Assembly: GCA_016219275.1 (NCBI GenBank)
Contig: JACRBM010000075.1
Coordinates: 1-53,607, forward strand
From: Chloroflexota bacterium
GTDB taxonomy: Bacteria; Chloroflexota; Anaerolineae; UBA4142
Direction: 5' to 3'
Length of the DNA: 53,607 nucleotides
The notes under the pieces were generated by a model. That model saw only the letters and a program-made list of their open reading frames with translations. It had not been told where the DNA came from and searched no databases. Shown piece by piece: positions 1 through 53,607 of the stretch. The position numbers were made by a program, and so were the translations under genes. Within the stretch, counting starts at the first letter, position 1. Each line of letters opens with the position of its first letter.

Positions 1-35
1 GCCCCCACTCCGCTTCGCTACGGGGCTATAGTACG

Positions 36-128
36 CGGGCGAATTTCGCGTCCACGTAGGCAATTGTCCCGAATGCAATGAGGGATGGACGCCCGGCGGA
101 ACGCCCACCAAAGGCGATTTCAATCGCC
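36..128. repeat. Intergenic short hairpins at window start
   Basis: No open gene is convincing in bases 1-165. The stretch holds a short palindrome with arms GGCGATT and AATCGCC at 113-128 and a GCGGGCGAATTTCGCG segment near 36-51. These look like members of a dispersed intergenic palindrome family. No promoter or RNA gene is evident here. Confidence 0.35.
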
Positions 129-165
129 CCTGTCGGTCGCCATGCTACACTATCCTAAACCGCGT

Positions 166-1026
166 TCACGTGTTTTCTGCTAGCATCAACACGACGCCAT
201 TCTGCGATGGATCGCGTACGAGTGAACCCGCGTGCGTTGCTTCTATCGCAATGCCAGCATGTTCCACGCGCCCCAGCACCGTGTCCAGTTCCGCGCGATT
301 CGGCAGACGCACGATAAAATCGCGCAAGCCGATTGTGTCCGGCGGTGGCGGCGGCGCGCCCGCGCTCTCCCAGGTATTCATGCCGATGTGGTGATGATAC
401 CCGCCCGCGGAGACGAACGCGGCGGACGGTCCATAGTCCGCCACGAAATCGAAACCGAGCACGTCGCAGTAAAATTTTTTCGATTCCGCGATTTGGGCAA
501 CCTTGAGGTGCATGTGTCCCAGTTGCGTGCCGCGTTCCATGCCTTGCCAGCCCGCGCCATTGCCCTGCACTTCGCCGAGCAAGCCGCGCACGTCGAGCGG
601 ATCGGTCGCCATGGTGAGTTTGCCGTGCGCGTCGTACCACTCGTTGCGCGGACGGTCGCGATAGACCTCGATGCCGTTGCCGTCCGGGTCGGCGAGGTAA
701 ATCGCCTCGCTGACCAGGTGATCGGCAAAGCCGCCGAGCGGCGTTTTCGTCTCGATAAAATTCTTGAGCGATTGCGCGAGCGCGTGACGCGACGGCACGC
801 GAATCGCGAAATGATACAAGCCGGTCGCGGGCGCGGGGAGTTGCGCGTTCGTCGCTTGCTCGAGCACGACGATGTCGTCCGCGCCCGCGCCAAGGTACGC
901 GGTATTGCCCGCGCGTTCGCGCAATTGCAAGCCGAGCGCGTTCTGATAAAAGATGAGCGACTCGTCAACGTTGCTCACCGCCACACGCACGTATCCGAGT
1001 GTGGTATCGGGATGGATCGAACTCAT
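166..1026 (-). CDS. VOC-family extradiol dioxygenase / glyoxalase-like protein (CatE type)
   Basis: A 286-residue protein made of two vicinal-oxygen-chelate modules, roughly residues 10-125 and 165-280. This is the layout of the CatE-type catechol 2,3-dioxygenases of Bacillus and of two-module glyoxalase-like proteins. Candidate metal ligands are the His in YHFAIRVP (about residue 72), the Glu in DPDGNGIEVY of the first module, and the His pair in LGHMHLKV that opens the second. The second module ends NGVVLML where the first has NGIEVY, so only one complete metal site is expected. The ATG at 1026 is chosen over an upstream start because AGGAGA lies 7 bases before it. The aromatic substrate is inferred from the family; no other ring-degradation genes are nearby, so the true substrate is open. 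It stands alone, downstream of a YceI-like gene that has its own terminator. Confidence 0.85.
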   Translation of the reverse strand: MSSIHPDTTLGYVRVAVSNVDESLIFYQNALGLQLRERAGNTAYLGAGADDIVVLEQATNAQLPAPATGLYHFAIRVPSRHALAQSLKNFIETKTPLGGFADHLVSEAIYLADPDGNGIEVYRDRPRNEWYDAHGKLTMATDPLDVRGLLGEVQGNGAGWQGMERGTQLGHMHLKVAQIAESKKFYCDVLGFDFVADYGPSAAFVSAGGYHHHIGMNTWESAGAPPPPPDTIGLRDFIVRLPNRAELDTVLGRVEHAGIAIEATHAGSLVRDPSQNGVVLMLAENT

Positions 1027-1044
1027 GGTCTTTCTCCTAAAAAA

Positions 1045-1078
1045 GTAGGGCAAGCGGCAAGTTGGAAACTTGCCCTAC
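1045..1078. repeat. Perfect 10-bp inverted repeat
   Basis: Arms GTAGGGCAAG and CTTGCCCTAC are separated by 14 bases, just upstream of the dioxygenase start. It could be an operator or a member of the intergenic palindrome families seen across this window. No T-run follows it on the minus strand. Confidence 0.5.
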
Positions 1079-1090
1079 AAAAACGAAACA

Positions 1091-1121
1091 CCCTGCTCAC
1101 GTATTTACGAAGCGAGCAGGG
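1091..1121 (-). terminator. Intrinsic terminator of the YceI-like gene
   Basis: On the minus strand, stem CCCTGCTC/GAGCAGGG closes a 15-base loop and is followed by a T-rich stretch (TGTTTCGTTTTTG). It lies 28 bases beyond the YceI-like stop codon. Confidence 0.65.
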
Positions 1122-1148
1122 CGCTAGTTTCATTCATCAACGAATTTC

Positions 1149-1709
1149 TTATGCGGCGACCGGTTGTCTCTCCACCGGCGCAGTTTCGGGAACCTTGGTG
1201 AATTCAACTTCGATGTCAATCTTGACCTCGTCGCCGACGAGCCAGCCGCCGGTTTCGAGCGCCGCGTTCCAGTTTAGTCCCCAATCCTTGCGATTGAGTT
1301 TGGCGCTCGCCGTAAAGCCCGCGTTGATCGTGCCCCACGGACTCTTGGATTGCCCGGCGTACTCGACGTTCAACACGACCGGCTTGGTGATGCCCTTGAT
1401 CGTCAGATCGCCGTATAGTTTGCCGTTGGCGTCATCTGATTTTTGAGTGCGCGTGCTCTTGAAAGTGATCGTCGGGAAATTCTCGACGTCCAAAAAGTCT
1501 GGCGATTTCAGATGACCATCGCGTTGTTCGTTCTTGGTGTTGACGCTTGCCGCATCAATGGCGACCTCTATTTGCGAACGTTCGGGATGATTGTCGTCAA
1601 TTTGCGCGTTCACGGTAAACTTTTCAAAACGCCCGCGCACGTTCGAAATCATCATGTGGCGAACGGTCGCCTCGATTTGCGAATGTGCGTAATCTACTTG
1701 CCAACCCAT
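1149..1709 (-). CDS. YceI-like domain protein
   Basis: A 186-residue protein that is one YceI domain, a lipocalin-like antiparallel beta-barrel whose relatives bind polyisoprenoids or other amphiphiles. Visible hallmarks are the N-terminal W-x-V-D-x-x-H-S-x-I-E pattern, the N-V-R-G-x-F segment near residue 23, F-P-T-I-T-F-K-S near residue 80, and the TIKGITKPVVLNVEY strand. Family members are often periplasmic, but this copy has no signal peptide, so a cytosolic location is inferred. The ATG is followed directly by the domain, and a GGAGG-like site sits just upstream. It is monocistronic, between a palindromic repeat upstream and its own terminator downstream. The ligand cannot be named from the sequence. 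Confidence 0.88.
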   Translation of the reverse strand: MGWQVDYAHSQIEATVRHMMISNVRGRFEKFTVNAQIDDNHPERSQIEVAIDAASVNTKNEQRDGHLKSPDFLDVENFPTITFKSTRTQKSDDANGKLYGDLTIKGITKPVVLNVEYAGQSKSPWGTINAGFTASAKLNRKDWGLNWNAALETGGWLVGDEVKIDIEVEFTKVPETAPVERQPVAA

Positions 1710-1734
1710 TGTAATCCTCCTGTTTTCTCTTCAC

Positions 1735-1807
1735 TGTCATTTCGAGCGGAGCGAGAAATCCCCTGGTTGCACGGGGATTTCTCGTCGCTTCGCTCCTCGA
1801 AATGACA
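1735..1807. repeat. TGTCATTTCGA/GAAATGACA palindrome, copy 1
   Basis: Imperfect inverted repeat with ends TGTCATTTCGA and TCGAAATGACA and inner arms containing GAGAAATC and GATTTCTC. It belongs to the roughly 82-bp family found at eight full sites and one half site in this window. It lies upstream of the YceI-like gene. Confidence 0.85.
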
Positions 1808-1924
1808 AATGGTGGGTAAGGTGAATTCTTAATTCTGAAGAGATGATACAATGGGGTTGTCCCGTTCACCGTCCTTTGCCGCGTCCTTTTGCAAACGAGT
1901 TTGTTAAGCGTTTGTAAATAGAAA

Positions 1925-1959
1925 AATCCAGGTTTCCCCGAAGGGGAGAAACCTGGATT
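1925..1959 (-). terminator. Intrinsic terminator downstream of elp3
   Basis: Stem AATCCAGGTTT/AAACCTGGATT extended by CCCC/GGGG, followed on the minus strand by TTTTTCTATTT. It lies 11 bases past the Elp3 stop codon. Similar stems recur at 20017-20047 and 21451-21486. Confidence 0.75.
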
Positions 1960-1970
1960 CTGGTTGTGGC

Positions 1971-3611
1971 TTACAACGATTTCGCCATGTACAATTCGCC
2001 GAGTTCAAACCCGTGCTTGCGATAGTACTCGCGCGTGCCGATGGCGGAAATCACCGCGAGCCGTTTGAATCCGGCATCACGCGCAATTTGTTCGGCGTGT
2101 TCGATCAGGCGCGCGCCCAGCCCGGTGTGTTGCGCCGCGCCCGCGCGTTCCACGCCGATTTCGAGCGCGGGTCCGTACACGTGTGCCTCGCGAATAATCG
2201 CGCAGTCGCGTAGTTCGTCGAGAATCTCATCGCGCGCGGCGTGGGGTGACGGTAGCGAGAGCCGCAAGAAACCGGCGAGCTTGTCGCGCGCAGAGACGTA
2301 ACTCGAAAAATATTCGCGCGTCGTGTCTGTGTCGTACGTGAGTGTGTCGAGCCGCAATTCGTCCGGCGAAATTTTCTCGTGGCGCACTTCACGGCAACGA
2401 ATGCACTCGCAATGCAAGCCGCGTTCTTTCAGTGCGCGTTGCGCGGCGAGACGCAGATCGGAACGTTTGCTTCCCGCCGCGATGTAACTCGCCGGAATAT
2501 CGCGAATTACGCGATTCAAGCGACAATAGCGCGGGACGATGCGTTTGCAATCCACGAGCAATTCCGTCAATTCGTCGTCGGTGTACGGACGATACTCACC
2601 GCGTTCCCAAATCGGATACAGTTCCGTCCCCTCGATCAAACTACACGGATAAATTTTCAACTCGTCGGGGCGATATGCCGGATCGTTCCACAATCGCGCA
2701 AAATCGGCGCGGTCGGATTCGGGCGTCGCGCCGAGCAGGTTCGGCATCCAATGCAAATGGAGTTTGAACCCGGCGAGACGCAGTAAACGGATCGCGCGTT
2801 TTTGTTCGGTCGTCGTTTCGCCGCGTTGGTTTAGCGCGAGGATGTTGTCATCGAGCGATTGAATGCCGAGTTGCACCTTGGTCGCGCCGAGCCAGCGCAA
2901 TCGCCGCACCTCGTCAAGTGTGATATAATCGGGTCGCGTTTCGAGCACGAGTCCCACGGCGCGATGCTCTGCGTTTTCGTTGCGCCGCTGTGCCTCTTCG
3001 AGAGTTGCGGATTCGACGCCATTCAACGCGTCGAACAATCGGCGCACGAATTTTTCTTGGTAGTGAGGCGGGTACGCCGACCACGTGCCGCCGAGCACGA
3101 GCAGTTCGATCTTGTCGGTCGCGTGTCCGTTCGTCTCGAACGATTCAAGACGCGATGTAACTTGGGTGAACGGATCGAATTTGTTTTGCGCCGCGCGTTG
3201 CACGCCCGGTTCGAGCGGCAAATAACTTTTTGGGAACCCTTTCACGTCGGGGCAAAAAATACATTTACCCGGACAAGGATACGCGGCGGTCAACACGGTG
3301 AGCGGCGCGACGCCCGACGATGTGCGAATCGGTTTGAGGCGCAGACGATTCAGGACGTGTTGATCGAACTCGATGATGCCGCGCGTGGTCATTTCGCGGT
3401 ACGCGGTGATGATCTTGTCCTGGGTCACAGTCGTCGCGCCGTCGTGGATGAGGCGAATGATGAGCGCGTTCAACTGCGCGGGCGACAAGGCGCGCGCGCG
3501 TTGCACCGTGTCGAACAGTGTGGCAAGTGCGTGCTGGTGCTTGTCTATATCGAGCGGCGTGAGATGTTTCGCGCGCCACTTGGCAAGGCGAGTTCTATTT
3601 TCGTCCAACAT
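1971..3611 (-). CDS. elp3: Elp3-family tRNA U34 carboxymethyl-modification enzyme (radical SAM + GNAT)
   Basis: Full-length Elp3 homologue of 546 residues. In eukaryotes, archaea and some bacteria Elp3 uses SAM and acetyl-CoA to make cm5U at wobble uridine 34 of tRNA. The radical-SAM cluster motif is C113-x3-C117-x2-C120 (PCPGKCIFCPD), followed by the L-x-L-G-G-T-W segment near residue 172, ETRPDYI near 224 and KVQLGIQS near 245. A second cysteine group C-x-C-x2-C sits near residues 401-406. The C-terminal GNAT domain, from about residue 450, has the acetyl-CoA loop HTGLGARL. The ATG at 3611 is chosen; a TTG 18 bases upstream is equally in frame, and neither has a good ribosome site. It is divergent from a Trm9-like methyltransferase whose expected substrate is the Elp3 product, separated by a short palindrome-filled spacer. 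Confidence 0.92.
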   Translation of the reverse strand: MLDENRTRLAKWRAKHLTPLDIDKHQHALATLFDTVQRARALSPAQLNALIIRLIHDGATTVTQDKIITAYREMTTRGIIEFDQHVLNRLRLKPIRTSSGVAPLTVLTAAYPCPGKCIFCPDVKGFPKSYLPLEPGVQRAAQNKFDPFTQVTSRLESFETNGHATDKIELLVLGGTWSAYPPHYQEKFVRRLFDALNGVESATLEEAQRRNENAEHRAVGLVLETRPDYITLDEVRRLRWLGATKVQLGIQSLDDNILALNQRGETTTEQKRAIRLLRLAGFKLHLHWMPNLLGATPESDRADFARLWNDPAYRPDELKIYPCSLIEGTELYPIWERGEYRPYTDDELTELLVDCKRIVPRYCRLNRVIRDIPASYIAAGSKRSDLRLAAQRALKERGLHCECIRCREVRHEKISPDELRLDTLTYDTDTTREYFSSYVSARDKLAGFLRLSLPSPHAARDEILDELRDCAIIREAHVYGPALEIGVERAGAAQHTGLGARLIEHAEQIARDAGFKRLAVISAIGTREYYRKHGFELGELYMAKSL

Positions 3612-3621
3612 TTTTTCAAAA

Positions 3622-3672
3622 GACCGCAAACGGCTGACGGCAGACTGCCGTCGGTGATCGGCGGTCGGCGGT
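3622..3672. repeat. Word-repeat palindrome between elp3 and the Trm9-like gene
   Basis: Repeats of the words GGCGGTC, CGGCAG and CTGCCGTC and their complements fill the divergent spacer between the two start codons. The same architecture, built from different words, occurs at many other gene boundaries here. It leaves little room for two ordinary promoters. Confidence 0.6.
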
Positions 3673-3676
3673 CATT

Positions 3677-4396
3677 GTGGATTCACGACTGGTAAATCAA
3701 CTACTCGACATCAATCGCAAATTCTATTCCGAATTCGCGCACGCGTTTTCCGAAACGCGTTCGAGCGGACAATCGCGATTGGAGCGAATTGTAGCGTACA
3801 TCGGCGATGGTGTAAAGGCGCTGGATGTTGGCTGTGGCAACGGTCGGCTCGCGGAACGCTTGGAGCGCGAATCACGCCGCGTGCAGTACGTCGGCGTAGA
3901 CGCGTCGCCGGAGTTGATCGCGATTGCGTCCGCGCATCAAGCGCGCTGGCATCACGTCGCCGCCGAGTTTCGCGTCGCCGACATTGCCGCGCCGGGCTGG
4001 GGCGCGCCGTTCGCGCGCGCGTCATTCGATCTTGCGATTGCGCTCGCCGTGTTGCATCACGTTCCCAGTTTCGAGTTGCGCGTCGCGGTTCTGCGCGAGA
4101 TTCACGCGTTGCTCAAATCCGGCGCGCGTGTGATTCTGACGAATTGGCATTTCGAGCGCAACGAACGATTGCGAAAAAAAATCGTCGCATGGCAGATGAT
4201 CGGCGTAGATGAACACGAACTCGAAGAAGGCGACGCATTGATGACATGGGAGCGCGGCGGCAAAGGATTTCGCTATTGTCATCTCGTGACGCAAAGCGAA
4301 ATGAAAAAACTTGCGGCGCAAAGCGATTTTCAAATCGTCGAACAATTTTATGCGGACGCGGACTTGAATTTATACAGTATTCTTGTGAAAACCTAA
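3677..4396 (+). CDS. Trm9-like class I SAM-dependent methyltransferase (probable tRNA cm5U34 methyl esterase-forming enzyme)
   Basis: A 239-residue class I methyltransferase. Motif I, ALDVGCGNGRLAE, is at residues 48-60, the acidic residue after strand 2 is in VGVDAS near 74, and the post-IV segment LAVLHHVP is at 123-130. What sets it apart is likeness to eukaryotic Trm9/ALKBH8 at both ends: an N-terminal Y/F-x-x-F-A-x-x-F-S-x-T-R pattern (residues 17-28) and a C-terminal R-Y-x-H-L-x-x-x-x-E-M segment (199-209). Trm9 esterifies the carboxymethyl group that Elp3 puts on U34, giving mcm5U. Its divergent neighbour here is Elp3, which strongly supports that substrate. The start is GTG. A partner such as Trm112 is not visible in the window. 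The role is inference from motif and context; a small-molecule methyltransferase is the alternative. Confidence 0.75.
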   Translation: MDSRLVNQLLDINRKFYSEFAHAFSETRSSGQSRLERIVAYIGDGVKALDVGCGNGRLAERLERESRRVQYVGVDASPELIAIASAHQARWHHVAAEFRVADIAAPGWGAPFARASFDLAIALAVLHHVPSFELRVAVLREIHALLKSGARVILTNWHFERNERLRKKIVAWQMIGVDEHELEEGDALMTWERGGKGFRYCHLVTQSEMKKLAAQSDFQIVEQFYADADLNLYSILVKT

Positions 4397-4417
4397 CGTC
4401 AAAAATTTTATTTGTTG

Positions 4418-4446
4418 TTTACATTGTTCTCATCTGTGGCTAATCT
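4418..4446 (+). promoter_or_regulatory. Probable sigma-70 promoter of the ncRNA candidate
   Basis: TTTACA at 4418-4423, a 17-base spacer, and TAATCT at 4441-4446. It lies 22 bases after the methyltransferase stop and would start transcription near 4453. Confidence 0.5.
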
Positions 4447-4452
4447 GCCGGA

Positions 4453-4645
4453 GCGATACTGTTCGCAGAGATGGGGATGCTGAAGCGGAGCAAGCGGTGA
4501 ATTTCCTAGCCAGTGCCGTGAACCAACGCCGGGGCGTTCCCTGCTGGGAGGGTGCAAGCCCTGTCTCCATCTCAATCTAAATTGTGTTCTCCTCCTAATA
4601 CAAGCCGTTTGCGAAAGGGCATCGCAAACGGTTTGTGTTTTTTTC
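4453..4645 (+). ncRNA. Candidate structured small RNA, unknown class
   Basis: No reading frame explains this conserved-looking 190-base stretch. A closing stem pairs GAGATGG (4468-4474) with CCATCTC (4567-4573). Inside it are a perfect hairpin AACGCC-GG-GGCGTT (4525-4538) and a CCC...GGG/GGG...CCC-rich segment near 4540-4562. A promoter precedes it, a strong intrinsic terminator ends it, and the next gene has its own promoter after that, so the stretch looks like a free-standing RNA and not a leader. Its size fits 6S RNA, but I cannot recognise the 6S bubble sequence; the SRP-RNA GGAAG/AGCA signature is absent, and it does not match a riboswitch consensus I know. Treat the class as unknown. 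Confidence 0.5.
4602..4643 (+). terminator. Strong intrinsic terminator of the ncRNA candidate
   Basis: Stem AAGCCGTTTGCGA (4602-4614) pairs with TCGCAAACGGTTT (4622-4634) around a 7-base loop, followed by TGTTTTTTT. Confidence 0.85.
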
Positions 4646-4648
4646 GCG

Positions 4649-4677
4649 TTGACGTTGCGTGTGTTGCGCGTTATAAT
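4649..4677 (+). promoter_or_regulatory. Sigma-70 promoter of the peptide-recycling cluster
   Basis: TTGACG at 4649-4654, an exact 17-base spacer, and TATAAT at 4672-4677. It is 30 bases upstream of the M19 dipeptidase start and directly after a terminator, so it should drive the dipeptidase and possibly the next two genes. Confidence 0.8.
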
Positions 4678-4707
4678 CGCATTCACCTTTTGCACAAGGA
4701 GAATTTA

Positions 4708-5772
4708 ATGCCGAACCAATTGCCGATCATTGTGGATGCGCATCAAGATATTGCGTGGAACAAGCTCGCGCTCAATCGCGATTTTCTCGATAGCGTGGCG
4801 ACCAAGCGCGCGAACGAAGGCGCGAATCCAGCGCATGGCGAAGGCAGCGCGATGCTGGGTTTGCCGGAATTACTCGCCGGCAATGTGCGCGTCGCGTTCG
4901 CGACGTTGTACGTGTCCAAGGCGCGTCCGAATCAGACCGGTCTGGGGAAACGATACCACACCGAGCAAGAGGCGCACGATCAAGCGCTGGAACAACTCGC
5001 GTACTATGCGATGCTCGCGATGGACTCGCGTATTTCGATCATCACGACGCGTGTAGATTTGGAACGTGTCATCAATTCACCTGAGCCGCGCGTCGGTTTG
5101 GTGATTTTGATGGAAGGCGCAGACCCGATTATCGCGCCCGATCAAGTGGGCGAGTGGTTCGACGCGGGCGTGCGGATTGTCGGTCCGGCGTGGAGTCAAA
5201 CGCGGTACTCGGGTGGCACACGCGCACCCGGTCCGCTCACCGACCTGGGTCGCGCGTTGATGCCGAATCTCGAACGCGCGGGCATGTTGCTCGATGCCTC
5301 GCACATGGCGGAACAGAGTTTCTGGGACGCACTCGAACTGTATCACGGCACCGTCATCGCAAGCCATTCGAATTGCCGTGTGTTTGTGGACACGGATGTG
5401 GATCGCCAATTGAGTGACGACATGATCCGCGCGATCATCGCGCGCGATGGTGTGATCGGCGCGGTGTTCTACGGCGCATTCATCAAAGCGGGCTGGGACA
5501 AGTCGGCAAAGAAGGAAATGCTGACGCTCGCCGACGTGGTACGGCACACGCAACGCATTTGCGATTTTGCCGGCGACGCGATGCACGTCGGCATCGGCAC
5601 CGATTTCGATGGCGGCTTTGGCATGGAATCTACTCCGCTCGGAATTGACACGGTGGCGGATTTGCAAAAAATGGGCGATGCGCTCTCCGCTGTGTCGTTC
5701 AGTGACACGGACATCGCGAACATCCTCGGCGGCAACTGGATTCGCGTGTTACGGCGCGTGTTGCCGGCGTGA
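4708..5772 (+). CDS. Membrane dipeptidase, peptidase family M19
   Basis: A 354-residue zinc dipeptidase of the renal-dipeptidase family, which cleaves dipeptides and often accepts a D-residue at the second position. Metal-site motifs are D-A-H-Q-D at residues 10-14, the Glu of MEGADP near 135, the His of SHSN near 219, and DFDGG near 297. It has no signal peptide, so it is probably cytosolic. The ATG at 4708 follows AAGGAG by 6 bases; the longer frame upstream runs through the terminator and promoter and is not coding. It is first in a run with a YkfC-like peptidase fusion and a dipeptide epimerase, which suggests it handles cell-wall dipeptides such as Ala-Glu. Confidence 0.9.
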   Translation: MPNQLPIIVDAHQDIAWNKLALNRDFLDSVATKRANEGANPAHGEGSAMLGLPELLAGNVRVAFATLYVSKARPNQTGLGKRYHTEQEAHDQALEQLAYYAMLAMDSRISIITTRVDLERVINSPEPRVGLVILMEGADPIIAPDQVGEWFDAGVRIVGPAWSQTRYSGGTRAPGPLTDLGRALMPNLERAGMLLDASHMAEQSFWDALELYHGTVIASHSNCRVFVDTDVDRQLSDDMIRAIIARDGVIGAVFYGAFIKAGWDKSAKKEMLTLADVVRHTQRICDFAGDAMHVGIGTDFDGGFGMESTPLGIDTVADLQKMGDALSAVSFSDTDIANILGGNWIRVLRRVLPA

Positions 5773-5851
5773 ATGGCGAATGGCGGATAGCGAATAGCGA
5801 ATAGCGAATAGCAATCTGCTATTTGCCATCCGCCAATTGCCATCCGCTACA
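5773..5851. repeat. Word-repeat palindrome (GCGAATA type)
   Basis: Several tandem copies of GAATGGCG/GCGAATA are followed by their complements (CTATTTGCCATCCGCC), giving a long imperfect hairpin. It starts at the dipeptidase stop codon and ends at the ribosome site of the next gene. Confidence 0.7.
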
Positions 5852-5860
5852 GGAGACATC

Positions 5861-7732
5861 ATGGCATTCATCGAAATCAACGGCGCGCAGATTTACTACG
5901 CGACATTCGGCGAAGATCGTTCTGACCGCGCGCCCATCGTGCTGATTCACGGCTCGACCGGCACTGGGCAATCGAATTGGCAATTCGTCGCGCCACTCCT
6001 CGCGCGCGAGTATCGCGTGATCGTCCCCGATTGTCGCGGGCACGGACAGAGCGCCAATCCCCATCACTCGTACTCGTTCAAAGAAATGGCGGACGACACC
6101 GCTGCGCTCGTCCGCGCGCTCGGTTACGAACGCGCGCACATCATCGGGCACAGCAACGGCGGCAATGTCGCGCTCGTCACGCTTATTGAACATCCCGAAA
6201 TCGTCCAGACCGCGATTCCGCAAGCCGCGAACGCGTACGTCAGTCCTGACCTCATTGAAAAAGAACCGGCGATTTTTGATCCCGACCGTGTCGCGCGCGA
6301 ACGTCCCGAGTGGATGAACGAAATGATCGCGTTGCACGGCGCGGCACATGGCACAGAGTACTGGCGCGATTTGTTGCGGTTGACGCTGCACGCGATTATC
6401 ACCGAGCCGAATTATACACCGGACGATTTGGCTCGCGTGCGGCGACCGACGCTCGTGATTCAAGGCGCGCAGGATCGCGTCAATGCGCCGATGCGCCACG
6501 CGCAATTCATCGCGCGACACATCCCTGATGCCGAGTACTGGATTCCAGCCGGAATCGGTCACAACGTCCACGACGAATTGCTGTTCGATTGGATCACGCG
6601 CGTGCTCGATTTTCTCGCGCGGCGCGGCGACGCGGGGAACGACGCGCTCTATCGTTTGCGACGCGCGCAGTACGACCCGCGTGTGGCTGTGTTCGATGTC
6701 AACGCGACGCGCCGCGATGAGAGCATCGTTCTTACCGGCGAGGTGTTGACGCGCGAACAACTGCAGGTCGCGCGGTCTGTCATTTCGACGAACGTTTTTC
6801 GCGAGGAGAAATCTCCGTCCGATGATGGCACGATTTCTCGCTGCGCTCCAAATGACAGTCAGGTTGATTCCTCCAATCTCAAAATCTTGCTCATTGAAGC
6901 AACTCCGTGCGCGATCGTTATTCGCGCCGTTGCCGATGTGCGGCGCGAGCCGCGTTCGTTGGCGGAGCGAATGACGCAAGCGCGCTTTGGCGAAATCGTC
7001 CGCATCCTGGAAGAGCGCGACGACTGGGTGCGCGTTCAACTCGAACGCGATGGGTACATCGGTTGGACGCAAGTAGTCACACTTCATCGCGCCGATGCAA
7101 AAATCTTGCGCGAGTACGCCGCGTCATGCAACGCGCTTGTGCAAGGCGAAATTGTTTCGGCGTACACGGATGCCGCGCGAACGATCCAGGTCGGTAAATT
7201 GCCGTTTGCGATTTCATTGCCGATGATCGAACAGCGCGATGATAACGCGGCAATCTGTTTACCCGATGGGCGCGTTTGGTGGGTCACACAAGATTCGCTT
7301 TTACCCGGCGCAGAACGACCGCGCGCGAACGCGGCGGGTATTGCGTTCACCCTGGGTCTTATTCGCCGATTCGTCGGCGTGCCGTACTTGTGGGGCGGGC
7401 GCACGCCGTTTGGTTTCGATTGTTCGGGGCTCGCGCAAACGTTTTACGAATTTATCGGCGTCGCGATTCCGCGCGATGCGGATCAACAATTTCGCGCGGG
7501 TACGCCGGTCGAAGGGACGCCCACGCCCGGCGATTTGCTTTTCTTTGGCGAAGCGAGCGAATTGAGTGAACGCTATGAACGAATCACGCACGTCGCGATT
7601 TCGCTCGGCGGCGATGAATTCGTTCATGCGAACGGAACAGCGCGCGGAACTTCGTACAACAGTTTCGATCCCGCCGCGCCGAATTATCGCGCGTGGTTGC
7701 GCGAGCATTTTGTTGGGGCGCGGAGATATTGA
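5861..7732 (+). CDS. Fusion protein: alpha/beta-hydrolase + YkfC-like SH3b/NlpC-P60 cell-wall peptidase
   Basis: A 623-residue two-enzyme fusion. Residues 1-265 are an alpha/beta-hydrolase with nucleophile elbow GHSNGG (Ser98), an acid in GAQDR and His in GIGHNVHD. Residues about 275-623 resemble YkfC, the gamma-D-glutamyl-diamino-acid dipeptidyl peptidase: a DPRVAVFDV start, an SH3b segment ending DGYIGW, then an NlpC/P60 domain with Cys521 (FDCSGLAQ), His577 (THVAISLG) and a third His in FVHANG. YkfC-type enzymes trim murein peptides to L-Ala-gamma-D-Glu dipeptides, and the next gene is the matching epimerase. Residues about 306-333 are encoded by a copy of the roughly 82-bp genomic palindrome, read in frame inside the first SH3-like region. 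The ATG at 5861 follows AGGAG. The hydrolase substrate is unknown; an esterase or peptidase acting on wall fragments is a guess. Confidence 0.85.
   Translation: MAFIEINGAQIYYATFGEDRSDRAPIVLIHGSTGTGQSNWQFVAPLLAREYRVIVPDCRGHGQSANPHHSYSFKEMADDTAALVRALGYERAHIIGHSNGGNVALVTLIEHPEIVQTAIPQAANAYVSPDLIEKEPAIFDPDRVARERPEWMNEMIALHGAAHGTEYWRDLLRLTLHAIITEPNYTPDDLARVRRPTLVIQGAQDRVNAPMRHAQFIARHIPDAEYWIPAGIGHNVHDELLFDWITRVLDFLARRGDAGNDALYRLRRAQYDPRVAVFDVNATRRDESIVLTGEVLTREQLQVARSVISTNVFREEKSPSDDGTISRCAPNDSQVDSSNLKILLIEATPCAIVIRAVADVRREPRSLAERMTQARFGEIVRILEERDDWVRVQLERDGYIGWTQVVTLHRADAKILREYAASCNALVQGEIVSAYTDAARTIQVGKLPFAISLPMIEQRDDNAAICLPDGRVWWVTQDSLLPGAERPRANAAGIAFTLGLIRRFVGVPYLWGGRTPFGFDCSGLAQTFYEFIGVAIPRDADQQFRAGTPVEGTPTPGDLLFFGEASELSERYERITHVAISLGGDEFVHANGTARGTSYNSFDPAAPNYRAWLREHFVGARRY
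6777..6858. repeat. TGTCATTTCGA palindrome, copy 2, inside a coding region
   Basis: Full-length copy with ends CTGTCATTTCGACGA and CCAAATGACAG, lying wholly within the peptidase fusion gene and translated in frame as a linker of about 27 residues. Compare 33361-33442 for the same element in an intergenic setting. Confidence 0.85.
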
Positions 7733-7734
7733 CC

Positions 7735-7816
7735 GTCATTGCGAGGAGCGAAGCGACGAAGCAATCTCCTACAAACGACTTTGATTGCTTCGGGCAAAGT
7801 CCGCCCTCGCAATGAC
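7735..7816. repeat. GTCATTGCGAGGAGCGAAG palindrome
   Basis: A second palindrome family: GTCATTGCGA with GAAGCAATC on the left, GATTGCTTCG with TCGCAATGAC on the right. It starts 3 bases after the fusion gene's stop codon and ends 20 bases before the epimerase start, so the two genes are separated only by the repeat. Confidence 0.85.
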
Positions 7817-7836
7817 ATTAGACTACGGAGATTTCG

Positions 7837-8835
7837 ATGAAACTAACCTGGGAAGCATTGACGTTGGAATTACGCACGACGTTTCGCATCGCGCACGGTG
7901 CGGACGACCGGCGCTACAACGTGCTCGCGCATCTTGATGAAGGGCTGGGCGAAGCGGCGGCAGTCACGTATCACGGCGAAACGCAACAAGGAATCATGGA
8001 ATACCTGGCGCGCGTCGCAGATGACCTCGGCAAGAGCGCCGATCCGTTTTTGATCGAAGACATTCTCAATCGTTTGCCGCCTGGGTCGCAAGCCGCGCGC
8101 GCGGCGATTGACCTCGCGTTGCACGATGTGTGGGGCAAGCGATTGGGTCAGCCGCTCTATCGTTTGTTCGGACTCGACCCGACGCGCGTGCCGTTGACTT
8201 CGTTTACGATTGCGATGGACGACCCCGAATTGATGGCGCAACGTGCGAAAGAATCCGGCTTGCCGATCATCAAGGTCAAGGTCGGCGGCGCGAACGACGA
8301 AGCGATGGTCGCGGCGATTCGCCGCGCGACGAACGCGAAATTGCGCGTGGATGCAAATGCCGGTTGGACGCGCGACCAAGCCGCCGCGATGATTCCGCGT
8401 CTCGCACAGTACGATTTGGAATTTATCGAACAGCCGTTGCCGGTCGGCGACATCGAAGGATTGAAGTGGTTACGCACACAGAAATTCGGTCTACCGATTT
8501 TTGCAGACGAGCCAGTCAAGACCGCGCGCGATGTCGCGGCGCACGCGGGCGCGGTGGATGGCGTCGTCGTCAAGTTGATGAAGACCGGCGGCATTCGCGA
8601 AGCGTTGCGCGCGATTCACACCGCGCGCGCGCTCGATATGCAAGTGATGCTCAGTTGCATGGTCGAGAGTTCGGTCGGCGTGACCGCCGCCGCGCATCTC
8701 GCGCCGCTGTGCGACTATGCCGATCTTGACGGTCCGTTGCTCATTCGCAATGATCGCTTCACAGGTGTGCGCTACGATGGCGCGCGGATGATTTTGCCGG
8801 ACAAACCTGGGTTGGGTGTGATAGAGGTGGGGTAG
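7837..8835 (+). CDS. Dipeptide epimerase (L-Ala-D/L-Glu epimerase type, enolase superfamily)
   Basis: A 332-residue enolase-superfamily enzyme. The catalytic K-x-K is in IIKVKVGG near residue 147, metal ligands are Asp in LRVDANAGW (about 171), Glu in FIEQPLP (about 196) and Asp in FADEP (about 222), and the opposite base Lys is in VVVKLMKTGGI near 245. The D-L-D-G-P motif near the C terminus is typical of dipeptide epimerases. In Bacillus YkfB and E. coli YcjG this enzyme converts L-Ala-D-Glu to L-Ala-L-Glu during murein-peptide recycling. The two upstream genes, a YkfC-like peptidase and an M19 dipeptidase, supply and consume the dipeptide. The ATG at 7837 has GGAG 8 bases upstream, and a strong terminator follows the stop. 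Confidence 0.9.
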   Translation: MKLTWEALTLELRTTFRIAHGADDRRYNVLAHLDEGLGEAAAVTYHGETQQGIMEYLARVADDLGKSADPFLIEDILNRLPPGSQAARAAIDLALHDVWGKRLGQPLYRLFGLDPTRVPLTSFTIAMDDPELMAQRAKESGLPIIKVKVGGANDEAMVAAIRRATNAKLRVDANAGWTRDQAAAMIPRLAQYDLEFIEQPLPVGDIEGLKWLRTQKFGLPIFADEPVKTARDVAAHAGAVDGVVVKLMKTGGIREALRAIHTARALDMQVMLSCMVESSVGVTAAAHLAPLCDYADLDGPLLIRNDRFTGVRYDGARMILPDKPGLGVIEVG

Positions 8836-8841
8836 ATAGAC

Positions 8842-8875
8842 AAACCCGAAGGGCTTCAAGCCCCTTCGGGTTTTT
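8842..8875 (+). terminator. Intrinsic terminator after the epimerase
   Basis: Stem AAACCCGAAGGG / CCCTTCGGGTTT with a 9-base loop, then TTTTTGATT. It sits between convergent genes and may serve mgsA from the other strand too. Confidence 0.85.
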
Positions 8876-8878
8876 GAT

Positions 8879-9337
8879 TCAGGTCGCCTGCCGATTGCGA
8901 TGCTCGCCGTACTCGGGTAACAAGCGGTCGTATGTCTCATCCATCAGCGGGGATGAGATCATGAAATCGGCGGTCGCGCGATTGCAGGCAATCGGAATGT
9001 TCCACACGACTGCCATTCTCAACAACGCTTTGACATCGGGATCGTGTGGCATCGGTTCGAGCGGGTCCCAGAAAAAGATGAGAAAGTCAATCTCACCGTC
9101 AACGATTTTTGCGCCGATCTGTTGATCGCCGCCGAGCGGACCGCTTTCGAGTTTGTGAATTTCGAATCCCAGTTCTTTCTCCAACAGCGTCCCCGTTGTC
9201 CCCGTCGCGTAGATGATGTGGTGCGCCAAGAGATCGCGATTGAATTTTGCCCACTCGATCAAATCGCGCTTTTTGTTGTCGTGCGCCACGAGCGCGATTT
9301 TCTTGTCCGGTTCGATGGTGATTCTCTTTTGCGTCAT
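8879..9337 (-). CDS. mgsA: Methylglyoxal synthase
   Basis: A 152-residue MgsA that turns dihydroxyacetone phosphate into methylglyoxal and phosphate, a bypass of lower glycolysis. Family landmarks are [12 protein letters not shown] at residues 12-23, the phosphate-binding G-T-T-G-T motif at 46-50, the S-G-P-x-G-G-D-Q-Q-I-G-A segment at 65-76 and the catalytic Asp in FFWDPLEP near 91. The length matches the family. The start has AAGGAGG 5 bases upstream. It runs convergent to the epimerase and in the same direction as the dienelactone hydrolase gene, 14 bases downstream of it, so the two are probably co-transcribed. Confidence 0.95.
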
Positions 9338-9351
9338 TCAACCTCCTTTTC

Positions 9352-10122
9352 TCAACTTGCTTGCGTGTGCGCCGCGATGAAATTCAACGCGCGCGTCCAC
9401 GCGTCTGCCGATGCATCTGCGAATTCCGTGTAACGCCGATCAAAGAAACTATGCGGCGCGTCGGGATACGTGACGATCTCGTGCGGTACGCCCGCGCGGT
9501 CGAGTTGCGCGTCGAGTTGTTGCACATCGCTCGCGGGAATGCCCTGGTCTGCGCCGCCGAACAATCCGAGCACCGGGTAGCGAATCTGGCTTGCCTGGTC
9601 AAGCGTCGCGCCGCGCGCGCCGGGAATCGGGCGGCTCATGCCGGCGTAGAACGCGATGATGCCGGACAAATCCAACGCTTCAGTCGCGGTGAGCAACGAC
9701 AACGCGCCGCCGCGACAAAAGCCGACGACAAAGGTCGCGCGCACGGCGGGATTGTTCGCGCGCAAATACGCAAGCGCCGCCGTGACATCGGTGAGGAACG
9801 TCGGCATCGTCATCGCTTCGACATGCGAACGAAATTCGAACGTGTCGTCGCGGGGACCGATGCCGGCGGTGCGTCCGAAATAATCGAGCGCGAGCGCGGG
9901 GTAACCTTGTTCGGCAAAACGCAGAGCCAGTTCTTTGTAGAACTGATGCAAGCCGCGAACGTCCGGAAAAACGATCACCTGGGCGTTTTTCTTTTGCGTC
10001 GGATGCGCGAGGTATGCGGCAAAGCGAGTGCCATCCTGGGCGGTCAACACGATATCTTCCCCATTCGCCGAGCCGCCCGAAATCGGCGGGACGGGTGGTC
10101 GTGCATCGAGGTCGTAACACAT
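9352..10122 (-). CDS. Dienelactone hydrolase family protein
   Basis: A 256-residue alpha/beta-hydrolase of the DLH/carboxymethylenebutenolidase family. The nucleophile is a cysteine in VGFCRGGA (about residue 154), the acid is in FGGADQGIP and the His is in DAPHSFFD near 224. DLH proper hydrolyses dienelactones in chlorocatechol breakdown, but many homologues have unknown substrates, so only the family is claimed. The start ATG at 10122 follows AAGGAG. A consensus-like promoter lies upstream, divergent from the ABC exporter operon, and mgsA follows 14 bases after the stop. Confidence 0.88.
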   Translation of the reverse strand: MCYDLDARPPVPPISGGSANGEDIVLTAQDGTRFAAYLAHPTQKKNAQVIVFPDVRGLHQFYKELALRFAEQGYPALALDYFGRTAGIGPRDDTFEFRSHVEAMTMPTFLTDVTAALAYLRANNPAVRATFVVGFCRGGALSLLTATEALDLSGIIAFYAGMSRPIPGARGATLDQASQIRYPVLGLFGGADQGIPASDVQQLDAQLDRAGVPHEIVTYPDAPHSFFDRRYTEFADASADAWTRALNFIAAHTQAS

Positions 10123-10158
10123 TATCGGATTCTCCTTCTTTGCGATTCAAGCGAAGGC

Positions 10159-10187
10159 ATCATAGTTGCATCGTCCAACACTGTCAA
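10159..10187 (-). promoter_or_regulatory. Sigma-70 promoter for dienelactone hydrolase and mgsA
   Basis: Minus-strand TTGACA (10187-10182), a 17-base spacer, and TATGAT (10164-10159). Confidence 0.75.
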
Positions 10188-10207
10188 GCCCTGTGCGAAA
10201 TTCTCGT

Positions 10208-10236
10208 TTGTCGTCGCACGCGTGTTGTGATAAAAT
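10208..10236 (+). promoter_or_regulatory. Sigma-70 promoter for the ABC exporter operon
   Basis: TTGTCG at 10208-10213, a 17-base spacer, TAAAAT at 10231-10236. It is about 20 bases from the divergent promoter and 35 bases upstream of the ATPase start. Confidence 0.65.
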
Positions 10237-10270
10237 CTTGTCTTGCGTATTCTCACCTTGAGGGATTCAC

Positions 10271-11278
10271 TTGACACCAACTGCTTCGGTCGAAACACGC
10301 GATCTGGGTCGTCTCTACAAAATTCGTGACGGTAAAAAGAAAGAACCCAAGACGCTGACCGCGCTCGACAACGTATCGTTGCAGATCGCGCGCGGCGAAT
10401 TGTTCGGCTTGCTCGGTCCGAACGGCGCGGGCAAGACGACACTTATCAAAATCCTGACGACACTTCTTGCGCCGACGAGCGGCGCGGCGTCCGTCGCCGG
10501 TTACGATGTCGTGCGCGAACCGCACTTGGTGCGCCCGCTCATCAACATGGTCTCCGGCGGCGAGTCGTCCGGTTATGGCTTGCTCACCGTGCGCGAAAAT
10601 TTGTGGATGTTCGCGCAGTTCTACGGCATCCCCACGAATCAAGCGAACAAACGCATCCAGGAATTGCTCGCCATCGTCGGCATGACGGATCGGCTCAACA
10701 CCAAATCATCCGACCTCTCGACCGGCTTGCGGCAAAAGATGAACATCGTGCGCGGATTTCTGACCGATCCGCAAGTGTTGTTTCTCGACGAACCGACCCT
10801 GGGTCTCGACGTTGGCGCGTCGCGCGATGTGCGTGCGTTCATCCGCCAATGGGTTACACAAGACAAATCGCGCACGTTGTTGTTGACGACGCATTACATG
10901 GTCGAAGCGGACGAGTTGTGCGACCGCGTCGCGATCATCAACCAGGGGCGTGTGCTCGCGTGCGATACGCCCGCGAACTTGAAACATCGTTTGCAACGCG
11001 AGGCGATCTTTCAAATCGAAACGACGCCGCTGGATGGAGTGGATGTGAAAATGATCGAGTCGCTCGCCGGCGTCCGCCAGGTTACGCATCGCGCAGGCGA
11101 TGGACGCGCGACGCTCGAGTTGATGCTCGACGCGGACGACGCGGTGGGCGGTGTCATCAACACACTGACGATGAATCACGCGCGTCTGCTCAATCTCCGC
11201 AAGCGCGAGCCGACGCTCGAAGATGTATTCGTGGATTTGGTCGGGCGGAGCATGGCAGACGTGGAGAGCGTTCAGTAG
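10271..11278 (+). CDS. ABC-2 type exporter, ATP-binding protein
   Basis: A 335-residue ABC ATPase of the drug/antibiotic exporter (DrrA-like) class. Walker A GPNGAGKTT is near residues 55-63, the signature-like LSTGLRQK near 154, Walker B VLFLDEPTLGLD near 170-181, and the switch His in LLTTHYM near 205. The C-terminal 100 residues form the accessory domain usual in this class, ending LEDVFVDL. The start is TTG with GAGGG just upstream. It heads a four-gene run (ATPase, permease, NUDIX, permease) in which the last three genes overlap by ATGA, so the three ABC parts are expected to form one exporter. The cargo cannot be inferred. Confidence 0.92.
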   Translation: MTPTASVETRDLGRLYKIRDGKKKEPKTLTALDNVSLQIARGELFGLLGPNGAGKTTLIKILTTLLAPTSGAASVAGYDVVREPHLVRPLINMVSGGESSGYGLLTVRENLWMFAQFYGIPTNQANKRIQELLAIVGMTDRLNTKSSDLSTGLRQKMNIVRGFLTDPQVLFLDEPTLGLDVGASRDVRAFIRQWVTQDKSRTLLLTTHYMVEADELCDRVAIINQGRVLACDTPANLKHRLQREAIFQIETTPLDGVDVKMIESLAGVRQVTHRAGDGRATLELMLDADDAVGGVINTLTMNHARLLNLRKREPTLEDVFVDLVGRSMADVESVQ

Positions 11279-11282
11279 CGGC

Positions 11283-12116
11283 ATGGAGCAACTCAAGAAA
11301 AACAACGGCTGGCGATTATTTCTGCAAACCGTGATCGGGCGTGCGTACCCGCGCGTCATCGGCACGCAACGCGAACGGTCGTGGTTGTTCTTCGACGTGT
11401 GTTTGCCGATTCTCGCGATCTCGGCGTACGTGTTCGTTTATCGCGCGATGCGCGCGCCAGACGAGTACGTCGGTTTCGTCGTGTTCGGCGGCGCGATGAC
11501 CGCGTTCTGGCTCAACGTGTTGTGGGCGATGTCGTCGCAGTTGTACTGGGAAAAAGAGCAGGGCAATCTCGCGCTTTACATCATGTCGCCGGCTTCGATG
11601 ATGGCGGTCCTGTTAGGGATGGCGCTCGGCGGGTTGATCGCGACCGCGTTGCGCGCGACCGCGATTGTCGTTGTAGGCAGTTTTATTTTTGGTGTGCAGT
11701 ACGCGGTCGTCAGTTTTCCGCATTTGCTCGCGGTATTTCTGCTCGCGATGATCGCGCTGTACGGGATGGGGATGATGATGGCGTCGCTGTTTTTGTTGTT
11801 GAGCCGCGAGGCGTGGCATCTTTCGAATCTCGCACAGGAACCGATCTACCTGTTGTCGGGTTTTTATTTTCCGATCAAACATCTCAACTTTTGGCTCGCC
11901 GCCGGTGCGTCGCTCGTGCCGCTAACCCTGGGTCTCGACGCGATGCGGCAACTCGCGTTTCCCTCCGGCGCGGCAATTGGTTTTCTCAGCGTCGAGATCG
12001 AAATTCTCGCGCTCATCGCGTTGAGCGCGATCTTTCTCGTCGCGGCGCGCGTGTTGCTCGCGCACATGGAACGCTTGGCGATTCGTGAAGGACGGTTGAC
12101 GGAGAGTCGTAGATGA
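11283..12116 (+). CDS. ABC-2 type transporter permease (first subunit)
   Basis: A 277-residue membrane protein with about six predicted hydrophobic segments (for example near residues 35-55, 65-85, 105-125, 130-165, 225-260), matching ABC-2 permeases. It carries a short charged N terminus and ends with a charged tail. The ATG at 11283 is chosen because it lies 4 bases after the ATPase stop; a longer frame starting inside the ATPase gene is less likely. It overlaps the NUDIX gene by four bases (ATGA). Together with the later permease at 12766 it should make a heterodimeric channel driven by the upstream ATPase. Confidence 0.88.
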   Translation: MEQLKKNNGWRLFLQTVIGRAYPRVIGTQRERSWLFFDVCLPILAISAYVFVYRAMRAPDEYVGFVVFGGAMTAFWLNVLWAMSSQLYWEKEQGNLALYIMSPASMMAVLLGMALGGLIATALRATAIVVVGSFIFGVQYAVVSFPHLLAVFLLAMIALYGMGMMMASLFLLLSREAWHLSNLAQEPIYLLSGFYFPIKHLNFWLAAGASLVPLTLGLDAMRQLAFPSGAAIGFLSVEIEILALIALSAIFLVAARVLLAHMERLAIREGRLTESRR

Positions 12117-12769
12117 ATGGGAATGACATGACACCGGCGGAACAGATTGCCTTGTGGGCGGATCGGATCCGCGACATGGCGGCGATGGGGTTGCTGTTCT
12201 CGCAGAACGTGTACGACCGAACCAACTACGAAAATTTGCGAACGATGGCGATGGCGATGAACGCGCTGGCGACCGGCGAATCGCTTGAACAGATGGAACC
12301 TTTGCGCGCGACGATCTTTGCGCGCCCCACCCCGTTCGCGGTTGGCGATGCGGCGGTGATTGACGATGCGGGACGCATCTTGTTGATTCGCCGCGCGGAC
12401 AATCGTTTGTGGGCGATGCCGGGCGGCGCGCTTGAAGTGGGCGAAACTCCGGCAGAAGGCGTCGTGCGCGAAGCATTTGAAGAAGCCGGCGTGCGTTCGC
12501 GCGTGATCGCGCTCGTCGGCGTGTTCGATTCGCGTTTGTGTGGCACGGTCGCGCGGTTTCATTTATACCAGTTTATTTTTCTGTGTCGTCCGCTCGATAC
12601 ACAACTTGCGAAACCGTCGCACGCGCTCGAAGTGCTGGACGCGCAATGGTTCGCGGAAAACGCGTTGCCGCGCGATCTCGACCCAGGACACGCGACGCGC
12701 ATCCCAGAGGCGTTTCGCGTGTGGCGCGGCGATCACCGCGCGTTCTTTGATCGCGAGGGAAGCGAATGA
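12113..12769 (+). CDS. NUDIX hydrolase with N-terminal helical domain
   Basis: A 218-residue protein. Residues 1-65 form a helical extension of the kind seen ahead of NUDIX domains in ADP-ribose pyrophosphatase-like proteins. The NUDIX fold follows, with box G-x5-E-x7-R-E-x2-E-E-x-G starting in GGALEVGETPAEGVVREAFEEAG (about residues 102-124), including the R-E-x-x-E-E-x-G metal-binding core. NUDIX enzymes hydrolyse nucleoside diphosphates linked to another group; the substrate is not predictable here. It is odd in that it is wedged between two exporter permease genes, overlapping both by ATGA, so it is translated in step with them. That suggests either a role linked to the exported compound or simple operon hitch-hiking. 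Confidence 0.88.
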   Translation: MNGNDMTPAEQIALWADRIRDMAAMGLLFSQNVYDRTNYENLRTMAMAMNALATGESLEQMEPLRATIFARPTPFAVGDAAVIDDAGRILLIRRADNRLWAMPGGALEVGETPAEGVVREAFEEAGVRSRVIALVGVFDSRLCGTVARFHLYQFIFLCRPLDTQLAKPSHALEVLDAQWFAENALPRDLDPGHATRIPEAFRVWRGDHRAFFDREGSE

Positions 12770-13614
12770 GGTCCGCACTGCGTTCATTCAGAATGGCGAC
12801 CTGGCTCGGTTGGCAGATCGAATCGAACTGGACCGACCCGTTTCTGTTTGCGGTCTATTCCATCGTCAAGCCGGTCGCGAGCGCGATGATACTCGTCGTG
12901 ATGTACAGCGTCGTCACCGGCAGCGATTTCGCCTCGCCGCTCTTTCCGTACATTTATCTTGGCAATGCGTTTTACATTTTCGTCGGCGCGGTGATGATTG
13001 GCGTGTCGTGGGCGGTGATTGACGACCGCGAACATTATCGCACGCTCAAGTACATTTACACCGCGCCGGTGCAGATTCCGTTTTACTTGATCGGGCGAGG
13101 CGTCGCGCGTTTTATCACAGGATCGGTCGCCGTGTTTATCACGATTGCGGTGGGCGTGTTGTTTTTGAACGTGCCGATCAATTTTGCCGCGATCAATGCG
13201 CCGCTGTTTCTTGTTTCGCTCGCGATTGGTGTGGTCATGCTCGCGATGCTGGGGCTAATTCTTGCGGGCGTCACGCTTTTGCTCGCGCATCACGCCGGGT
13301 ATCTCGGCGAGGCAGTCGCGGGCGCGTTGTATTTGTTTAGCGGCGCGGTCTTTCCGCTCGATGTGTTGCCGGAATACTTGCGTCCCATCGGATACGCGAT
13401 GCCGATCACGTACTGGCTCGAACTGTTGCGCCGTTCGCTCGTCGGCTCGGTCGCGCAGGCATTTCCCACGCTTGCGAATTTCAGCGACGCGCAACTGCTC
13501 GCGATTCTCGTCGCGCTCACGGTTGCGTTTGCATTCCTCGCGATGGTTGTGTTCCGTCGCTGTGATCGCCGCGCGCGCGAACGCGGGTTGATTGATCGGA
13601 CGACGAATTATTGA
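12766..13614 (+). CDS. ABC-2 type transporter permease (second subunit)
   Basis: A 282-residue ABC-2 permease with about six membrane segments and the common motif of a cytoplasmic N terminus followed by a helix near residues 30-50. The stretch ALYLFSGAVFPLDVLPEYLRPIGYAMPITYW near 187-217 is the re-entrant or periplasmic loop region typical of this family (compare YLLSGFYFPI in the first permease). It starts with ATGA overlapping the NUDIX stop. It is the last gene of the operon; a large intergenic hairpin follows. Confidence 0.88.
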   Translation: MRSALRSFRMATWLGWQIESNWTDPFLFAVYSIVKPVASAMILVVMYSVVTGSDFASPLFPYIYLGNAFYIFVGAVMIGVSWAVIDDREHYRTLKYIYTAPVQIPFYLIGRGVARFITGSVAVFITIAVGVLFLNVPINFAAINAPLFLVSLAIGVVMLAMLGLILAGVTLLLAHHAGYLGEAVAGALYLFSGAVFPLDVLPEYLRPIGYAMPITYWLELLRRSLVGSVAQAFPTLANFSDAQLLAILVALTVAFAFLAMVVFRRCDRRARERGLIDRTTNY

Positions 13615-13644
13615 TCGAAAAAAAGACGCGACGGGTCAACTCAC

Positions 13645-13750
13645 GGCTTTTCAAAAGTCGCTTGACTCACTTGCTGACCTAACCCCCAACCCCCTTCCCT
13701 CATAGGAAAGGGGGCAGGGGGTTAGGTCAGCAAATGACTTTTGAAAAGCC
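13645..13750. repeat. Large two-layer inverted repeat
   Basis: Outer arms GGCTTTTCAAAAGTC (13645-13659) and GACTTTTGAAAAGCC (13736-13750) enclose inner arms TGCTGACCTAACCCCC and GGGGGTTAGGTCAGCA and a C-rich/G-rich core. It could end the ABC operon, but no T-run follows. The CCCCAACCCCC core resembles a common dispersed repeat, so an outer repeat invaded by an inner one is likely. Confidence 0.8.
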
Positions 13751-13762
13751 CTGGCGGTCAAC

Positions 13763-13791
13763 TTGACCGGACTAGTGAGATGTGCTATAAC
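13763..13791 (+). promoter_or_regulatory. Sigma-70 promoter of the AspRS T-box leader
   Basis: TTGACC at 13763-13768, a 17-base spacer, and TATAAC at 13786-13791, placing the transcript start at about 13798. Confidence 0.75.
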
Positions 13792-13799
13792 CCAACCAC

Positions 13800-14004
13800 C
13801 GCAGTGACAGAGTAGAGTAGATCGCGCCCTGGAATGTAGAGAGTCGTCTCGCGGCTGAAAAGACGACCCGCGCGCGGATTCGAACGACAGCTCTCGAGCG
13901 GTAAGGTTCGCTCCCTTTAGCGAGCGTCAAGGCGACAGCGATGTTGCAAAGAAAGGTGGCACCACGAGTTCCCCTCGTCCTTTCACAGGATGGGGGGATT
14001 TTTT
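13800..14004 (+). promoter_or_regulatory. T-box riboswitch controlling aspartyl-tRNA synthetase
   Basis: A T-box leader with Stem I starting GAGAG at about 13838 and closing with CTCTC at 13891-13895, an internal hairpin with arms GTCGTCT and AGACGAC, and the T-box sequence AAAGGTGGCACCACGAG at about 13952-13968. The specifier region reads GAACGACAG: an AAC (Asn) codon at 13883-13885 abuts a GAC (Asp) codon at 13886-13888, and GAC is followed by the usual purine. An intrinsic terminator that competes with the antiterminator follows. T-boxes raise expression when the matching tRNA is uncharged. Stem I is shorter than in the classical Firmicutes form. The Asp/Asn assignment fits the downstream gene. 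Confidence 0.9.
13969..14004 (+). terminator. Intrinsic terminator of the T-box
   Basis: Stem TCCCCTCGTCCT / AGGATGGGGGGA (12 bp with G-U pairs) and a T6 run. Its left arm overlaps the 3' end of the T-box sequence, as expected for a switch between terminator and antiterminator. Confidence 0.88.
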
Positions 14005-14025
14005 ATTTTCCGAAAGGGGTACGTG

Positions 14026-15327
14026 ATGCAACGAATTCGGACGACTCAATTGCGCGAACATATCGGCGAGCGCGTGATGCTCGCGGGTTGGCTGCACCAA
14101 CTGCGCGCGCTCGGCAAAATCAATTTCATCCTCGTGCGCGATGGCTTTGGCATCGCGCAGGCGACGACCCAGGATGCGAGCGCGTTGTCCGCGCTCCACG
14201 CGTTGCAGAACGAGACCGTGCTTCAAATCGCCGGCGTGGTCGCCGAAGAACCGCAAGCGCCGGGCGGCGTCGAACTGCGCGAATTAACGATCCAGGTGCT
14301 CACGCCGGTGACCGATGCGCCGCCGGTGCCGCTCAACAAACCCGTCCTGCACGCGTCGCTCGACGTGTTTCTCGATCACGCGACTGTCGCGTTGCGGCAT
14401 CCCACACGCCGCGCGCGCTTTCGTCTCGCCGCCGGCGTGATGGCGGCGTTCCGTGAATTTTTGGATGGCGAAGGATTCACCGAGATTCAATCACCCAAAC
14501 TCGTCGCGTCCGCGACTGAGAGCGGCGCGAACGTCTTTGCGGTGGATTACTTTGGACAAAAAGCGTACCTTGCGCAATCGCCCCAGTTTTACAAACAGAT
14601 CATGGTCGGTGTCTTTGAACGCGTCTTTGAAGTCGCGCCGGTCTTTCGCGCCGAGCCGCACGACACGACGCGTCACGTCAACGAGTACGTCAGTCTTGAC
14701 GTCGAGTTTGGATTTATCGAAAACCATTTTACGGTGATGCGTTTGCTCAACGCGTTGATTCGCCATATTCTCGCGCGGCTTGGCGAACGCGACGCGGCGG
14801 AGTTGCAGCTCCTCGAAGTGAAGATGCCGGACGCGCCGGAAGCTTTTCCGCACATTCATTTTCGCGACGCGCAACAATGGATTTTCGAACAACACGGTGA
14901 AGATTGTCGCGGCGAACCCGACCTCGCGCCGCAACACGAACGTTGGCTCGGCGAATGGGCGCGCGAAAAATTCAACTCGGATTTTCTGTTCGTCGTCGGT
15001 TATCCGATGGTCAAGCGACCGTTCTACACGCATCCCGATGCGAGCGATAACAAGTACTCGAACTCGTTCGATTTGTTGTTTCGCGGGACCGAACTCGTGA
15101 CCGGCGGGCAACGCTTGCATCGTTACGACGATTATCTCGCCGCGCTCGCGCGCGCGAAATATCCGGTCGAGCCGTTCGCGTACTATCTCGAAACGATGAA
15201 ACATGGCATGCCGCCGCACGGCGGATTCGCAATTGGTTTGGAACGCTTCATCATGCAGTTGTGCGGTTTGAGCAATCTGCGCGAAGCGACCTTGTTCCCG
15301 CGCGATTTGAAACGCTTGACGCCGTGA
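14026..15327 (+). CDS. aspS: Aspartyl-tRNA synthetase, archaeal type (probably non-discriminating Asp/Asn)
   Basis: A 433-residue class IIb synthetase of the short archaeal/eukaryotic AspRS type; bacterial AspRS is near 590 residues and has an insertion domain that is absent here. An N-terminal OB anticodon-binding domain spans about residues 5-105. The catalytic domain has motif 2 FRAEPHDTTRHVNEY near 205-220 and motif 3 GFAIGLERFIMQL near 404-416. The ATG at 14026 follows AAAGGGG; the longer frame starting in the terminator is rejected. Archaeal-type AspRSs are often non-discriminating and charge both tRNA-Asp and tRNA-Asn, with GatCAB then making Asn-tRNA. The adjacent AAC and GAC codons in the leader agree with that idea. 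A GNAT gene follows with a one-base overlap. Confidence 0.92.
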   Translation: MQRIRTTQLREHIGERVMLAGWLHQLRALGKINFILVRDGFGIAQATTQDASALSALHALQNETVLQIAGVVAEEPQAPGGVELRELTIQVLTPVTDAPPVPLNKPVLHASLDVFLDHATVALRHPTRRARFRLAAGVMAAFREFLDGEGFTEIQSPKLVASATESGANVFAVDYFGQKAYLAQSPQFYKQIMVGVFERVFEVAPVFRAEPHDTTRHVNEYVSLDVEFGFIENHFTVMRLLNALIRHILARLGERDAAELQLLEVKMPDAPEAFPHIHFRDAQQWIFEQHGEDCRGEPDLAPQHERWLGEWAREKFNSDFLFVVGYPMVKRPFYTHPDASDNKYSNSFDLLFRGTELVTGGQRLHRYDDYLAALARAKYPVEPFAYYLETMKHGMPPHGGFAIGLERFIMQLCGLSNLREATLFPRDLKRLTP

Positions 15328-15776
15328 TGACTTCGCCAATCGAAATTCGCGCGATCACTGCCGCGCAAGCGCGCGAACTGCGCCACGCGGTTTTGCGTCC
15401 GCATCAAAAACCGGACGAGTTGGTCTATCCCGGCGATGACGCGGCGGAAACGTTGCATGCGGGCGCGTTTCGCGCGGATGAACTGGTTGGCATCGCGACG
15501 GTGACGCGCGAAGCCGCGCCGGGCGAACACAATGCGCGCGCGTGGCGTTTGCGCGGTATGGCGACCACATCCACAGTCCGCCGGCAAGGTGTCGGGCGCG
15601 CGTTGATTGACCTGTGCGTCGCGCACATTCGCGCGTACAAAGGGGACGAGCTGTGGTGCAATGGGCGCACGTCGGCGCGCGAGTTTTACGAGGCATTGGG
15701 TTTTCGCTCAGTCGGTACCGAGTTCGATGTTCCAGTCACCGGTCCGCATTACGTGTTTCGTCGTCGGATCGAATGA
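15327..15776 (+). CDS. GNAT-family N-acetyltransferase
   Basis: A 149-residue single GNAT domain. The acetyl-CoA pyrophosphate loop is R-x-x-G-x-G-R-A-L in VRRQGVGRALIDL near residues 86-98, preceded by the L-R-G-M-A-T strand and followed by ARXFYEALGF-like YEALGF near 122-127. The substrate is unknown. The start ATG overlaps the AspRS stop (TGATG), so it should be translated after AspRS and come under the same T-box control. That makes an amino-acid-related substrate conceivable, but this is only inference. Confidence 0.88.
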   Translation: MTSPIEIRAITAAQARELRHAVLRPHQKPDELVYPGDDAAETLHAGAFRADELVGIATVTREAAPGEHNARAWRLRGMATTSTVRRQGVGRALIDLCVAHIRAYKGDELWCNGRTSAREFYEALGFRSVGTEFDVPVTGPHYVFRRRIE

Positions 15777-15787
15777 GGCAAAAATAA

Positions 15788-15818
15788 AGCGTTCACTGGC
15801 AATATGCAAGTGAACGCT
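15788..15818 (-). terminator. Terminator for the RRM gene (convergent region)
   Basis: Stem AGCGTTCACT/AGTGAACGCT with an 11-base loop; on the minus strand it is followed by TTTATTTTTG. It lies between the convergent GNAT and RRM genes. Confidence 0.8.
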
Positions 15819-15849
15819 CATTGATTCGACCAGGTTTAGCGCGCGCGGT

Positions 15850-16140
15850 CTAGTAACTGCGACGTCTGCCGCCGCCGCCACCGCCGCGTTCCTCGCGCGG
15901 TCGCGCGATGGAGACGGTGATGCGCCGATTGTCGAGTTCGTGATCGTTGAACATCTCGATCGCTTTTTGCGCGTCGGCTTGCGTGGTCATTTCGACGAAC
16001 CCAAAACCTTTGGAACGACGCGTGTCGCGGTCGAGAATAAGCGTGACTTGTTTGATTTCACCGGCTTGGCTGAACAGTTGGCGCAGATCATCTTCGGTTG
16101 TGTTGTAAGACAAATTGCCCACATACAATTTTGATTCCAT
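15850..16140 (-). CDS. Single RRM RNA-binding protein with glycine/arginine tail
   Basis: A 96-residue protein: one RNA-recognition motif (residues 3-81) with RNP2 LYVGNL at 5-10 and RNP1 KGFGFVEM at 44-51, then a short Gly-rich/Arg tail ending GGRRRSY. It resembles the small RNA-binding proteins of cyanobacteria and other bacteria, which are often cold-induced and bind RNA as chaperones. An AGGAG site precedes the ATG. It is monocistronic, with a terminator downstream. Confidence 0.93.
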   Translation of the reverse strand: MESKLYVGNLSYNTTEDDLRQLFSQAGEIKQVTLILDRDTRRSKGFGFVEMTTQADAQKAIEMFNDHELDNRRITVSIARPREERGGGGGGRRRSY

Positions 16141-16242
16141 TCTGGAATCTCCTTTGATTTGGATAGAATGCTGGGCACTCCATCCCAGAATTGATAGACG
16201 CGGCTGGGCGCGTTATCCAAACGACACGTTCTTTGTGTACGC

Positions 16243-16743
16243 TTACGTCATAAAATGTTGTTTCCCCTCCAGCAACAGCGCGTCAATTTCCGCGCTGGTC
16301 TCTATGGACGAGATGCCTGCCGCCGCCGCCCATTCCTGTTCGAGTTTCTCGCGGGCTTTGAGCAAGGTCGTCGTATCTACCTGGGTCAGTCGTTTATGCC
16401 ATCCGCGCGCCGTCAAGTCGCGCACGAGTTGGCACACGATTTGCAGCGAACCTTCTTTCAACTGATTCGTCATCGCCACGCGCCGTTTGGTGTGATCATC
16501 GTCGAGCGTTGTCGGGCGGCTTTTCAGCACGCTCCGATAGCGCGCCAGATCGCGTTTGGAAGTAAGGTGGCGCAAGCCAATTGTTAGATGCGCTTCGACC
16601 GGCACCCACACCGTGCTGTGTTCCATTGTGATCTGATAATACATTCGCGCTTGGTGACCGATGAGTTCATTTTCTGCAATTGCCACAATATGCCCAACGC
16701 CGTGGACCGGATGAAAGACGGTGTCTCCTACTTGGAATTCCAT
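16243..16743 (-). CDS. CarD/CdnL-type transcriptional regulator
   Basis: A 166-residue CarD-family protein. The N-terminal 60 residues are the Tudor-like RNA-polymerase-interacting domain (F-x-V-G-D-x-V-x-H-P-x-H-G-V-G near residues 3-16, and the PVEAHLTIGLR end near 48-58). The remainder is a helical domain with basic segments that contacts DNA at the upstream edge of the open bubble. CarD/CdnL proteins stabilise open promoter complexes, notably on rRNA genes. Its ATG follows a GAGGAG-like site. A minus-strand TATAAT at 16842-16837 may be its -10 element, and a small hairpin lies in the leader. Confidence 0.9.
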   Translation of the reverse strand: MEFQVGDTVFHPVHGVGHIVAIAENELIGHQARMYYQITMEHSTVWVPVEAHLTIGLRHLTSKRDLARYRSVLKSRPTTLDDDHTKRRVAMTNQLKEGSLQIVCQLVRDLTARGWHKRLTQVDTTTLLKAREKLEQEWAAAAGISSIETSAEIDALLLEGKQHFMT

Positions 16744-16772
16744 ACGCTACTCCTCGCGGATAAACAACAACA

Positions 16773-16798
16773 CCGCCAGCCCATAAGAGGTCTGGCGG
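16773..16798. repeat. Small hairpin in the CarD leader
   Basis: Arms CCGCCAG and CTGGCGG flank a 12-base loop, 30 bases upstream of the CarD start codon. It might be a leader structure or an operator; it has no T-run. Confidence 0.4.
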
Positions 16799-16911
16799 CA
16801 TTAAACTCACCGCAATCCTATTACGTTACTGCGCTGATTATACCATAAATCGCGCTAATAAGCACATTCCTTATTTGCCATTCTGTCGCAAATTAGTAGA
16901 ATAGACGCATT

Positions 16912-18390
16912 ATGCTTTTCAACCGATCAAGAATTTTCGTTATCGCGTTCGCCGCGCTGTTCATCCTCGTCGCGTGCAACGCGCCCCAGCCCTCTGCCGA
17001 CCCAGCCGATCCTCCTCCGCCGGCGATCACGCGCGTTGCGGTCGTGACCACAGCCACTCCCGCGGTGACGCCTACGCCATTTTCGACGACGATCATTGAA
17101 CGATACGTCGTTCGGAATGGCGATACCTTGGGTGGCATCTCGTTACGTTACAATATCGCGGTTGAAGATTTGATGCGGCTCAACAATCTCACCGATCCGA
17201 ATTCGCTCAAGATCGGTCAAGTGCTCAAGATCAAACTCGACGTGCCGCGCCTCGCGCCGAGTGAAAAATTACTACCCGATAGCGAAGTGGTCTACAGTCC
17301 GGCGTACGCGGGCTTTGATGTCGCCGCAACGGCAAATCAGTACGGGGGTTACCTCGCGGCGTACCGCGAAAAAGTCGAAGGCGATGTGCTGACCGGCGCG
17401 CAGATTATTCAACTCGTCGCAGAACGCTACAGTGTGGGACCGCGCGTGTTGCTCGCATTGCTCGAATTTCAAAGCGGCTGGGTCACCGGCTCGTCGCCCA
17501 CGCAACAACAAATCACGTATCCGATGGGTCACGTGGACGCGATTCGGCAAGGTCTGTTCTTCCAAGCGAGTTGGGCGGCGAATCATCTGAACGAAGGGTA
17601 CTACGGAGTCATTTCCGGACGACTGGCGGCGTACCGTTTCAAAGATCGCTCGCGTGCGCGCCTCGTGCCAACGCTCAACCCAGGAACCATCGCCGTGCAA
17701 AATCTTTTTGCGCTCGATTCGTCCTGGGAACAGTTTCAACCGCAAATCGGTCCCGATGGATTTATCGCGACGTATCGCAAACTGTTCGGCGATCCGTTCG
17801 CGCGCGCGATTGAACCGCTCGTTCCACCCGACTTGAAACAGCCGACCTGGCGTTTGCCGTGGAGCGATGGCGAACTGTGGTACTTTACCGGTGGATCGCA
17901 CGGCGGCTGGGGCGATCAGTCCGCGTGGGCGGCGATTGATTTCGCGCCGCGCGACACCGCGAACAGTTGCATCGCTTCGCGGATGTGGGCGGTATCTGCC
18001 GCGCCGGGCAAGGTAGTTCGCGTCGAGAAAGGGCGCGTGATGATTTCGTTGAGCAACAATGATTTCCAAGGTGTCGGGTGGACGCTGCTGTATTTGCACA
18101 TTGCGACGAATGGACGCGTGACGGCGGGCGCCACCGTCAACGCCGGCGACCGCATCGGGCATCCATCGTGTGAAGGCGGCGACTCGGAAGCGAGCCACGT
18201 TCATATGGCGCGACTCTACAACGGTCAGTGGATCGGCGTTGACGCGATGCCATTCGTGTTATCCGGTTGGAAAGCGATTGCGGGAGCACAAGAGTACGAA
18301 GGCACGATGACGCGCGGCAATGAAACGCGCGAGGCGTGCAATTGTCGCGATGATCCGAAGAATGGAATTATCGCGGACGGAAACAAATAA
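16912..18390 (+). CDS. Lipoprotein with LysM and M23-type domain (cell-wall hydrolase-like)
   Basis: A 492-residue secreted lipoprotein. The signal peptide ends in a lipobox, FILVAC (Cys22), followed by a Pro/Thr-rich linker of about 35 residues. A LysM domain spans about 64-108 (YVVRNGDTLGGISLRYNI start). The middle region (about 130-310) is mostly helical and looks like a lytic-enzyme-like domain without a motif I can name. The C-terminal part resembles M23 metallopeptidases, with His in GGSHGG near 329, Asp in AAIDFAP near 344 and H-V-H in SHVHMARL near 425-427. All three zinc-site positions appear present. It probably acts outside the membrane on peptidoglycan. A YbjQ gene follows after a word-repeat palindrome. 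Confidence 0.85.
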   Translation: MLFNRSRIFVIAFAALFILVACNAPQPSADPADPPPPAITRVAVVTTATPAVTPTPFSTTIIERYVVRNGDTLGGISLRYNIAVEDLMRLNNLTDPNSLKIGQVLKIKLDVPRLAPSEKLLPDSEVVYSPAYAGFDVAATANQYGGYLAAYREKVEGDVLTGAQIIQLVAERYSVGPRVLLALLEFQSGWVTGSSPTQQQITYPMGHVDAIRQGLFFQASWAANHLNEGYYGVISGRLAAYRFKDRSRARLVPTLNPGTIAVQNLFALDSSWEQFQPQIGPDGFIATYRKLFGDPFARAIEPLVPPDLKQPTWRLPWSDGELWYFTGGSHGGWGDQSAWAAIDFAPRDTANSCIASRMWAVSAAPGKVVRVEKGRVMISLSNNDFQGVGWTLLYLHIATNGRVTAGATVNAGDRIGHPSCEGGDSEASHVHMARLYNGQWIGVDAMPFVLSGWKAIAGAQEYEGTMTRGNETREACNCRDDPKNGIIADGNK

Positions 18391-18462
18391 AGGATGAAAG
18401 ATGAAGGATGAAGGATGATTGTTTCTTTTTCATTCTTCATCCTTCTGCCTTCATCCTTCGGG
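18391..18462. repeat. Word-repeat palindrome (GAAGGATGA type)
   Basis: Tandem AAGGATGAA words on the left and their complement (TTCATCCTT) on the right make an imperfect hairpin between the lipoprotein stop and the YbjQ ribosome site. The same words recur at 38699-38766, 20 kb away. Confidence 0.75.
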
Positions 18463-18469
18463 AGGAACG

Positions 18470-18799
18470 ATGGAAACGACACTGGTCACAACGGCATTCG
18501 GTTTTGAAGGTTATCGTATCGCCAAACATCTCGGCGTCGTGCGCGGCATTACCGTGCGCTCGCGTAGCGTGCTTGGCAACATGGTCGGCGGAATTCAAGC
18601 GGTGTTTGGCGGCAACATTACGATCTACACCGAGTTGTGCGAACACGCGCGCGCCGAAGCGTTCGATCTGATGGTCAAGCATGCGCGCGAGATCGGCGCG
18701 AACGCGATCATCGGCATGCACTATGACGCGAACGAAGTGATGGAAGGCATCACCGAAGTGCTCGCGTACGGTACCGCCGTCGTCGTCGAGAAAAACTAG
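18470..18799 (+). CDS. YbjQ (UPF0145) family protein
   Basis: A 109-residue YbjQ-family protein, a small alpha/beta protein that assembles into pentameric rings in known structures; its function is not established. Visible hallmarks are the G-V-V-x-G-x-x-V-R-S-R-S segment near residues 23-34, the A-x-x-x-G-A-N-A-I-I-G-M-x-Y-D stretch near 72-87 and E-V-L-A-Y-G-T-A-V near 95-103. The ATG at 18470 follows GGAGGAA. It is adjacent to and in line with the DUF89 gene two bases later, so the two are probably co-transcribed. Confidence 0.9.
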   Translation: METTLVTTAFGFEGYRIAKHLGVVRGITVRSRSVLGNMVGGIQAVFGGNITIYTELCEHARAEAFDLMVKHAREIGANAIIGMHYDANEVMEGITEVLAYGTAVVVEKN

Positions 18800-18801
18800 A
18801 C

Positions 18802-20001
18802 GTGTTGCCGTTGCCACCCCTATTGCTCACATCCGAGCCGAACTCGTTCGCGCAACGCACGATGCAGCAACGCATCCCGCGCATCGTGGATGAAATCATC
18901 GCGTCGAACGACTATCCGGCGGAGATCGTCGCGCGTTTGCGCGCGTTGCGCGATGAAATCACGGATGGCGCGATTCAACTTTTGCGCGAGGACGCACCCG
19001 ATATCGAATTCTGGAACGCCTCCGCGCGCGAGCACGCGGGCAAGACCTGGCTCGACGTGCCGTGGTTTTGGGCGGAAACGTTTTTCTATCGGCGCGTGCT
19101 TCAAGCCGTGAACTATTTCCAGCCCGGCGCGTTCGATCAGCGCGACCCGTTCGCCAATCAAAAGCAACGCGAACTCGATGCCGCGCTCGAACCCGTGCGC
19201 GTCGCGCTGAACCAACTGCCATCCCAGGATGCCGAGCGATTTCGTGCGTTGATGCACGCGGATTTGTGGGGCAATCGCGTAGACCTGAGTTTGTGGGGGT
19301 CGGCGGGTGTCGGCGCGGTGCGCGGGGTGCGCCAGGATGAGCGCGATAATTTGCTCGTGGACGACACGGCGCGCGTGCTCGAACATCTAACCCGCCCCCC
19401 GCTCCCTTTCAGGGAGAGGGACGGGGTGAGGGTAGATTTCATCTGCGACAATGCCGGCGCGGAATTGTTATTCGATCTCGTCTTCGCCGATTTTCTATTG
19501 ACGGCGCGATTCGCGACGACGATCACGCTGCATCTCAAAGCGCAACCATTTTACGTATCGGACGCGATGATCAAGGATGTCGAGCACACGCGCGCGACGT
19601 TGGCGCAATCACCCGCGCCGGAACTGCGCGCTCTCGCGGCGCGACTCGAACAGGCGCGGGTTGAGACGCGGCTAAATTTGGCGGAGCATCCGTTCTGGAC
19701 GACGTATCATTTCTTTCGCGATTTTCCCGCCGATGTACGCGCGATGCTGGGACATGCGCACCTGGTGATTTCAAAAGGCGACGCGAATTATCGGCGGCTC
19801 GTCGGCGACTATCACTGGGATCCGACAATGCCCTTTGCCGAGGCGGTAGAATACTTTCCCGCGCCGGTCGTCGCATTGCGAACACTCAAAGCCGCGTTGA
19901 TCGTCGGCTTGCCACCGGGACGCGCGGAGGAATTGCGCGCGCAGGATGCCGAGTGGCTCGTCAATGGCAAACGCGGCGTGATTCAGTTCGCACCGCGCTG
20001 A
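18802..20001 (+). CDS. DUF89/ARMT1-like damage-control phosphatase
   Basis: A 399-residue protein of the DUF89 (ARMT1-like, subfamily III) metal-dependent phosphatase family, whose members remove damaged or surplus phosphometabolites such as hexose phosphates. The N-terminal helical region begins L-P-L-P-P-L-L and S-F-A-x-R-T-M, typical of this subfamily. Metal ligands are expected in CDNAGAELLFDL (about residue 214) and SKGDANYRRL (about 324); RTLKAALIVGL near 359 is another conserved block. The start is GTG two bases after the YbjQ stop. Residues about 196-211 (R-P-P-L-P-F-R-E-R-D-G-V-R) are encoded by a C-rich/G-rich palindrome inserted in frame, just before the first metal motif. Confidence 0.85.
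   Translation: MLPLPPLLLTSEPNSFAQRTMQQRIPRIVDEIIASNDYPAEIVARLRALRDEITDGAIQLLREDAPDIEFWNASAREHAGKTWLDVPWFWAETFFYRRVLQAVNYFQPGAFDQRDPFANQKQRELDAALEPVRVALNQLPSQDAERFRALMHADLWGNRVDLSLWGSAGVGAVRGVRQDERDNLLVDDTARVLEHLTRPPLPFRERDGVRVDFICDNAGAELLFDLVFADFLLTARFATTITLHLKAQPFYVSDAMIKDVEHTRATLAQSPAPELRALAARLEQARVETRLNLAEHPFWTTYHFFRDFPADVRAMLGHAHLVISKGDANYRRLVGDYHWDPTMPFAEAVEYFPAPVVALRTLKAALIVGLPPGRAEELRAQDAEWLVNGKRGVIQFAPR
19387..19432. repeat. GC-rich palindrome inside the DUF89 gene
   Basis: CTAACCCGCCCCCCGCTCCC on the left and GGGAGAGGGACGGGGTGAGG on the right form a hairpin. This type of repeat is common between bacterial genes, but here it is read in frame within a coding region. Confidence 0.75.
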
Positions 20002-20016
20002 TCGTATCAAATAAAC

Positions 20017-20047
20017 GAATCCAGGATTCTCCAAGGAACCTGGATTC
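20017..20047. terminator. Terminator-like hairpin after DUF89
   Basis: Arms GAATCCAGG and CCTGGATTC. No clear T-run follows, so termination is uncertain. It shares the AATCCAGG word with the hairpin at 1925-1959. Confidence 0.45.
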
Positions 20048-20103
20048 TGGCGAAGGTTGTCAATGCAAGTGTCTCGATAAAATAACATTCTCGGAGGAGT
20101 CGT

Positions 20104-21186
20104 ATGGCAAAAGCAAAAAGTCGCAAAGTACGCGTGGCAATCATCGGCGTGGGTAACTGCGCCAGTTCATTCGTGCAGGGCGTTCATTATTATCAAGACG
20201 CGCCGGTGGATACGCCAGTGCCCGGCTTGATGCACGTCAACCTGGCTGGGTATCACGTCGGCGATATTGAAATCGTCGCCGCGTTCGACATTGACAAGAA
20301 CAAGGTCGGCAAAGACCTGGCGGACGCGATTTACACCAAGCCGAACAATACCCTCAAGTTCGCCGACGTGCCCAAGACGGGAGTCAGGGTGCATCGTGGA
20401 ATGACGCACGATGGGCTGGGCAAATATCTGTCCCAGGTCATCGAAAAAGCGCCGGGTCCAACGGACGATGTGGTCGGTATTTTGAAAGCGACGAAAGCGG
20501 ACGTCGTGATCAACTATTTGCCGGTCGGTTCGGAAGAAGCGACCAAGTGGTACGTCGAGCAGGTGCTCGAAGCGGGGTGCGCGTTCGTCAACTGCATTCC
20601 GGTTTTTATCGCGCGCGAAAAATATTGGCAGAAACGGTTTGAGGATCGCGGCTTGCCGGTAATCGGCGACGACATCAAATCCCAGGTCGGCGCGACGATC
20701 ACGCACCGCGTGCTCACGCGCCTGTTCGCCGAGCGTGGCGTGCGCGTGGATCGCACGTTCCAACTCAATTTTGGCGGCAACACCGATTTCATGAACATGC
20801 TCGAACGCGAACGGCTCGAATCGAAAAAAATTTCCAAGACGAACGCGGTCACTTCGATGCTCGATTACCCACTCGATCCGGACAATGTGCACGTCGGTCC
20901 GAGCGATTACGTGCCCTGGCTCACCGATCGCAAGTGGGCGTACATTCGCATCGAAGGCACGACCTTTGGCGATGTGCCGCTGAACATCGAACTGAAACTT
21001 GAAGTCTGGGATTCGCCGAACAGCGCGGGCGTGGTGATTGACGCGGTGCGCTGCGCGAAAATCGCGCTCGAGCGCGGCATGAAAGGCGCGGTCGTCGCGC
21101 CGAGCGCGTACTTTATGAAGTCGCCGCCCAAGCAAATTCCCGACGACGAAGCGCACGCGTTGGTCGAGGAGTTCATTCGCAAATAG
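20104..21186 (+). CDS. ino1: Myo-inositol-1-phosphate synthase
   Basis: A 360-residue inositol-3-phosphate synthase of the short bacterial/archaeal type. It converts glucose-6-phosphate to inositol-phosphate with NAD as internal cofactor, the entry to phosphatidylinositol, mycothiol-like or di-inositol-phosphate compounds. The NAD-binding motif [10 protein letters not shown] is at residues 13-22. Further hallmarks are [14 protein letters not shown] near 139, [15 protein letters not shown] near 196-210, [11 protein letters not shown] near 226 and [20 protein letters not shown] near 298-317. The ATG follows GGAGGAG. It is monocistronic, with a palindrome and a terminator downstream. Confidence 0.95.
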
Positions 21187-21191
21187 AGCGA

Positions 21192-21232
21192 GTAGACCTT
21201 CCAGGCGCTTGCGCGAAACCTGGAAGGTCTAC
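21192..21232. repeat. Perfect 14-bp inverted repeat after ino1
   Basis: GTAGACCTTCCAGG and CCTGGAAGGTCTAC around a 13-base loop, 6 bases after the ino1 stop. It lacks a T-run; a factor-independent terminator proper follows at 21337. Confidence 0.7.
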
Positions 21233-21286
21233 GTTGAATGAGAACAAATGGTCTAGCAACACAGAGCAACGCATAGCAGGATGGGT

Positions 21287-21316
21287 TATCCCACAGTATC
21301 CCACACATATCCCACA
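21287..21316. repeat. Three TATCCCACA iterons at 10-11 bp spacing
   Basis: TATCCCACA at 21287, 21297 and 21308. The spacing equals one helical turn, so one protein type could bind them on one face. They resemble DnaA boxes (TTATCCACA) with an extra C. This gap (21187-21492) contains no convincing gene. Confidence 0.6.
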
Positions 21317-21336
21317 CGCGCTTGAGCATCGTAGAG

Positions 21337-21363
21337 CCACGCCGACCAACGCGTGGTTTTTTA
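21337..21363 (+). terminator. Intrinsic terminator, plus strand
   Basis: Stem CCACGC/GCGTGG with an 8-base loop, followed by TTTTTTATT. Probably the end of the ino1 transcript. Confidence 0.7.
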
Positions 21364-21450
21364 TTGCTTGAGCGTGTCCCAGCCCGGCGCGAGCGACACG
21401 AGCAACGTCAATCCCAGGATCGCGAGCGAAACAGGCAGAGTGAATTCGCT

Positions 21451-21486
21451 AAAAACCCAGGTTTCCCGAAGAAACCCGGATTTTTT
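21451..21486 (-). terminator. Intrinsic terminator of the glycine-cleavage transcription unit
   Basis: Minus-strand stem AATCCGGGTTTC / GAAACCTGGGTT with a short loop, followed by TTTTTA. It lies just past the stop codon of the last gene of the minus-strand run. Confidence 0.7.
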
Positions 21487-21492
21487 CTTGAC

Positions 21493-22056
21493 TTAACTTT
21501 TCTTGCGCCGCACAAGCCACGCGAAGAACGCGAACGCGCCGACGAGCGCCGGAATCCACGCCCAGCCACCTGGGTCGAACGCGCCTGAACCAACGCCGCT
21601 TGATCGAATGCGAATGACCGGTACATTCGCGGTTGAGGTTTGAATCTGCTCGTCGGTCGCGGTACGTGGATCGTAGCCGTACGCAAAGCCGGCGAATCCG
21701 CCGTTGATCAACACCTGTCGAATTACGCGTAGGCGTTGGCTATCGTCGTCCACCTGGGTCGCAACACCGCGAATCGTACCGCCCGGCATCAGTACTTCGA
21801 TGTCTGGGTGCGCGAGGATGTTGCGATACCAATCGCTCACTTTTCCAAAGCCCGCGATGCAAAACACGTCGCCGTTTTCAATCGCGTAATTGACCGGCGC
21901 GTAACGTACCATGCCGGATTTTCTGCCGACCACTTTGAGCACCATGATGTATCCGCCGAACGGTGTGCCCATCCACGCGCCAAAACCCAGGCGGAACATC
22001 GGGACCATGAAGAATTTGTTGAGATACCAAAAAACTTTGCGAAGTTGATCTTCCAT
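21493..22056 (-). CDS. F420-dependent nitroreductase/quinone-reductase-like protein (DDN family, DUF385)
   Basis: A 187-residue protein of the flavin/deazaflavin split-barrel family related to mycobacterial Ddn. Hallmarks are L-x-x-x-G-R-K-S-G-x-x-R near residues 41-51 and A-G-F-G-K-V-S-D-W-Y-R-N-I-L-A-H-P near 68-84, the latter being the F420-contact loop. The protein ends with a single membrane helix and R-R-K-K tail (about residues 162-186), which would anchor it to the cytoplasmic face. Family members reduce quinones or nitro compounds with F420H2. It is last in the minus-strand run, separated from gcvPB by a word-repeat palindrome, so joint transcription is not certain. Confidence 0.85.
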   Translation of the reverse strand: MEDQLRKVFWYLNKFFMVPMFRLGFGAWMGTPFGGYIMVLKVVGRKSGMVRYAPVNYAIENGDVFCIAGFGKVSDWYRNILAHPDIEVLMPGGTIRGVATQVDDDSQRLRVIRQVLINGGFAGFAYGYDPRTATDEQIQTSTANVPVIRIRSSGVGSGAFDPGGWAWIPALVGAFAFFAWLVRRKKS

Positions 22057-22068
22057 CGTCGCTTCCTT

Positions 22069-22147
22069 TTGAAAAGAGCAGGGGAGCAGGGGCGCGGTGG
22101 AGCAGTGGGGCTTGTTCTCCTCTGCACCCGCGCTCCTCTGCTCCCCT
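22069..22147. repeat. Word-repeat palindrome (GCAGGGGAGCAG type)
   Basis: AGAGCAGGGGAGCAGGGG words on the left and GCTCCTCTGCTCCCCTG on the right. The same vocabulary appears at 36904-36996, inside a coding region. Confidence 0.7.
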
Positions 22148-22175
22148 GACTTTATTCAGAGTATGCGTGTGTAAG

Positions 22176-23630
22176 CTAGCCCTTGTAGCACAACACCGGG
22201 TCGCGCGCGGCTTTCACATCATCCAAGCGCGTGACCGGCGCGGTGTGCGGCGCTTGCTTGACTAATTCTGGATTCGTGCGCGCTTCTTCCGCAATCTTGA
22301 GCAACGCATCCGCGAATTCGTCGAGACTCTCTTTCGATTGTGTTTCGGTTGGCTCGATCATAATGCACTCGGGCACAATCAGCGGAAAGTAGATTGTCGG
22401 CGGATAGTAGCCATAGTCTTCGATGCGCTTGGCGATGTCGAGTGTGTGGACACCGTACTGTTCGACGAATGGTGTGCCGGTGAGTACGAACTCGTGCTTG
22501 CATGGGCGATTGCCGAACGGCGCGCTGTACGTGTCCTTGAGTTTTGCCAGCAAGTAATTCGCGTTGAGCACCGCATTCTCCGCGATCTCGGCGATGTGCT
22601 CTTTGCCGAACGCGCGAATGTAGACATACGCGCGCACGAGCGCGAGGAAATTGCCGTAGAACGATTTCACGCGCCCAATAGATTTCTTCGGCATCGCGAA
22701 TTCGTAGCGTTTGCCTTTCTTCACGACGATGGGACCGGGCAAGAATTGCGCGAGGTCTTGGCGAACCATCACCGCACCCGCCCCAGGTCCGCCGCCGCCG
22801 TGCGGTACGCTGAACGTCTTGTGCAAGTTACTGTGCATCACGTCAATACCCAGGTCGCCGGGACGCGCGACGCCGACAATCGCGTTCAGGTTCGCGCCAT
22901 CGCCGTAGACCAAGCCGCCGGCGTCGTGCACGATCTGGCACGCCTCTTGAATGTTCTCCTCGAACAAGCCGAGCGTGTTCGGATTCGTAATCATCAAGCC
23001 GACGGTCTCGGCATCGGCAAGTTTGCGTAACTCGTCGAGATCAATATTGCCGCGCGAATCCGATTTGACGTGAACGATTTCAAACCCGGTCATTGAGCCG
23101 GTTGCCGGGTTCGTGCCGTGCGATGAATCGGGCACAAGCACCTTGCGGCGTTTCGTGTCTTTGCGCGCGAGGTGATACGCGCGGATGACGAGCACGCCGG
23201 TCAATTCTCCTTGCGCGCCGGCTGCCGGTTGCAGGGTCGCGCCGGGCAAACCGGAAATTTCGCCGAGCATTTGTTGCAGTTCATAAAGCAACTCGAGTGC
23301 GCCTTGCACATCGTCAACATTTTGATACGGATGCACCTGTGCGAACCCGCGCAGTTTGACCGCTTCCTCGTTGATCTTGGGATTGTACTTCATCGTGCAC
23401 GAACCGAGCGGATAGATGCCCAGGTCAACGCAATAATTTTTCTGCGAGAGACGCGTAAAGTGGCGGACGACATCCACTTCGGACACTTCCGGCAATTTCA
23501 ATTCGTCGCGAAGTAAGTGGCTGGGTAGTTCTGTGGTTGGAACATCGCATTCCGGTAGCGCAGTTCCTGTTCGACCGATCGCACCCAGTTCGTAAATGAT
23601 GGGTTCGGGTTTATTGGCGACGATGCTCAT
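22176..23630 (-). CDS. gcvPB: Glycine dehydrogenase (decarboxylating) subunit 2
   Basis: A 484-residue P-protein subunit 2. The two-subunit P-protein decarboxylates glycine with PLP and passes the aminomethyl group to lipoyl-GcvH. The PLP-binding lysine is in [16 protein letters not shown] (about residues 267-282), with the preceding [10 protein letters not shown] motif near 185-194. The N-terminal [11 protein letters not shown] at 75-85 is a family signature. Its start ATGA overlaps the gcvPA stop, which implies coupled translation and a 1:1 complex. The length is normal for the split form. Confidence 0.95.
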
Positions 23631-24991
23631 TTCCGCGCTCCTTTTCGCTTGCCCTTGGCTTCGTTCAATGCCGCGACGAATTCGTCAATCTGTTCCTTCG
23701 TATTCATCTCGTTGACCGCGACGAGCATCGCGTTCCCCAGATGCGGATAATCCTTCGAGAGTTCGTATCCTCCGATAATTTTTCGCGCGCGGAGGTATTC
23801 GTTGATTTCCTTGACCGGGCGCGGGCACTCGACGACGAACTCGTTGAAGAATTCTTGCTTGAGATTGACGCGATAACCGACGAGGCGATTGATCTTGCGT
23901 GCGGCATAGTGGGCTTTGTGATAGCACAACTCGGCGACCTGGCGCAAGCCGGCTTTACCGAGCGTCGAGAGATACACGCACGCGGCGAGCGCGTTCAATG
24001 CCTGGTTCGAGCAAATATTCGACGTGGCTTTTTCGCGCCGAATGTGTTGCTCGCGCGCCTGCAGCGTCAGCACGAATCCGCGCCGACCTTTTGTGTCGGT
24101 GGTCTGTCCGACGAGACGCCCTGCCATCTTGCGTTGCAACTTTTCTTTCGTTGCGAACACGCCGAGGTAGGGTCCGCCGAACGCAATGGGATTGCCGAGC
24201 GATTGCCCTTCGGCGACGACGACATCCGCACCATACGCGGCGGGCGGTTGATACATGCCCAGCGAGATTGGATACGCGCTGACGATGAACAAGGCGCCAG
24301 CCGCGTGGACGCGCTCCGCCGCTGATTTCAGATCGCGCATCTGACCCAGGAAATCCGGATTCGCGACAATTACGCACGCGGTCTTGTCGTCGAGGTGTTG
24401 ATCGAGCATTTGCTCGAACGACATGCTTGTGTCTTCATCGCCGACGATCTCGACGCCTTGCCCGGACAGGTAGGTACGAATCGTCGCGCGATATTCGGGA
24501 TGCAAGGTTGGGCATACGAGGACTTTATCGCGATGCGTTTGATTGATCGCGAGAATCGCGCCTTCGGCGGCGGCGGTCGCGCCGTCATAGTGCGACGCGT
24601 TTGCCGCGTCCATGCCGGTCAACGCGCAAATCATGGACTGGTATTCGAAAATCGTTTGCAGTGTGCCTTGACTGATCTCGGCTTGGTACGGCGTGTACGC
24701 AGTGTAGAACTCGGTGCGGAAAATCAGATGCGGCACGGTCGCCGGAATAAAGTGGTTGTACGCACCCGCGCCGAGAAAGCACGCATTCTCGACGAGGTTC
24801 GCGTTCTTCAATGTGAGCCGCGCAATCTCGCGCGAGAGTTCAAGTTCCGAGAGTGCGCGCGGTAAATTCATTTTGGGATATTTGACCGATGCGGGGACGT
24901 CGCTGAACAACGCGTCAATCGAATCCACGCCAATCGTTTTGAGCATTGCCGCGCGGTCGGCATCGGTGTTCGGAATGTACTGATGAGCCAT
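23627..24991 (-). CDS. gcvPA: Glycine dehydrogenase (decarboxylating) subunit 1
   Basis: A 454-residue P-protein subunit 1. The N terminus M-x-H-x-Y-I-P-N-T is characteristic, followed by [12 protein letters not shown] near 74-85, [12 protein letters not shown] near 101-112 and the substrate-pocket [11 protein letters not shown] near 128-138. It lacks the catalytic lysine motif, which lies in GcvPB, as expected. It overlaps gcvPB by four bases. Upstream, where gcvH would normally abut, a foreign-looking lipoprotein gene intervenes. Confidence 0.95.
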
Positions 24992-25041
24992 ATATCCTCC
25001 ATGTTTCTGAGATTAAACTGATAATTTTAGGTTCTCTGTTC

Positions 25042-26415
25042 TTATTGAATTTCCTCCTTGATTAGGTAAACTCGATTTCCCTTCATTGCAAGGTAGTGAA
25101 GAACGTTTGGCGTGTCGAAGTTGAGACCTCTTCCAGCGATTGGCCTGTCACATTCGCACTCTACGAATGCAATGCCGTCATAGATTGGACCTACTGTCCC
25201 ATCTACCACTACGAATACCCTCTCGCCTTTTTGTGCTATGTATGCAATATGTTTGCTATCGGGACTAAAGATTAGTTCAACTACAAAATCGTATTTTCCT
25301 TCTTCAATTCTATCGATGATTGCTATCTGTTTTTTGTTATCTTCTGCCACGAATGCAATCCTTTGACTGTCGGGGCTAAAAACAAAAGAACCTACATGGT
25401 CGTACGGTCCCACTTCATCTCCATCGATGATAGCGAGTGACGAATGATTCAAACGGTTGACTGCGTACGCGAGATGATGGCTATCTGGGCTGAAAGTGAT
25501 TTGACTGACACCGCGGTAATGTTTTTGTTCAATTGAATCAAGCACAACGAAATCCTGATAATTTGCTTCTGCCACATACGCAATGTGTTGACTATCGGCG
25601 CTAAAAACAATCGTGTCAACCCTATCGTAGATTTTAGTTTCCCGTCCATCTAGCACTACTGTCGACTTGAAGTTATCATCAATGTCAGCAACGTATGCTA
25701 CATGTTGGCTATCAGAACTAAACCGAATACTCCCAAATTTAATAGAACGGTAAACTTTTCCTTGTTGACCATCAACGATTACGTACTCTCGACGATTTGG
25801 TGAACCGATGTCTCCTCCGATACTTTGGCGTATTGCTTTCCGTCTTCCATCTGCACTGATGACAATATCGGGATTGCTACTAATATTATCATTGGTCTCA
25901 TAGGATTGTTTACCGATTACATGAGTAATGGTTCCGCTTTTGTTGTCTGACACATAGCTATAGATCACTTGCTGGCTATCAGCACTAAAACGATATATAT
26001 CGTTAACAAAATCGTGAGATGGATCCTCTACCTCGTTTACAACCATCATCCATTTTTTGCCTCTGCTTGCTATGTAGGCAATGTGTTGACTGTCGGGACT
26101 AAATTTTATACTTTTGGGGAAGATGGAATCGTACGACCCGCCTTGTTTGCCTTTCCAGACTACTGCAACTTTACTGTCTACACTCACTTGGTACGCAATA
26201 CTCAGATGGTCTGGAGCAACGGCGATTGCTGGACGAGAAGAACCAAAGTCAGCAAGCAACGTTTCTGTTACAAGTGATTGTCGTTGAGGAGCAGATAATT
26301 GTTCCTCACGAACAATAGGCGTGGGCGAAGCGGATATGGACGGATTGCATGCACAGAGAGAGAAGATGGCAAGAATTAGCGAGACAAAATTTCTATGGGG
26401 TAGGTACGCCATCAT
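25042..26415 (-). CDS. Lipoprotein with WD40/TolB-like beta-propeller repeats
   Basis: A 457-residue lipoprotein: signal peptide with lipobox SLCAC near residues 19-23, then at least seven repeats with the core F-S-x-D-S-x-H-I-A-Y (for example near residues 105, 141, 231, 269, 306, 345 and 385), the pattern of TolB/WD40-like propeller blades. The ends of each repeat carry V-V-D-G or V-V-L-D segments. It has no enzyme motif and probably serves as an extracellular scaffold or binding protein. Codon choice is A/T-rich compared with neighbours and the intergenic AT content is high, so it looks acquired. It sits between gcvH and gcvPA, in the same direction, and interrupts the otherwise standard operon. 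Confidence 0.8.
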   Translation of the reverse strand: MMAYLPHRNFVSLILAIFSLCACNPSISASPTPIVREEQLSAPQRQSLVTETLLADFGSSRPAIAVAPDHLSIAYQVSVDSKVAVVWKGKQGGSYDSIFPKSIKFSPDSQHIAYIASRGKKWMMVVNEVEDPSHDFVNDIYRFSADSQQVIYSYVSDNKSGTITHVIGKQSYETNDNISSNPDIVISADGRRKAIRQSIGGDIGSPNRREYVIVDGQQGKVYRSIKFGSIRFSSDSQHVAYVADIDDNFKSTVVLDGRETKIYDRVDTIVFSADSQHIAYVAEANYQDFVVLDSIEQKHYRGVSQITFSPDSHHLAYAVNRLNHSSLAIIDGDEVGPYDHVGSFVFSPDSQRIAFVAEDNKKQIAIIDRIEEGKYDFVVELIFSPDSKHIAYIAQKGERVFVVVDGTVGPIYDGIAFVECECDRPIAGRGLNFDTPNVLHYLAMKGNRVYLIKEEIQ

Positions 26416-26441
26416 TTCCTCACGATATTTCGACCCAGCAT

Positions 26442-26507
26442 GGCTCGTGCTATTGATTGTTCGCCCGATATGGGATCGCGTAACCCCTCAATCATCTAGC
26501 ACGAGCC
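26442..26507. repeat. 11-bp inverted repeat beside the acquired lipoprotein
   Basis: GGCTCGTGCTA (26442-26452) and TAGCACGAGCC (26497-26507) are separated by 44 bases, between the gcvH stop and the lipoprotein start. It could end the gcvH transcript or mark an insertion junction; no T-run is present. Confidence 0.55.
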
Positions 26508-26523
26508 TTAGGTTTTCTCTCCG

Positions 26524-26931
26524 TTAGTGAATTTCTCCCGCCTCAATCTTCTTCTGATACGTCGCCGCGTCGAGCAATTTGTCCATCTCCGCGGCATTGC
26601 TGGGACGAATCTTGACGAACCAGCCCGCGCCGAGCGCGTCCTTGTTCACCGTCTCTGGCGAATCTTTGAGTGCGTCGTTGATCGCTTCCACTTTGCCACT
26701 GATGGGCGCGAATACATCGCTCGCGGCTTTGACGGACTCGACGACACCCAGGTTTTTGCCGGCAGTGAGCATCGCGCCGACCGAGGGCAATTCGACGAAG
26801 ACGACATCGCCGAGTTGATCTTGCGCGTAATCCGAAATGCCGATCACGGCGAGGTCGCCTTCCAGTTTGACCCACTCGTGCGATTCAGCGTACTTGCGAT
26901 CCGCCGCGTAGTTGATTTGTTTGTCGCTCAT
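26524..26931 (-). CDS. gcvH: Glycine cleavage system H protein
   Basis: A 135-residue lipoyl carrier. The lipoylated lysine is in GVVESVKAASD (about residue 68). The N-terminal K-Y-A-E-S-H-E-W-V and the end G-W-F-V-K-I-R-P are standard. It shuttles aminomethyl and reducing groups among GcvP, GcvT and a lipoamide dehydrogenase, which is not in this window. It lies between gcvT and the intruding lipoprotein. A word-repeat palindrome fills its 5' spacer. Confidence 0.95.
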   Translation of the reverse strand: MSDKQINYAADRKYAESHEWVKLEGDLAVIGISDYAQDQLGDVVFVELPSVGAMLTAGKNLGVVESVKAASDVFAPISGKVEAINDALKDSPETVNKDALGAGWFVKIRPSNAAEMDKLLDAATYQKKIEAGEIH

Positions 26932-26948
26932 TTCGATCTCCTTGTCTA

Positions 26949-27005
26949 ATTTCAGATTTCAGATTTCAGATTGCAGATTGGAGAATTTGCAATCTGCAAT
27001 CTGAA
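26949..27005. repeat. Word-repeat palindrome (CAGATTT type)
   Basis: Tandem TTTCAGA/TTGCAGA words on the left and TGCAATCTGCAATCTGAAA on the right, forming a hairpin between gcvT and gcvH. If it blocks or slows transcription it could set the T to H ratio. Confidence 0.7.
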
Positions 27006-27010
27006 ATTCG

Positions 27011-28129
27011 CTATTTTGTTTTCGCCCGATTGGCATAGAACGGCGTCTTGACGACCTTGGCATGAAGCGGATTGCCGCGCACGACCACCTGCAATTCGGT
27101 GCCGATGGCGGCGAGTTCCGGCGTCACATAACCGAGCGCGAGATTTTTCTCGAATGTGGGCGAGAACATCCCGCTCGTGATATTACCAACCGTTTCGCCG
27201 TCTTTGACGATCTCGTACCCTTGCCGCGCGATGCCGCGCGCCATCATCTCGATGCCGACGAGTTTGCGGTACACGCCTTCGAGTTTGCGCTTGAGGATGC
27301 AATCGCGCCCGATGAAATCTTTGTTGAGATCGCACGCCCACGCCAACCCCGCCTCAATCGGATTCGTGTGCGAGCTGATCTCGTGCCCGTACAAAACCAT
27401 CTTAGCTTCAAAGCGGAGCGAATCGCGCGCGCCCAAGCCGATCGGTTTCACGCCTTCGTCCTTGCCCGCTTCGAGAATCGCATCCCAAACATGTTTGCCG
27501 TGACTCGTCGGGACGAACAACTCGAAACCATCTTCGCCGGTGTAACCCGTGCGCGCGACGATGCCGCGCTCTTTGCCGATTCCGAATTGCCGCGCGTGAT
27601 GGTACTTGATCTTCGACAGATCGAACGATTCGAGTTTTTGCAAAACCTGTTCGGCTTTCGGTCCCTGGAATGCAAGCATGTAGAATAAATCGGAAACATC
27701 GCGCAGTTGGACTTTGAATCTGGTGCGTTGAGCGGTCATCCACGCAAAATCCTTTTCCTTGTTCGACGCGTTGACGACAACCATGTACTTGGATGGCTGA
27801 CTGCGTTTGTTGCTGGGCAGGTGGTAGACAAACGTGTCATCCACAATCGTGCCATCGGCGTAACACATGACGGCGTACTTGGCTTGATTCAAATCCAGTT
27901 GTGAAATGTCCGAGCTAAGTAGGTGTTGCGCGAACGCGAGCGCATCGCGCCCGGTCACTTCGATCTGTCCCATGTGATCAATGTCGAACAAACCGGCGGC
28001 GGTACGCACCGCGCGATGTTCGTCGAGAATACCGGTGTACTGCACCGGCATTTCCCAGCCGCCGAACTCGACCATGCGCGCGCCGAGCGCAACGTGCGTG
28101 TCGAATAAAGGCGTACGTTTTAGGGTCAT
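27011..28129 (-). CDS. gcvT: Aminomethyltransferase (glycine cleavage T protein)
   Basis: A 372-residue T-protein that transfers the methylene group from GcvH to tetrahydrofolate, releasing ammonia. Landmarks are the N-terminal T-P-L-F-D-x-H near residue 6, [13 protein letters not shown] near 18-30, the folate-pocket [10 protein letters not shown] near 184-193 and E-x-x-L-R-F-E-A near 229. The ATG at 28129 follows AGGAGAAAT; the frame extends 10 codons upstream without a better site. It is second in the glycine-riboswitch unit, after a gene of unknown function. Confidence 0.94.
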
Positions 28130-28151
28130 GGATTTCTCCTTTCGTGGTACT

Positions 28152-28179
28152 TTAGCCACGCCCTTAAGGGCGTGGCTAA
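28152..28179. repeat. Perfect palindrome upstream of gcvT
   Basis: TTAGCCACGCCC and GGGCGTGGCTAA around TTAA, a perfect 14-bp inverted repeat. It lies between the unknown first gene and gcvT. It has no T-run of note. Confidence 0.7.
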
Positions 28180-28190
28180 GTGGCTAAAGG

Positions 28191-28562
28191 TCATTCGATT
28201 GTATCCTCTGCATCAATTTTCAACGTCCCAGCTTCGCGCGTATTGATTTGCAACGTCAACCGATGCGCCTCGCGCGAGAGCGGTTGGTCTTGTACGCGAA
28301 TCGTGACGGTGCTGTGGAGTGGAAAGGCGACTGGCGCGTCGAGCGAGACCTGGTCGGCGCGCCGTTGCGGCGCATCGTTTATGCTGAAGAACACGCGATC
28401 GAGCGGGACTGGGTGTCCATCAATTTCGAGTGGGCTGAACCCGAGTAACGTCCCAGGGGCAAGTGCATTTTGAAGCTTGAGTTCAAAACCGGTGGGGGTA
28501 TTTTTGAAACTGCCCTTGACGTACAATTTCTTGAGCAAGAATGTAGGAATCATCGTTGGCAT
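28191..28562 (-). CDS. Unknown protein, first gene behind the glycine riboswitch
   Basis: A 123-residue protein I do not recognise with confidence. It has a strand-rich pattern with alternating hydrophobic residues (L-K-K-L-Y-V-K-G-S-F near 9-18, G-F-E-L-K-L-Q-N near 25-32, L-E-I-D-G-H-P-V near 45-52, H-S-T-V-T-I-R-V near 84-91, L-T-L-Q-I-N-T near 102-108), no signal peptide and no membrane segment. It recalls small uncharacterised all-beta proteins, but no motif is diagnostic. The ATG follows AAGGAGGCG. It is the first coding region after the riboswitch and terminator and upstream of gcvT, so it should be glycine-regulated. Confidence 0.75.
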   Translation of the reverse strand: MPTMIPTFLLKKLYVKGSFKNTPTGFELKLQNALAPGTLLGFSPLEIDGHPVPLDRVFFSINDAPQRRADQVSLDAPVAFPLHSTVTIRVQDQPLSREAHRLTLQINTREAGTLKIDAEDTIE

Positions 28563-28606
28563 CAGCGCCTCCTTGAGTTCGCAAATTGGAAATTTGCGTT
28601 ACGGAA

Positions 28607-28642
28607 AATAAAAAAGGACACGCGAAAAACTTTCGCATGTCC
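28607..28642 (-). terminator. Riboswitch-controlled intrinsic terminator
   Basis: Minus-strand stem GGACATGCGAAA / TTTCGCGTGTCC, 12 bp with a 2-base loop, then TTTTTTATTTT. It directly follows the second glycine aptamer and is about 45 bases before the first start codon. Glycine binding is expected to prevent it forming (an ON switch). Confidence 0.85.
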
Positions 28643-28842
28643 TCTGTTGGATTGCCTGAGAGATTCGTCACCCTAGACTTGCCCCTTCGGCGTTGAGAAA
28701 CGATCCTCAACTTTCCAGAGATTTGATTGGTTTGGGGTTCTTTGACCTGAGAGATTCGTCAACCGATTTGCGGTCGGTAGATTTGCCCCTTCGGTGTTCG
28801 CGTCGCGATAATGTGCGCGCCGCGAAACTCTCCCCCGCGTAC
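28643..28842 (-). promoter_or_regulatory. Tandem glycine riboswitch (gcvT-type)
   Basis: Two glycine aptamers in series. Minus-strand signatures appear twice: GAGAGTTTCGCGG opens the first aptamer near 28836, and both aptamers carry CCGAAGGGGCAA (at 28797-28786 and 28691-28680) and AATCTCTCAGG (near 28755-28744 and 28666-28656). The order is aptamer 1, a short linker with a helix, then aptamer 2, as in known cooperative glycine switches. It leads into the terminator at 28642-28607 and the glycine-cleavage genes. Confidence 0.95.
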
Positions 28843-28851
28843 CGTGCGATT

Positions 28852-28868
28852 CAGTTGTCTGACAACTG
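28852..28868. promoter_or_regulatory. Palindromic operator candidate (GntR/FadR-like)
   Basis: CAGTTGTCTGACAACTG, a 17-base palindrome around TTGTC-T-GACAA, immediately downstream of the -10 element of the glycine-operon promoter and so overlapping the expected transcription start. TTGTC-x-GACAA resembles operators of FadR-subfamily GntR repressors. No GntR gene is in the window. Confidence 0.6.
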
Positions 28869-28869
28869 C

Positions 28870-28897
28870 ATTATAACGAAGCCGGAAAGATTGTCAA
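28870..28897 (-). promoter_or_regulatory. Consensus sigma-70 promoter of the glycine-cleavage operon
   Basis: Minus-strand TTGACA (28897-28892), a 16-base spacer, and TATAAT (28875-28870): both hexamers are perfect. The transcript start would fall inside the palindrome at 28852-28868, and the first aptamer begins at once. Such a strong core promoter fits a transcript gated by a repressor and a riboswitch. Confidence 0.9.
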
Positions 28898-29075
28898 TGT
28901 TGAGGCGAGGCATTCGCAAGGAGGCAATTGGTGGCGAATGATTCCAAACTGCAGTCGCGGTGCTCTGATCTGCAACTTGGGCGAATGCCTCGCTCTTACC
29001 CCGCGCAACATTTGCGCGCTGATGCTTGTCACGCGTTGAATCTTGAGTACAATGAGCGTCACTTGAGGAAAACGA

Positions 29076-30461
29076 ATGGCATATCAACCACCCGCACATG
29101 GTTTTCGCACGTTCTTGATCGTATGGATCACCCAATCCGTTTCCGTGTTTGGCAGCGCGCTGACGTTTTTCGCCGTCACGATTTGGCTGACGCAAACGAT
29201 GTATCCGCGCGCGGAACAAAAAGCGGAACTCGCGTTCGCGTTGTCGGCGGTGAGTCTGGCGTTCGCGTTGCCGACGGTGTTCGGCGCGCCGATTGCCGGC
29301 GCGTGGGCGGATCGTCACGACCGCAAACGAACGATGATGCTCGCGGATTTTATCAGCGGGTTGATTAGTTTGGCGTTGGCGCTGTTGATGCTGACGCAAT
29401 CGTTGAACCTACCGTTGCTCATCGCGATTGTGGTCGTGCACGCGGCGGTCAGCGCGTTTCATCAATCCGCGTTCGACACGTCGTACGCGATGCTCGTGCC
29501 AGAAAAACAACTGCCGCGCGCGAACGGAATGATGCAAACGATCTGGTCGCTCTCCGGGATTCTCTCGCCGATGCTTGCCGCAACGTTGATCGCGTTGCCG
29601 TCGCTCGCGCGTCAAGGCGCGCTCCCCGGTGCGATTGGCGCGTTCCTCGCGTCGTTCGCCGATGGCGCGCCGCTCGCGATCGCGCTTGATGCGATCACGT
29701 TCTTCTTTGCGGCGAGTGTGTTGATCTTTTTGTTCATCCCCTCGCCGCAACGCACCGATTTGCACGACGCGACCGGCGCGAAGAAATCCATCTGGGCGGA
29801 CGTGAAAATCGGCGCGGTCTACATTTGGCGACGGCGTCCGTTGTTGTGGTTGCTCGGTACGTTCACGGTCGCGAATTTTGTCGGCTCGCCGCTGGGTGTG
29901 TTCATGCCGCTCATCGTCAAGTTCAATCTCGCCGACGATTGGAGCGCGCGCGGTTTTACGTTCGAGACCGCGCTCGCGTTCCTCAGTTCGGTCGCCAGCG
30001 TCGGCGGTATTGCCGGCGGCTTGCTGATGAGCGCGTGGGGCGGTTTGAAAGCGCGTCGCGTGTACGGTGTTGTGCTTGGACTCATCGGGCAGGGCATCGC
30101 GATGATCGCGCTGGGTCTCTCGCCGGTGTTGTATCTCACGAGCGCGATGGCGATGCTCGCGCACGCGATGCTCCCGATAACCAACGCGCACTCACAGGCG
30201 ATTTGGCAAACACAAACCCCGCGCGAGTTGCAAGGACGTGTGTTCGCAGTGCGGCGACTCATCGCGCAGTTCACCTGGCCCCTCAGCACCGCGCTCGCCG
30301 GTCTGCTCGGCGGCTGGTTCAATCCCGGCGCGGTGATCGCCGTGCTCGGCGCAATCCTCGTCGTGTTCTGCATCGCGCAAATGTTCAATCCGTACCTGGT
30401 GCGCGTCGAGGACAAGGCGTGGCTCGATCGGCTCGCCGCGCAAGCCGAGGCAGCGGAATAA
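29076..30461 (+). CDS. MFS transporter (drug-efflux type)
   Basis: A 461-residue major facilitator with about 12 membrane segments. The intracellular loop motif between helices 2 and 3, A-G-A-W-A-D-R-H-D-R-K, is near residues 73-83; a long central loop with charged residues lies near 230-250. It resembles the MefA/enterobactin-exporter-like group (opening GFRTFLIVWITQSVSVFGSALTFFAV at about 9-35). The substrate is unknown. It faces away from the glycine operon across a 180-base gap. The upstream gene end is the operon promoter, so its own promoter must lie in 28900-29060. Confidence 0.88.
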   Translation: MAYQPPAHGFRTFLIVWITQSVSVFGSALTFFAVTIWLTQTMYPRAEQKAELAFALSAVSLAFALPTVFGAPIAGAWADRHDRKRTMMLADFISGLISLALALLMLTQSLNLPLLIAIVVVHAAVSAFHQSAFDTSYAMLVPEKQLPRANGMMQTIWSLSGILSPMLAATLIALPSLARQGALPGAIGAFLASFADGAPLAIALDAITFFFAASVLIFLFIPSPQRTDLHDATGAKKSIWADVKIGAVYIWRRRPLLWLLGTFTVANFVGSPLGVFMPLIVKFNLADDWSARGFTFETALAFLSSVASVGGIAGGLLMSAWGGLKARRVYGVVLGLIGQGIAMIALGLSPVLYLTSAMAMLAHAMLPITNAHSQAIWQTQTPRELQGRVFAVRRLIAQFTWPLSTALAGLLGGWFNPGAVIAVLGAILVVFCIAQMFNPYLVRVEDKAWLDRLAAQAEAAE

Positions 30462-30511
30462 TTGCGCGTTCGTCCAAGTTGAATTATAATTGCGTTTGAA
30501 AGGAAGTTCTC

Positions 30512-31156
30512 TTGGAATCCTCAAACGAAACACAGTCCAGTTTTGTCAATTTCGATTCACTGCCTCCGCCGGAGCAACTCCCGCCGCCCGAACAACTGCT
30601 CCCGCCGGCGAAACCCTCCGCGTGGGCAGGCATCCGCTCGGCGGTGCGCGAGTTGGTCGAAACGTTGGTTTTGACGCTCGTTATTTTTTTGCTGATTCGA
30701 TTCGCGGTGCAGAACTTTCGCATCGAAGGATTCAGCATGGAGCCGAATTTTCACGATGGGCAATTCATCCTCGTGAACAAAGTCGAGTACATGATCAAGT
30801 TGCCCGAGCGCGGCGACGTGGTCGTGCTGATCCCGCCGACGAGCGCGAATCGCGATTTCATCAAACGCGTCATTGGCTTGCCGGGCGATCAAGTGCAAAT
30901 CACCGACGGTAAAGTGTACATCAACGGCAAGCAATTGGATGAACCGTATCCGCTCAATCCTGGGTCGTACACGACCGGCGCGCAGACGATTGCGCCCGAA
31001 GAATATTTCGTGCTCGGCGACAACCGCAACAATTCGAGCGACTCGCACGCGTGGGGCACCGTGTCTGCCAAGAAAATTGTGGGCAAGGTCTGGGCGACGT
31101 ACTGGCCCCCCCAGATGATGGGTTTTGTGCCGGATTATTCTTACGCCTCAAAATAA
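30512..31156 (+). CDS. lepB: Signal peptidase I
   Basis: A 214-residue type I signal peptidase. An N-terminal tail of about 35 residues is Pro/Glu/Gln-rich with a tandem P-P-P-E-Q-L repeat. A membrane helix spans about 49-67. The catalytic Ser is in IEGFSMEP (about residue 75), the catalytic Lys in KRVIGLPGD (about 118), and the family box GDNRNNSSDSHAWG is near 171-184. The start is TTG with AAGGAAG upstream. It lies 6 bases before the RpiB-like gene, so the two may share a transcript, although their functions are unrelated. Confidence 0.93.
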   Translation: MESSNETQSSFVNFDSLPPPEQLPPPEQLLPPAKPSAWAGIRSAVRELVETLVLTLVIFLLIRFAVQNFRIEGFSMEPNFHDGQFILVNKVEYMIKLPERGDVVVLIPPTSANRDFIKRVIGLPGDQVQITDGKVYINGKQLDEPYPLNPGSYTTGAQTIAPEEYFVLGDNRNNSSDSHAWGTVSAKKIVGKVWATYWPPQMMGFVPDYSYASK

Positions 31157-31162
31157 ATCCCC

Positions 31163-31717
31163 GTGAAACCAAACGATGACGAAATCCGCCTGATGGTGCA
31201 ACAAGTGGTCGAGCGCGTGCTGGCTGAAAAACGCGCGACCACACCGAGCGCGTCCGCTTTATCAAAAACGGTCGCGCTCGGCGCAGACCATGGCGGATTC
31301 GCGATGAAGCAAGACCTGAGCAAGTACCTCGTCGAACTCGGGTACGCGGTCAACGACTGCGGTGCGTTTTCGACCGACCCCGTGGATTATCCTGACATTG
31401 CGTACGCGGTCGCAAAACTCGTGAGCGATGGCGCGGCGGCGCGCGGCATCATTATTGACGGCGCGGGCATTGGCTCCGCAATGGTCGCGAACAAGGTGCC
31501 GGGCGTGCGCGCCGCGTTATGCTACGATCTTTCGACGGCGCGCAACGCGCGCGAGCACAATGACGCGAATGTATTGACGCTCGGCGCGCGCTTGATCGGG
31601 GCAGGACTCGCGCGCGATATTGTAAAAGCGTTTCTCGAAACCGAGTGTACGGAAGAGCGGCACAAGAAACGCGTCGCGAAGATTATGGATGTGGAGCGAC
31701 GGTACTTGAAGAAATGA
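31163..31717 (+). CDS. RpiB/LacAB-family sugar-phosphate isomerase-like protein with N-terminal helix
   Basis: A 184-residue protein. Residues 36-184 are an RpiB fold: ALGADHGGFAMK near 38-49, the anion hole D-G-A-G-I-G-S-A at 99-106, A-N-K-V-P-G-V-R-A near 109-117 and R-E-H-N-D-A-N-V near 129-136. The usual catalytic Cys before G-T-G-I-G is Asp99 here. Residues 1-24, D-D-E-I-R-L-M-V-Q-Q-V-V-E-R-V-L, form an amphipathic helix followed by a Thr/Ser/Ala-rich linker. This is the form of the encapsulation peptides that target enzymes into bacterial microcompartments. The start is GTG. The next gene, a DeoC aldolase, has a similar head. No shell protein is in the window. Ribose-5-phosphate isomerase activity is likely but unproven given the Asp. 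Confidence 0.82.
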   Translation: MKPNDDEIRLMVQQVVERVLAEKRATTPSASALSKTVALGADHGGFAMKQDLSKYLVELGYAVNDCGAFSTDPVDYPDIAYAVAKLVSDGAAARGIIIDGAGIGSAMVANKVPGVRAALCYDLSTARNAREHNDANVLTLGARLIGAGLARDIVKAFLETECTEERHKKRVAKIMDVERRYLKK

Positions 31718-31778
31718 CGGAGGACGGAAGACGAATGACGGATGAGATTCCGTCCTCCGTCTTCCGTCTTCCATCAAA
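31715..31778. repeat. Word-repeat palindrome (GACGGAGGACGGAAG type)
   Basis: Plus-strand GACGGAGGACGGAAGACG words and the complement CGTCCTCCGTCTTCC, starting at the RpiB-like stop and ending before the DeoC ribosome site. Confidence 0.7.
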
Positions 31779-31787
31779 GGGTTTGCT

Positions 31788-32681
31788 ATGCCAACCAACG
31801 AATCCCAAGTTCAAGAAATCACGCGCGCGATTGTCGACGCGCTGACCAAGTATGCGGTGCCGCTGTCGGGCATTGCCGAGGGACACGCGTGCTCTGATTG
31901 CCAGACGTGCGCGCAGAAATGCCCGGAGCGCGTGCGCGAAATGATGAACGCGGGCGCGACGCGTATTACCGCGCGGATGGGAGTGACGGCTGTGCCGAAG
32001 GACATTACGAAATTCATTGATCACACATTGTTGAAACCCGAAGCGACGCCGAGCGAGATTGACAAGCTGTGCAAGGAAGCGGCGGAGTATCACTTTGCCG
32101 CCGTGTGCGTCAATCCGCCGTTCGTCAAACAGTGCGCGCAAATTCTGCGCGGCGCCGATGTCGCGGTCGCGGCGGTCGTCGGCTTTCCGCTCGGCGCGCA
32201 CACGACCGAGACCAAGGTGTTCGAGACCAAGCAAGCCGTCGCGGACGGCGCGAGCGAAATTGATATGGTCATCAACATCGGCGCGCTCAAAGCCAAGCAG
32301 TACGACTTGGTGCGCGACGATATTCGCGGCATCGCCGAGGCGGCGCACGCTGGGAACGCGATTCTCAAAGTCATCATCGAAGCCGCGCTGTTGACCGACG
32401 ACGAAAAAGTGCGCTCATGCGAACTCGCGAAAGAGGCGGGCGCGGATTTCGTCAAGACTTCGACCGGGTTTGGTCCGGGCGGCGCGACCGCGCACGATGT
32501 CGCGCTCATGTCGCGCACGGTCGCGGGCGAACTCGGAGTGAAAGCGGCGGGCGGCATTCGGAATCTCGAACAGGCGCAAGCGATGATCCAAGCCGGCGCG
32601 ACGCGCATCGGCGCAAGCGCGGGCGTCGCGATTGTCAAACAGTCGCGCGGCGAAAAGGTCGAAGCCAAGACCAAGTATTGA
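31788..32681 (+). CDS. deoC: Deoxyribose-phosphate aldolase with N-terminal helix and [4Fe-4S]-like motif
   Basis: A 297-residue protein. Residues about 74-290 form a DeoC TIM barrel, with the Schiff-base lysine in [16 protein letters not shown] (about residue 225), the second Lys in [10 protein letters not shown] (about 195) and the third in GVKAAGGIR (about 254). DeoC cleaves deoxyribose-5-phosphate to glyceraldehyde-3-phosphate and acetaldehyde. The N-terminal 70 residues are extra: a helix [13 protein letters not shown] (10-22) like a microcompartment-targeting peptide, then C35-x2-C38-x2-C41-x3-C45-P, the spacing of a ferredoxin [4Fe-4S] site. That could also be a zinc site. The neighbour upstream, RpiB-like, has a similar N-terminal helix. 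Confidence 0.9.
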
Positions 32682-32783
32682 GTGGGCAGTAGATCGCGGT
32701 CGGCAGGCAGTGGGACAGTGAGACAGTAGCGAACGGACGCAGTTCCGTTCGTTTTGACATAGAGACAGGGAGACACGGCGAGA

Positions 32784-33161
32784 ATGAATCGCATTCAAAT
32801 CATGGCAGGCGACGTGACCGCGTTCGCTGAGTTGAATGACTCGCCGACCGCGCGCGCGATTTGGGACGCATTGCCGATCCAGGCGCGCGCGAACGCCTGG
32901 GGCGATGAAATCTATTTTGCGATTCCGGTGAAACGCGGACAAGAAGCGGATGCGCGTGACGTGGTGGCGATGGGCGAACTGGGATACTGGGTGCCGGGTC
33001 ACGCGTTTTGCATTTTCTTTGGGCGCACGCCGGCAAGTCGCGGCGACGAGATCCGCGCGGCAAGCCCGGTGAACATCATCGGTCAAGTCGTGGGCGATGC
33101 GCGCGTCTTCAAGAAAGTAAAGGATGGCGCGGCGATCATGTTGAGTGCGGTGGAAGGATAG
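32784..33161 (+). CDS. TM1367-type cyclophilin-like protein
   Basis: A 125-residue all-beta protein that matches the cyclophilin-like fold family of Thermotoga TM1367 by its A-W-G-D-E-I-Y-F-A-I-P-V (about 39-50), G-E-L-G-Y-W-V-P-G (about 64-72), F-C-I-F-F-G-R-T-P (about 75-83) and A-S-P-V-N-I-I-G (about 94-101) blocks. The cyclophilin prolyl-isomerase residues are not conserved in this family, and no function is established. It follows deoC after about 100 bases of repeated ACAGTG-like words and may be in the same transcript. Confidence 0.85.
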   Translation: MNRIQIMAGDVTAFAELNDSPTARAIWDALPIQARANAWGDEIYFAIPVKRGQEADARDVVAMGELGYWVPGHAFCIFFGRTPASRGDEIRAASPVNIIGQVVGDARVFKKVKDGAAIMLSAVEG

Positions 33162-33173
33162 CCATTCTGTTTT

Positions 33174-33254
33174 TGTCATTTCGACGAGCGCTTTTTGCGA
33201 GGAGAAATCTCGCGCGATAATGAGGAGAGATTTCTCGCTGCGCTCGAAATGACA
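33174..33254. repeat. TGTCATTTCGA palindrome, copy 3
   Basis: Full copy with ends TGTCATTTCGACGAGCG and CGCTCGAAATGACA, first of a tandem array with a period of about 93 bases. The region 33162-33479 holds only these repeats. Confidence 0.9.
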
Positions 33255-33266
33255 GTTCCTCGTCGT

Positions 33267-33348
33267 TGTCATTTCGACGAACGTTTCTTGTGAGGAGAAA
33301 TCTCGCGTGATGCTGGGAGAGCGATTTCTCGCTGTGCGCGAAATGACA
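33267..33348. repeat. TGTCATTTCGA palindrome, copy 4
   Basis: Full copy; the right end reads GTGCGCGAAATGACA instead of TGCGCTCGAAATGACA. It is separated from copies 3 and 5 by 12-base spacers. Confidence 0.9.
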
Positions 33349-33360
33349 GTTTTTTGTCGT

Positions 33361-33442
33361 TGTCATTTCGACGAGCGCATTTTGCGAGGAGAAATCTCGC
33401 GTGATGCTGGGAGAGCGATTTCTCGCTGCGCTCAAAATGACA
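33361..33442. repeat. TGTCATTTCGA palindrome, copy 5 (left of GIY-YIG gene)
   Basis: Full copy ending CTCAAAATGACA, nearly identical to copy 4 in its core. Its end is 38 bases before the GIY-YIG start codon. Confidence 0.9.
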
Positions 33443-33479
33443 AAGAGTATTTGGTTCGTTTGAGGGAATGTTTGCCGTG

Positions 33480-33767
33480 ATGAGAAATTACTATGTCTAC
33501 ATCATGACCAACAAGTCGCGGACGCTCTACGTTGGAATGACCAACAATTTGGAACGCCGTGTTTACGAGTACAAACACAAACTGATTGAAGGTTTTACCA
33601 GTCGTTACAATATCACGCAATTGGTTTACCATGAAGTTTACTCTGATGTGCGTGAAACGATTGCGCGTGAAAAGCAAGTAAAGGACTGGCGGCGCGAGAA
33701 AAAGATTGCGTTGGTTGAATCACTGAATCCAACTTGGCGTGACCTGTCTGAAGACTGGGCAAGGTGA
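33480..33767 (+). CDS. GIY-YIG nuclease domain protein (UPF0213/UvrC-like, solo)
   Basis: A 95-residue solo GIY-YIG domain. The Y-V-Y-I motif is at residues 5-8, T-L-Y-V-G-M-T at 15-21 (the YIG half), catalytic Arg in L-E-R-R-V-Y near 25-29, and the metal Glu in the C-terminal half (near 62). The family fold is a single-domain endonuclease; members are widespread, and biological roles are mostly unknown. The ATG at 33480 gives the usual start; another ATG lies 4 codons upstream. The stop codon lies at the edge of the repeat half-copy that follows, and full copies flank it on both sides. That placement suggests that the gene and the repeats travelled together. Confidence 0.85.
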   Translation: MRNYYVYIMTNKSRTLYVGMTNNLERRVYEYKHKLIEGFTSRYNITQLVYHEVYSDVRETIAREKQVKDWRREKKIALVESLNPTWRDLSEDWAR

Positions 33768-33793
33768 GATTTCTCGCTGCGCTCGAAATGACA
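33766..33793. repeat. TGTCATTTCGA palindrome, right half-copy
   Basis: Only the right arm (GAGATTTCTCGCTGCGCTCG plus AAATGACA) is present, starting at the GIY-YIG stop codon. It is consistent with a gene inserted into, or carried with, one repeat. Confidence 0.8.
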
Positions 33794-33805
33794 GTGGTTG
33801 GGTTT

Positions 33806-33884
33806 TGTCATTTCGAGGGAGCGGAGCGACTGAGAAATCGCGCGTGATAGTGGGGAGCGATTTCTCGCTGTGCGCGAGATGACA
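33806..33884. repeat. TGTCATTTCGA palindrome, copy 6 (variant)
   Basis: Left arm variant (TTTCGAGGGAGCGGAGCGAC) with a right arm ending GCGCGAGATGACA. Bases 33768-34021 hold only repeats. Confidence 0.8.
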
Positions 33885-33896
33885 GTTTTTCGTCGT

Positions 33897-33978
33897 TGTC
33901 ATTTCGACGAGCGCATTTCGCGAGGAGAAATCTCGCGCGATGCTGGGAGAGCGATTTCTCGCTGTGCGCGAAATGAAA
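33897..33978. repeat. TGTCATTTCGA palindrome, copy 7
   Basis: Full copy ending GCGCGAAATGAAA, last of the array, 43 bases before the restriction-modification gene. Confidence 0.85.
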
Positions 33979-34021
33979 GTTGGGCAACTTGTACCAAACC
34001 CTGTGAATAGGAAAAACCGAG

Positions 34022-36256
34022 ATGACCGACACCACACCCGCACGAAAAAAATTCGAAAGCGAACTAGCGGTGCTGGTCGAACGTTTTGACAAGCAATCTG
34101 CCGATTACAAGCGCACCGATTACCTCGAATCGCAAGCGCGGATTGATTTCATTGATCCGTTCTTTGAAGCGTTGGGCTGGGATGTGCGCAACACCCAGGG
34201 TTTGTCTGTGCGCGAGCGCGATGTCATCGTCGAGAGTGGACAAACGAGCGGTCGTCCCGATTACAATTTCCGGATGAACGGGTTGACCCAGTTTTTTGTC
34301 GAAGCCAAAGCGCCGCGCGTGCCGCTTGAAGCGAGCCGTGTGGTTCTCCAAGCCAAGAAATACGCGTTCAACGAAACCAGCCAATTGGTTCTACTTGCCG
34401 CGACAACGGACTTTGAAGAGTTCCGTTTGTACGAGGTGCGCGATATTTCTTATCTCCGGCGCGTGAACAAGGGTTTGATTTTTGCGTATCGTTATGACGA
34501 GTACCTAACGTCCAAGGCGTTGGATGATTTGTGGAAACTGTCGCGCGAATCTGTCGCCGCGGGCAGTCTCAATGTGCTGATTGCGCCGACCACGCGCCGT
34601 TCCCAACGCATTCCACTCGACCAACAATTTTTGGCTGATCTAGTGGGCTGGCGCGAAAAATTGGCGAAAGCTATTTACAAAGCGCATCCGGATTTAGAGG
34701 CGGACGACCTCAACAGTGTTGTGCAAGTGTTCCTCGACCGTTTGATTTTTATTCGCGTCGCCGAAGATCGCGGCGTGCTTCCTCAGGGTCAACTCCTCGA
34801 TATTGCACGGCATTGGTCGCAGGCGGAACAGTCCAAGCCCATCGTCGCCGAACTCATCCCCTTGTTTCGCGTTGTCAATCAACAACTGAATGGCGAAATT
34901 TTCAAACCGCACAAATGCGAAGACCTCAAATGGGATTCGGCGATTGTCGCGGAAATCATTGACGAAGGTTTGGAGCCATACAACTTTGCTCAAATCGGCG
35001 TCGAATTGCTCGGCTCGATTTACGAACGCTATCTCGGCAAGACGATTCGTGTGACCGAGACACGCGCGATGATCGAGGACAAGCCCGCCGTGCGGAAAGC
35101 GGGCGGCGTTTACTACACGCCCAAGTACATTGTGGATTACATCGTCGCGCAAACGGTAGGCAAACTGATCGAAGGCAAGACGCCGAAGCAAATCGAGAAA
35201 TTGAGAATACTCGATCCCGCGTGTGGTTCGGGTTCGTTCTTGCTCGGCGCGTACCAAACCCTGCTCGATTATCACACACGCTATTTCGCCGAACGCGCGG
35301 AACGACGCGGCGGCGGATCGCCGCATCAAGCGCGTTTGCTGCGCGAGCCGCGCGCCGAGTACGGCGAGTTTCGGTTATCGCTCGAACAGAAATCTCAAAT
35401 TCTAAGCGACCATATCTTTGGCGTGGACATTGACCCGCAAGCCGTCGAGATTACGATGATGAGTTTGTACATCAAAATGTTGGAGGGCGAACGCGGCGCG
35501 ATTACCGGGCAAGGTGTTTTGCCCCGTTTGCGCGACAACATCAAGTGTGGCAACTCGTTGATTGGGTACGACATTGGCGACCTGGACGCCAAAGAAAAAC
35601 GACGCATCAACCCGTTCGATTGGCGCAGCCAGAGCGAGGGCTTTGGCGCGATTATGGACGCGGGCGGATTTGACGCGGTGATTGGTAATCCGCCGTATGG
35701 GGCGTATTTGTACGAGACGGAAAAAGAATATCTGAATTCCGCGTATCAATGTCAAAGCTACCAACTCGATAGTTACCTTTTGTTCTTGGAAAAATCGGTC
35801 AGAGATTTGGTCAAGCGCGGCGGATTTTGGGGGATGATTGTTCCCAATCCTTGGCTTACGAATGTGTTACAAGGGAACATCCGGAAATTTGTAATCGAAA
35901 ACACGCGCATCGTAGAAATTGTTCACTTTCGATTTCCCGTGTTCCATCAGGTCACGGTAGACACGGAAATCGTCGTACTGCAGACCGGCAATCCGAAGGG
36001 CTGGCAATCTGTTGCGACGATTGTTGAATCGCTAGACGCGTTTGAGGCGGGCTTGAGCCGGGATGGGATCCAGCATATCCGCCACAATCAAGACGGGTGG
36101 CGCGAATCAGCGGAACAAGTCATCAATATTTTTCTTGGATCGGCAGAGAAATCACTCGCCCGCAAATGCGCGCGCCTTGGCACTGTGCTAGATACGCTTT
36201 GTGAAATCAACGTGGGCATCAAGCCGTACCAAGTGGGCAAGGGCAATCCACCATAA
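34022..36256 (+). CDS. Type IIG restriction-modification enzyme, N-terminal part (interrupted gene)
   Basis: A 744-residue piece of a larger single-chain restriction/methyltransferase. An N-terminal nuclease domain has a P-D-x(n)-E-A-K site, with GRPDYNF near 80 and FFVEAKAP near 92-99. The adenine-specific methyltransferase has motif I DPACGSGSF near 399-407 and the catalytic NPPY near 560-563. After that begins a TaqI-like target-recognition segment, but the frame ends at TAA 36254-36256. Reading on past the TAA in the same frame continues the domain (T-R-Q-V-V-E-E-R-I-Y-D-S), so the stop looks like a CAA-to-TAA change. Without the recognition domain this part alone is not expected to be specific. 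Cleavage would normally follow sequence-specific binding by the full chain. Confidence 0.85.
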   Translation: MTDTTPARKKFESELAVLVERFDKQSADYKRTDYLESQARIDFIDPFFEALGWDVRNTQGLSVRERDVIVESGQTSGRPDYNFRMNGLTQFFVEAKAPRVPLEASRVVLQAKKYAFNETSQLVLLAATTDFEEFRLYEVRDISYLRRVNKGLIFAYRYDEYLTSKALDDLWKLSRESVAAGSLNVLIAPTTRRSQRIPLDQQFLADLVGWREKLAKAIYKAHPDLEADDLNSVVQVFLDRLIFIRVAEDRGVLPQGQLLDIARHWSQAEQSKPIVAELIPLFRVVNQQLNGEIFKPHKCEDLKWDSAIVAEIIDEGLEPYNFAQIGVELLGSIYERYLGKTIRVTETRAMIEDKPAVRKAGGVYYTPKYIVDYIVAQTVGKLIEGKTPKQIEKLRILDPACGSGSFLLGAYQTLLDYHTRYFAERAERRGGGSPHQARLLREPRAEYGEFRLSLEQKSQILSDHIFGVDIDPQAVEITMMSLYIKMLEGERGAITGQGVLPRLRDNIKCGNSLIGYDIGDLDAKEKRRINPFDWRSQSEGFGAIMDAGGFDAVIGNPPYGAYLYETEKEYLNSAYQCQSYQLDSYLLFLEKSVRDLVKRGGFWGMIVPNPWLTNVLQGNIRKFVIENTRIVEIVHFRFPVFHQVTVDTEIVVLQTGNPKGWQSVATIVESLDAFEAGLSRDGIQHIRHNQDGWRESAEQVINIFLGSAEKSLARKCARLGTVLDTLCEINVGIKPYQVGKGNPP

Positions 36257-36301
36257 ACACGTCAGGTTGTCGAAGAAAGAATTTACGATAGCAATCGTCA
36301 G

Positions 36302-36898
36302 GTGAGTAGATTGTATCGCCGGTATCTCAGAGGCAGTGACATTGGGCGATACAAGATTGAGCCGCTTGAGCCGCGCTTTTTGAAATATGGAGCGTGGTTG
36401 GCTGAACCACGCCCCTCCGCGAACTTCGACGCGCCTGAAAAAATCGTGATGCGCCAGACGGGCGATAGCATCGTTGCAACTTTGGACACAGCGCAGAATT
36501 TGTGTTTGAACAACATGCACGTTCTGGTCCCCATCCAAGAAGAGCCGCCTCTCCGCTACATTCTCGGCGTGTTGAATTCGCGGCTGACGAATTGGTATTA
36601 CCACACGCTGAACCCTGAAGTTGGAGAAGCGCTTGCCGAAGTTAAAAAGACCAATGTTGCGCGTTTGCCCATTTTCATTCCCGCCGACCAATCGCGCCAC
36701 GATAAAATGGTCGCGCTCGTGGACAAGCTGCTCGACCTGCACAAGCAAAAGCAATCTGCCAAAAGCGACACGATGCGCGAACGCATCGAACGCGAAATCA
36801 ATGTGACGGATGAACAGATTGACGCGTTAGTGTATGAGTTGTACGGACTGACGAAAGAGGAGATCAAAATCATCGAAGCGGACAAGGAGATGAGGTGA
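36302..36898 (+). CDS. Type IIG restriction-modification enzyme, C-terminal target-recognition part (interrupted gene)
   Basis: A 198-residue continuation of the upstream gene in the same frame; the first GTG after the TAA is at 36302, with no good ribosome site. It holds the C-terminal half of the recognition domain, with G-S-D-I-G-R-Y near 11-17, V-M-R-Q-T-G-D near 49-55, C-L-N-N-M-H near 66-71 and I-L-G-V-L-N-S near 86-92, then a helical tail rich in Lys/Glu. It could be made as a separate peptide, could be reached by readthrough, or could be dead. The stop codon TGA overlaps the ATG of the next gene, so the transporter may still be coupled to it. Confidence 0.75.
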   Translation: MSRLYRRYLRGSDIGRYKIEPLEPRFLKYGAWLAEPRPSANFDAPEKIVMRQTGDSIVATLDTAQNLCLNNMHVLVPIQEEPPLRYILGVLNSRLTNWYYHTLNPEVGEALAEVKKTNVARLPIFIPADQSRHDKMVALVDKLLDLHKQKQSAKSDTMRERIEREINVTDEQIDALVYELYGLTKEEIKIIEADKEMR

Positions 36899-37842
36899 TG
36901 CCAAGCAAGGGAGCAGAGGAGCAGAGGGGCAAGGGTGAAGAACTGCGTCGCAACAATGCTCCCCTGCGCCCACGCACCCTTGCTCCCCTGCTCCCGTACC
37001 TCGCGCTCGTCCTCGGCGTCACCGCGATGGGCATGTCCGGCATTTTCGTTCGTTGGGCAAACGCGCCGGGCGCGGTCACCGGTTTTTATCGAATGCTAAT
37101 CGCGATTGCCGTGTTCGCGCTGCCGGTCGGTCTGCGCTGGAAACGCGAGTCGCCCTTGTCGGCGCGTCATTTGTGGTTCGCCGTGCTCGGCGGTATTTTC
37201 TTCGCGTTCGATCTCGCGATCTGGAACACGTCGGTGATGATGACCTCGGCGGCGAACGCGACCTTGTTCGGCAACACGTCCGTCATCTGGGTCGCGCTCG
37301 GCGCGCTGATTCTGTTCAAAGAAAAGTTGCGCCCGATTTTTTGGGGCGGCTTGATCCTCGCGTGCATCGGCATCCTGGTCGTCCTGGGTCAAGATTTTCT
37401 CACGCATCCGACGCTCGGCTGGGGCGATACGCTCGCGATGGTCGCAGGTGTGTGGTACGGTTTTTTCTTTCTCGTCGCCGAGCGTGCGCGCGACAAACTC
37501 AGTTCGCTCGTCGCGTGGTGGGTGTCCTCCGCCGCGAGCACGGTTGGGCTGTTCGCGATTTGCCTCGCGCTTGGTTATCCCTTGCTCGGCTATCCGCCCG
37601 AAACGTACTGGAGCATCCTGGGTCTCGCGATTGTCGTCCAGGTGATCAGTTTGCTCTCGGTGAATTACGCGCTTGGACATTTGCCCGCGTCTATTGTCGC
37701 GCCAACGTCGCTCGGTCAGCCGGTCGTCACCGCGATTCTCGCGATCCCCCTCCTGGGTCAATCGCTCGATGGGCTGCAAATTGTCGGCGGGTTGTTGGTG
37801 ATGGCGGGTATCATCATCGTGCATCGGTCGAAAGCGCGATGA
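36898..37842 (+). CDS. EamA/DMT-family transporter, copy 1
   Basis: A 314-residue drug/metabolite transporter with ten predicted helices, two EamA units (about residues 38-165 and 180-310), and typical G-x-x-F-V-R-W-A and L-G-Q-D segments. The N-terminal 32 residues (K-G-A-E-E-Q-R-G-K-G-E-E-L, then P-R-T-L-A-P-L-L) are encoded by a GCAGAGG-type palindrome, not by ordinary transporter sequence. The start ATG overlaps the preceding stop (TGATG), with AAGGAG upstream. It is followed at once by a paralogue that overlaps by ATGA, so both are likely to be translated together. The substrate is unknown. Confidence 0.88.
   Translation: MPSKGAEEQRGKGEELRRNNAPLRPRTLAPLLPYLALVLGVTAMGMSGIFVRWANAPGAVTGFYRMLIAIAVFALPVGLRWKRESPLSARHLWFAVLGGIFFAFDLAIWNTSVMMTSAANATLFGNTSVIWVALGALILFKEKLRPIFWGGLILACIGILVVLGQDFLTHPTLGWGDTLAMVAGVWYGFFFLVAERARDKLSSLVAWWVSSAASTVGLFAICLALGYPLLGYPPETYWSILGLAIVVQVISLLSVNYALGHLPASIVAPTSLGQPVVTAILAIPLLGQSLDGLQIVGGLLVMAGIIIVHRSKAR
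36904..36996. repeat. Word-repeat palindrome inside the EamA coding start
   Basis: GCAGAGGAGCAGAGGGGCAA on the left and GCACCCTTGCTCCCCTGC on the right. It shares words with the intergenic palindrome at 22069-22147 but is translated here. Confidence 0.65.
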
Positions 37843-38705
37843 AATCACGTGGGTTGCCGATGCTCGTGCTCGCGTTCGGCATCCTCGCGGTGAGCATGTC
37901 CGCGATTCTCGTCCGCTGGGCGAACGCGCCGCCGACGGTGATCGGCTTTTGGCGAATGCTGTTCGCCGCGCTCGTGATGACGATTCCGGCGGGCAACGCG
38001 CTGCGCCGCGCGCCACGCGCCACGCGGCACACCTTGTTTGCCGCGCTCGCCGGTTTTTTCTTCGCGATCAACCTCGCCGTGTGGAACACGGGTGCGCTCA
38101 TCACAACCGCGGCGAATGTGACCTTGCTCGGCAACTTGTCAATCATCTGGGTCCCGCTCGCGGCGATGTTTGTGTTCAAGACTCGTTTGCGCCGCGCATT
38201 TTGGGGCGGGCTGGCGCTGGCGGCGGTCGGCGTGATGCTGATCCTGGGTCAGGATTTGCTCGCGCATCCGGCGCTCGGCGTCGGCGACGCGTATGGCATC
38301 GGCGCGAGTTTTCTGTACACCGTCTATTTGCTTGCGATGGAACGCGCGCGCGCGGGGTTGAGCGCGCTCATCGCATGGTGGCTTTCGACCGTGGTCGGCG
38401 CGGTGACGTTGCTCGCGTTGAGCATCGCGCTTGGCGCGCCGCTCGCCGGTTATCCGCTCACAAGTTTCGCGATCTTTGCGACGATGGCGTTCGTCGTCCA
38501 GATCGGCGGATTCTTGTCGCTCAATTACGCGCTCGGTCATTTGCCCGCGCCGCTCGTCTCGACGTCGCTTCTCGCGCAAATGGTCATCACCGCGTTGCTG
38601 GCGGTACCGTTGCTGGGTCAGTCGCTCGCGCTCGTCCAAGCGATTGGCGGTTTACTTGTGCTGCTTGGAATTTTTGTCGTGCATCGTTCAAAAACCAAAG
38701 GATGA
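37839..38705 (+). CDS. EamA/DMT-family transporter, copy 2
   Basis: A 288-residue ten-helix EamA transporter, close in sequence to the preceding one: both have V-R-W-A-N-A-P near the first helix, N-L-A-V-W-N-T or D-L-A-I-W-N-T near residue 78, and G-H-L-P-A-P or G-H-L-P-A-S in the last third. It overlaps the first copy by four bases (ATGA). The pair looks like a tandem duplication and may act as a heterodimer, as paired small DMT proteins do, though each already has the full ten-helix length. A longer frame beginning at 37053 is rejected because it overlaps copy 1 in another frame. Confidence 0.9.
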   Translation: MKSRGLPMLVLAFGILAVSMSAILVRWANAPPTVIGFWRMLFAALVMTIPAGNALRRAPRATRHTLFAALAGFFFAINLAVWNTGALITTAANVTLLGNLSIIWVPLAAMFVFKTRLRRAFWGGLALAAVGVMLILGQDLLAHPALGVGDAYGIGASFLYTVYLLAMERARAGLSALIAWWLSTVVGAVTLLALSIALGAPLAGYPLTSFAIFATMAFVVQIGGFLSLNYALGHLPAPLVSTSLLAQMVITALLAVPLLGQSLALVQAIGGLLVLLGIFVVHRSKTKG

Positions 38706-38766
38706 AGGCAGAAGGATGAAGGATGAAAACTGAAATCCATCTTTCAACCCTCATCTTTCATCCTTC
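38699..38766. repeat. Word-repeat palindrome (AAGGATGAA type, second copy)
   Basis: AAGGATGAAGG words on the left and TTTCATCCTTCG on the right. It starts at the stop codon of the second EamA gene and ends 30 bases before glpK. It shares its words with 18391-18462. Confidence 0.75.
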
Positions 38767-38796
38767 GAACGCAAGATCAATAATGGAGCAAAAAAC

Positions 38797-40305
38797 ATGA
38801 CACAACCAACTTACATTGGCGCAGTTGACCAGGGTACGACCGGCACGCGCTTTATGATTTTCGATCACGCGGGCAAGGTCGTCGCGTCGCATTACGAAGA
38901 GCATCATCAAATCTATCCGCAGCCGGGCTGGGTGGAGCACGACGCCGGCGAAATCTGGGATCGCACGCGCACGACGATTGGCGGCGCGATGGCAAAGGCG
39001 CAGATTCACGCGACCGACCTCGCCGCGATTGGCATCACGAATCAACGCGAGACGACCGTCGTGTGGAATCCGCAAACCGGCGAACCGTACTACAACGCGA
39101 TTGTCTGGCAAGACACGCGCACGCAGAGCATCTGTCAAAAATTAATAGACGAGGGTCACGCGGAAAAGATTCGCGCGAAAACCGGCTTGCCGATTGCGAC
39201 GTACTTTTCCGGGACGAAAATCAAATGGCTGCTCGATAACGTCCCAGATTTGCGCGCGCACGCAGAACGCGGTGAAGCAATTTTCGGCAACATTGACACG
39301 TGGCTGATTTGGAATCTGACCGGCGGACCGCGCGGCGGCGTTCACATCACCGATTATACGAACGCCTCGCGCACGATGCTGCTCAACTTGCAAACGCTCG
39401 ACTGGGACGACGAACTCCTCGCGCTATTCGGCATTCCGCGCGCGATACTGCCGCGCGTCCGTCCTTCATCCGATCCCAGCATCTACGGATTCACCGAAGC
39501 GCTTGGCGCGGTGGGTGGACGTGTCCCCGTGTGCGGCGATCTCGGCGATCAACAAGCCGCGTTGTTCGGTCAAGTGGGGTTCGAGCCGGGCGAAGCGAAA
39601 AACACGTACGGCACCGGTTGCTTTTTGTTGTTGAACACCGGCAAAGAGATCGTGCCGTCAAACGCCGGTCTGCTCACGACGGTCGCCTCGAACGGCGCGA
39701 CGTGTTACGCGCTCGAAGGTTCGATTGCAATTGCCGGCGCGGCGGTGCAGTGGTTGCGCGATAATCTCAAACTCATTTCGAACGCGGGAGAGACCGAAGC
39801 GATCGCGCAATCGGTGGCGGACACCGGCGGCGTGTATTTCGTGCCGGCGTTCAACGGCTTGTTCGCGCCGCATTGGGATATGTACGCGCGCGGCACGCTC
39901 GTCGGCATGACGCGCTATACCAAACGCGAGCACATCGTCCGCGCGACGCTCGAAGCGATTTGCTATCAGACGCGTGAAGTGATCGAAGCGATGGAAAAGG
40001 ATTCTGGTGTGCCGCTCAAAACACTAAAAGTGGACGGCGGCGCGGTCAAGAATAATTTTCTGATGCAACTGCAAGCCGATATTCTCGGCGCGCGTGTCGT
40101 GCGTCCCATCGTCAACGAAACGACCGCGCTCGGCGCGGCGTACGCGGCAGGACTCGCGGTCGGCTTTTGGAAATCACTCGACGAACTGCGCCAGAACTGG
40201 GGCGTGGACCGCGTGTTCGAACCGCAATGGGACGCGACGCGACGCGAGCACGGGTACGGCGAATGGAAGCGCGCGGTCGAGCGGTCCAAGGGCTGGCTGA
40301 AATAG
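38797..40305 (+). CDS. glpK: Glycerol kinase
   Basis: A 502-residue FGGY kinase that phosphorylates glycerol to glycerol-3-phosphate. The N-terminal D-Q-G-T-T-G-T-R is at residues 11-18, [10 protein letters not shown] near 87-96 and the second FGGY signature [13 protein letters not shown] near 448-460. The [13 protein letters not shown] segment is near 247-259. All typical blocks are intact and the length is normal. It is monocistronic here; a perfect palindromic terminator follows and no glpF or glpD is adjacent. Confidence 0.96.
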
Positions 40306-40306
40306 A

Positions 40307-40346
40307 ATTAACCTTGCGAAGGTTTTAAACCTTCGCAAGGTTAATT
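40307..40346. terminator. Bidirectional-looking terminator after glpK
   Basis: AATTAACCTTGCGAAGGTTT and AAACCTTCGCAAGGTTAATT form a 19-20 bp perfect palindrome with a short loop; TTTG follows. Confidence 0.75.
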
Positions 40347-40357
40347 TGCTCATTCGT

Positions 40358-40386
40358 TTGTTCCCATTCGCTTTTGATGCTATAAT
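40358..40386 (+). promoter_or_regulatory. Sigma-70 promoter of the coiled-coil/selB unit
   Basis: TTGTTC at 40358-40363, a 17-base spacer and TATAAT at 40381-40386. Confidence 0.7.
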
Positions 40387-40415
40387 CTGTCGAACGTATC
40401 GCCGCAGGAGGAACG

Positions 40416-41585
40416 ATGAATCTGGAGCAAGTTACTCAACGCGTCACCTGGCTTGACGAAGAACATCGCAAAGACAAAGCGCAAATCGCCGAAGTAGGCA
40501 ATCAACTGACTTCGCAGTATTCTCAAATTGCGGGGTTGGTCAAGACCACCCAAGACCTGGAAGAACGCATCGCGCGCTTGCAGAGCCAGTCGTTGCGTTA
40601 TTCGCAAATCGAGCAAGCGACCGGGCAGGTCAAGACCGAGGTGCAGATCATCCTCGAGCAAGCGGACAAACGCCGGCTGGCGGCGGAAGAAGAACAGTTC
40701 AAGATCCGCCAAGCCGAACGCGAACGGATGGACCAGATTCTTTCCGCGCTCCAGATGCAAATCGAAGCCCTGCAACAATTTCAACGCGGCATCATCGGTG
40801 ATCACGATGTGCTCAACCGGCTCGACCTCGCGTTCGGCACGCTCCAGCGCGAAGTCGAAGACGCGATTCGCCGCGATGAGGCGCTCAACCAACGCATCTC
40901 GGTCGTCGAAGAATGGGTGCCGCGCACCGGGCAGTTGATGACCGAAGTGCATCAACTCGGCGACCGCTTGCGCCAGGAACGCGCGGATGCCGCCGAAGCC
41001 GCGCGCCGCGCCGAGCAATCGCGCGCGCGCCACATGGCGGAATGGGCGGAGCAGATGAAGACGAGCCGCCGCGAGATCGAAGAGTGGCTCGCGCAGATGC
41101 GCGGCATTCAGGAAAAGTACAAAGAAGATCGCAAAATTTTTGCGCCGCTGCAAGAAATGGAAGAACGTTTGAAGCAGACCGAAGCGCGTCTCTTGCAATG
41201 GCAACGTCTGGTCGAGGAGACGCGGCGCAAGGAACGCGAGCAGATCATCGCCGATATCGAAAAGCGTTGGCAACAACAACTCGGCGAATGGCAATTCATG
41301 CGCGACGAGTGGAACAAGCGCATCGCGGTCGTGTCCGACCGCATTACCAAACTCGAAGATTGGCGACCCGAGGTCGCGACGCAATTGCACGAACTCGTCG
41401 AGCGCATCGAAAAAGAACGCCGCGAACGCATGGTGTTGTTGTCGAACATTCTGCGCGCGCTCATCGAAGCGGAACGCAAGCGGTACGTCAGCCAGGATCG
41501 AATGCTCGAAGACATCCTCAATCGCGTCGAAGGCGAAAAGCCAGTGACGAAAAGTCGCAAAGTCGCCAACCCGGCGGGAGATTGA
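40416..41585 (+). CDS. Long coiled-coil protein of unknown function
   Basis: A 389-residue protein that is almost entirely heptad coiled coil and rich in Gln, Glu, Arg and Ala, with breaks near residues 125 (H-D-V-L-N-R-L-D) and 165 (E-E-W-V-P-R-T-G). It has no signal peptide, membrane segment or enzymatic motif. The ATG follows AGGAGGAA. It ends three bases before the selB start, so the two are probably co-transcribed. A scaffold or cytoskeletal role is possible; a role tied to SelB is not supported by any motif. The opposite strand has a very long open frame across this gene and selB, which is a base-composition shadow. Confidence 0.82.
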   Translation: MNLEQVTQRVTWLDEEHRKDKAQIAEVGNQLTSQYSQIAGLVKTTQDLEERIARLQSQSLRYSQIEQATGQVKTEVQIILEQADKRRLAAEEEQFKIRQAERERMDQILSALQMQIEALQQFQRGIIGDHDVLNRLDLAFGTLQREVEDAIRRDEALNQRISVVEEWVPRTGQLMTEVHQLGDRLRQERADAAEAARRAEQSRARHMAEWAEQMKTSRREIEEWLAQMRGIQEKYKEDRKIFAPLQEMEERLKQTEARLLQWQRLVEETRRKEREQIIADIEKRWQQQLGEWQFMRDEWNKRIAVVSDRITKLEDWRPEVATQLHELVERIEKERRERMVLLSNILRALIEAERKRYVSQDRMLEDILNRVEGEKPVTKSRKVANPAGD

Positions 41586-41588
41586 CGC

Positions 41589-43457
41589 GTGCGTGTGATT
41601 GGTACGGCGGGTCATGTGGATCACGGCAAGTCCACGCTCGTCAAGGCATTGACCGGCATTGACCCCGACCGGTTGAAAGAAGAAAAAGAACGCGAGATGA
41701 CGATTGACCTGGGTTTCGCCTGGCTCACTTTGCCGAGCGGCGAAATGGTCAGCGTCGTAGATGTGCCGGGACACGAAGCGTTCATCAAAAACATGCTCGC
41801 GGGCGTCGGCGGGATTGACGCGGCGATGCTCGTCATCGCGGCGGACGAAGGCGTGATGCCGCAAACGCGCGAGCACCTCGCGATTTTGGATTTGCTGCAG
41901 ATCAAGGGCGGCGTCGTTGCGTTGACCAAAAGCGATACGGTGGATCGCGATTGGATCGAGATGGTGACAGCGGACGTACGCCAAGAACTTGCCAACACGG
42001 TGCTCGCGAACGTACCCATTATTCCCGTCTCTTCGAAAACACGCGACGGGTTGAAAAACCTGCTCGCCGAATTGGATCGTCTCCTCAAGGTTGTCGCCCC
42101 GAAAAATGATCTTGGCAAACCGCGTCTGCCGATTGATCGCGTCTTTTCGATTGCCGGCTTTGGCACGGTCGTCACCGGCACGTTGAGCGACGGCAGTTTC
42201 GCGGTCGGTCAAGAAATCGAAATCGCGCCGAGCGGGAAACGCGGACGCATTCGCGGTTTGCAAACGCACAAGTCCAAGGTCGAACACGCGCAACCCGGCA
42301 GTCGTGTGGCGATCAACGTATCCGGTCTCGCGGTCGAAGATTTGCAGCGCGGTCAGGTCGTTGCCTTGCCCGGCACGCTGAACGGCACGACCTTGCTCGA
42401 TGCGCGGCTCGATTATCTCGCGTCCGCGCCCAAACCGCTCGCGCACAATAATGAGGTAGATTTTTTCACTGGCGCGGCGCAAGTGCCGGCGCGCGTGCGT
42501 TTGTTGGAACGCGACGAGTTCAAGCCGGGCGACGCGGGTTGGATTCAACTGCATCTCGCGCAACCAGTCGCGGTCGCGAAGAATGATCGCTACATCATTC
42601 GCTTTCCGTCGCCGAGCATCACGATTGGCGGCGGCTCGGTCGTTGACCCGCACGCGACCACGCGGCATCGGCGTTTCAAGCCAGAGGTCATCGCGCGATT
42701 GGAAACGCTCGCGCGCGGCACGCCGGATGAAATCGTCGCGCAGTTTCTCGCGTCGCGCGGCGCAAACCCCGCCGAGGCGAAAGAGATCGCGAGCGCGACC
42801 GGCTTGAGCGTTGAGGTGGTTGCCGCGGCGTTGAACGCGCAGGTCGAATCGGGTGGGGCGATGGCGCTGGGCGCGGCGTTCATCTCCGCGCCAAACTGGC
42901 GCGCGCTCGTCGCTAAAATCCGCGCCGCGGTGGACGATTTTCACAAACAATTTCCGTTGCGCGCCGGTCTGCCGCGCGAAGAATTGAAAAGCCGCCTGGG
43001 TCTGCCGCCGCGCGTATTTGATCGCGTCGTCGAGCGCGCGAGCGCGGAAACTGTTTTGGTCGCGCGCGAGGATGTGGTGTGCCGTCCGGATTTCACGATC
43101 ACGTTTTCGCCGGAACTGCAACGCAAGGTTAGCGCGTTGCTCGCGCAATTCGACCGCGCGCCGTACGCGCCGCCGAGCGGCGGGGATGCCGAGTCCGCGC
43201 TGGGCGTGGAAGCGGTGAATGTGCTGGTTACACAAGACAAACTCGTGCGCTTGAACGAATCGGTGTTGCTCGCGCCGACCGCGTACCGCGCGATGCGCGA
43301 GTGGGTCGTCGCGACGATTCAAGCGCAAGGGCAGGTGACGGCGGCGCAGGTGCGCGACCGGTTCGATACCAGTCGCAAGTACGCGGTCGCGTTGCTCGAG
43401 CATCTCGATAGCGCGCGCGTGACCAAGCGCGTCGGCGACGCGCGCGTACTCTGGTAA
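41589..43457 (+). CDS. selB: Selenocysteine-specific elongation factor SelB
   Basis: A 622-residue SelB that delivers Sec-tRNA to UGA codons marked by a SECIS element. G1 is [12 protein letters not shown] at residues 5-16, G3 DVPGHE near 58-63, G4 T-K-S-D near 117-120. Domain II and III beta-barrels follow (to about 350), and the C-terminal winged-helix repeats that bind SECIS RNA cover about 370-622. The start is GTG three bases after the coiled-coil stop. No selA, selD or tRNA-Sec is visible within the window, and no open frame here shows an obvious in-frame UGA continuation, so the client selenoproteins lie elsewhere. Confidence 0.95.
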
Positions 43458-43500
43458 ACGTCACGAATGCTATTCGTTTATTCGTTTTTTAGAACTCGCT

Positions 43501-44274
43501 GTGAAAACGCAAGATATTGAAAAAGATTCGTTGATGATTCGTCGCGGTGCGCTGGAAAATCTCTCGCGCTTGTCGCTCGTCGCCGCGTTCTGCGCGCTCG
43601 TCGCGACGGTGTGCACCGCTGGCGCGATCGCGCAGCGACCGCCGCCGGTGATGACCGCGGTGGCGTTCGTCGCCACGTCGCTGCCGCTACCGACCGCGAC
43701 ACTCACACTCACGCCCACACCCATGCCGCCGCCGATCGCGCTTCTTGCCGGACATTCCGGCGGCGCGGACACGGGCGCGATCTGTCCCGATGGGTTGCGC
43801 GAGGTGGACATCAACGTGGATATCGCGAATCGGACCAAGTTGTTTCTCGAAGCGCGCGGGTATCAGGTCGAAGTGCTCGCCGAGTTTGATCGGCGATTGA
43901 ACGCGACGAAACGCGATTACACGCCGCGCGTCTTTCTCGCGATTCACGCGGACTCGTGCATCATGTACGCGTCCGGCTACAAAGTTGCGCGCGCCGAGTT
44001 CAGCGCGATTTCGCAAGAGGATGATCGCTTGGTGCGCTGTGTCAGTAGCGCGTACGCGGCGGCAACCCAGTTGGCGTTTCACGAAGGTAGCATCACGCGC
44101 GATATGACGCACTATCACGCTTTGAACGAAATCAACTCGAATACACCCGGTGCGATCATCGAGCTGGGTTTCCTGGGTGCGGACAAGAAAATTCTTAAAG
44201 AGCGCCGCGATGCGCTCGCGCTCGGCATCGCCGATGGACTGGATCGGTTCGCGCAAGGCGGGCAGTGTCAGTGA
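43501..44274 (+). CDS. N-acetylmuramoyl-L-alanine amidase (Amidase_3)
   Basis: A 257-residue secreted amidase. An N-terminal membrane/signal segment is near residues 24-44, followed by a Pro/Thr-rich linker, then an Amidase_3 domain from about residue 80. Zinc ligands are the His in LLAGHSGG (about 84), the Glu in GLREVDIN (about 101) and the His in FLAIHADS (about 149), with the catalytic Glu in AIIELGFL near 223. It cleaves the bond between muramic acid and the stem peptide. The start is GTG. It is separated from selB by 43 bases, and a terminator lies after the stop. Confidence 0.9.
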   Translation: MKTQDIEKDSLMIRRGALENLSRLSLVAAFCALVATVCTAGAIAQRPPPVMTAVAFVATSLPLPTATLTLTPTPMPPPIALLAGHSGGADTGAICPDGLREVDINVDIANRTKLFLEARGYQVEVLAEFDRRLNATKRDYTPRVFLAIHADSCIMYASGYKVARAEFSAISQEDDRLVRCVSSAYAAATQLAFHEGSITRDMTHYHALNEINSNTPGAIIELGFLGADKKILKERRDALALGIADGLDRFAQGGQCQ

Positions 44275-44328
44275 AGTAGTGAACAGTGAACAGTAAACAG
44301 TGGGCAGTTTTATCGGGCTGACGTTGTG

Positions 44329-44356
44329 ACCGAGGGAAGCATCTCTCGGTTTTTTT
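44329..44356 (+). terminator. Intrinsic terminator directly before the DUF58 start
   Basis: Stem ACCGAG/CTCGGT with a 10-base loop, then TTTTTTT; it ends only 8 bases before the next start codon. Confidence 0.75.
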
Positions 44357-44363
44357 CTTAACG

Positions 44364-45662
44364 ATGAATAATTCACATGGACATCTGGAATTAAGAACGC
44401 GCTTGCTTCCGCCGCTCGTCATCTTGCTGATGATTCTGCAACTGACGACGCCGTTTCGCGGCTGGATGATTTTGCTCGTGGGGCTGGGTGGCGCATGGTT
44501 GATCGCGTTCGTTTGGGCGCGATCACTCGCGCGGCATCTCACACTCACACGGCAAGTGCGCTTTGGTTGGGCGCAGGTCGGCGACCACATCGAGGAACGA
44601 TTCACGCTCATCAATCGCGGTGTGCTCCCAGCACTCTGGGTCGAAGTGTCCGATCATTCGACGTTGCCGGATTATAACGCGAGTCAAGCGACTGGCATTG
44701 GCGGCGACACGGAAACGCGTTGGCTGCTGCGTACGCGATGCGCGCGACGCGGCGCGTACACACTCGGTCCGACGACGATTCGCGCGGGCGACCCATTCGG
44801 CATTTATCAAGTCACGCTCGATTTATGCGCGACGCAAAGTATGTTGGTCTTGCCCCCGGTCGTGCCGTTGCCGGGAATTCAAATCGCGCCGGGCGGACGC
44901 ATCGGCGAAGGACACTTGCGCCGCACCGCGATCGAGCGCGCGGTCAACGCAGCAGCCGTGCGCGAGTACCAGCCCGGCGATAGCGTGAACGCGATTCACT
45001 GGCGCACCTCCGCGCGACGCGATGATTTGTTCGTGCGTCAATTCGACCACACGCCGAGCGGCGATTGGTGGGTCGTGCTCGATCTCAATGAGCGCGTCCA
45101 GGCAGGGCAGGGCGCGGATTCGACGACGGAGCACGGCGTCATTCTCGCCGCGTCGCTCGCCGATGCCGGGTTGCGCGCGCGCCGCGCGGTCGGTCTCGTC
45201 GCGAGCGCGCGCGATTCGATATGGCTTGCGCCGCGCGATGACGCCGCGCAACGCTGGGACATTCTCGGCGCGCTCGCGCTCGCGCAACCCGGCGATCTCG
45301 CCTTGCGCGATGTGCTCACACGCGCGCGAACATCGCTCCGCCAATCGTCGAGTCTCATCATTATCACCTCGGATGCGACCAATGCCTGGGTGGACGCGCT
45401 GCCGCTTTTGTTATGGCGCGGCATCGTGCCAACCGTTATTCTGCTCGACCCGCGCTCGTTCGGCGGCGCGGTGGATGCGCGCGGCGTGGCGAACATGCTC
45501 GCGCGCATCGGCATCGCGCGGCATATCGTCACGCGCGATATGTTGGCGCGCCGCGCCGCGATGCCAGGTCAAGCCGGCGCATTCGATTGGCGCGTGACGC
45601 CGCACGGACGCGCGGTCCTCGCGCGTTCGCCGCGCGACGCGGCGTGGAAGACACTTGTATGA
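44364..45662 (+). CDS. DUF58 domain membrane protein
   Basis: A 432-residue protein: two N-terminal membrane helices (about 17-30 and 34-51) followed by a DUF58 domain. The core block is P-G-D-S-V-N-A-I-H-W-R-T-S-A-R near 205-219, preceded by the G-x-H-x-R-R-T-like segment near 183. DUF58 proteins usually sit with MoxR AAA+ ATPases and transglutaminase proteins and are thought to help assemble or mature secreted complexes. The next gene is the transglutaminase-like partner, overlapping by ATGA; the AAA+ gene is not in this window. The start is right after a terminator, so it needs its own promoter within the upstream gene or read-through. Confidence 0.88.
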   Translation: MNNSHGHLELRTRLLPPLVILLMILQLTTPFRGWMILLVGLGGAWLIAFVWARSLARHLTLTRQVRFGWAQVGDHIEERFTLINRGVLPALWVEVSDHSTLPDYNASQATGIGGDTETRWLLRTRCARRGAYTLGPTTIRAGDPFGIYQVTLDLCATQSMLVLPPVVPLPGIQIAPGGRIGEGHLRRTAIERAVNAAAVREYQPGDSVNAIHWRTSARRDDLFVRQFDHTPSGDWWVVLDLNERVQAGQGADSTTEHGVILAASLADAGLRARRAVGLVASARDSIWLAPRDDAAQRWDILGALALAQPGDLALRDVLTRARTSLRQSSSLIIITSDATNAWVDALPLLLWRGIVPTVILLDPRSFGGAVDARGVANMLARIGIARHIVTRDMLARRAAMPGQAGAFDWRVTPHGRAVLARSPRDAAWKTLV

Positions 45663-47947
45663 TCGCGCTAGTACGTTGGTGCGTGCGCACGCTTGGCGCG
45701 AATACGCTCGTCATCCTCGTGTTGTTGTGGTGCGCGTTCGCAACGACCGCGTACGCGCTGCGCCAAGTGGTGCGCGGATTTGACGAGGTCTCCGCAATCG
45801 CGTTGATGACGCTCGCATTACTCGTCGGCGGTGCGCTCGCGCGTTTCCCAGGTTGGCTTGCCGCGTTGATCGCGATGTTGCTCGGCGGCGAAGTGGTCTT
45901 GGTACGCGTCGGGCAACTGGGCGATAAACTCGGCGCGCTCGCGCGAACGCTCGCCATCGTCGCGCGCGAAACCTGGGATGTGCCGCGCGGCAAAGCGATA
46001 GACGTTGCGCCGACGTTGCGCGCGCTCGGCGAGTTGTGGAACGCGATCGCGATTTTACTAGCGCGTTTGCGCGATTGGCTCGGCGCGATGGCGAGCGGTG
46101 TGCCCGCGTTCGACCCGGTCGCCGCTGCGCTCGCGTGGGGCTTGGTCGCGTGGGCAATCGCGTCCTGGGCGAGTTGGCACGCGTTGCGTCGCCATAGCCC
46201 GCTCGTCGCACTCGCGCCGTGCCTGGCGTTGCTCGCGGCGGTGTTGGCGTACGCCGGCGGCAATCCGGATTATCTCTTGGTGATGCTCGCGGTCATCCTG
46301 GTGTTGTTCGTCGTGTGCGCGCAGAGCGAGCGCGAACACCGCTGGCGTGTGAATCACATTCCTGCCGCCGAAGACCTGCCGTTCGATCTGGCGATCACCG
46401 GAGTTTCGTTTTCGCTAATCTTGATGATCCTCGCGGCAAGCATCCCGTCCTTTTCGCTCGACGACGTGATTCGATGGACACAGGAGTTGACGCGCGAGCG
46501 AGTTGAAGTGAATCGCGTGACGGAATCGTTTGGATTGCAGCCGCAACCCGCGCCAAGCCAGCCGACGATTTTCGATGTGATGCGCGCGCCGGGTCTGCCG
46601 ACGAAACACCTGCTTGGTACAGGCGCGGAACTATCGCGTCTGGTCGTGATGACGATTCAGACGGACGACACGCACGTTGAATCGCCGGAAGAGTATGTTG
46701 CGCCGCCGCATTATTGGCGCGGCAGCACGTACGATCGTTACACCGGGCGCGGCTGGGTGACGAGCGATACTGAAATCACCGCGTATCAAGCCGGCGAATC
46801 GGCAGACGGCGGATTGACGTTGACCCAGCGCACCGTGCAACAGGAATTCCACCGCGTGCGCGAGACGAGCGGTTTACTGTTTGCGACCGGCACACTTGTC
46901 ACTGCCGATCACGATTTTCGCATCGCGCGGCGCGCGAACGGCGACGTGTTCAGCGCCGAATTGCGCGCCACAAATTATCGCGCCGAGTCGCGCGTGTTGT
47001 CGCTTGATGTGGAACAACTGCGCCAGGCGGGGACGCTTTATCCGGCGGAGATTCGTGCGCATTATTTGGATTTGCCGGACGATGTGCCGCTGCGCGTGTT
47101 GACGCTCGCGCGCGACTTGACCGCGACCCAGCCGACGCCGTATGAGCGCGCGCGCGCCATCGAAAATTATTTGCGCGAATTTCCATACACGCTCGATCTG
47201 CCCGCGCCGCCGCCGAATCGCGATGTGATGGATTATTTTCTGTTCGATCTGCAGAAAGGGTACTGCGATTATTTCGCGTCCGCGATGGTCGTGCTCGCGC
47301 GCGCGGCGGGGATGCCGGCGCGGCTCGTCGTGGGGTACGCGCCCGGCGTGTTCGATCCGATCAACGCGCGTTACATCGTCACCGAGGCGGACGCGCACGC
47401 GTGGGCAGAGTTGTATTTTCCCGACGCGGGCTGGGTTGAGTTCGAAGCGACGAGCAATCGTCCGGCGCGACAGTACTCGGCGCAAAACACATCGGACGAA
47501 ACGCAAAAGTTACCCAAGGCAAACAAAACGCTGACGAACTTGACCACGACCGAAATGGATTGGGGCTGGATTCTGTTCGCGGTGGTCGCACTCGTGCTGG
47601 GTGGAATCGGCGCGGTGTTCGCGTCCGACGAGTTGCGCTTGCGGCGGCGTCCGCCGATCGCAACGGTGCGCGAAATTTATCGGCGGCTCGCGTGGTACGC
47701 CGCGCGGTTCGGTGTGCGCGCCCACGCGTCCGACACGCCGAGCGAGTTCGCGGAAAAATTGACGCGTCAGGTAAACGCGCGCGCGATGATCGCGCGAGAC
47801 TTGGACGCGCTAATTGACGCGTACGTGCTTTGTCAGTATAGTCCACGTAAACCGGACAAGGCAACGCAAACGCGCGCGTTACGAACGTGGCAACATGTCC
47901 GCGCCGAGTTGTGGAAACTGTGGGCGCGACGGTCAGTAGGCAGATAG
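45659..47947 (+). CDS. Transglutaminase-like membrane protein (TgpA-type)
   Basis: A 762-residue protein: about six N-terminal membrane helices (to about residue 270), a large periplasmic part, a transglutaminase-core domain at about 480-605, another membrane helix near 625-645 and a cytoplasmic C-terminal domain. The cysteine-protease-like triad is in GYCDYFASAMVVLAR (Cys near 536), DAHAWAELYFPDAGW (His near 580) and the following Asp. Such proteins accompany DUF58 and MoxR ATPases. The ATG at 45659 overlaps the DUF58 stop (ATGA). A long frame starting at 45413 extends into the DUF58 gene and is rejected. Confidence 0.88.
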   Translation: MIALVRWCVRTLGANTLVILVLLWCAFATTAYALRQVVRGFDEVSAIALMTLALLVGGALARFPGWLAALIAMLLGGEVVLVRVGQLGDKLGALARTLAIVARETWDVPRGKAIDVAPTLRALGELWNAIAILLARLRDWLGAMASGVPAFDPVAAALAWGLVAWAIASWASWHALRRHSPLVALAPCLALLAAVLAYAGGNPDYLLVMLAVILVLFVVCAQSEREHRWRVNHIPAAEDLPFDLAITGVSFSLILMILAASIPSFSLDDVIRWTQELTRERVEVNRVTESFGLQPQPAPSQPTIFDVMRAPGLPTKHLLGTGAELSRLVVMTIQTDDTHVESPEEYVAPPHYWRGSTYDRYTGRGWVTSDTEITAYQAGESADGGLTLTQRTVQQEFHRVRETSGLLFATGTLVTADHDFRIARRANGDVFSAELRATNYRAESRVLSLDVEQLRQAGTLYPAEIRAHYLDLPDDVPLRVLTLARDLTATQPTPYERARAIENYLREFPYTLDLPAPPPNRDVMDYFLFDLQKGYCDYFASAMVVLARAAGMPARLVVGYAPGVFDPINARYIVTEADAHAWAELYFPDAGWVEFEATSNRPARQYSAQNTSDETQKLPKANKTLTNLTTTEMDWGWILFAVVALVLGGIGAVFASDELRLRRRPPIATVREIYRRLAWYAARFGVRAHASDTPSEFAEKLTRQVNARAMIARDLDALIDAYVLCQYSPRKPDKATQTRALRTWQHVRAELWKLWARRSVGR

Positions 47948-48020
47948 CAAATTGCAATTCGCCATTCGCGATATGCCATTCGCCATACGTTATACGCCAT
48001 TCGCAATTCAAAATTCGAAA
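47948..48020. repeat. Word-repeat palindrome (GCCATTCGC type)
   Basis: Repeats of CGCCATTCGC, GCCATACG and CGCCATTCGCAATT fill the gap between the transglutaminase stop and the next ribosome site. The words overlap in vocabulary with 5773-5851. Confidence 0.7.
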
Positions 48021-48030
48021 GAGGTGATTC

Positions 48031-49116
48031 GTGAACGAATTTGAAATCAAACAACAACGGATTCAAGCACTGCTCGACAAACACAATCTGGACGCGCTCT
48101 TGCTTCAACGCGTCAGCAGTTTTGCGTGGGCAACGTGCGGCGCGGCGGGGTACGTCGGCACCGCGACGACATTCGGCGCGTCATCGCTGCTCGTCACGCG
48201 CGCGGCGCGCTATGTCATCACGAACAACATCGAGGCGACGCGCTTGACGCAGGAAGAGCGCCTCGACGCGCAGGGCTGGGAATTGCGCGCGACGCCGTGG
48301 CACGCGGCGAACGCGATGGCGGAACTGACGCGCGGAATGAAACTCGGCGCGGACTGGGGCTTTCCGAAAGCGCTTGATTTGACCGCGGACCTCGCACGCG
48401 TGCGCGCGAATCTGTTACCCGAAGAAGGCGAACGCTTTCGCGCGCTCGGCAAAGCGTGTGCGGACGCGCTGGACGCGGCGATTCGCGCGGTGAAACCGGG
48501 GATGACCGAGTTCGAAATCGCGGCGCAACTCGCGCTGCAGGCACAGCGTCGCGGCGTGCAAGCCATCGTCAACTTGATCGCGACGGATGAACGCATCTTC
48601 AAGTTTCGCCATCCGCTGCCGACTGCGAAAAAATTGGAGCGCTACGCGATGCTCGTACTCGGCGGGCGACAACACGGGTTGGTCTGCTCGATCACGCGAT
48701 TCGTCCATTTCGGCAAATTGCCGGACGAGGTGCAACGCAAGATGGAAGCGACCGCGCGCGTGGATGCGGCGTTCATCGCGGCGACGCGCCCGGGTAAAAC
48801 GCTCGGCGAGATTTTTCAGCGCGCGCAACGGGTTTACGCGGAAGCCGGGTTTGCGGACGAGTGGCAATTGCATCATCAAGGCGGCGTTGCTGGATACGAG
48901 GGGCGCGAGTACCTGGGTTCGCCAACGGCGACGGATGTGGTTGCGTTGGGGCAGGCATTCGCCTGGAATCCGTCCATCACCGGCGCGAAATCGGAGGACA
49001 CGATTCTCGTCGGCGCGAACGGCAATGAGGTGCTTACACGTACGGATAGCTTGCCGACGATGGATGTGAATGTGGACGGTATCACCTTCGCGCGACCGGC
49101 GATTCTCATCGTGTAA
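48031..49116 (+). CDS. M24-fold (Xaa-Pro peptidase-like) protein lacking metal ligands
   Basis: A 361-residue protein with the pita-bread fold of creatinase and aminopeptidase P: an N-terminal domain to about 140, then the M24 region. In true M24 metallopeptidases the metal site includes two Asp, a His and two Glu. Here the block that should hold the first Asp pair reads LVLGGRQHGLVCSITR (about 208-223), with Gly and Ser where Asp is expected; the His (HHQGG near 281) and one Glu (KSEDT near 322) remain. The last Glu position is not evident. It is therefore unlikely to be a normal metallopeptidase; a creatinase-like metal-free hydrolase or a binding protein is possible. The ATG-equivalent start is GTG with GAAAGAGG upstream. 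Confidence 0.8.
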   Translation: MNEFEIKQQRIQALLDKHNLDALLLQRVSSFAWATCGAAGYVGTATTFGASSLLVTRAARYVITNNIEATRLTQEERLDAQGWELRATPWHAANAMAELTRGMKLGADWGFPKALDLTADLARVRANLLPEEGERFRALGKACADALDAAIRAVKPGMTEFEIAAQLALQAQRRGVQAIVNLIATDERIFKFRHPLPTAKKLERYAMLVLGGRQHGLVCSITRFVHFGKLPDEVQRKMEATARVDAAFIAATRPGKTLGEIFQRAQRVYAEAGFADEWQLHHQGGVAGYEGREYLGSPTATDVVALGQAFAWNPSITGAKSEDTILVGANGNEVLTRTDSLPTMDVNVDGITFARPAILIV

Positions 49117-49144
49117 TTTGCGGGTCTCGAAAATAATTCTTTTG

Positions 49145-49345
49145 CCCACGAAGAGCACCAAGGACACGAATTTTTGTTTACCCAATGTGCAATATCACAA
49201 TTGTCATTTCGAGGAGCGGGTTTTGCGACGACGCGAAGCGTCTCGTCCTTGTCCGAGGCGTGAGATTTCTCGCTGCGCTCGAAATGACAAACAAGTTGCA
49301 CATTGGGTTTGTTTGTATCCTTGGTGTTCTTTGTGTCCTTCGTGG
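49145..49345. repeat. Composite nested palindrome (outer CCACGAAG family)
   Basis: Outer arms are CCCACGAAGAGCACCAAGG with CCCAATGTGCAA on the left (49145-49192) and TTGCACATTGGG with CCTTGGTG and CTTCGTGG on the right (49296-49345). A full TGTCATTTCGA-type palindrome lies between them. The gap 49117-49360 has no gene. Confidence 0.8.
49202..49289. repeat. TGTCATTTCGA palindrome, copy 8 (inside another palindrome)
   Basis: Full copy with ends TGTCATTTCGAGGAGCG and CTCGAAATGACA, placed at the centre of the outer CCACGAAG palindrome. Confidence 0.88.
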
Positions 49346-49360
49346 AAAAAACTTTTCTGG

Positions 49361-50863
49361 CTACACGGATGGATATGCGCCGCGCACAAAGTTCGCCAGA
49401 TCGGTTTTGAGTTGCGCGAGCGAGGGCAGGTGAATGTACATCATGTGTCCGGCTTCATAGTACGTCATCGCGACGTTGTTCTGCAAACTCGGTTCGAGAC
49501 CGAGATGATTGAAGGTGTAGCGCGTCGCCAGGTACGGCGTCGCAAAATCGTAATAGCCGTTCGCGACGATAACTTTGAGGTACGGATTCGTCGTCATCGC
49601 CTCGCGCAATGTTTCCGCGACGTTGACGTAGCGATTCTCGTCCTCGGCGTAACTCCAGGGTTGCACTCGCGGCGTGAGAAGTTCGTACGGCAGATCGGTC
49701 TCGAATTTCAACTCACCGCGCACGTAATCGTTGAAGGTCGCGGTGTACGGTCCGATAATGTTCGTGAGACTGGGATCGTAATCGTGAATCTCGCCGGCGG
49801 CGTCGCGGTCAATGCCTTTGAAACGCGAATCGAGACGCCCGACCGTGCGGCGTTCATCGCGCAACAGCTCTTTGCAAAAGCGGTGGATGTCCACGCGCAA
49901 ATTGGTGCGCTCGATGTACTCGCGCGACAAACCGGTGTAGCGCGCGAGTTTTGCCACAATCGTTTGGCGCGCGTCGTCGCCGAGCGATGCCCCTTGCGCG
50001 AGCGCGAGCGTGTACTCGCCGAACGCAAACTGCTCGACCTCGCGCAGCGTCGCGTGCAGGTCGCTTTGCAATTCCGGCGCGAGCCGTTTGTGGTACCACG
50101 CGGTCGCGGTGTACGTCGGCAGAAACAAAATGTGCGGCAGGTCATTCCCAGGATTGAATCGCGCGGTCGCAAAATTCAGGATGGACGACACAAGCATGAT
50201 GCCGTTCAAGTACATGCCGTGCCGTTCTTGCAAGTAACCCGATAATCCTGCCGCGCGTGTCGTGCCGTAACTCTCGCCGATCAAAAACTTGGGACTCGTC
50301 CAGCGTTGATAGCGCGTCGTGTAGAGTCGAATGAAATCGCCGACGGATTGGATGTCTTTTTTGAAACCGTGAAACTCTTTGGCTTTTTCGCCGACGACCG
50401 GACGACTAAAGCCGGTGCTGACCGGATCAATGAATACCAGGTCGGTCACGTCGAGCATCGAGTACTCGTTGTCCACGAGTTGGTACGGCGGCGGCGGCAA
50501 ATCGCCGATGTCGGTCATCACGACGCGGCGCGGACCGAGCAAGCCGAGGTGCAACCACACGGACGACGACCCAGGTCCGCCGTTGAACGAAAAGGTCAGC
50601 GGGCGTTTCGTTTTGTCGGCAACATCATCGCGCGTGTACGCGATAAAAAAGACGGACGCCTTTGGTTTTTCGCCCTCGGATTCGCCGTCCTTGTCGCCTT
50701 TCTTCTCGGCTTCCTCTTTCAGCACAATCGTGCCAGTCGTCGCCGTGTAGCTGATCGTTTGACCGCCAAGCGTGATGGTGTGCTTGGTCTCGACGATTTG
50801 ATCCTTGGGTTCCGGCTTCTTTTCTTCATCGTGTTTTGATTTTGCCTTGTCGTTGTCGGACAT
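49361..50863 (-). CDS. Serine carboxypeptidase, peptidase family S10
   Basis: A 500-residue S10-type peptidase. It opens with a charged, disordered tail (about 25 residues of Lys/Asp/Glu) and the beta region T-I-T-L-G-G-Q-T-I-S-Y. The oxyanion-hole N-G-G-P-G-S-S-S is near 94-101, the catalytic Ser in IGESYGTTRAAG (about 194-205), Asp expected in GYYDFATP (about 440) and His in YYEAGHMMYIHLP (about 466-478). No signal peptide is visible, which is unusual for the family. It cleaves C-terminal residues from peptides at acidic pH in known members. The start ATG follows AAGGAGC. It is monocistronic. Confidence 0.92.
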   Translation of the reverse strand: MSDNDKAKSKHDEEKKPEPKDQIVETKHTITLGGQTISYTATTGTIVLKEEAEKKGDKDGESEGEKPKASVFFIAYTRDDVADKTKRPLTFSFNGGPGSSSVWLHLGLLGPRRVVMTDIGDLPPPPYQLVDNEYSMLDVTDLVFIDPVSTGFSRPVVGEKAKEFHGFKKDIQSVGDFIRLYTTRYQRWTSPKFLIGESYGTTRAAGLSGYLQERHGMYLNGIMLVSSILNFATARFNPGNDLPHILFLPTYTATAWYHKRLAPELQSDLHATLREVEQFAFGEYTLALAQGASLGDDARQTIVAKLARYTGLSREYIERTNLRVDIHRFCKELLRDERRTVGRLDSRFKGIDRDAAGEIHDYDPSLTNIIGPYTATFNDYVRGELKFETDLPYELLTPRVQPWSYAEDENRYVNVAETLREAMTTNPYLKVIVANGYYDFATPYLATRYTFNHLGLEPSLQNNVAMTYYEAGHMMYIHLPSLAQLKTDLANFVRGAYPSV

Positions 50864-50959
50864 GCGTTGCTCCTTGATGCGACCGCCGAGCGTCGCGAAA
50901 TGGTGTTGGCACGATTCTATGTGGAACGTGCGGTGGCGTCAAGCGTGTGTGGACGCGCA

Positions 50960-50989
50960 AACCCGACCGGCTGGAAAACCGGTCGGGTT
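50960..50989. repeat. Perfect 11-bp palindrome upstream of S10 gene
   Basis: AACCCGACCGG and CCGGTCGGGTT around an 8-base loop, about 100 bases upstream of the S10 start. No T-run follows. Confidence 0.6.
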
Positions 50990-51128
50990 ATGAACGCCAC
51001 AGTACCCCGATGTTCGACGGGAGTCAACTTACATTTGTAAAGCGATTTCCTTTTGCCGCCTATTCGGGGCGCGTGTGTTCGGCGGCGTTCATCGTTTTGT
51101 GATATAATCTGTCTCGGAGGTGAGTACT

Positions 51129-51464
51129 ATGGAACTCGAAGAATATTTCAACTTCCTTGCGCCGGATGACATTCGCGTTAAAGGGACGCGCGTTGGAATC
51201 GAAACCATTCTCTACGATTTCATTTATCGCAGTCGTTCCCCCGAAGACATTGTGGCACAATATCCATCGCTGACCCTTGAACAAGTTCACGCGACGATTA
51301 CCTACTATTTGCATAACAAAGAGCAAGTCACGGCTTATCTTGCCAACTGGCTTGAGACCACAAATCGTCGGTGGGAAGAACAGAATCGCAATCCATCGCC
51401 GGCGATACAGAGGTTGCGCCGCATTGCTGCCGAGCGTCAAGCCGCGTCCATTCAAAAACCATGA
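51129..51464 (+). CDS. DUF433-type antitoxin-like protein
   Basis: A 111-residue protein with the DUF433 winged-helix domain in the middle (R-V-K-G-T-R-V-G-I-E-T-I near 18-29, the P-E-D-I-V-A-Q-Y-P-S-L-T-L-E-Q-V-H-A stretch near 41-58). DUF433 proteins are DNA-binding antitoxins of type II systems such as VapB45-like pairs, and usually sit directly ahead of a PIN-like toxin. The ATG at 51129 has GGAGGTGAG upstream and a TATAAT at 51103-51108. The next gene, 15 bases downstream, is a DUF5615 PIN-like protein. The C-terminal tail is Arg/Glu-rich. Confidence 0.85.
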   Translation: MELEEYFNFLAPDDIRVKGTRVGIETILYDFIYRSRSPEDIVAQYPSLTLEQVHATITYYLHNKEQVTAYLANWLETTNRRWEEQNRNPSPAIQRLRRIAAERQAASIQKP

Positions 51465-51479
51465 CCAGAGGTCACCTCG

Positions 51480-51839
51480 GTGAGAAAATATCTTCTGGAC
51501 GAGAATGTAGGCGAGAACCTACGCAAGGGCTTGCACACGCGCCATACTGATATTGTTGTATGGCGAATGGGTGAGCCAAGTGTTCCGCCGATAGGAACGC
51601 TTGACCCTGACATACTCTTGTGGTGCGAAGCAAATGGTTTCATGTTGGTTACGAATAATCGTGGCTCAATGCCGAATCACTTACGCGACCATCTTGCCAT
51701 GGGGCATCACTTTCCAGGTATGATAACTCTCAACCCGAAGATGTCATTGAGCGAAACCATTGAGGAGTTGGCTCTCATCTGGGGCGCATCGAATCCTGAC
51801 GAGTACGCCGACCAAATAACCTACCTTCCACTCCGTTGA
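51480..51839 (+). CDS. DUF5615 PIN-like toxin candidate
   Basis: A 119-residue DUF5615 (PIN-like, Mut7-C-related) protein. The fold starts R-K-Y-L-L-D-E-N-V (Asp7 and Glu8), followed by D-x-x-L-L-W-C-E-A-N-G-F near 44-55 and T-N-N-R-G-S-M near 58-64, the acidic cluster expected of PIN-type nucleases. Together with the DUF433 gene just upstream it forms a probable type II toxin-antitoxin pair in which this is the RNase toxin. The start is GTG. A terminator follows 26 bases after the stop. Confidence 0.82.
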   Translation: MRKYLLDENVGENLRKGLHTRHTDIVVWRMGEPSVPPIGTLDPDILLWCEANGFMLVTNNRGSMPNHLRDHLAMGHHFPGMITLNPKMSLSETIEELALIWGASNPDEYADQITYLPLR

Positions 51840-51864
51840 TAGAATTTTTGACCTGTTACCACTA

Positions 51865-51895
51865 CCGTCGCCTTTGAGCGGCGGTTTTTGTTTTT
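51865..51895 (+). terminator. Terminator of the toxin-antitoxin pair
   Basis: Stem CCGTCGC/GCGGCGG with a 6-base loop and TTTTTGTTTTT. Confidence 0.8.
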
Positions 51896-51954
51896 CAGAT
51901 GCTGGTGTGGTGCGTTGCACTCGGATTGAAAAGAAATGTCGCCAAAACGCTACA

Positions 51955-52057
51955 GCACTCCGACAACGGCGGACTTGGGCAAGCCACCTTTGCGCGCCAA
52001 GTGTATTGCTGGAAAAAGTTACTTCGCTGGCAGCCGATACCGCCGTTGTCGGTGTGC
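51955..52057. repeat. 18-bp inverted repeat, 103-bp span
   Basis: GCACTCCGACAACGGCGG (51955-51972) pairs with CCGCCGTTGTCGGTGTGC (52040-52057), 17 of 18. It lies between the toxin terminator and the nucleotidyltransferase. It resembles an attC site in size but lacks the RYYYAAC/GTTRRRY cores. Confidence 0.65.
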
Positions 52058-52098
52058 GAGTGTTTCGCGTTCGTGCAGTTTTGGTGTATAATCCAGTC

Positions 52099-52779
52099 GT
52101 GGACATTGACCGCGAACTCAAAGACGAACTGCAACAGATTTTGGAATTGTGCCGCGAGTTTGACGTTCATCCGCGTCTCATCGGTGGTTTGGCGGTGCGT
52201 GGATTTGCGCGGCGTAAACGATTCACACATGATATTGACCTTGCTATCAGTCGCAACGACAAGCCGAACTTCATCATGGTTCTCAAGCGATTGGGTTTTG
52301 AATATCAAGACCTAACCAAGTTTGAAGGCGTGAAAGCGATCAAGCGTGTTGGCAATACGACGGTTGAAATTCATATCTCGGTTGAACGACTGTGGGATAT
52401 GACTTCCAATCAGACGTACACACTCTCACCAGATTCGGCGCAAGTAGCGGTGGATGATGCGGGTAATCTGCTTGCGCCGACTGTTTCCGCCGAAGATTTG
52501 CTGATACTCAAACTGATGCCACTACGAGACCGCGACTTGGGCGATGTGATTGCCTTGTTGCTCGACTTGCCCGCGATTGATGCTAAAAAATTGTGGGAGA
52601 ACTGCGAACGCACCAACAACACGCGCCACATTATCGCGCAACTCGGCAAACTAGAAAACGCGTTGCGAAGCGGCGATTTCCGCGAAGCGTGGTCAGAGTT
52701 TTACGGTGCGCCACTTGCCGCGCGTGATGTTCTGACCGTAATTGAAAAGATACGTTCGCTCCAAAAGGCAAAACCATGA
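52099..52779 (+). CDS. Nucleotidyltransferase (AbiEii/MNT-like fold)
   Basis: A 226-residue protein with a polymerase-beta-like nucleotidyltransferase core: G-G-L-A-V-R-G-F-A (about 32-40) and T-H-D-I-D-L-A-I (about 46-53), where Asp-x-Asp binds metal. It is in the class that includes AbiEii toxins and minimal nucleotidyltransferases that act on tRNA or proteins. The start is GTG; TATAAT lies at 52087-52092, just 6 bases before it, so the mRNA could be leaderless. It overlaps the zinc-ribbon gene by ATGA. The partner is not a recognisable HEPN or AbiEi protein, so a toxin-antitoxin role is possible but unproven. Confidence 0.78.
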   Translation: MDIDRELKDELQQILELCREFDVHPRLIGGLAVRGFARRKRFTHDIDLAISRNDKPNFIMVLKRLGFEYQDLTKFEGVKAIKRVGNTTVEIHISVERLWDMTSNQTYTLSPDSAQVAVDDAGNLLAPTVSAEDLLILKLMPLRDRDLGDVIALLLDLPAIDAKKLWENCERTNNTRHIIAQLGKLENALRSGDFREAWSEFYGAPLAARDVLTVIEKIRSLQKAKP

Positions 52780-53144
52780 ACGCGCAAATTGCTTGTCCGA
52801 ATTGTCGTTCGACAATATCATTCCGCATCAACGGCAATGTGATTGATACTCCGCTGACCTGTTCGGTTTGTGGACAATCGTTCGCGCCGCATTTCTATTG
52901 CCCTGATGCGCGTTCGTCGTCGCGTCATATCTTCGCGGCGTCGTCCTTGTGCGTTGATAACCTGGGCGCGGTCTATACTTTTTGCCCCGAACACACTTTC
53001 ACGACGTATGCGCTCGCTGCGGATAGCAAGCCGCGCCCGAAACAAACTCCTCTGCGTTTCCTCGCGCGTTTCCTCGATTCGCTCGTCTATCGCCTGACGC
53101 TGAACATCGAAGCGTTGCGGATGCAAGCGTTCTCGCGGCGATAG
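52776..53144 (+). CDS. Small zinc-ribbon protein of unknown function
   Basis: A 122-residue protein. Its N terminus has C-P-N-C near residues 7-10 and C-S-V-C near 29-32, a zinc ribbon; further Cys (42, 59, 70) and H-F-Y-C-P-D near 39-44 may bind metal as well. The C-terminal half is basic and helical. No enzyme motif is visible. It is translationally coupled (ATGA) to the nucleotidyltransferase, which suggests they act as a pair; I do not recognise the family. Confidence 0.7.
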   Translation: MNAQIACPNCRSTISFRINGNVIDTPLTCSVCGQSFAPHFYCPDARSSSRHIFAASSLCVDNLGAVYTFCPEHTFTTYALAADSKPRPKQTPLRFLARFLDSLVYRLTLNIEALRMQAFSRR

Positions 53145-53215
53145 CAAAGAAAAGTGGGTGAGTTTTTCGCGTTCGTGCGTGTTCTCTTGTTCCGCTACAC
53201 CGTCCTTTGATTCTG

Positions 53216-53389
53216 TTAGCGTGTTTCTGGAATTACGCGTTTGAATACACTGACCTCTCCATTTTCAACTTGAATTGGTTCCCATCCCTCTGCTAAAAGT
53301 CTCCCGATTATTTTTGAACGCTCCTCGCGTTCTCTTGTATAACCGTCTTTACTCCAATCATAGACGGATTCAGATTCCCATTTTGGCAT
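53216..53389 (-). CDS. Small hypothetical protein, 57 residues
   Basis: A short minus-strand frame: ATG at 53389-53387, stop at 53218-53216, 57 residues, start M-P-K-W-E-S-E-S and end V-I-P-E-T-R. GGGAGAT lies 4 bases upstream of the ATG, a plausible ribosome site. It is acidic and basic in turn, with a G-W-E-P-I-Q strand and V-S-V-F-K-R-V end; this resembles small DUF-type proteins of accessory regions, but no family can be assigned. It is lower in G+C than the core genes. Confidence 0.5.
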   Translation of the reverse strand: MPKWESESVYDWSKDGYTREREERSKIIGRLLAEGWEPIQVENGEVSVFKRVIPETR

Positions 53390-53554
53390 GGCTATCTCCC
53401 CAAGTCCGTCACGATTCCGAATTGCTTGGCGGATGAGTACCTATTCGACTGGAAAGGCATGGCGCGAAACGCTTGTATACTGAGACTTGAACATTAACAG
53501 TCGAATAGCGATTTCGCACGAACGAGAGTACACTGATCGTGTGGGAGGGTAGGA

Positions 53555-53607
53555 GTGGCTCGCGAACAAACGCTGGGGAGCTTTGCTGCCCCTGGCGGTA
53601 GAATGCC
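53555..53607 (+). CDS. Possible start of a further gene (cut by window end)
   Basis: GTG at 53555 preceded by GGAGGGTAGGA, reading M-A-R-E-Q-T-L-G-S-F-A-A-P-G-G-R-M to the window edge. Only 17 codons are seen, so this is weak. The gap 53390-53554 contains no other clear gene. Confidence 0.25.
   Translation, partial: MAREQTLGSFAAPGGRM

Follow-up and report, generated by a model that had tools for sequence, protein, structure and literature searches.

The locus considered here raises the question of whether a bacterium can modify the wobble uridine of its tRNAs with a stand-alone Elp3 and a Trm9-like methyltransferase, in place of MnmE/MnmG, on which most bacteria rely. The window, i.e., the whole stretch of DNA analysed, comprises 53,607 nucleotides from a Chloroflexota bacterium (contig JACRBM010000075.1) and contains both genes side by side. 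Elp3 has been described in one bacterial clade (PMC7663514) and bacterial Elp3 has been called a rare example (PMC6367351), a Trm9-like gene has been stated to be absent from bacteria (PMC5372719), and mcm5U is given as an archaeal and eukaryotic nucleoside (PMC7694415). No description of a bacterial Elp3 and Trm9 pair was found in the open-access literature, an earlier account elsewhere not being excluded. We consider it likely, with good confidence, that Elp3 and the Trm9-like methylase form a route to mcm5U34 that takes the place of MnmE/MnmG, on a chemistry that is inferred and with a product that has not been measured.

A divergent gene pair and its Elp3

The two genes and the region between them are arranged as follows:

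1971..3629, minus strand: elp3, predicted radical SAM / GNAT tRNA-U34 carboxymethylating enzyme (TIGR01211; PDB match 5l7j)
3612..3676, no strand: divergent intergenic region between the start codons (start positions; conserved head-to-head order)
3677..4396, plus strand: Trm9-like SAM-dependent methyltransferase of 239 aa, proposed to methylate the carboxyl group of cm5U34 (profiles matching Trm9 5cm2, AlphaFold, Foldseek)

The Elp3 frame comprises 552 aa from a TTG codon, or 546 aa from an ATG (codon 7, position 3611), and the gap to the methyltransferase gene is 47 bp from the TTG and 65 bp from the ATG. The latter gene starts with GTG, at the position where its relatives begin with Met. 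This layout bears out the preliminary description, in which elp3 was said to diverge from a gene for a 239-residue methyltransferase. A complete Elp3 with radical SAM cysteines and a GNAT domain had also been claimed, and it is present: the protein scored 495.7 bits with TIGR01211 (ELP3), whose cut-off is 350, and a domain scan revealed Radical_SAM, Radical_SAM_C, and GNAT. The cysteines first given as Cys113/117/120 are Cys 119/123/126 in our numbering, the former being counted from the ATG and the latter from the TTG. Comparison with the PDB identified 5l7j, the Elp3 of Dehalococcoides mccartyi (DmcElp3), as top match and closest solved Elp3 (E 4.9e-116), followed by the Elp3 of M. infernus; D. 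mccartyi is itself a member of the Chloroflexota. The following elements were located in the protein:

3336..3629, minus strand: N-terminal extension, residues 1-98, pI about 10.2 (the 5l7j match begins at residue 100; composition)
3252..3275, minus strand: radical SAM cysteine motif C119-PGK-C123-IF-C126 (sequence; 5l7j/6iaz alignment)
2394..2411, minus strand: zinc-site cysteines C407/C409/C412 of the bacterial/archaeal Elp3 type (sequence)
1974..2138, minus strand: acetyl-CoA binding part of GNAT, residues 498-552, QHTGLGARL ... REYYRKHGF (Acetyltransf_1/7 matches; alignment to Elp3 structures)

Unlike the Elp3 of this locus, DmcElp3 has no N-terminal extension; such extensions of archaeal Elp3 bind tRNA, and conservation of the zinc-type cysteine motif has been reported for the Elp3 of bacteria and archaea (PMC6367351). 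E230, K325, and Y327 align with E207, K302, and Y304 of MinElp3, the catalytic residues of the acetate tunnel (register counted on the alignment).

Elp3 was once claimed to be a protein acetyltransferase, and on these historical grounds the enzyme might be thought to acetylate proteins, or to be some other radical enzyme, without any role on tRNA. We give this idea almost no credence. The model passed above its cut-off is that of tRNA-type Elp3, the N-terminal extension is basic, and the replacement of MnmE/MnmG is strict (see below); moreover, bacterial and archaeal Elp3 hydrolyse acetyl-CoA in response to tRNA and not to histone or tubulin peptides (PMC6367351).

Family assignment of the methyltransferase

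Motifs of the Trm9/ALKBH8 type had been noticed at both ends of the methyltransferase on first inspection, and both were recovered in our analysis (F16-Y17-S-E-F20-A-H-A-F24-S25-E-T27-R28 and R199-Y200-C-H202-L203). Together with the SAM-binding motif they occupy these positions:

3722..3760, plus strand: Trm9-type N-terminal motif FYSEFAHAFSETR, residues 16-28, in which R28 equals S. cerevisiae Trm9 R29 (aligned to TR of 5cm2)
3821..3844, plus strand: SAM-binding motif I LDVGCGNG, residues 49-56 (family conservation)
4232..4282, plus strand: Trm9-type lid hairpin D186-A-L188-M-T-W191 ... R199-Y200-C201-H202 (modelled strands 186-191 and 197-202)

G52, C53, and G54 of motif I are invariant in the family and its remaining positions almost so, and the lid aligns to DVMVPW...RYRYYHL of Trm9. 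R28, R199, and H128 are identical in 64 of 64 orthologues of the class, a set in which D186 and W191 are invariant as well. R28 is also kept in 37/37 Patescibacterial-type members and in 15/15 archaeal members that have a residue in this column. Generic methyltransferases from the same genomes lack it. Since R28 and R199 are kept throughout the class set, R28 also in the Patescibacterial-type and archaeal members, and R28 is missing in the generic enzymes, the Trm9-type end motifs exceed what chance would give. The functional residues of S. cerevisiae Trm9 are R29, H115, R241, Y243, and N271 (roles from PMC5372719). The first three correspond to R28, H128, and R199, the register of H115 (H127 or H128) being ambiguous. 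Trm9 Y243 falls at position 201, which is C, V, A, or T in the Chloroflexota branch and Y in 25 of the 37 Patescibacterial-type members; the counterpart of N271, N231, is kept in 46/64, and the 5cm2 alignment stops before N271.

When the family profile was compared with the PDB, the highest-ranking single domain was that of Trm9 (5cm2; i-E 3.5e-15, residues 25-223), and by whole-sequence E Trm9 came third, after two two-domain proteins. Trm9 was third too in another profile search, where, among the five alignments listed, only that of Trm9 reached the lid. With the Patescibacterial sister profile it ranked first outright (2.1e-29), and the two bacterial profiles, from the Chloroflexota class and from Patescibacteria, matched one another at 1.9e-55. 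A Trm9 fragment searched in the source genome retrieved this gene as best match, with a narrow margin in reciprocal BLAST (1.2e-6 vs 3.3e-5). Phylogenetic analysis placed Trm9, itself a long branch, among archaeal family members; all 105 ingroup rows lay on one side with respect to generic methyltransferases (SH-aLRT 85, under the 95 threshold), and a branch of 1.23 parted the Chloroflexota from the Patescibacterial type. The AlphaFold model of the enzyme had a pLDDT of 94.3, and a Foldseek comparison of this model with the PDB returned 5cm2 at rank 2. VIA-align did not discriminate, as Z was at least 8 for 1000 of 1000 chains: METTL6 came first, METTL6 and many small-molecule methyltransferases aligned equally to or better than Trm9, and 5cm2 was not among the best 50 of the 1000 chains. 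No weight is placed on that absence.

These top ranks of VIA-align, and a Pfam scan that yielded broad methyltransferase domains only, would fit a generic methyltransferase, acting on small molecules or proteins, that adjoins elp3 by chance. Against this, the Trm9-type motifs extend beyond the core fold into the lid. A best score to a small-molecule methylase family was the outcome that the preliminary description had named as refuting it, and it did not materialise: the protein passed the cut-off of no NCBIfam model, and the profiles favour Trm9. As far as sequence can tell, the methyltransferase is a member of the Trm9-type family and not a generic neighbour.

Linkage of the pair and exclusion of MnmE/MnmG

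A survey of 199 genomes of the class identified Elp3 in 100 and the methyltransferase in 89. The latter was present in 88 of the 100 Elp3 genomes, and Elp3 in 88 of the 89 methyltransferase genomes; the other 12 Elp3 genomes had no methyltransferase at the cut-off (one interrupted by a contig end). Both genes were found within 1.1 kb in 68 class genomes, divergently in 67 of these, and were distant or on separate contigs in about 20. The head-to-head pair also occurred at 44 of 80 named loci from Chloroflexota, Patescibacteria, Fermentibacteria, and "Deltaproteobacteria", and linkage across phyla persists at about 30% identity. Adjacency in related genomes, proposed as a check at the outset, with its absence named as a refuting outcome, was hence observed in relatives and beyond the phylum, in divergent orientation. 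Head-to-head order in 67/88 class genomes and across phyla, with co-occurrence in 88/89, makes a chance neighbour very unlikely. Within the sampled phylum, the methyltransferase profile had matches in this class alone. elp3 was not found beside the haloarchaeal and Heimdall methyltransferase genes recovered; in lineages without the methyltransferase, the neighbours of elp3 include glycosyltransferase 2 and histidine phosphatase, with no evident alternative partner.

A search for mnmE/mnmG in the same genome had been suggested as well, and its outcome was stronger than predicted: mutual exclusion with Elp3 was total. Elp3 (100 genomes) and MnmE/MnmG (61) shared none of the 199 genomes (Fisher 3e-25), and at the family level, with Elp3 in 24 and MnmE/MnmG in 21 of 52 families, none had both (p 6e-9). 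The source genome had no MnmG match at E<=1e-10 and no true MnmE, its matches being weak (best 3.2e-32) and the genome not being among those over the cut-off; in genomes that are over it, the weaker listed MnmE matches span the GTPase domain only. MnmG was also absent in 28 of 29 further genomes with the methyltransferase family (6 of them archaeal).

The bacterial U34 methyltransferases CmoM and MnmM share the broad fold of this enzyme, which might on this account esterify cmo5U34 (CmoM-like) or complete mnm5U (MnmM/MnmC-like) and not act on the Elp3 product. However, no CmoB over the TIGR00452 cut-off was detected in 20 genomes of the order, the source genome being without CmoB, and MnmE/MnmG, required for mnm5U, are missing wherever the methyltransferase occurs in the class. 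Both roles were rejected because these upstream enzymes are absent, and the chance left to them is minimal.

A proposed two-protein route and its relatives

We propose that Elp3 would act alone, without Elp1/2/4/5/6, drawing on acetyl-CoA and its [4Fe-4S]/SAM radical site to carboxymethylate U34 at C5 and form cm5U34. The methyltransferase would bind the anticodon loop and methylate the cm5U34 carboxylate in a SAM-dependent manner to give mcm5U34, the substrate presumably being held by the invariant arginines R28 and R199 plus H128. MnmA (2-thiolase), which is present in the source genome and in 18/20 genomes of the order, would probably add the 2-thio group in Lys, Glu, and Gln tRNAs to yield mcm5s2U34. 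The pathway would stand in for MnmE/MnmG in the lineages that carry it. Both chemical steps and the substrate tRNAs are inferred only, and mcm5U as the product is an inference made without tRNA nucleoside data.

Trm112 appears to be dispensable for the methyltransferase, again by inference. In the source genome its domain (PF03966) gave a match of just 29.6 bits, inside a 306-aa frame, and the domain was undetected in several methyltransferase-bearing genomes (six named); with 40 positions, it can be missed. The idea, put forward in the preliminary description, of one of the simplest Elongator-plus-methylase systems is consistent with many carriers of the pair having no detected Trm112.

The same pathway could lead to another cm5U-derived product, for instance by methylation of a hydroxylated or amide derivative or at another atom, so that the final base would not be mcm5U. 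Position 201 (C/V/A throughout the Chloroflexota branch), the branch of 1.23 towards the Patescibacterial type, and the fact that the archaeal Elp3 route can yield different products, such as ncm5U in Thermoplasma (PMC5372719, PMC6313347), are compatible with this alternative. We regard it as unlikely, though deserving consideration, since the two arginines, the histidine, and the D and W of the lid that are common to Trm9 are invariant in the class set, and no gene for a further modification step was seen linked to the pair within the window.

The mcm5U34 route favoured here has its Elp3 catalytic subunit in common with the eukaryotic Elongator plus Trm9-Trm112/ALKBH8 system (mcm5U34, mcm5s2U34), and its methyltransferase resembles Trm9/ALKBH8 in three features, namely the N-terminal FSxTR, an HH motif, and a lid of the form D..(L/M)..W / RYxH. 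It differs from Elongator in that only Elp3 is known here, the two genes are head-to-head, and Trm112 is not consistent, and from Trm9 in the change of Y243 to C/V/A in the Chloroflexota branch; eukaryotic thiolation uses Ncs6/Ctu1, a step that bacterial MnmA plausibly fills. The bacterial MnmE/MnmG pathway (cmnm5U, mnm5U) acts at this tRNA position too and presumably serves decoding in the same way, but with unrelated proteins and chemistry, and it never accompanied Elp3 in the genomes sampled. Several phyla have probably, in our judgement, exchanged MnmE/MnmG wholesale for a two-protein system of Elp3 and a Trm112-independent Trm9-type enzyme making mcm5(s2)U34; the reading covers this Chloroflexota class, many Patescibacteria, Fermentibacteria, and some "Deltaproteobacteria". 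If so, mcm5U34 chemistry would be widespread in uncultured bacteria and no longer archaeal and eukaryotic only, MnmEG would be replaceable, with two unrelated pathways mutually exclusive at one tRNA position, and the two-protein system would serve as a minimal, experimentally tractable model for the human Elongator/ALKBH8 route. Whether the two wobble pathways are functionally equivalent can, given the exclusion pattern, be tested directly.

Archaea such as Haloferax and Sulfolobus likewise combine a stand-alone Elp3 with a Trm9-like methyltransferase; an elp3-trm9 cluster is known in Sulfolobus (PMC2584109), and Trm9-Trm112 in archaea is referred to, by citation, in PMC7694415. These systems differ in having NcsA-type thiolation enzymes and in using Trm112. 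Haloarchaeal and Heimdall members sit in the same tree as the bacterial methyltransferases, with Trm9 among them, and, if the reading above holds, the Patescibacterial enzymes bear on the origin of Trm9 because their RYYH lid is complete.

The elp3 and methyltransferase genes

The window, contig 75 of its source genome (6.16 Mb, 97.9% complete), carries two genes arranged head to head:

1971-3629, minus strand: elp3
3677-4396, plus strand: methyltransferase gene (239 codons), divergent from elp3

The full Elp3 and the divergent 239-residue methyltransferase of the preliminary description were both recovered at these coordinates, and Elp3 scored 495.7 bits against TIGR01211 (cut-off 350). Its closest relatives with a solved structure in the PDB are the Elp3 proteins of D. 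mccartyi (DmcElp3) and M. infernus (MinElp3). In TTG-based numbering the radical SAM motif has its cysteines at 119, 123 and 126; these are the residues reported earlier as Cys113, Cys117 and Cys120, where counting began at the ATG that forms codon 7. Cysteines 407, 409 and 412 of the zinc site are all present. By counting on a structure alignment, E230, K325 and Y327 correspond to E207, K302 and Y304 of MinElp3, required to form cm5U (PMC13315578). DmcElp3 lacks an N-terminal extension, whereas Elp3 of the window has a basic one of approximately 98 residues (pI about 10.2); in archaeal Elp3, this extension is the source of tRNA affinity (PMC6367351).

Relationship of the methyltransferase to Trm9

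Pfam and NCBIfam named nothing in METHYLTRANSFERASE of the window beyond a SAM methyltransferase. A profile of 17 orthologues from the order placed Yarrowia Trm9 (5cm2) third in the PDB, and among five alignments listed only that one reached through the C-terminal lid. With a wider profile of 30 sequences (A2), Trm9 gave the best single-domain E-value (3.5e-15) over residues 25-223, a span that takes in both the N-terminal Thr-Arg and the lid (DVMVPW...RYRYYHL). The AlphaFold model (mean pLDDT 94.3) contains a two-stranded lid at 186-191 and 197-202. Foldseek ranked 5cm2 second of the PDB chains; fold comparison by itself did not discriminate Trm9 from other methyltransferases. When a Trm9 fragment was the query, the window gene was the first match in its own genome, by a narrow margin.

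Scanning of named genomes revealed the family also outside Chloroflexota. The Patescibacteria consensus reads YNxIAxxFSxTR...W and DxxIPW...RYYHxF, and a profile of 18 Patescibacterial proteins retrieved Trm9 on top of the PDB matches (2.1e-29; runner-up 1.6e-24) and matched the Chloroflexota profile end to end (1.9e-55). At the level of sequence, this sister group makes the tie of the family to Trm9 tighter. In the tree, every family member lay on one side of a branch versus generic methyltransferases from the same genomes, with moderate support (85), and Trm9, a long branch, was placed among haloarchaeal and Heimdall members. No elp3 was found in the flanks searched, up to 4 kb, of loci L151-L172 (haloarchaea, Heimdallarchaeota and others).

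Residues R28, H128, W157, W172, D186, W191 and R199 are 100% conserved in 64 class members. Mutagenesis of S. cerevisiae Trm9 showed that R29, H115, R241, Y243 and N271 help to bind substrate tRNA (PMC5372719); of these published residues the class members retain R28, H128 (the likely equivalent of H115, with H127 as the alternative) and R199, and N231, the presumed counterpart of Trm9 N271, is kept in 72%. The Y243 position is occupied by C, V or A in the Chloroflexota branch, and therefore a final product different from mcm5U34 is the main serious rival to an mcm5U34 route.

Linkage of elp3 and the methyltransferase gene

Within the order, elp3 is divergent and adjoining in 15 of 17 methyltransferase orthologues; one of the others lies at a contig end and one has no elp3 within 1.5 kb. 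The class sample of 199 genomes had the methyltransferase in 89, Elp3 in 100 and both in 88. These 88 comprise 68 pairs within 1.1 kb (67 divergent), 19 on separate contigs and one far apart. Near 44 of 80 named loci elp3 was also present, divergent in 44/44 and within about 1 kb in 42 (L094 and L153, approximately 3 kb). Patescibacteria of many lineages are among the carriers, as are Fermentibacteria (L100) and L110 and L136, both of which bear the title Deltaproteobacteria. The adjacency in related genomes, a check suggested in the preliminary description, was thus confirmed. The seemingly Elp3-only genome G168 has its methyltransferase gene truncated by a contig end.

Several loci deserve separate mention. 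Downstream of its full copy, G030 has a second, partial frame (L032:3250-3576, plus strand) that corresponds to the C-terminal portion of the family. In G205, family f37 (L092:2089-3081, minus strand), the neighbour of elp3 on the same strand is another kind of class I methyltransferase gene, perhaps a divergent or substitute partner. Locus L093, whose contig bears the title Candidatus Aquidulcis (NCBI class Limnocylindria), has a full elp3 and a methyltransferase of 70% identity. Among named Chloroflexota loci the pair otherwise occurs in Anaerolineae and Caldilineaceae; either the name of the MAG or its classification may be inconsistent.

Exclusion with MnmE/MnmG and the proposed pathway

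A search for mnmE/mnmG, also suggested earlier, found genuine MnmG or MnmE in 61 of the 199 class genomes, which include single-contig ones (e.g. G046, with Elp3), and never together with Elp3 (100 genomes; Fisher p 3e-25). Counting by family, in order to limit the effect of relatedness, gave Elp3 in 24 of 52, MnmE/G in 21 and both in none (p 6e-9). Neither system was detected in 37 genomes (mostly families f5, f10, f12, f41 and f49), several of them >95% complete, so the U34 C5 chemistry there is unexplained. Outside the class sample, MnmG was not found in 28 of 29 family-carrying genomes; about six are archaeal, where to our knowledge MnmG is not expected. The sole exception, a MAG titled Ignavibacteriales (L121/G500), has the pair and a full MnmG; in the tree its methyltransferase pairs with one from Komeilibacteria, and the contig may be mis-binned.

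In the window's own genome, MnmG was not found, MnmE matches were all under the cut-off and CmoB had no match over it; MnmA, the bacterial 2-thiolase, is present. Having established the enzymes, their linkage and the exclusion with MnmE/MnmG, we consider a route from Elp3 through the methyltransferase to MnmA most likely, its chemistry and tRNA targets being inferred from Elp3 and Trm9 biochemistry. Elp3 would form cm5U34, the methyltransferase would esterify it to mcm5U34, and MnmA would thiolate the Lys, Glu and Gln tRNAs.

The own genome has a single weak Trm112-like match, inside a longer frame: this zinc ribbon (contig 56, 38297-38386) belongs to a 306-aa frame, not to a small stand-alone protein. 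Trm112 was undetected in several methyltransferase-carrying genomes. It seems dispensable for the methyltransferase, but as the domain is short, this is no more than suggestive.

Elp3 occurs in archaea, and Trm9-like proteins in some archaeal lineages, the two genes being clustered in Sulfolobus (PMC2584109). The Trm9-Trm112 reaction has been set out for archaea and eukaryotes, with no assignment of mcm5U to bacteria (PMC7694415). A 2017 review described a Trm9-like gene as undetectable in bacteria (PMC5372719), DmcElp3 was called a rare bacterial example in 2019 (PMC6367351), and a 2020 review placed Elp3 in one bacterial clade, where direct evidence of cm5U derivatives was lacking (PMC7663514). 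A 2026 paper mentions Elp3 in numerous bacteria and, in the portion available, names no bacterial methyltransferase (PMC13315578). Since this literature, as far as its accessible text goes, gives bacteria no Trm9-like gene and no mcm5U, we regard as new a bacterial branch of the Elp3/Trm9 pathway, apparently Trm112-free and, by inferred chemistry, standing in for MnmEG.

Two Elp3 lineages are without a Trm9-like methyltransferase: f11 (L083-L085), with a histidine phosphatase gene before elp3, and f23 (L086-L088), with a family 2 glycosyltransferase gene. They constitute natural controls, expected to contain cm5U or ncm5U only.
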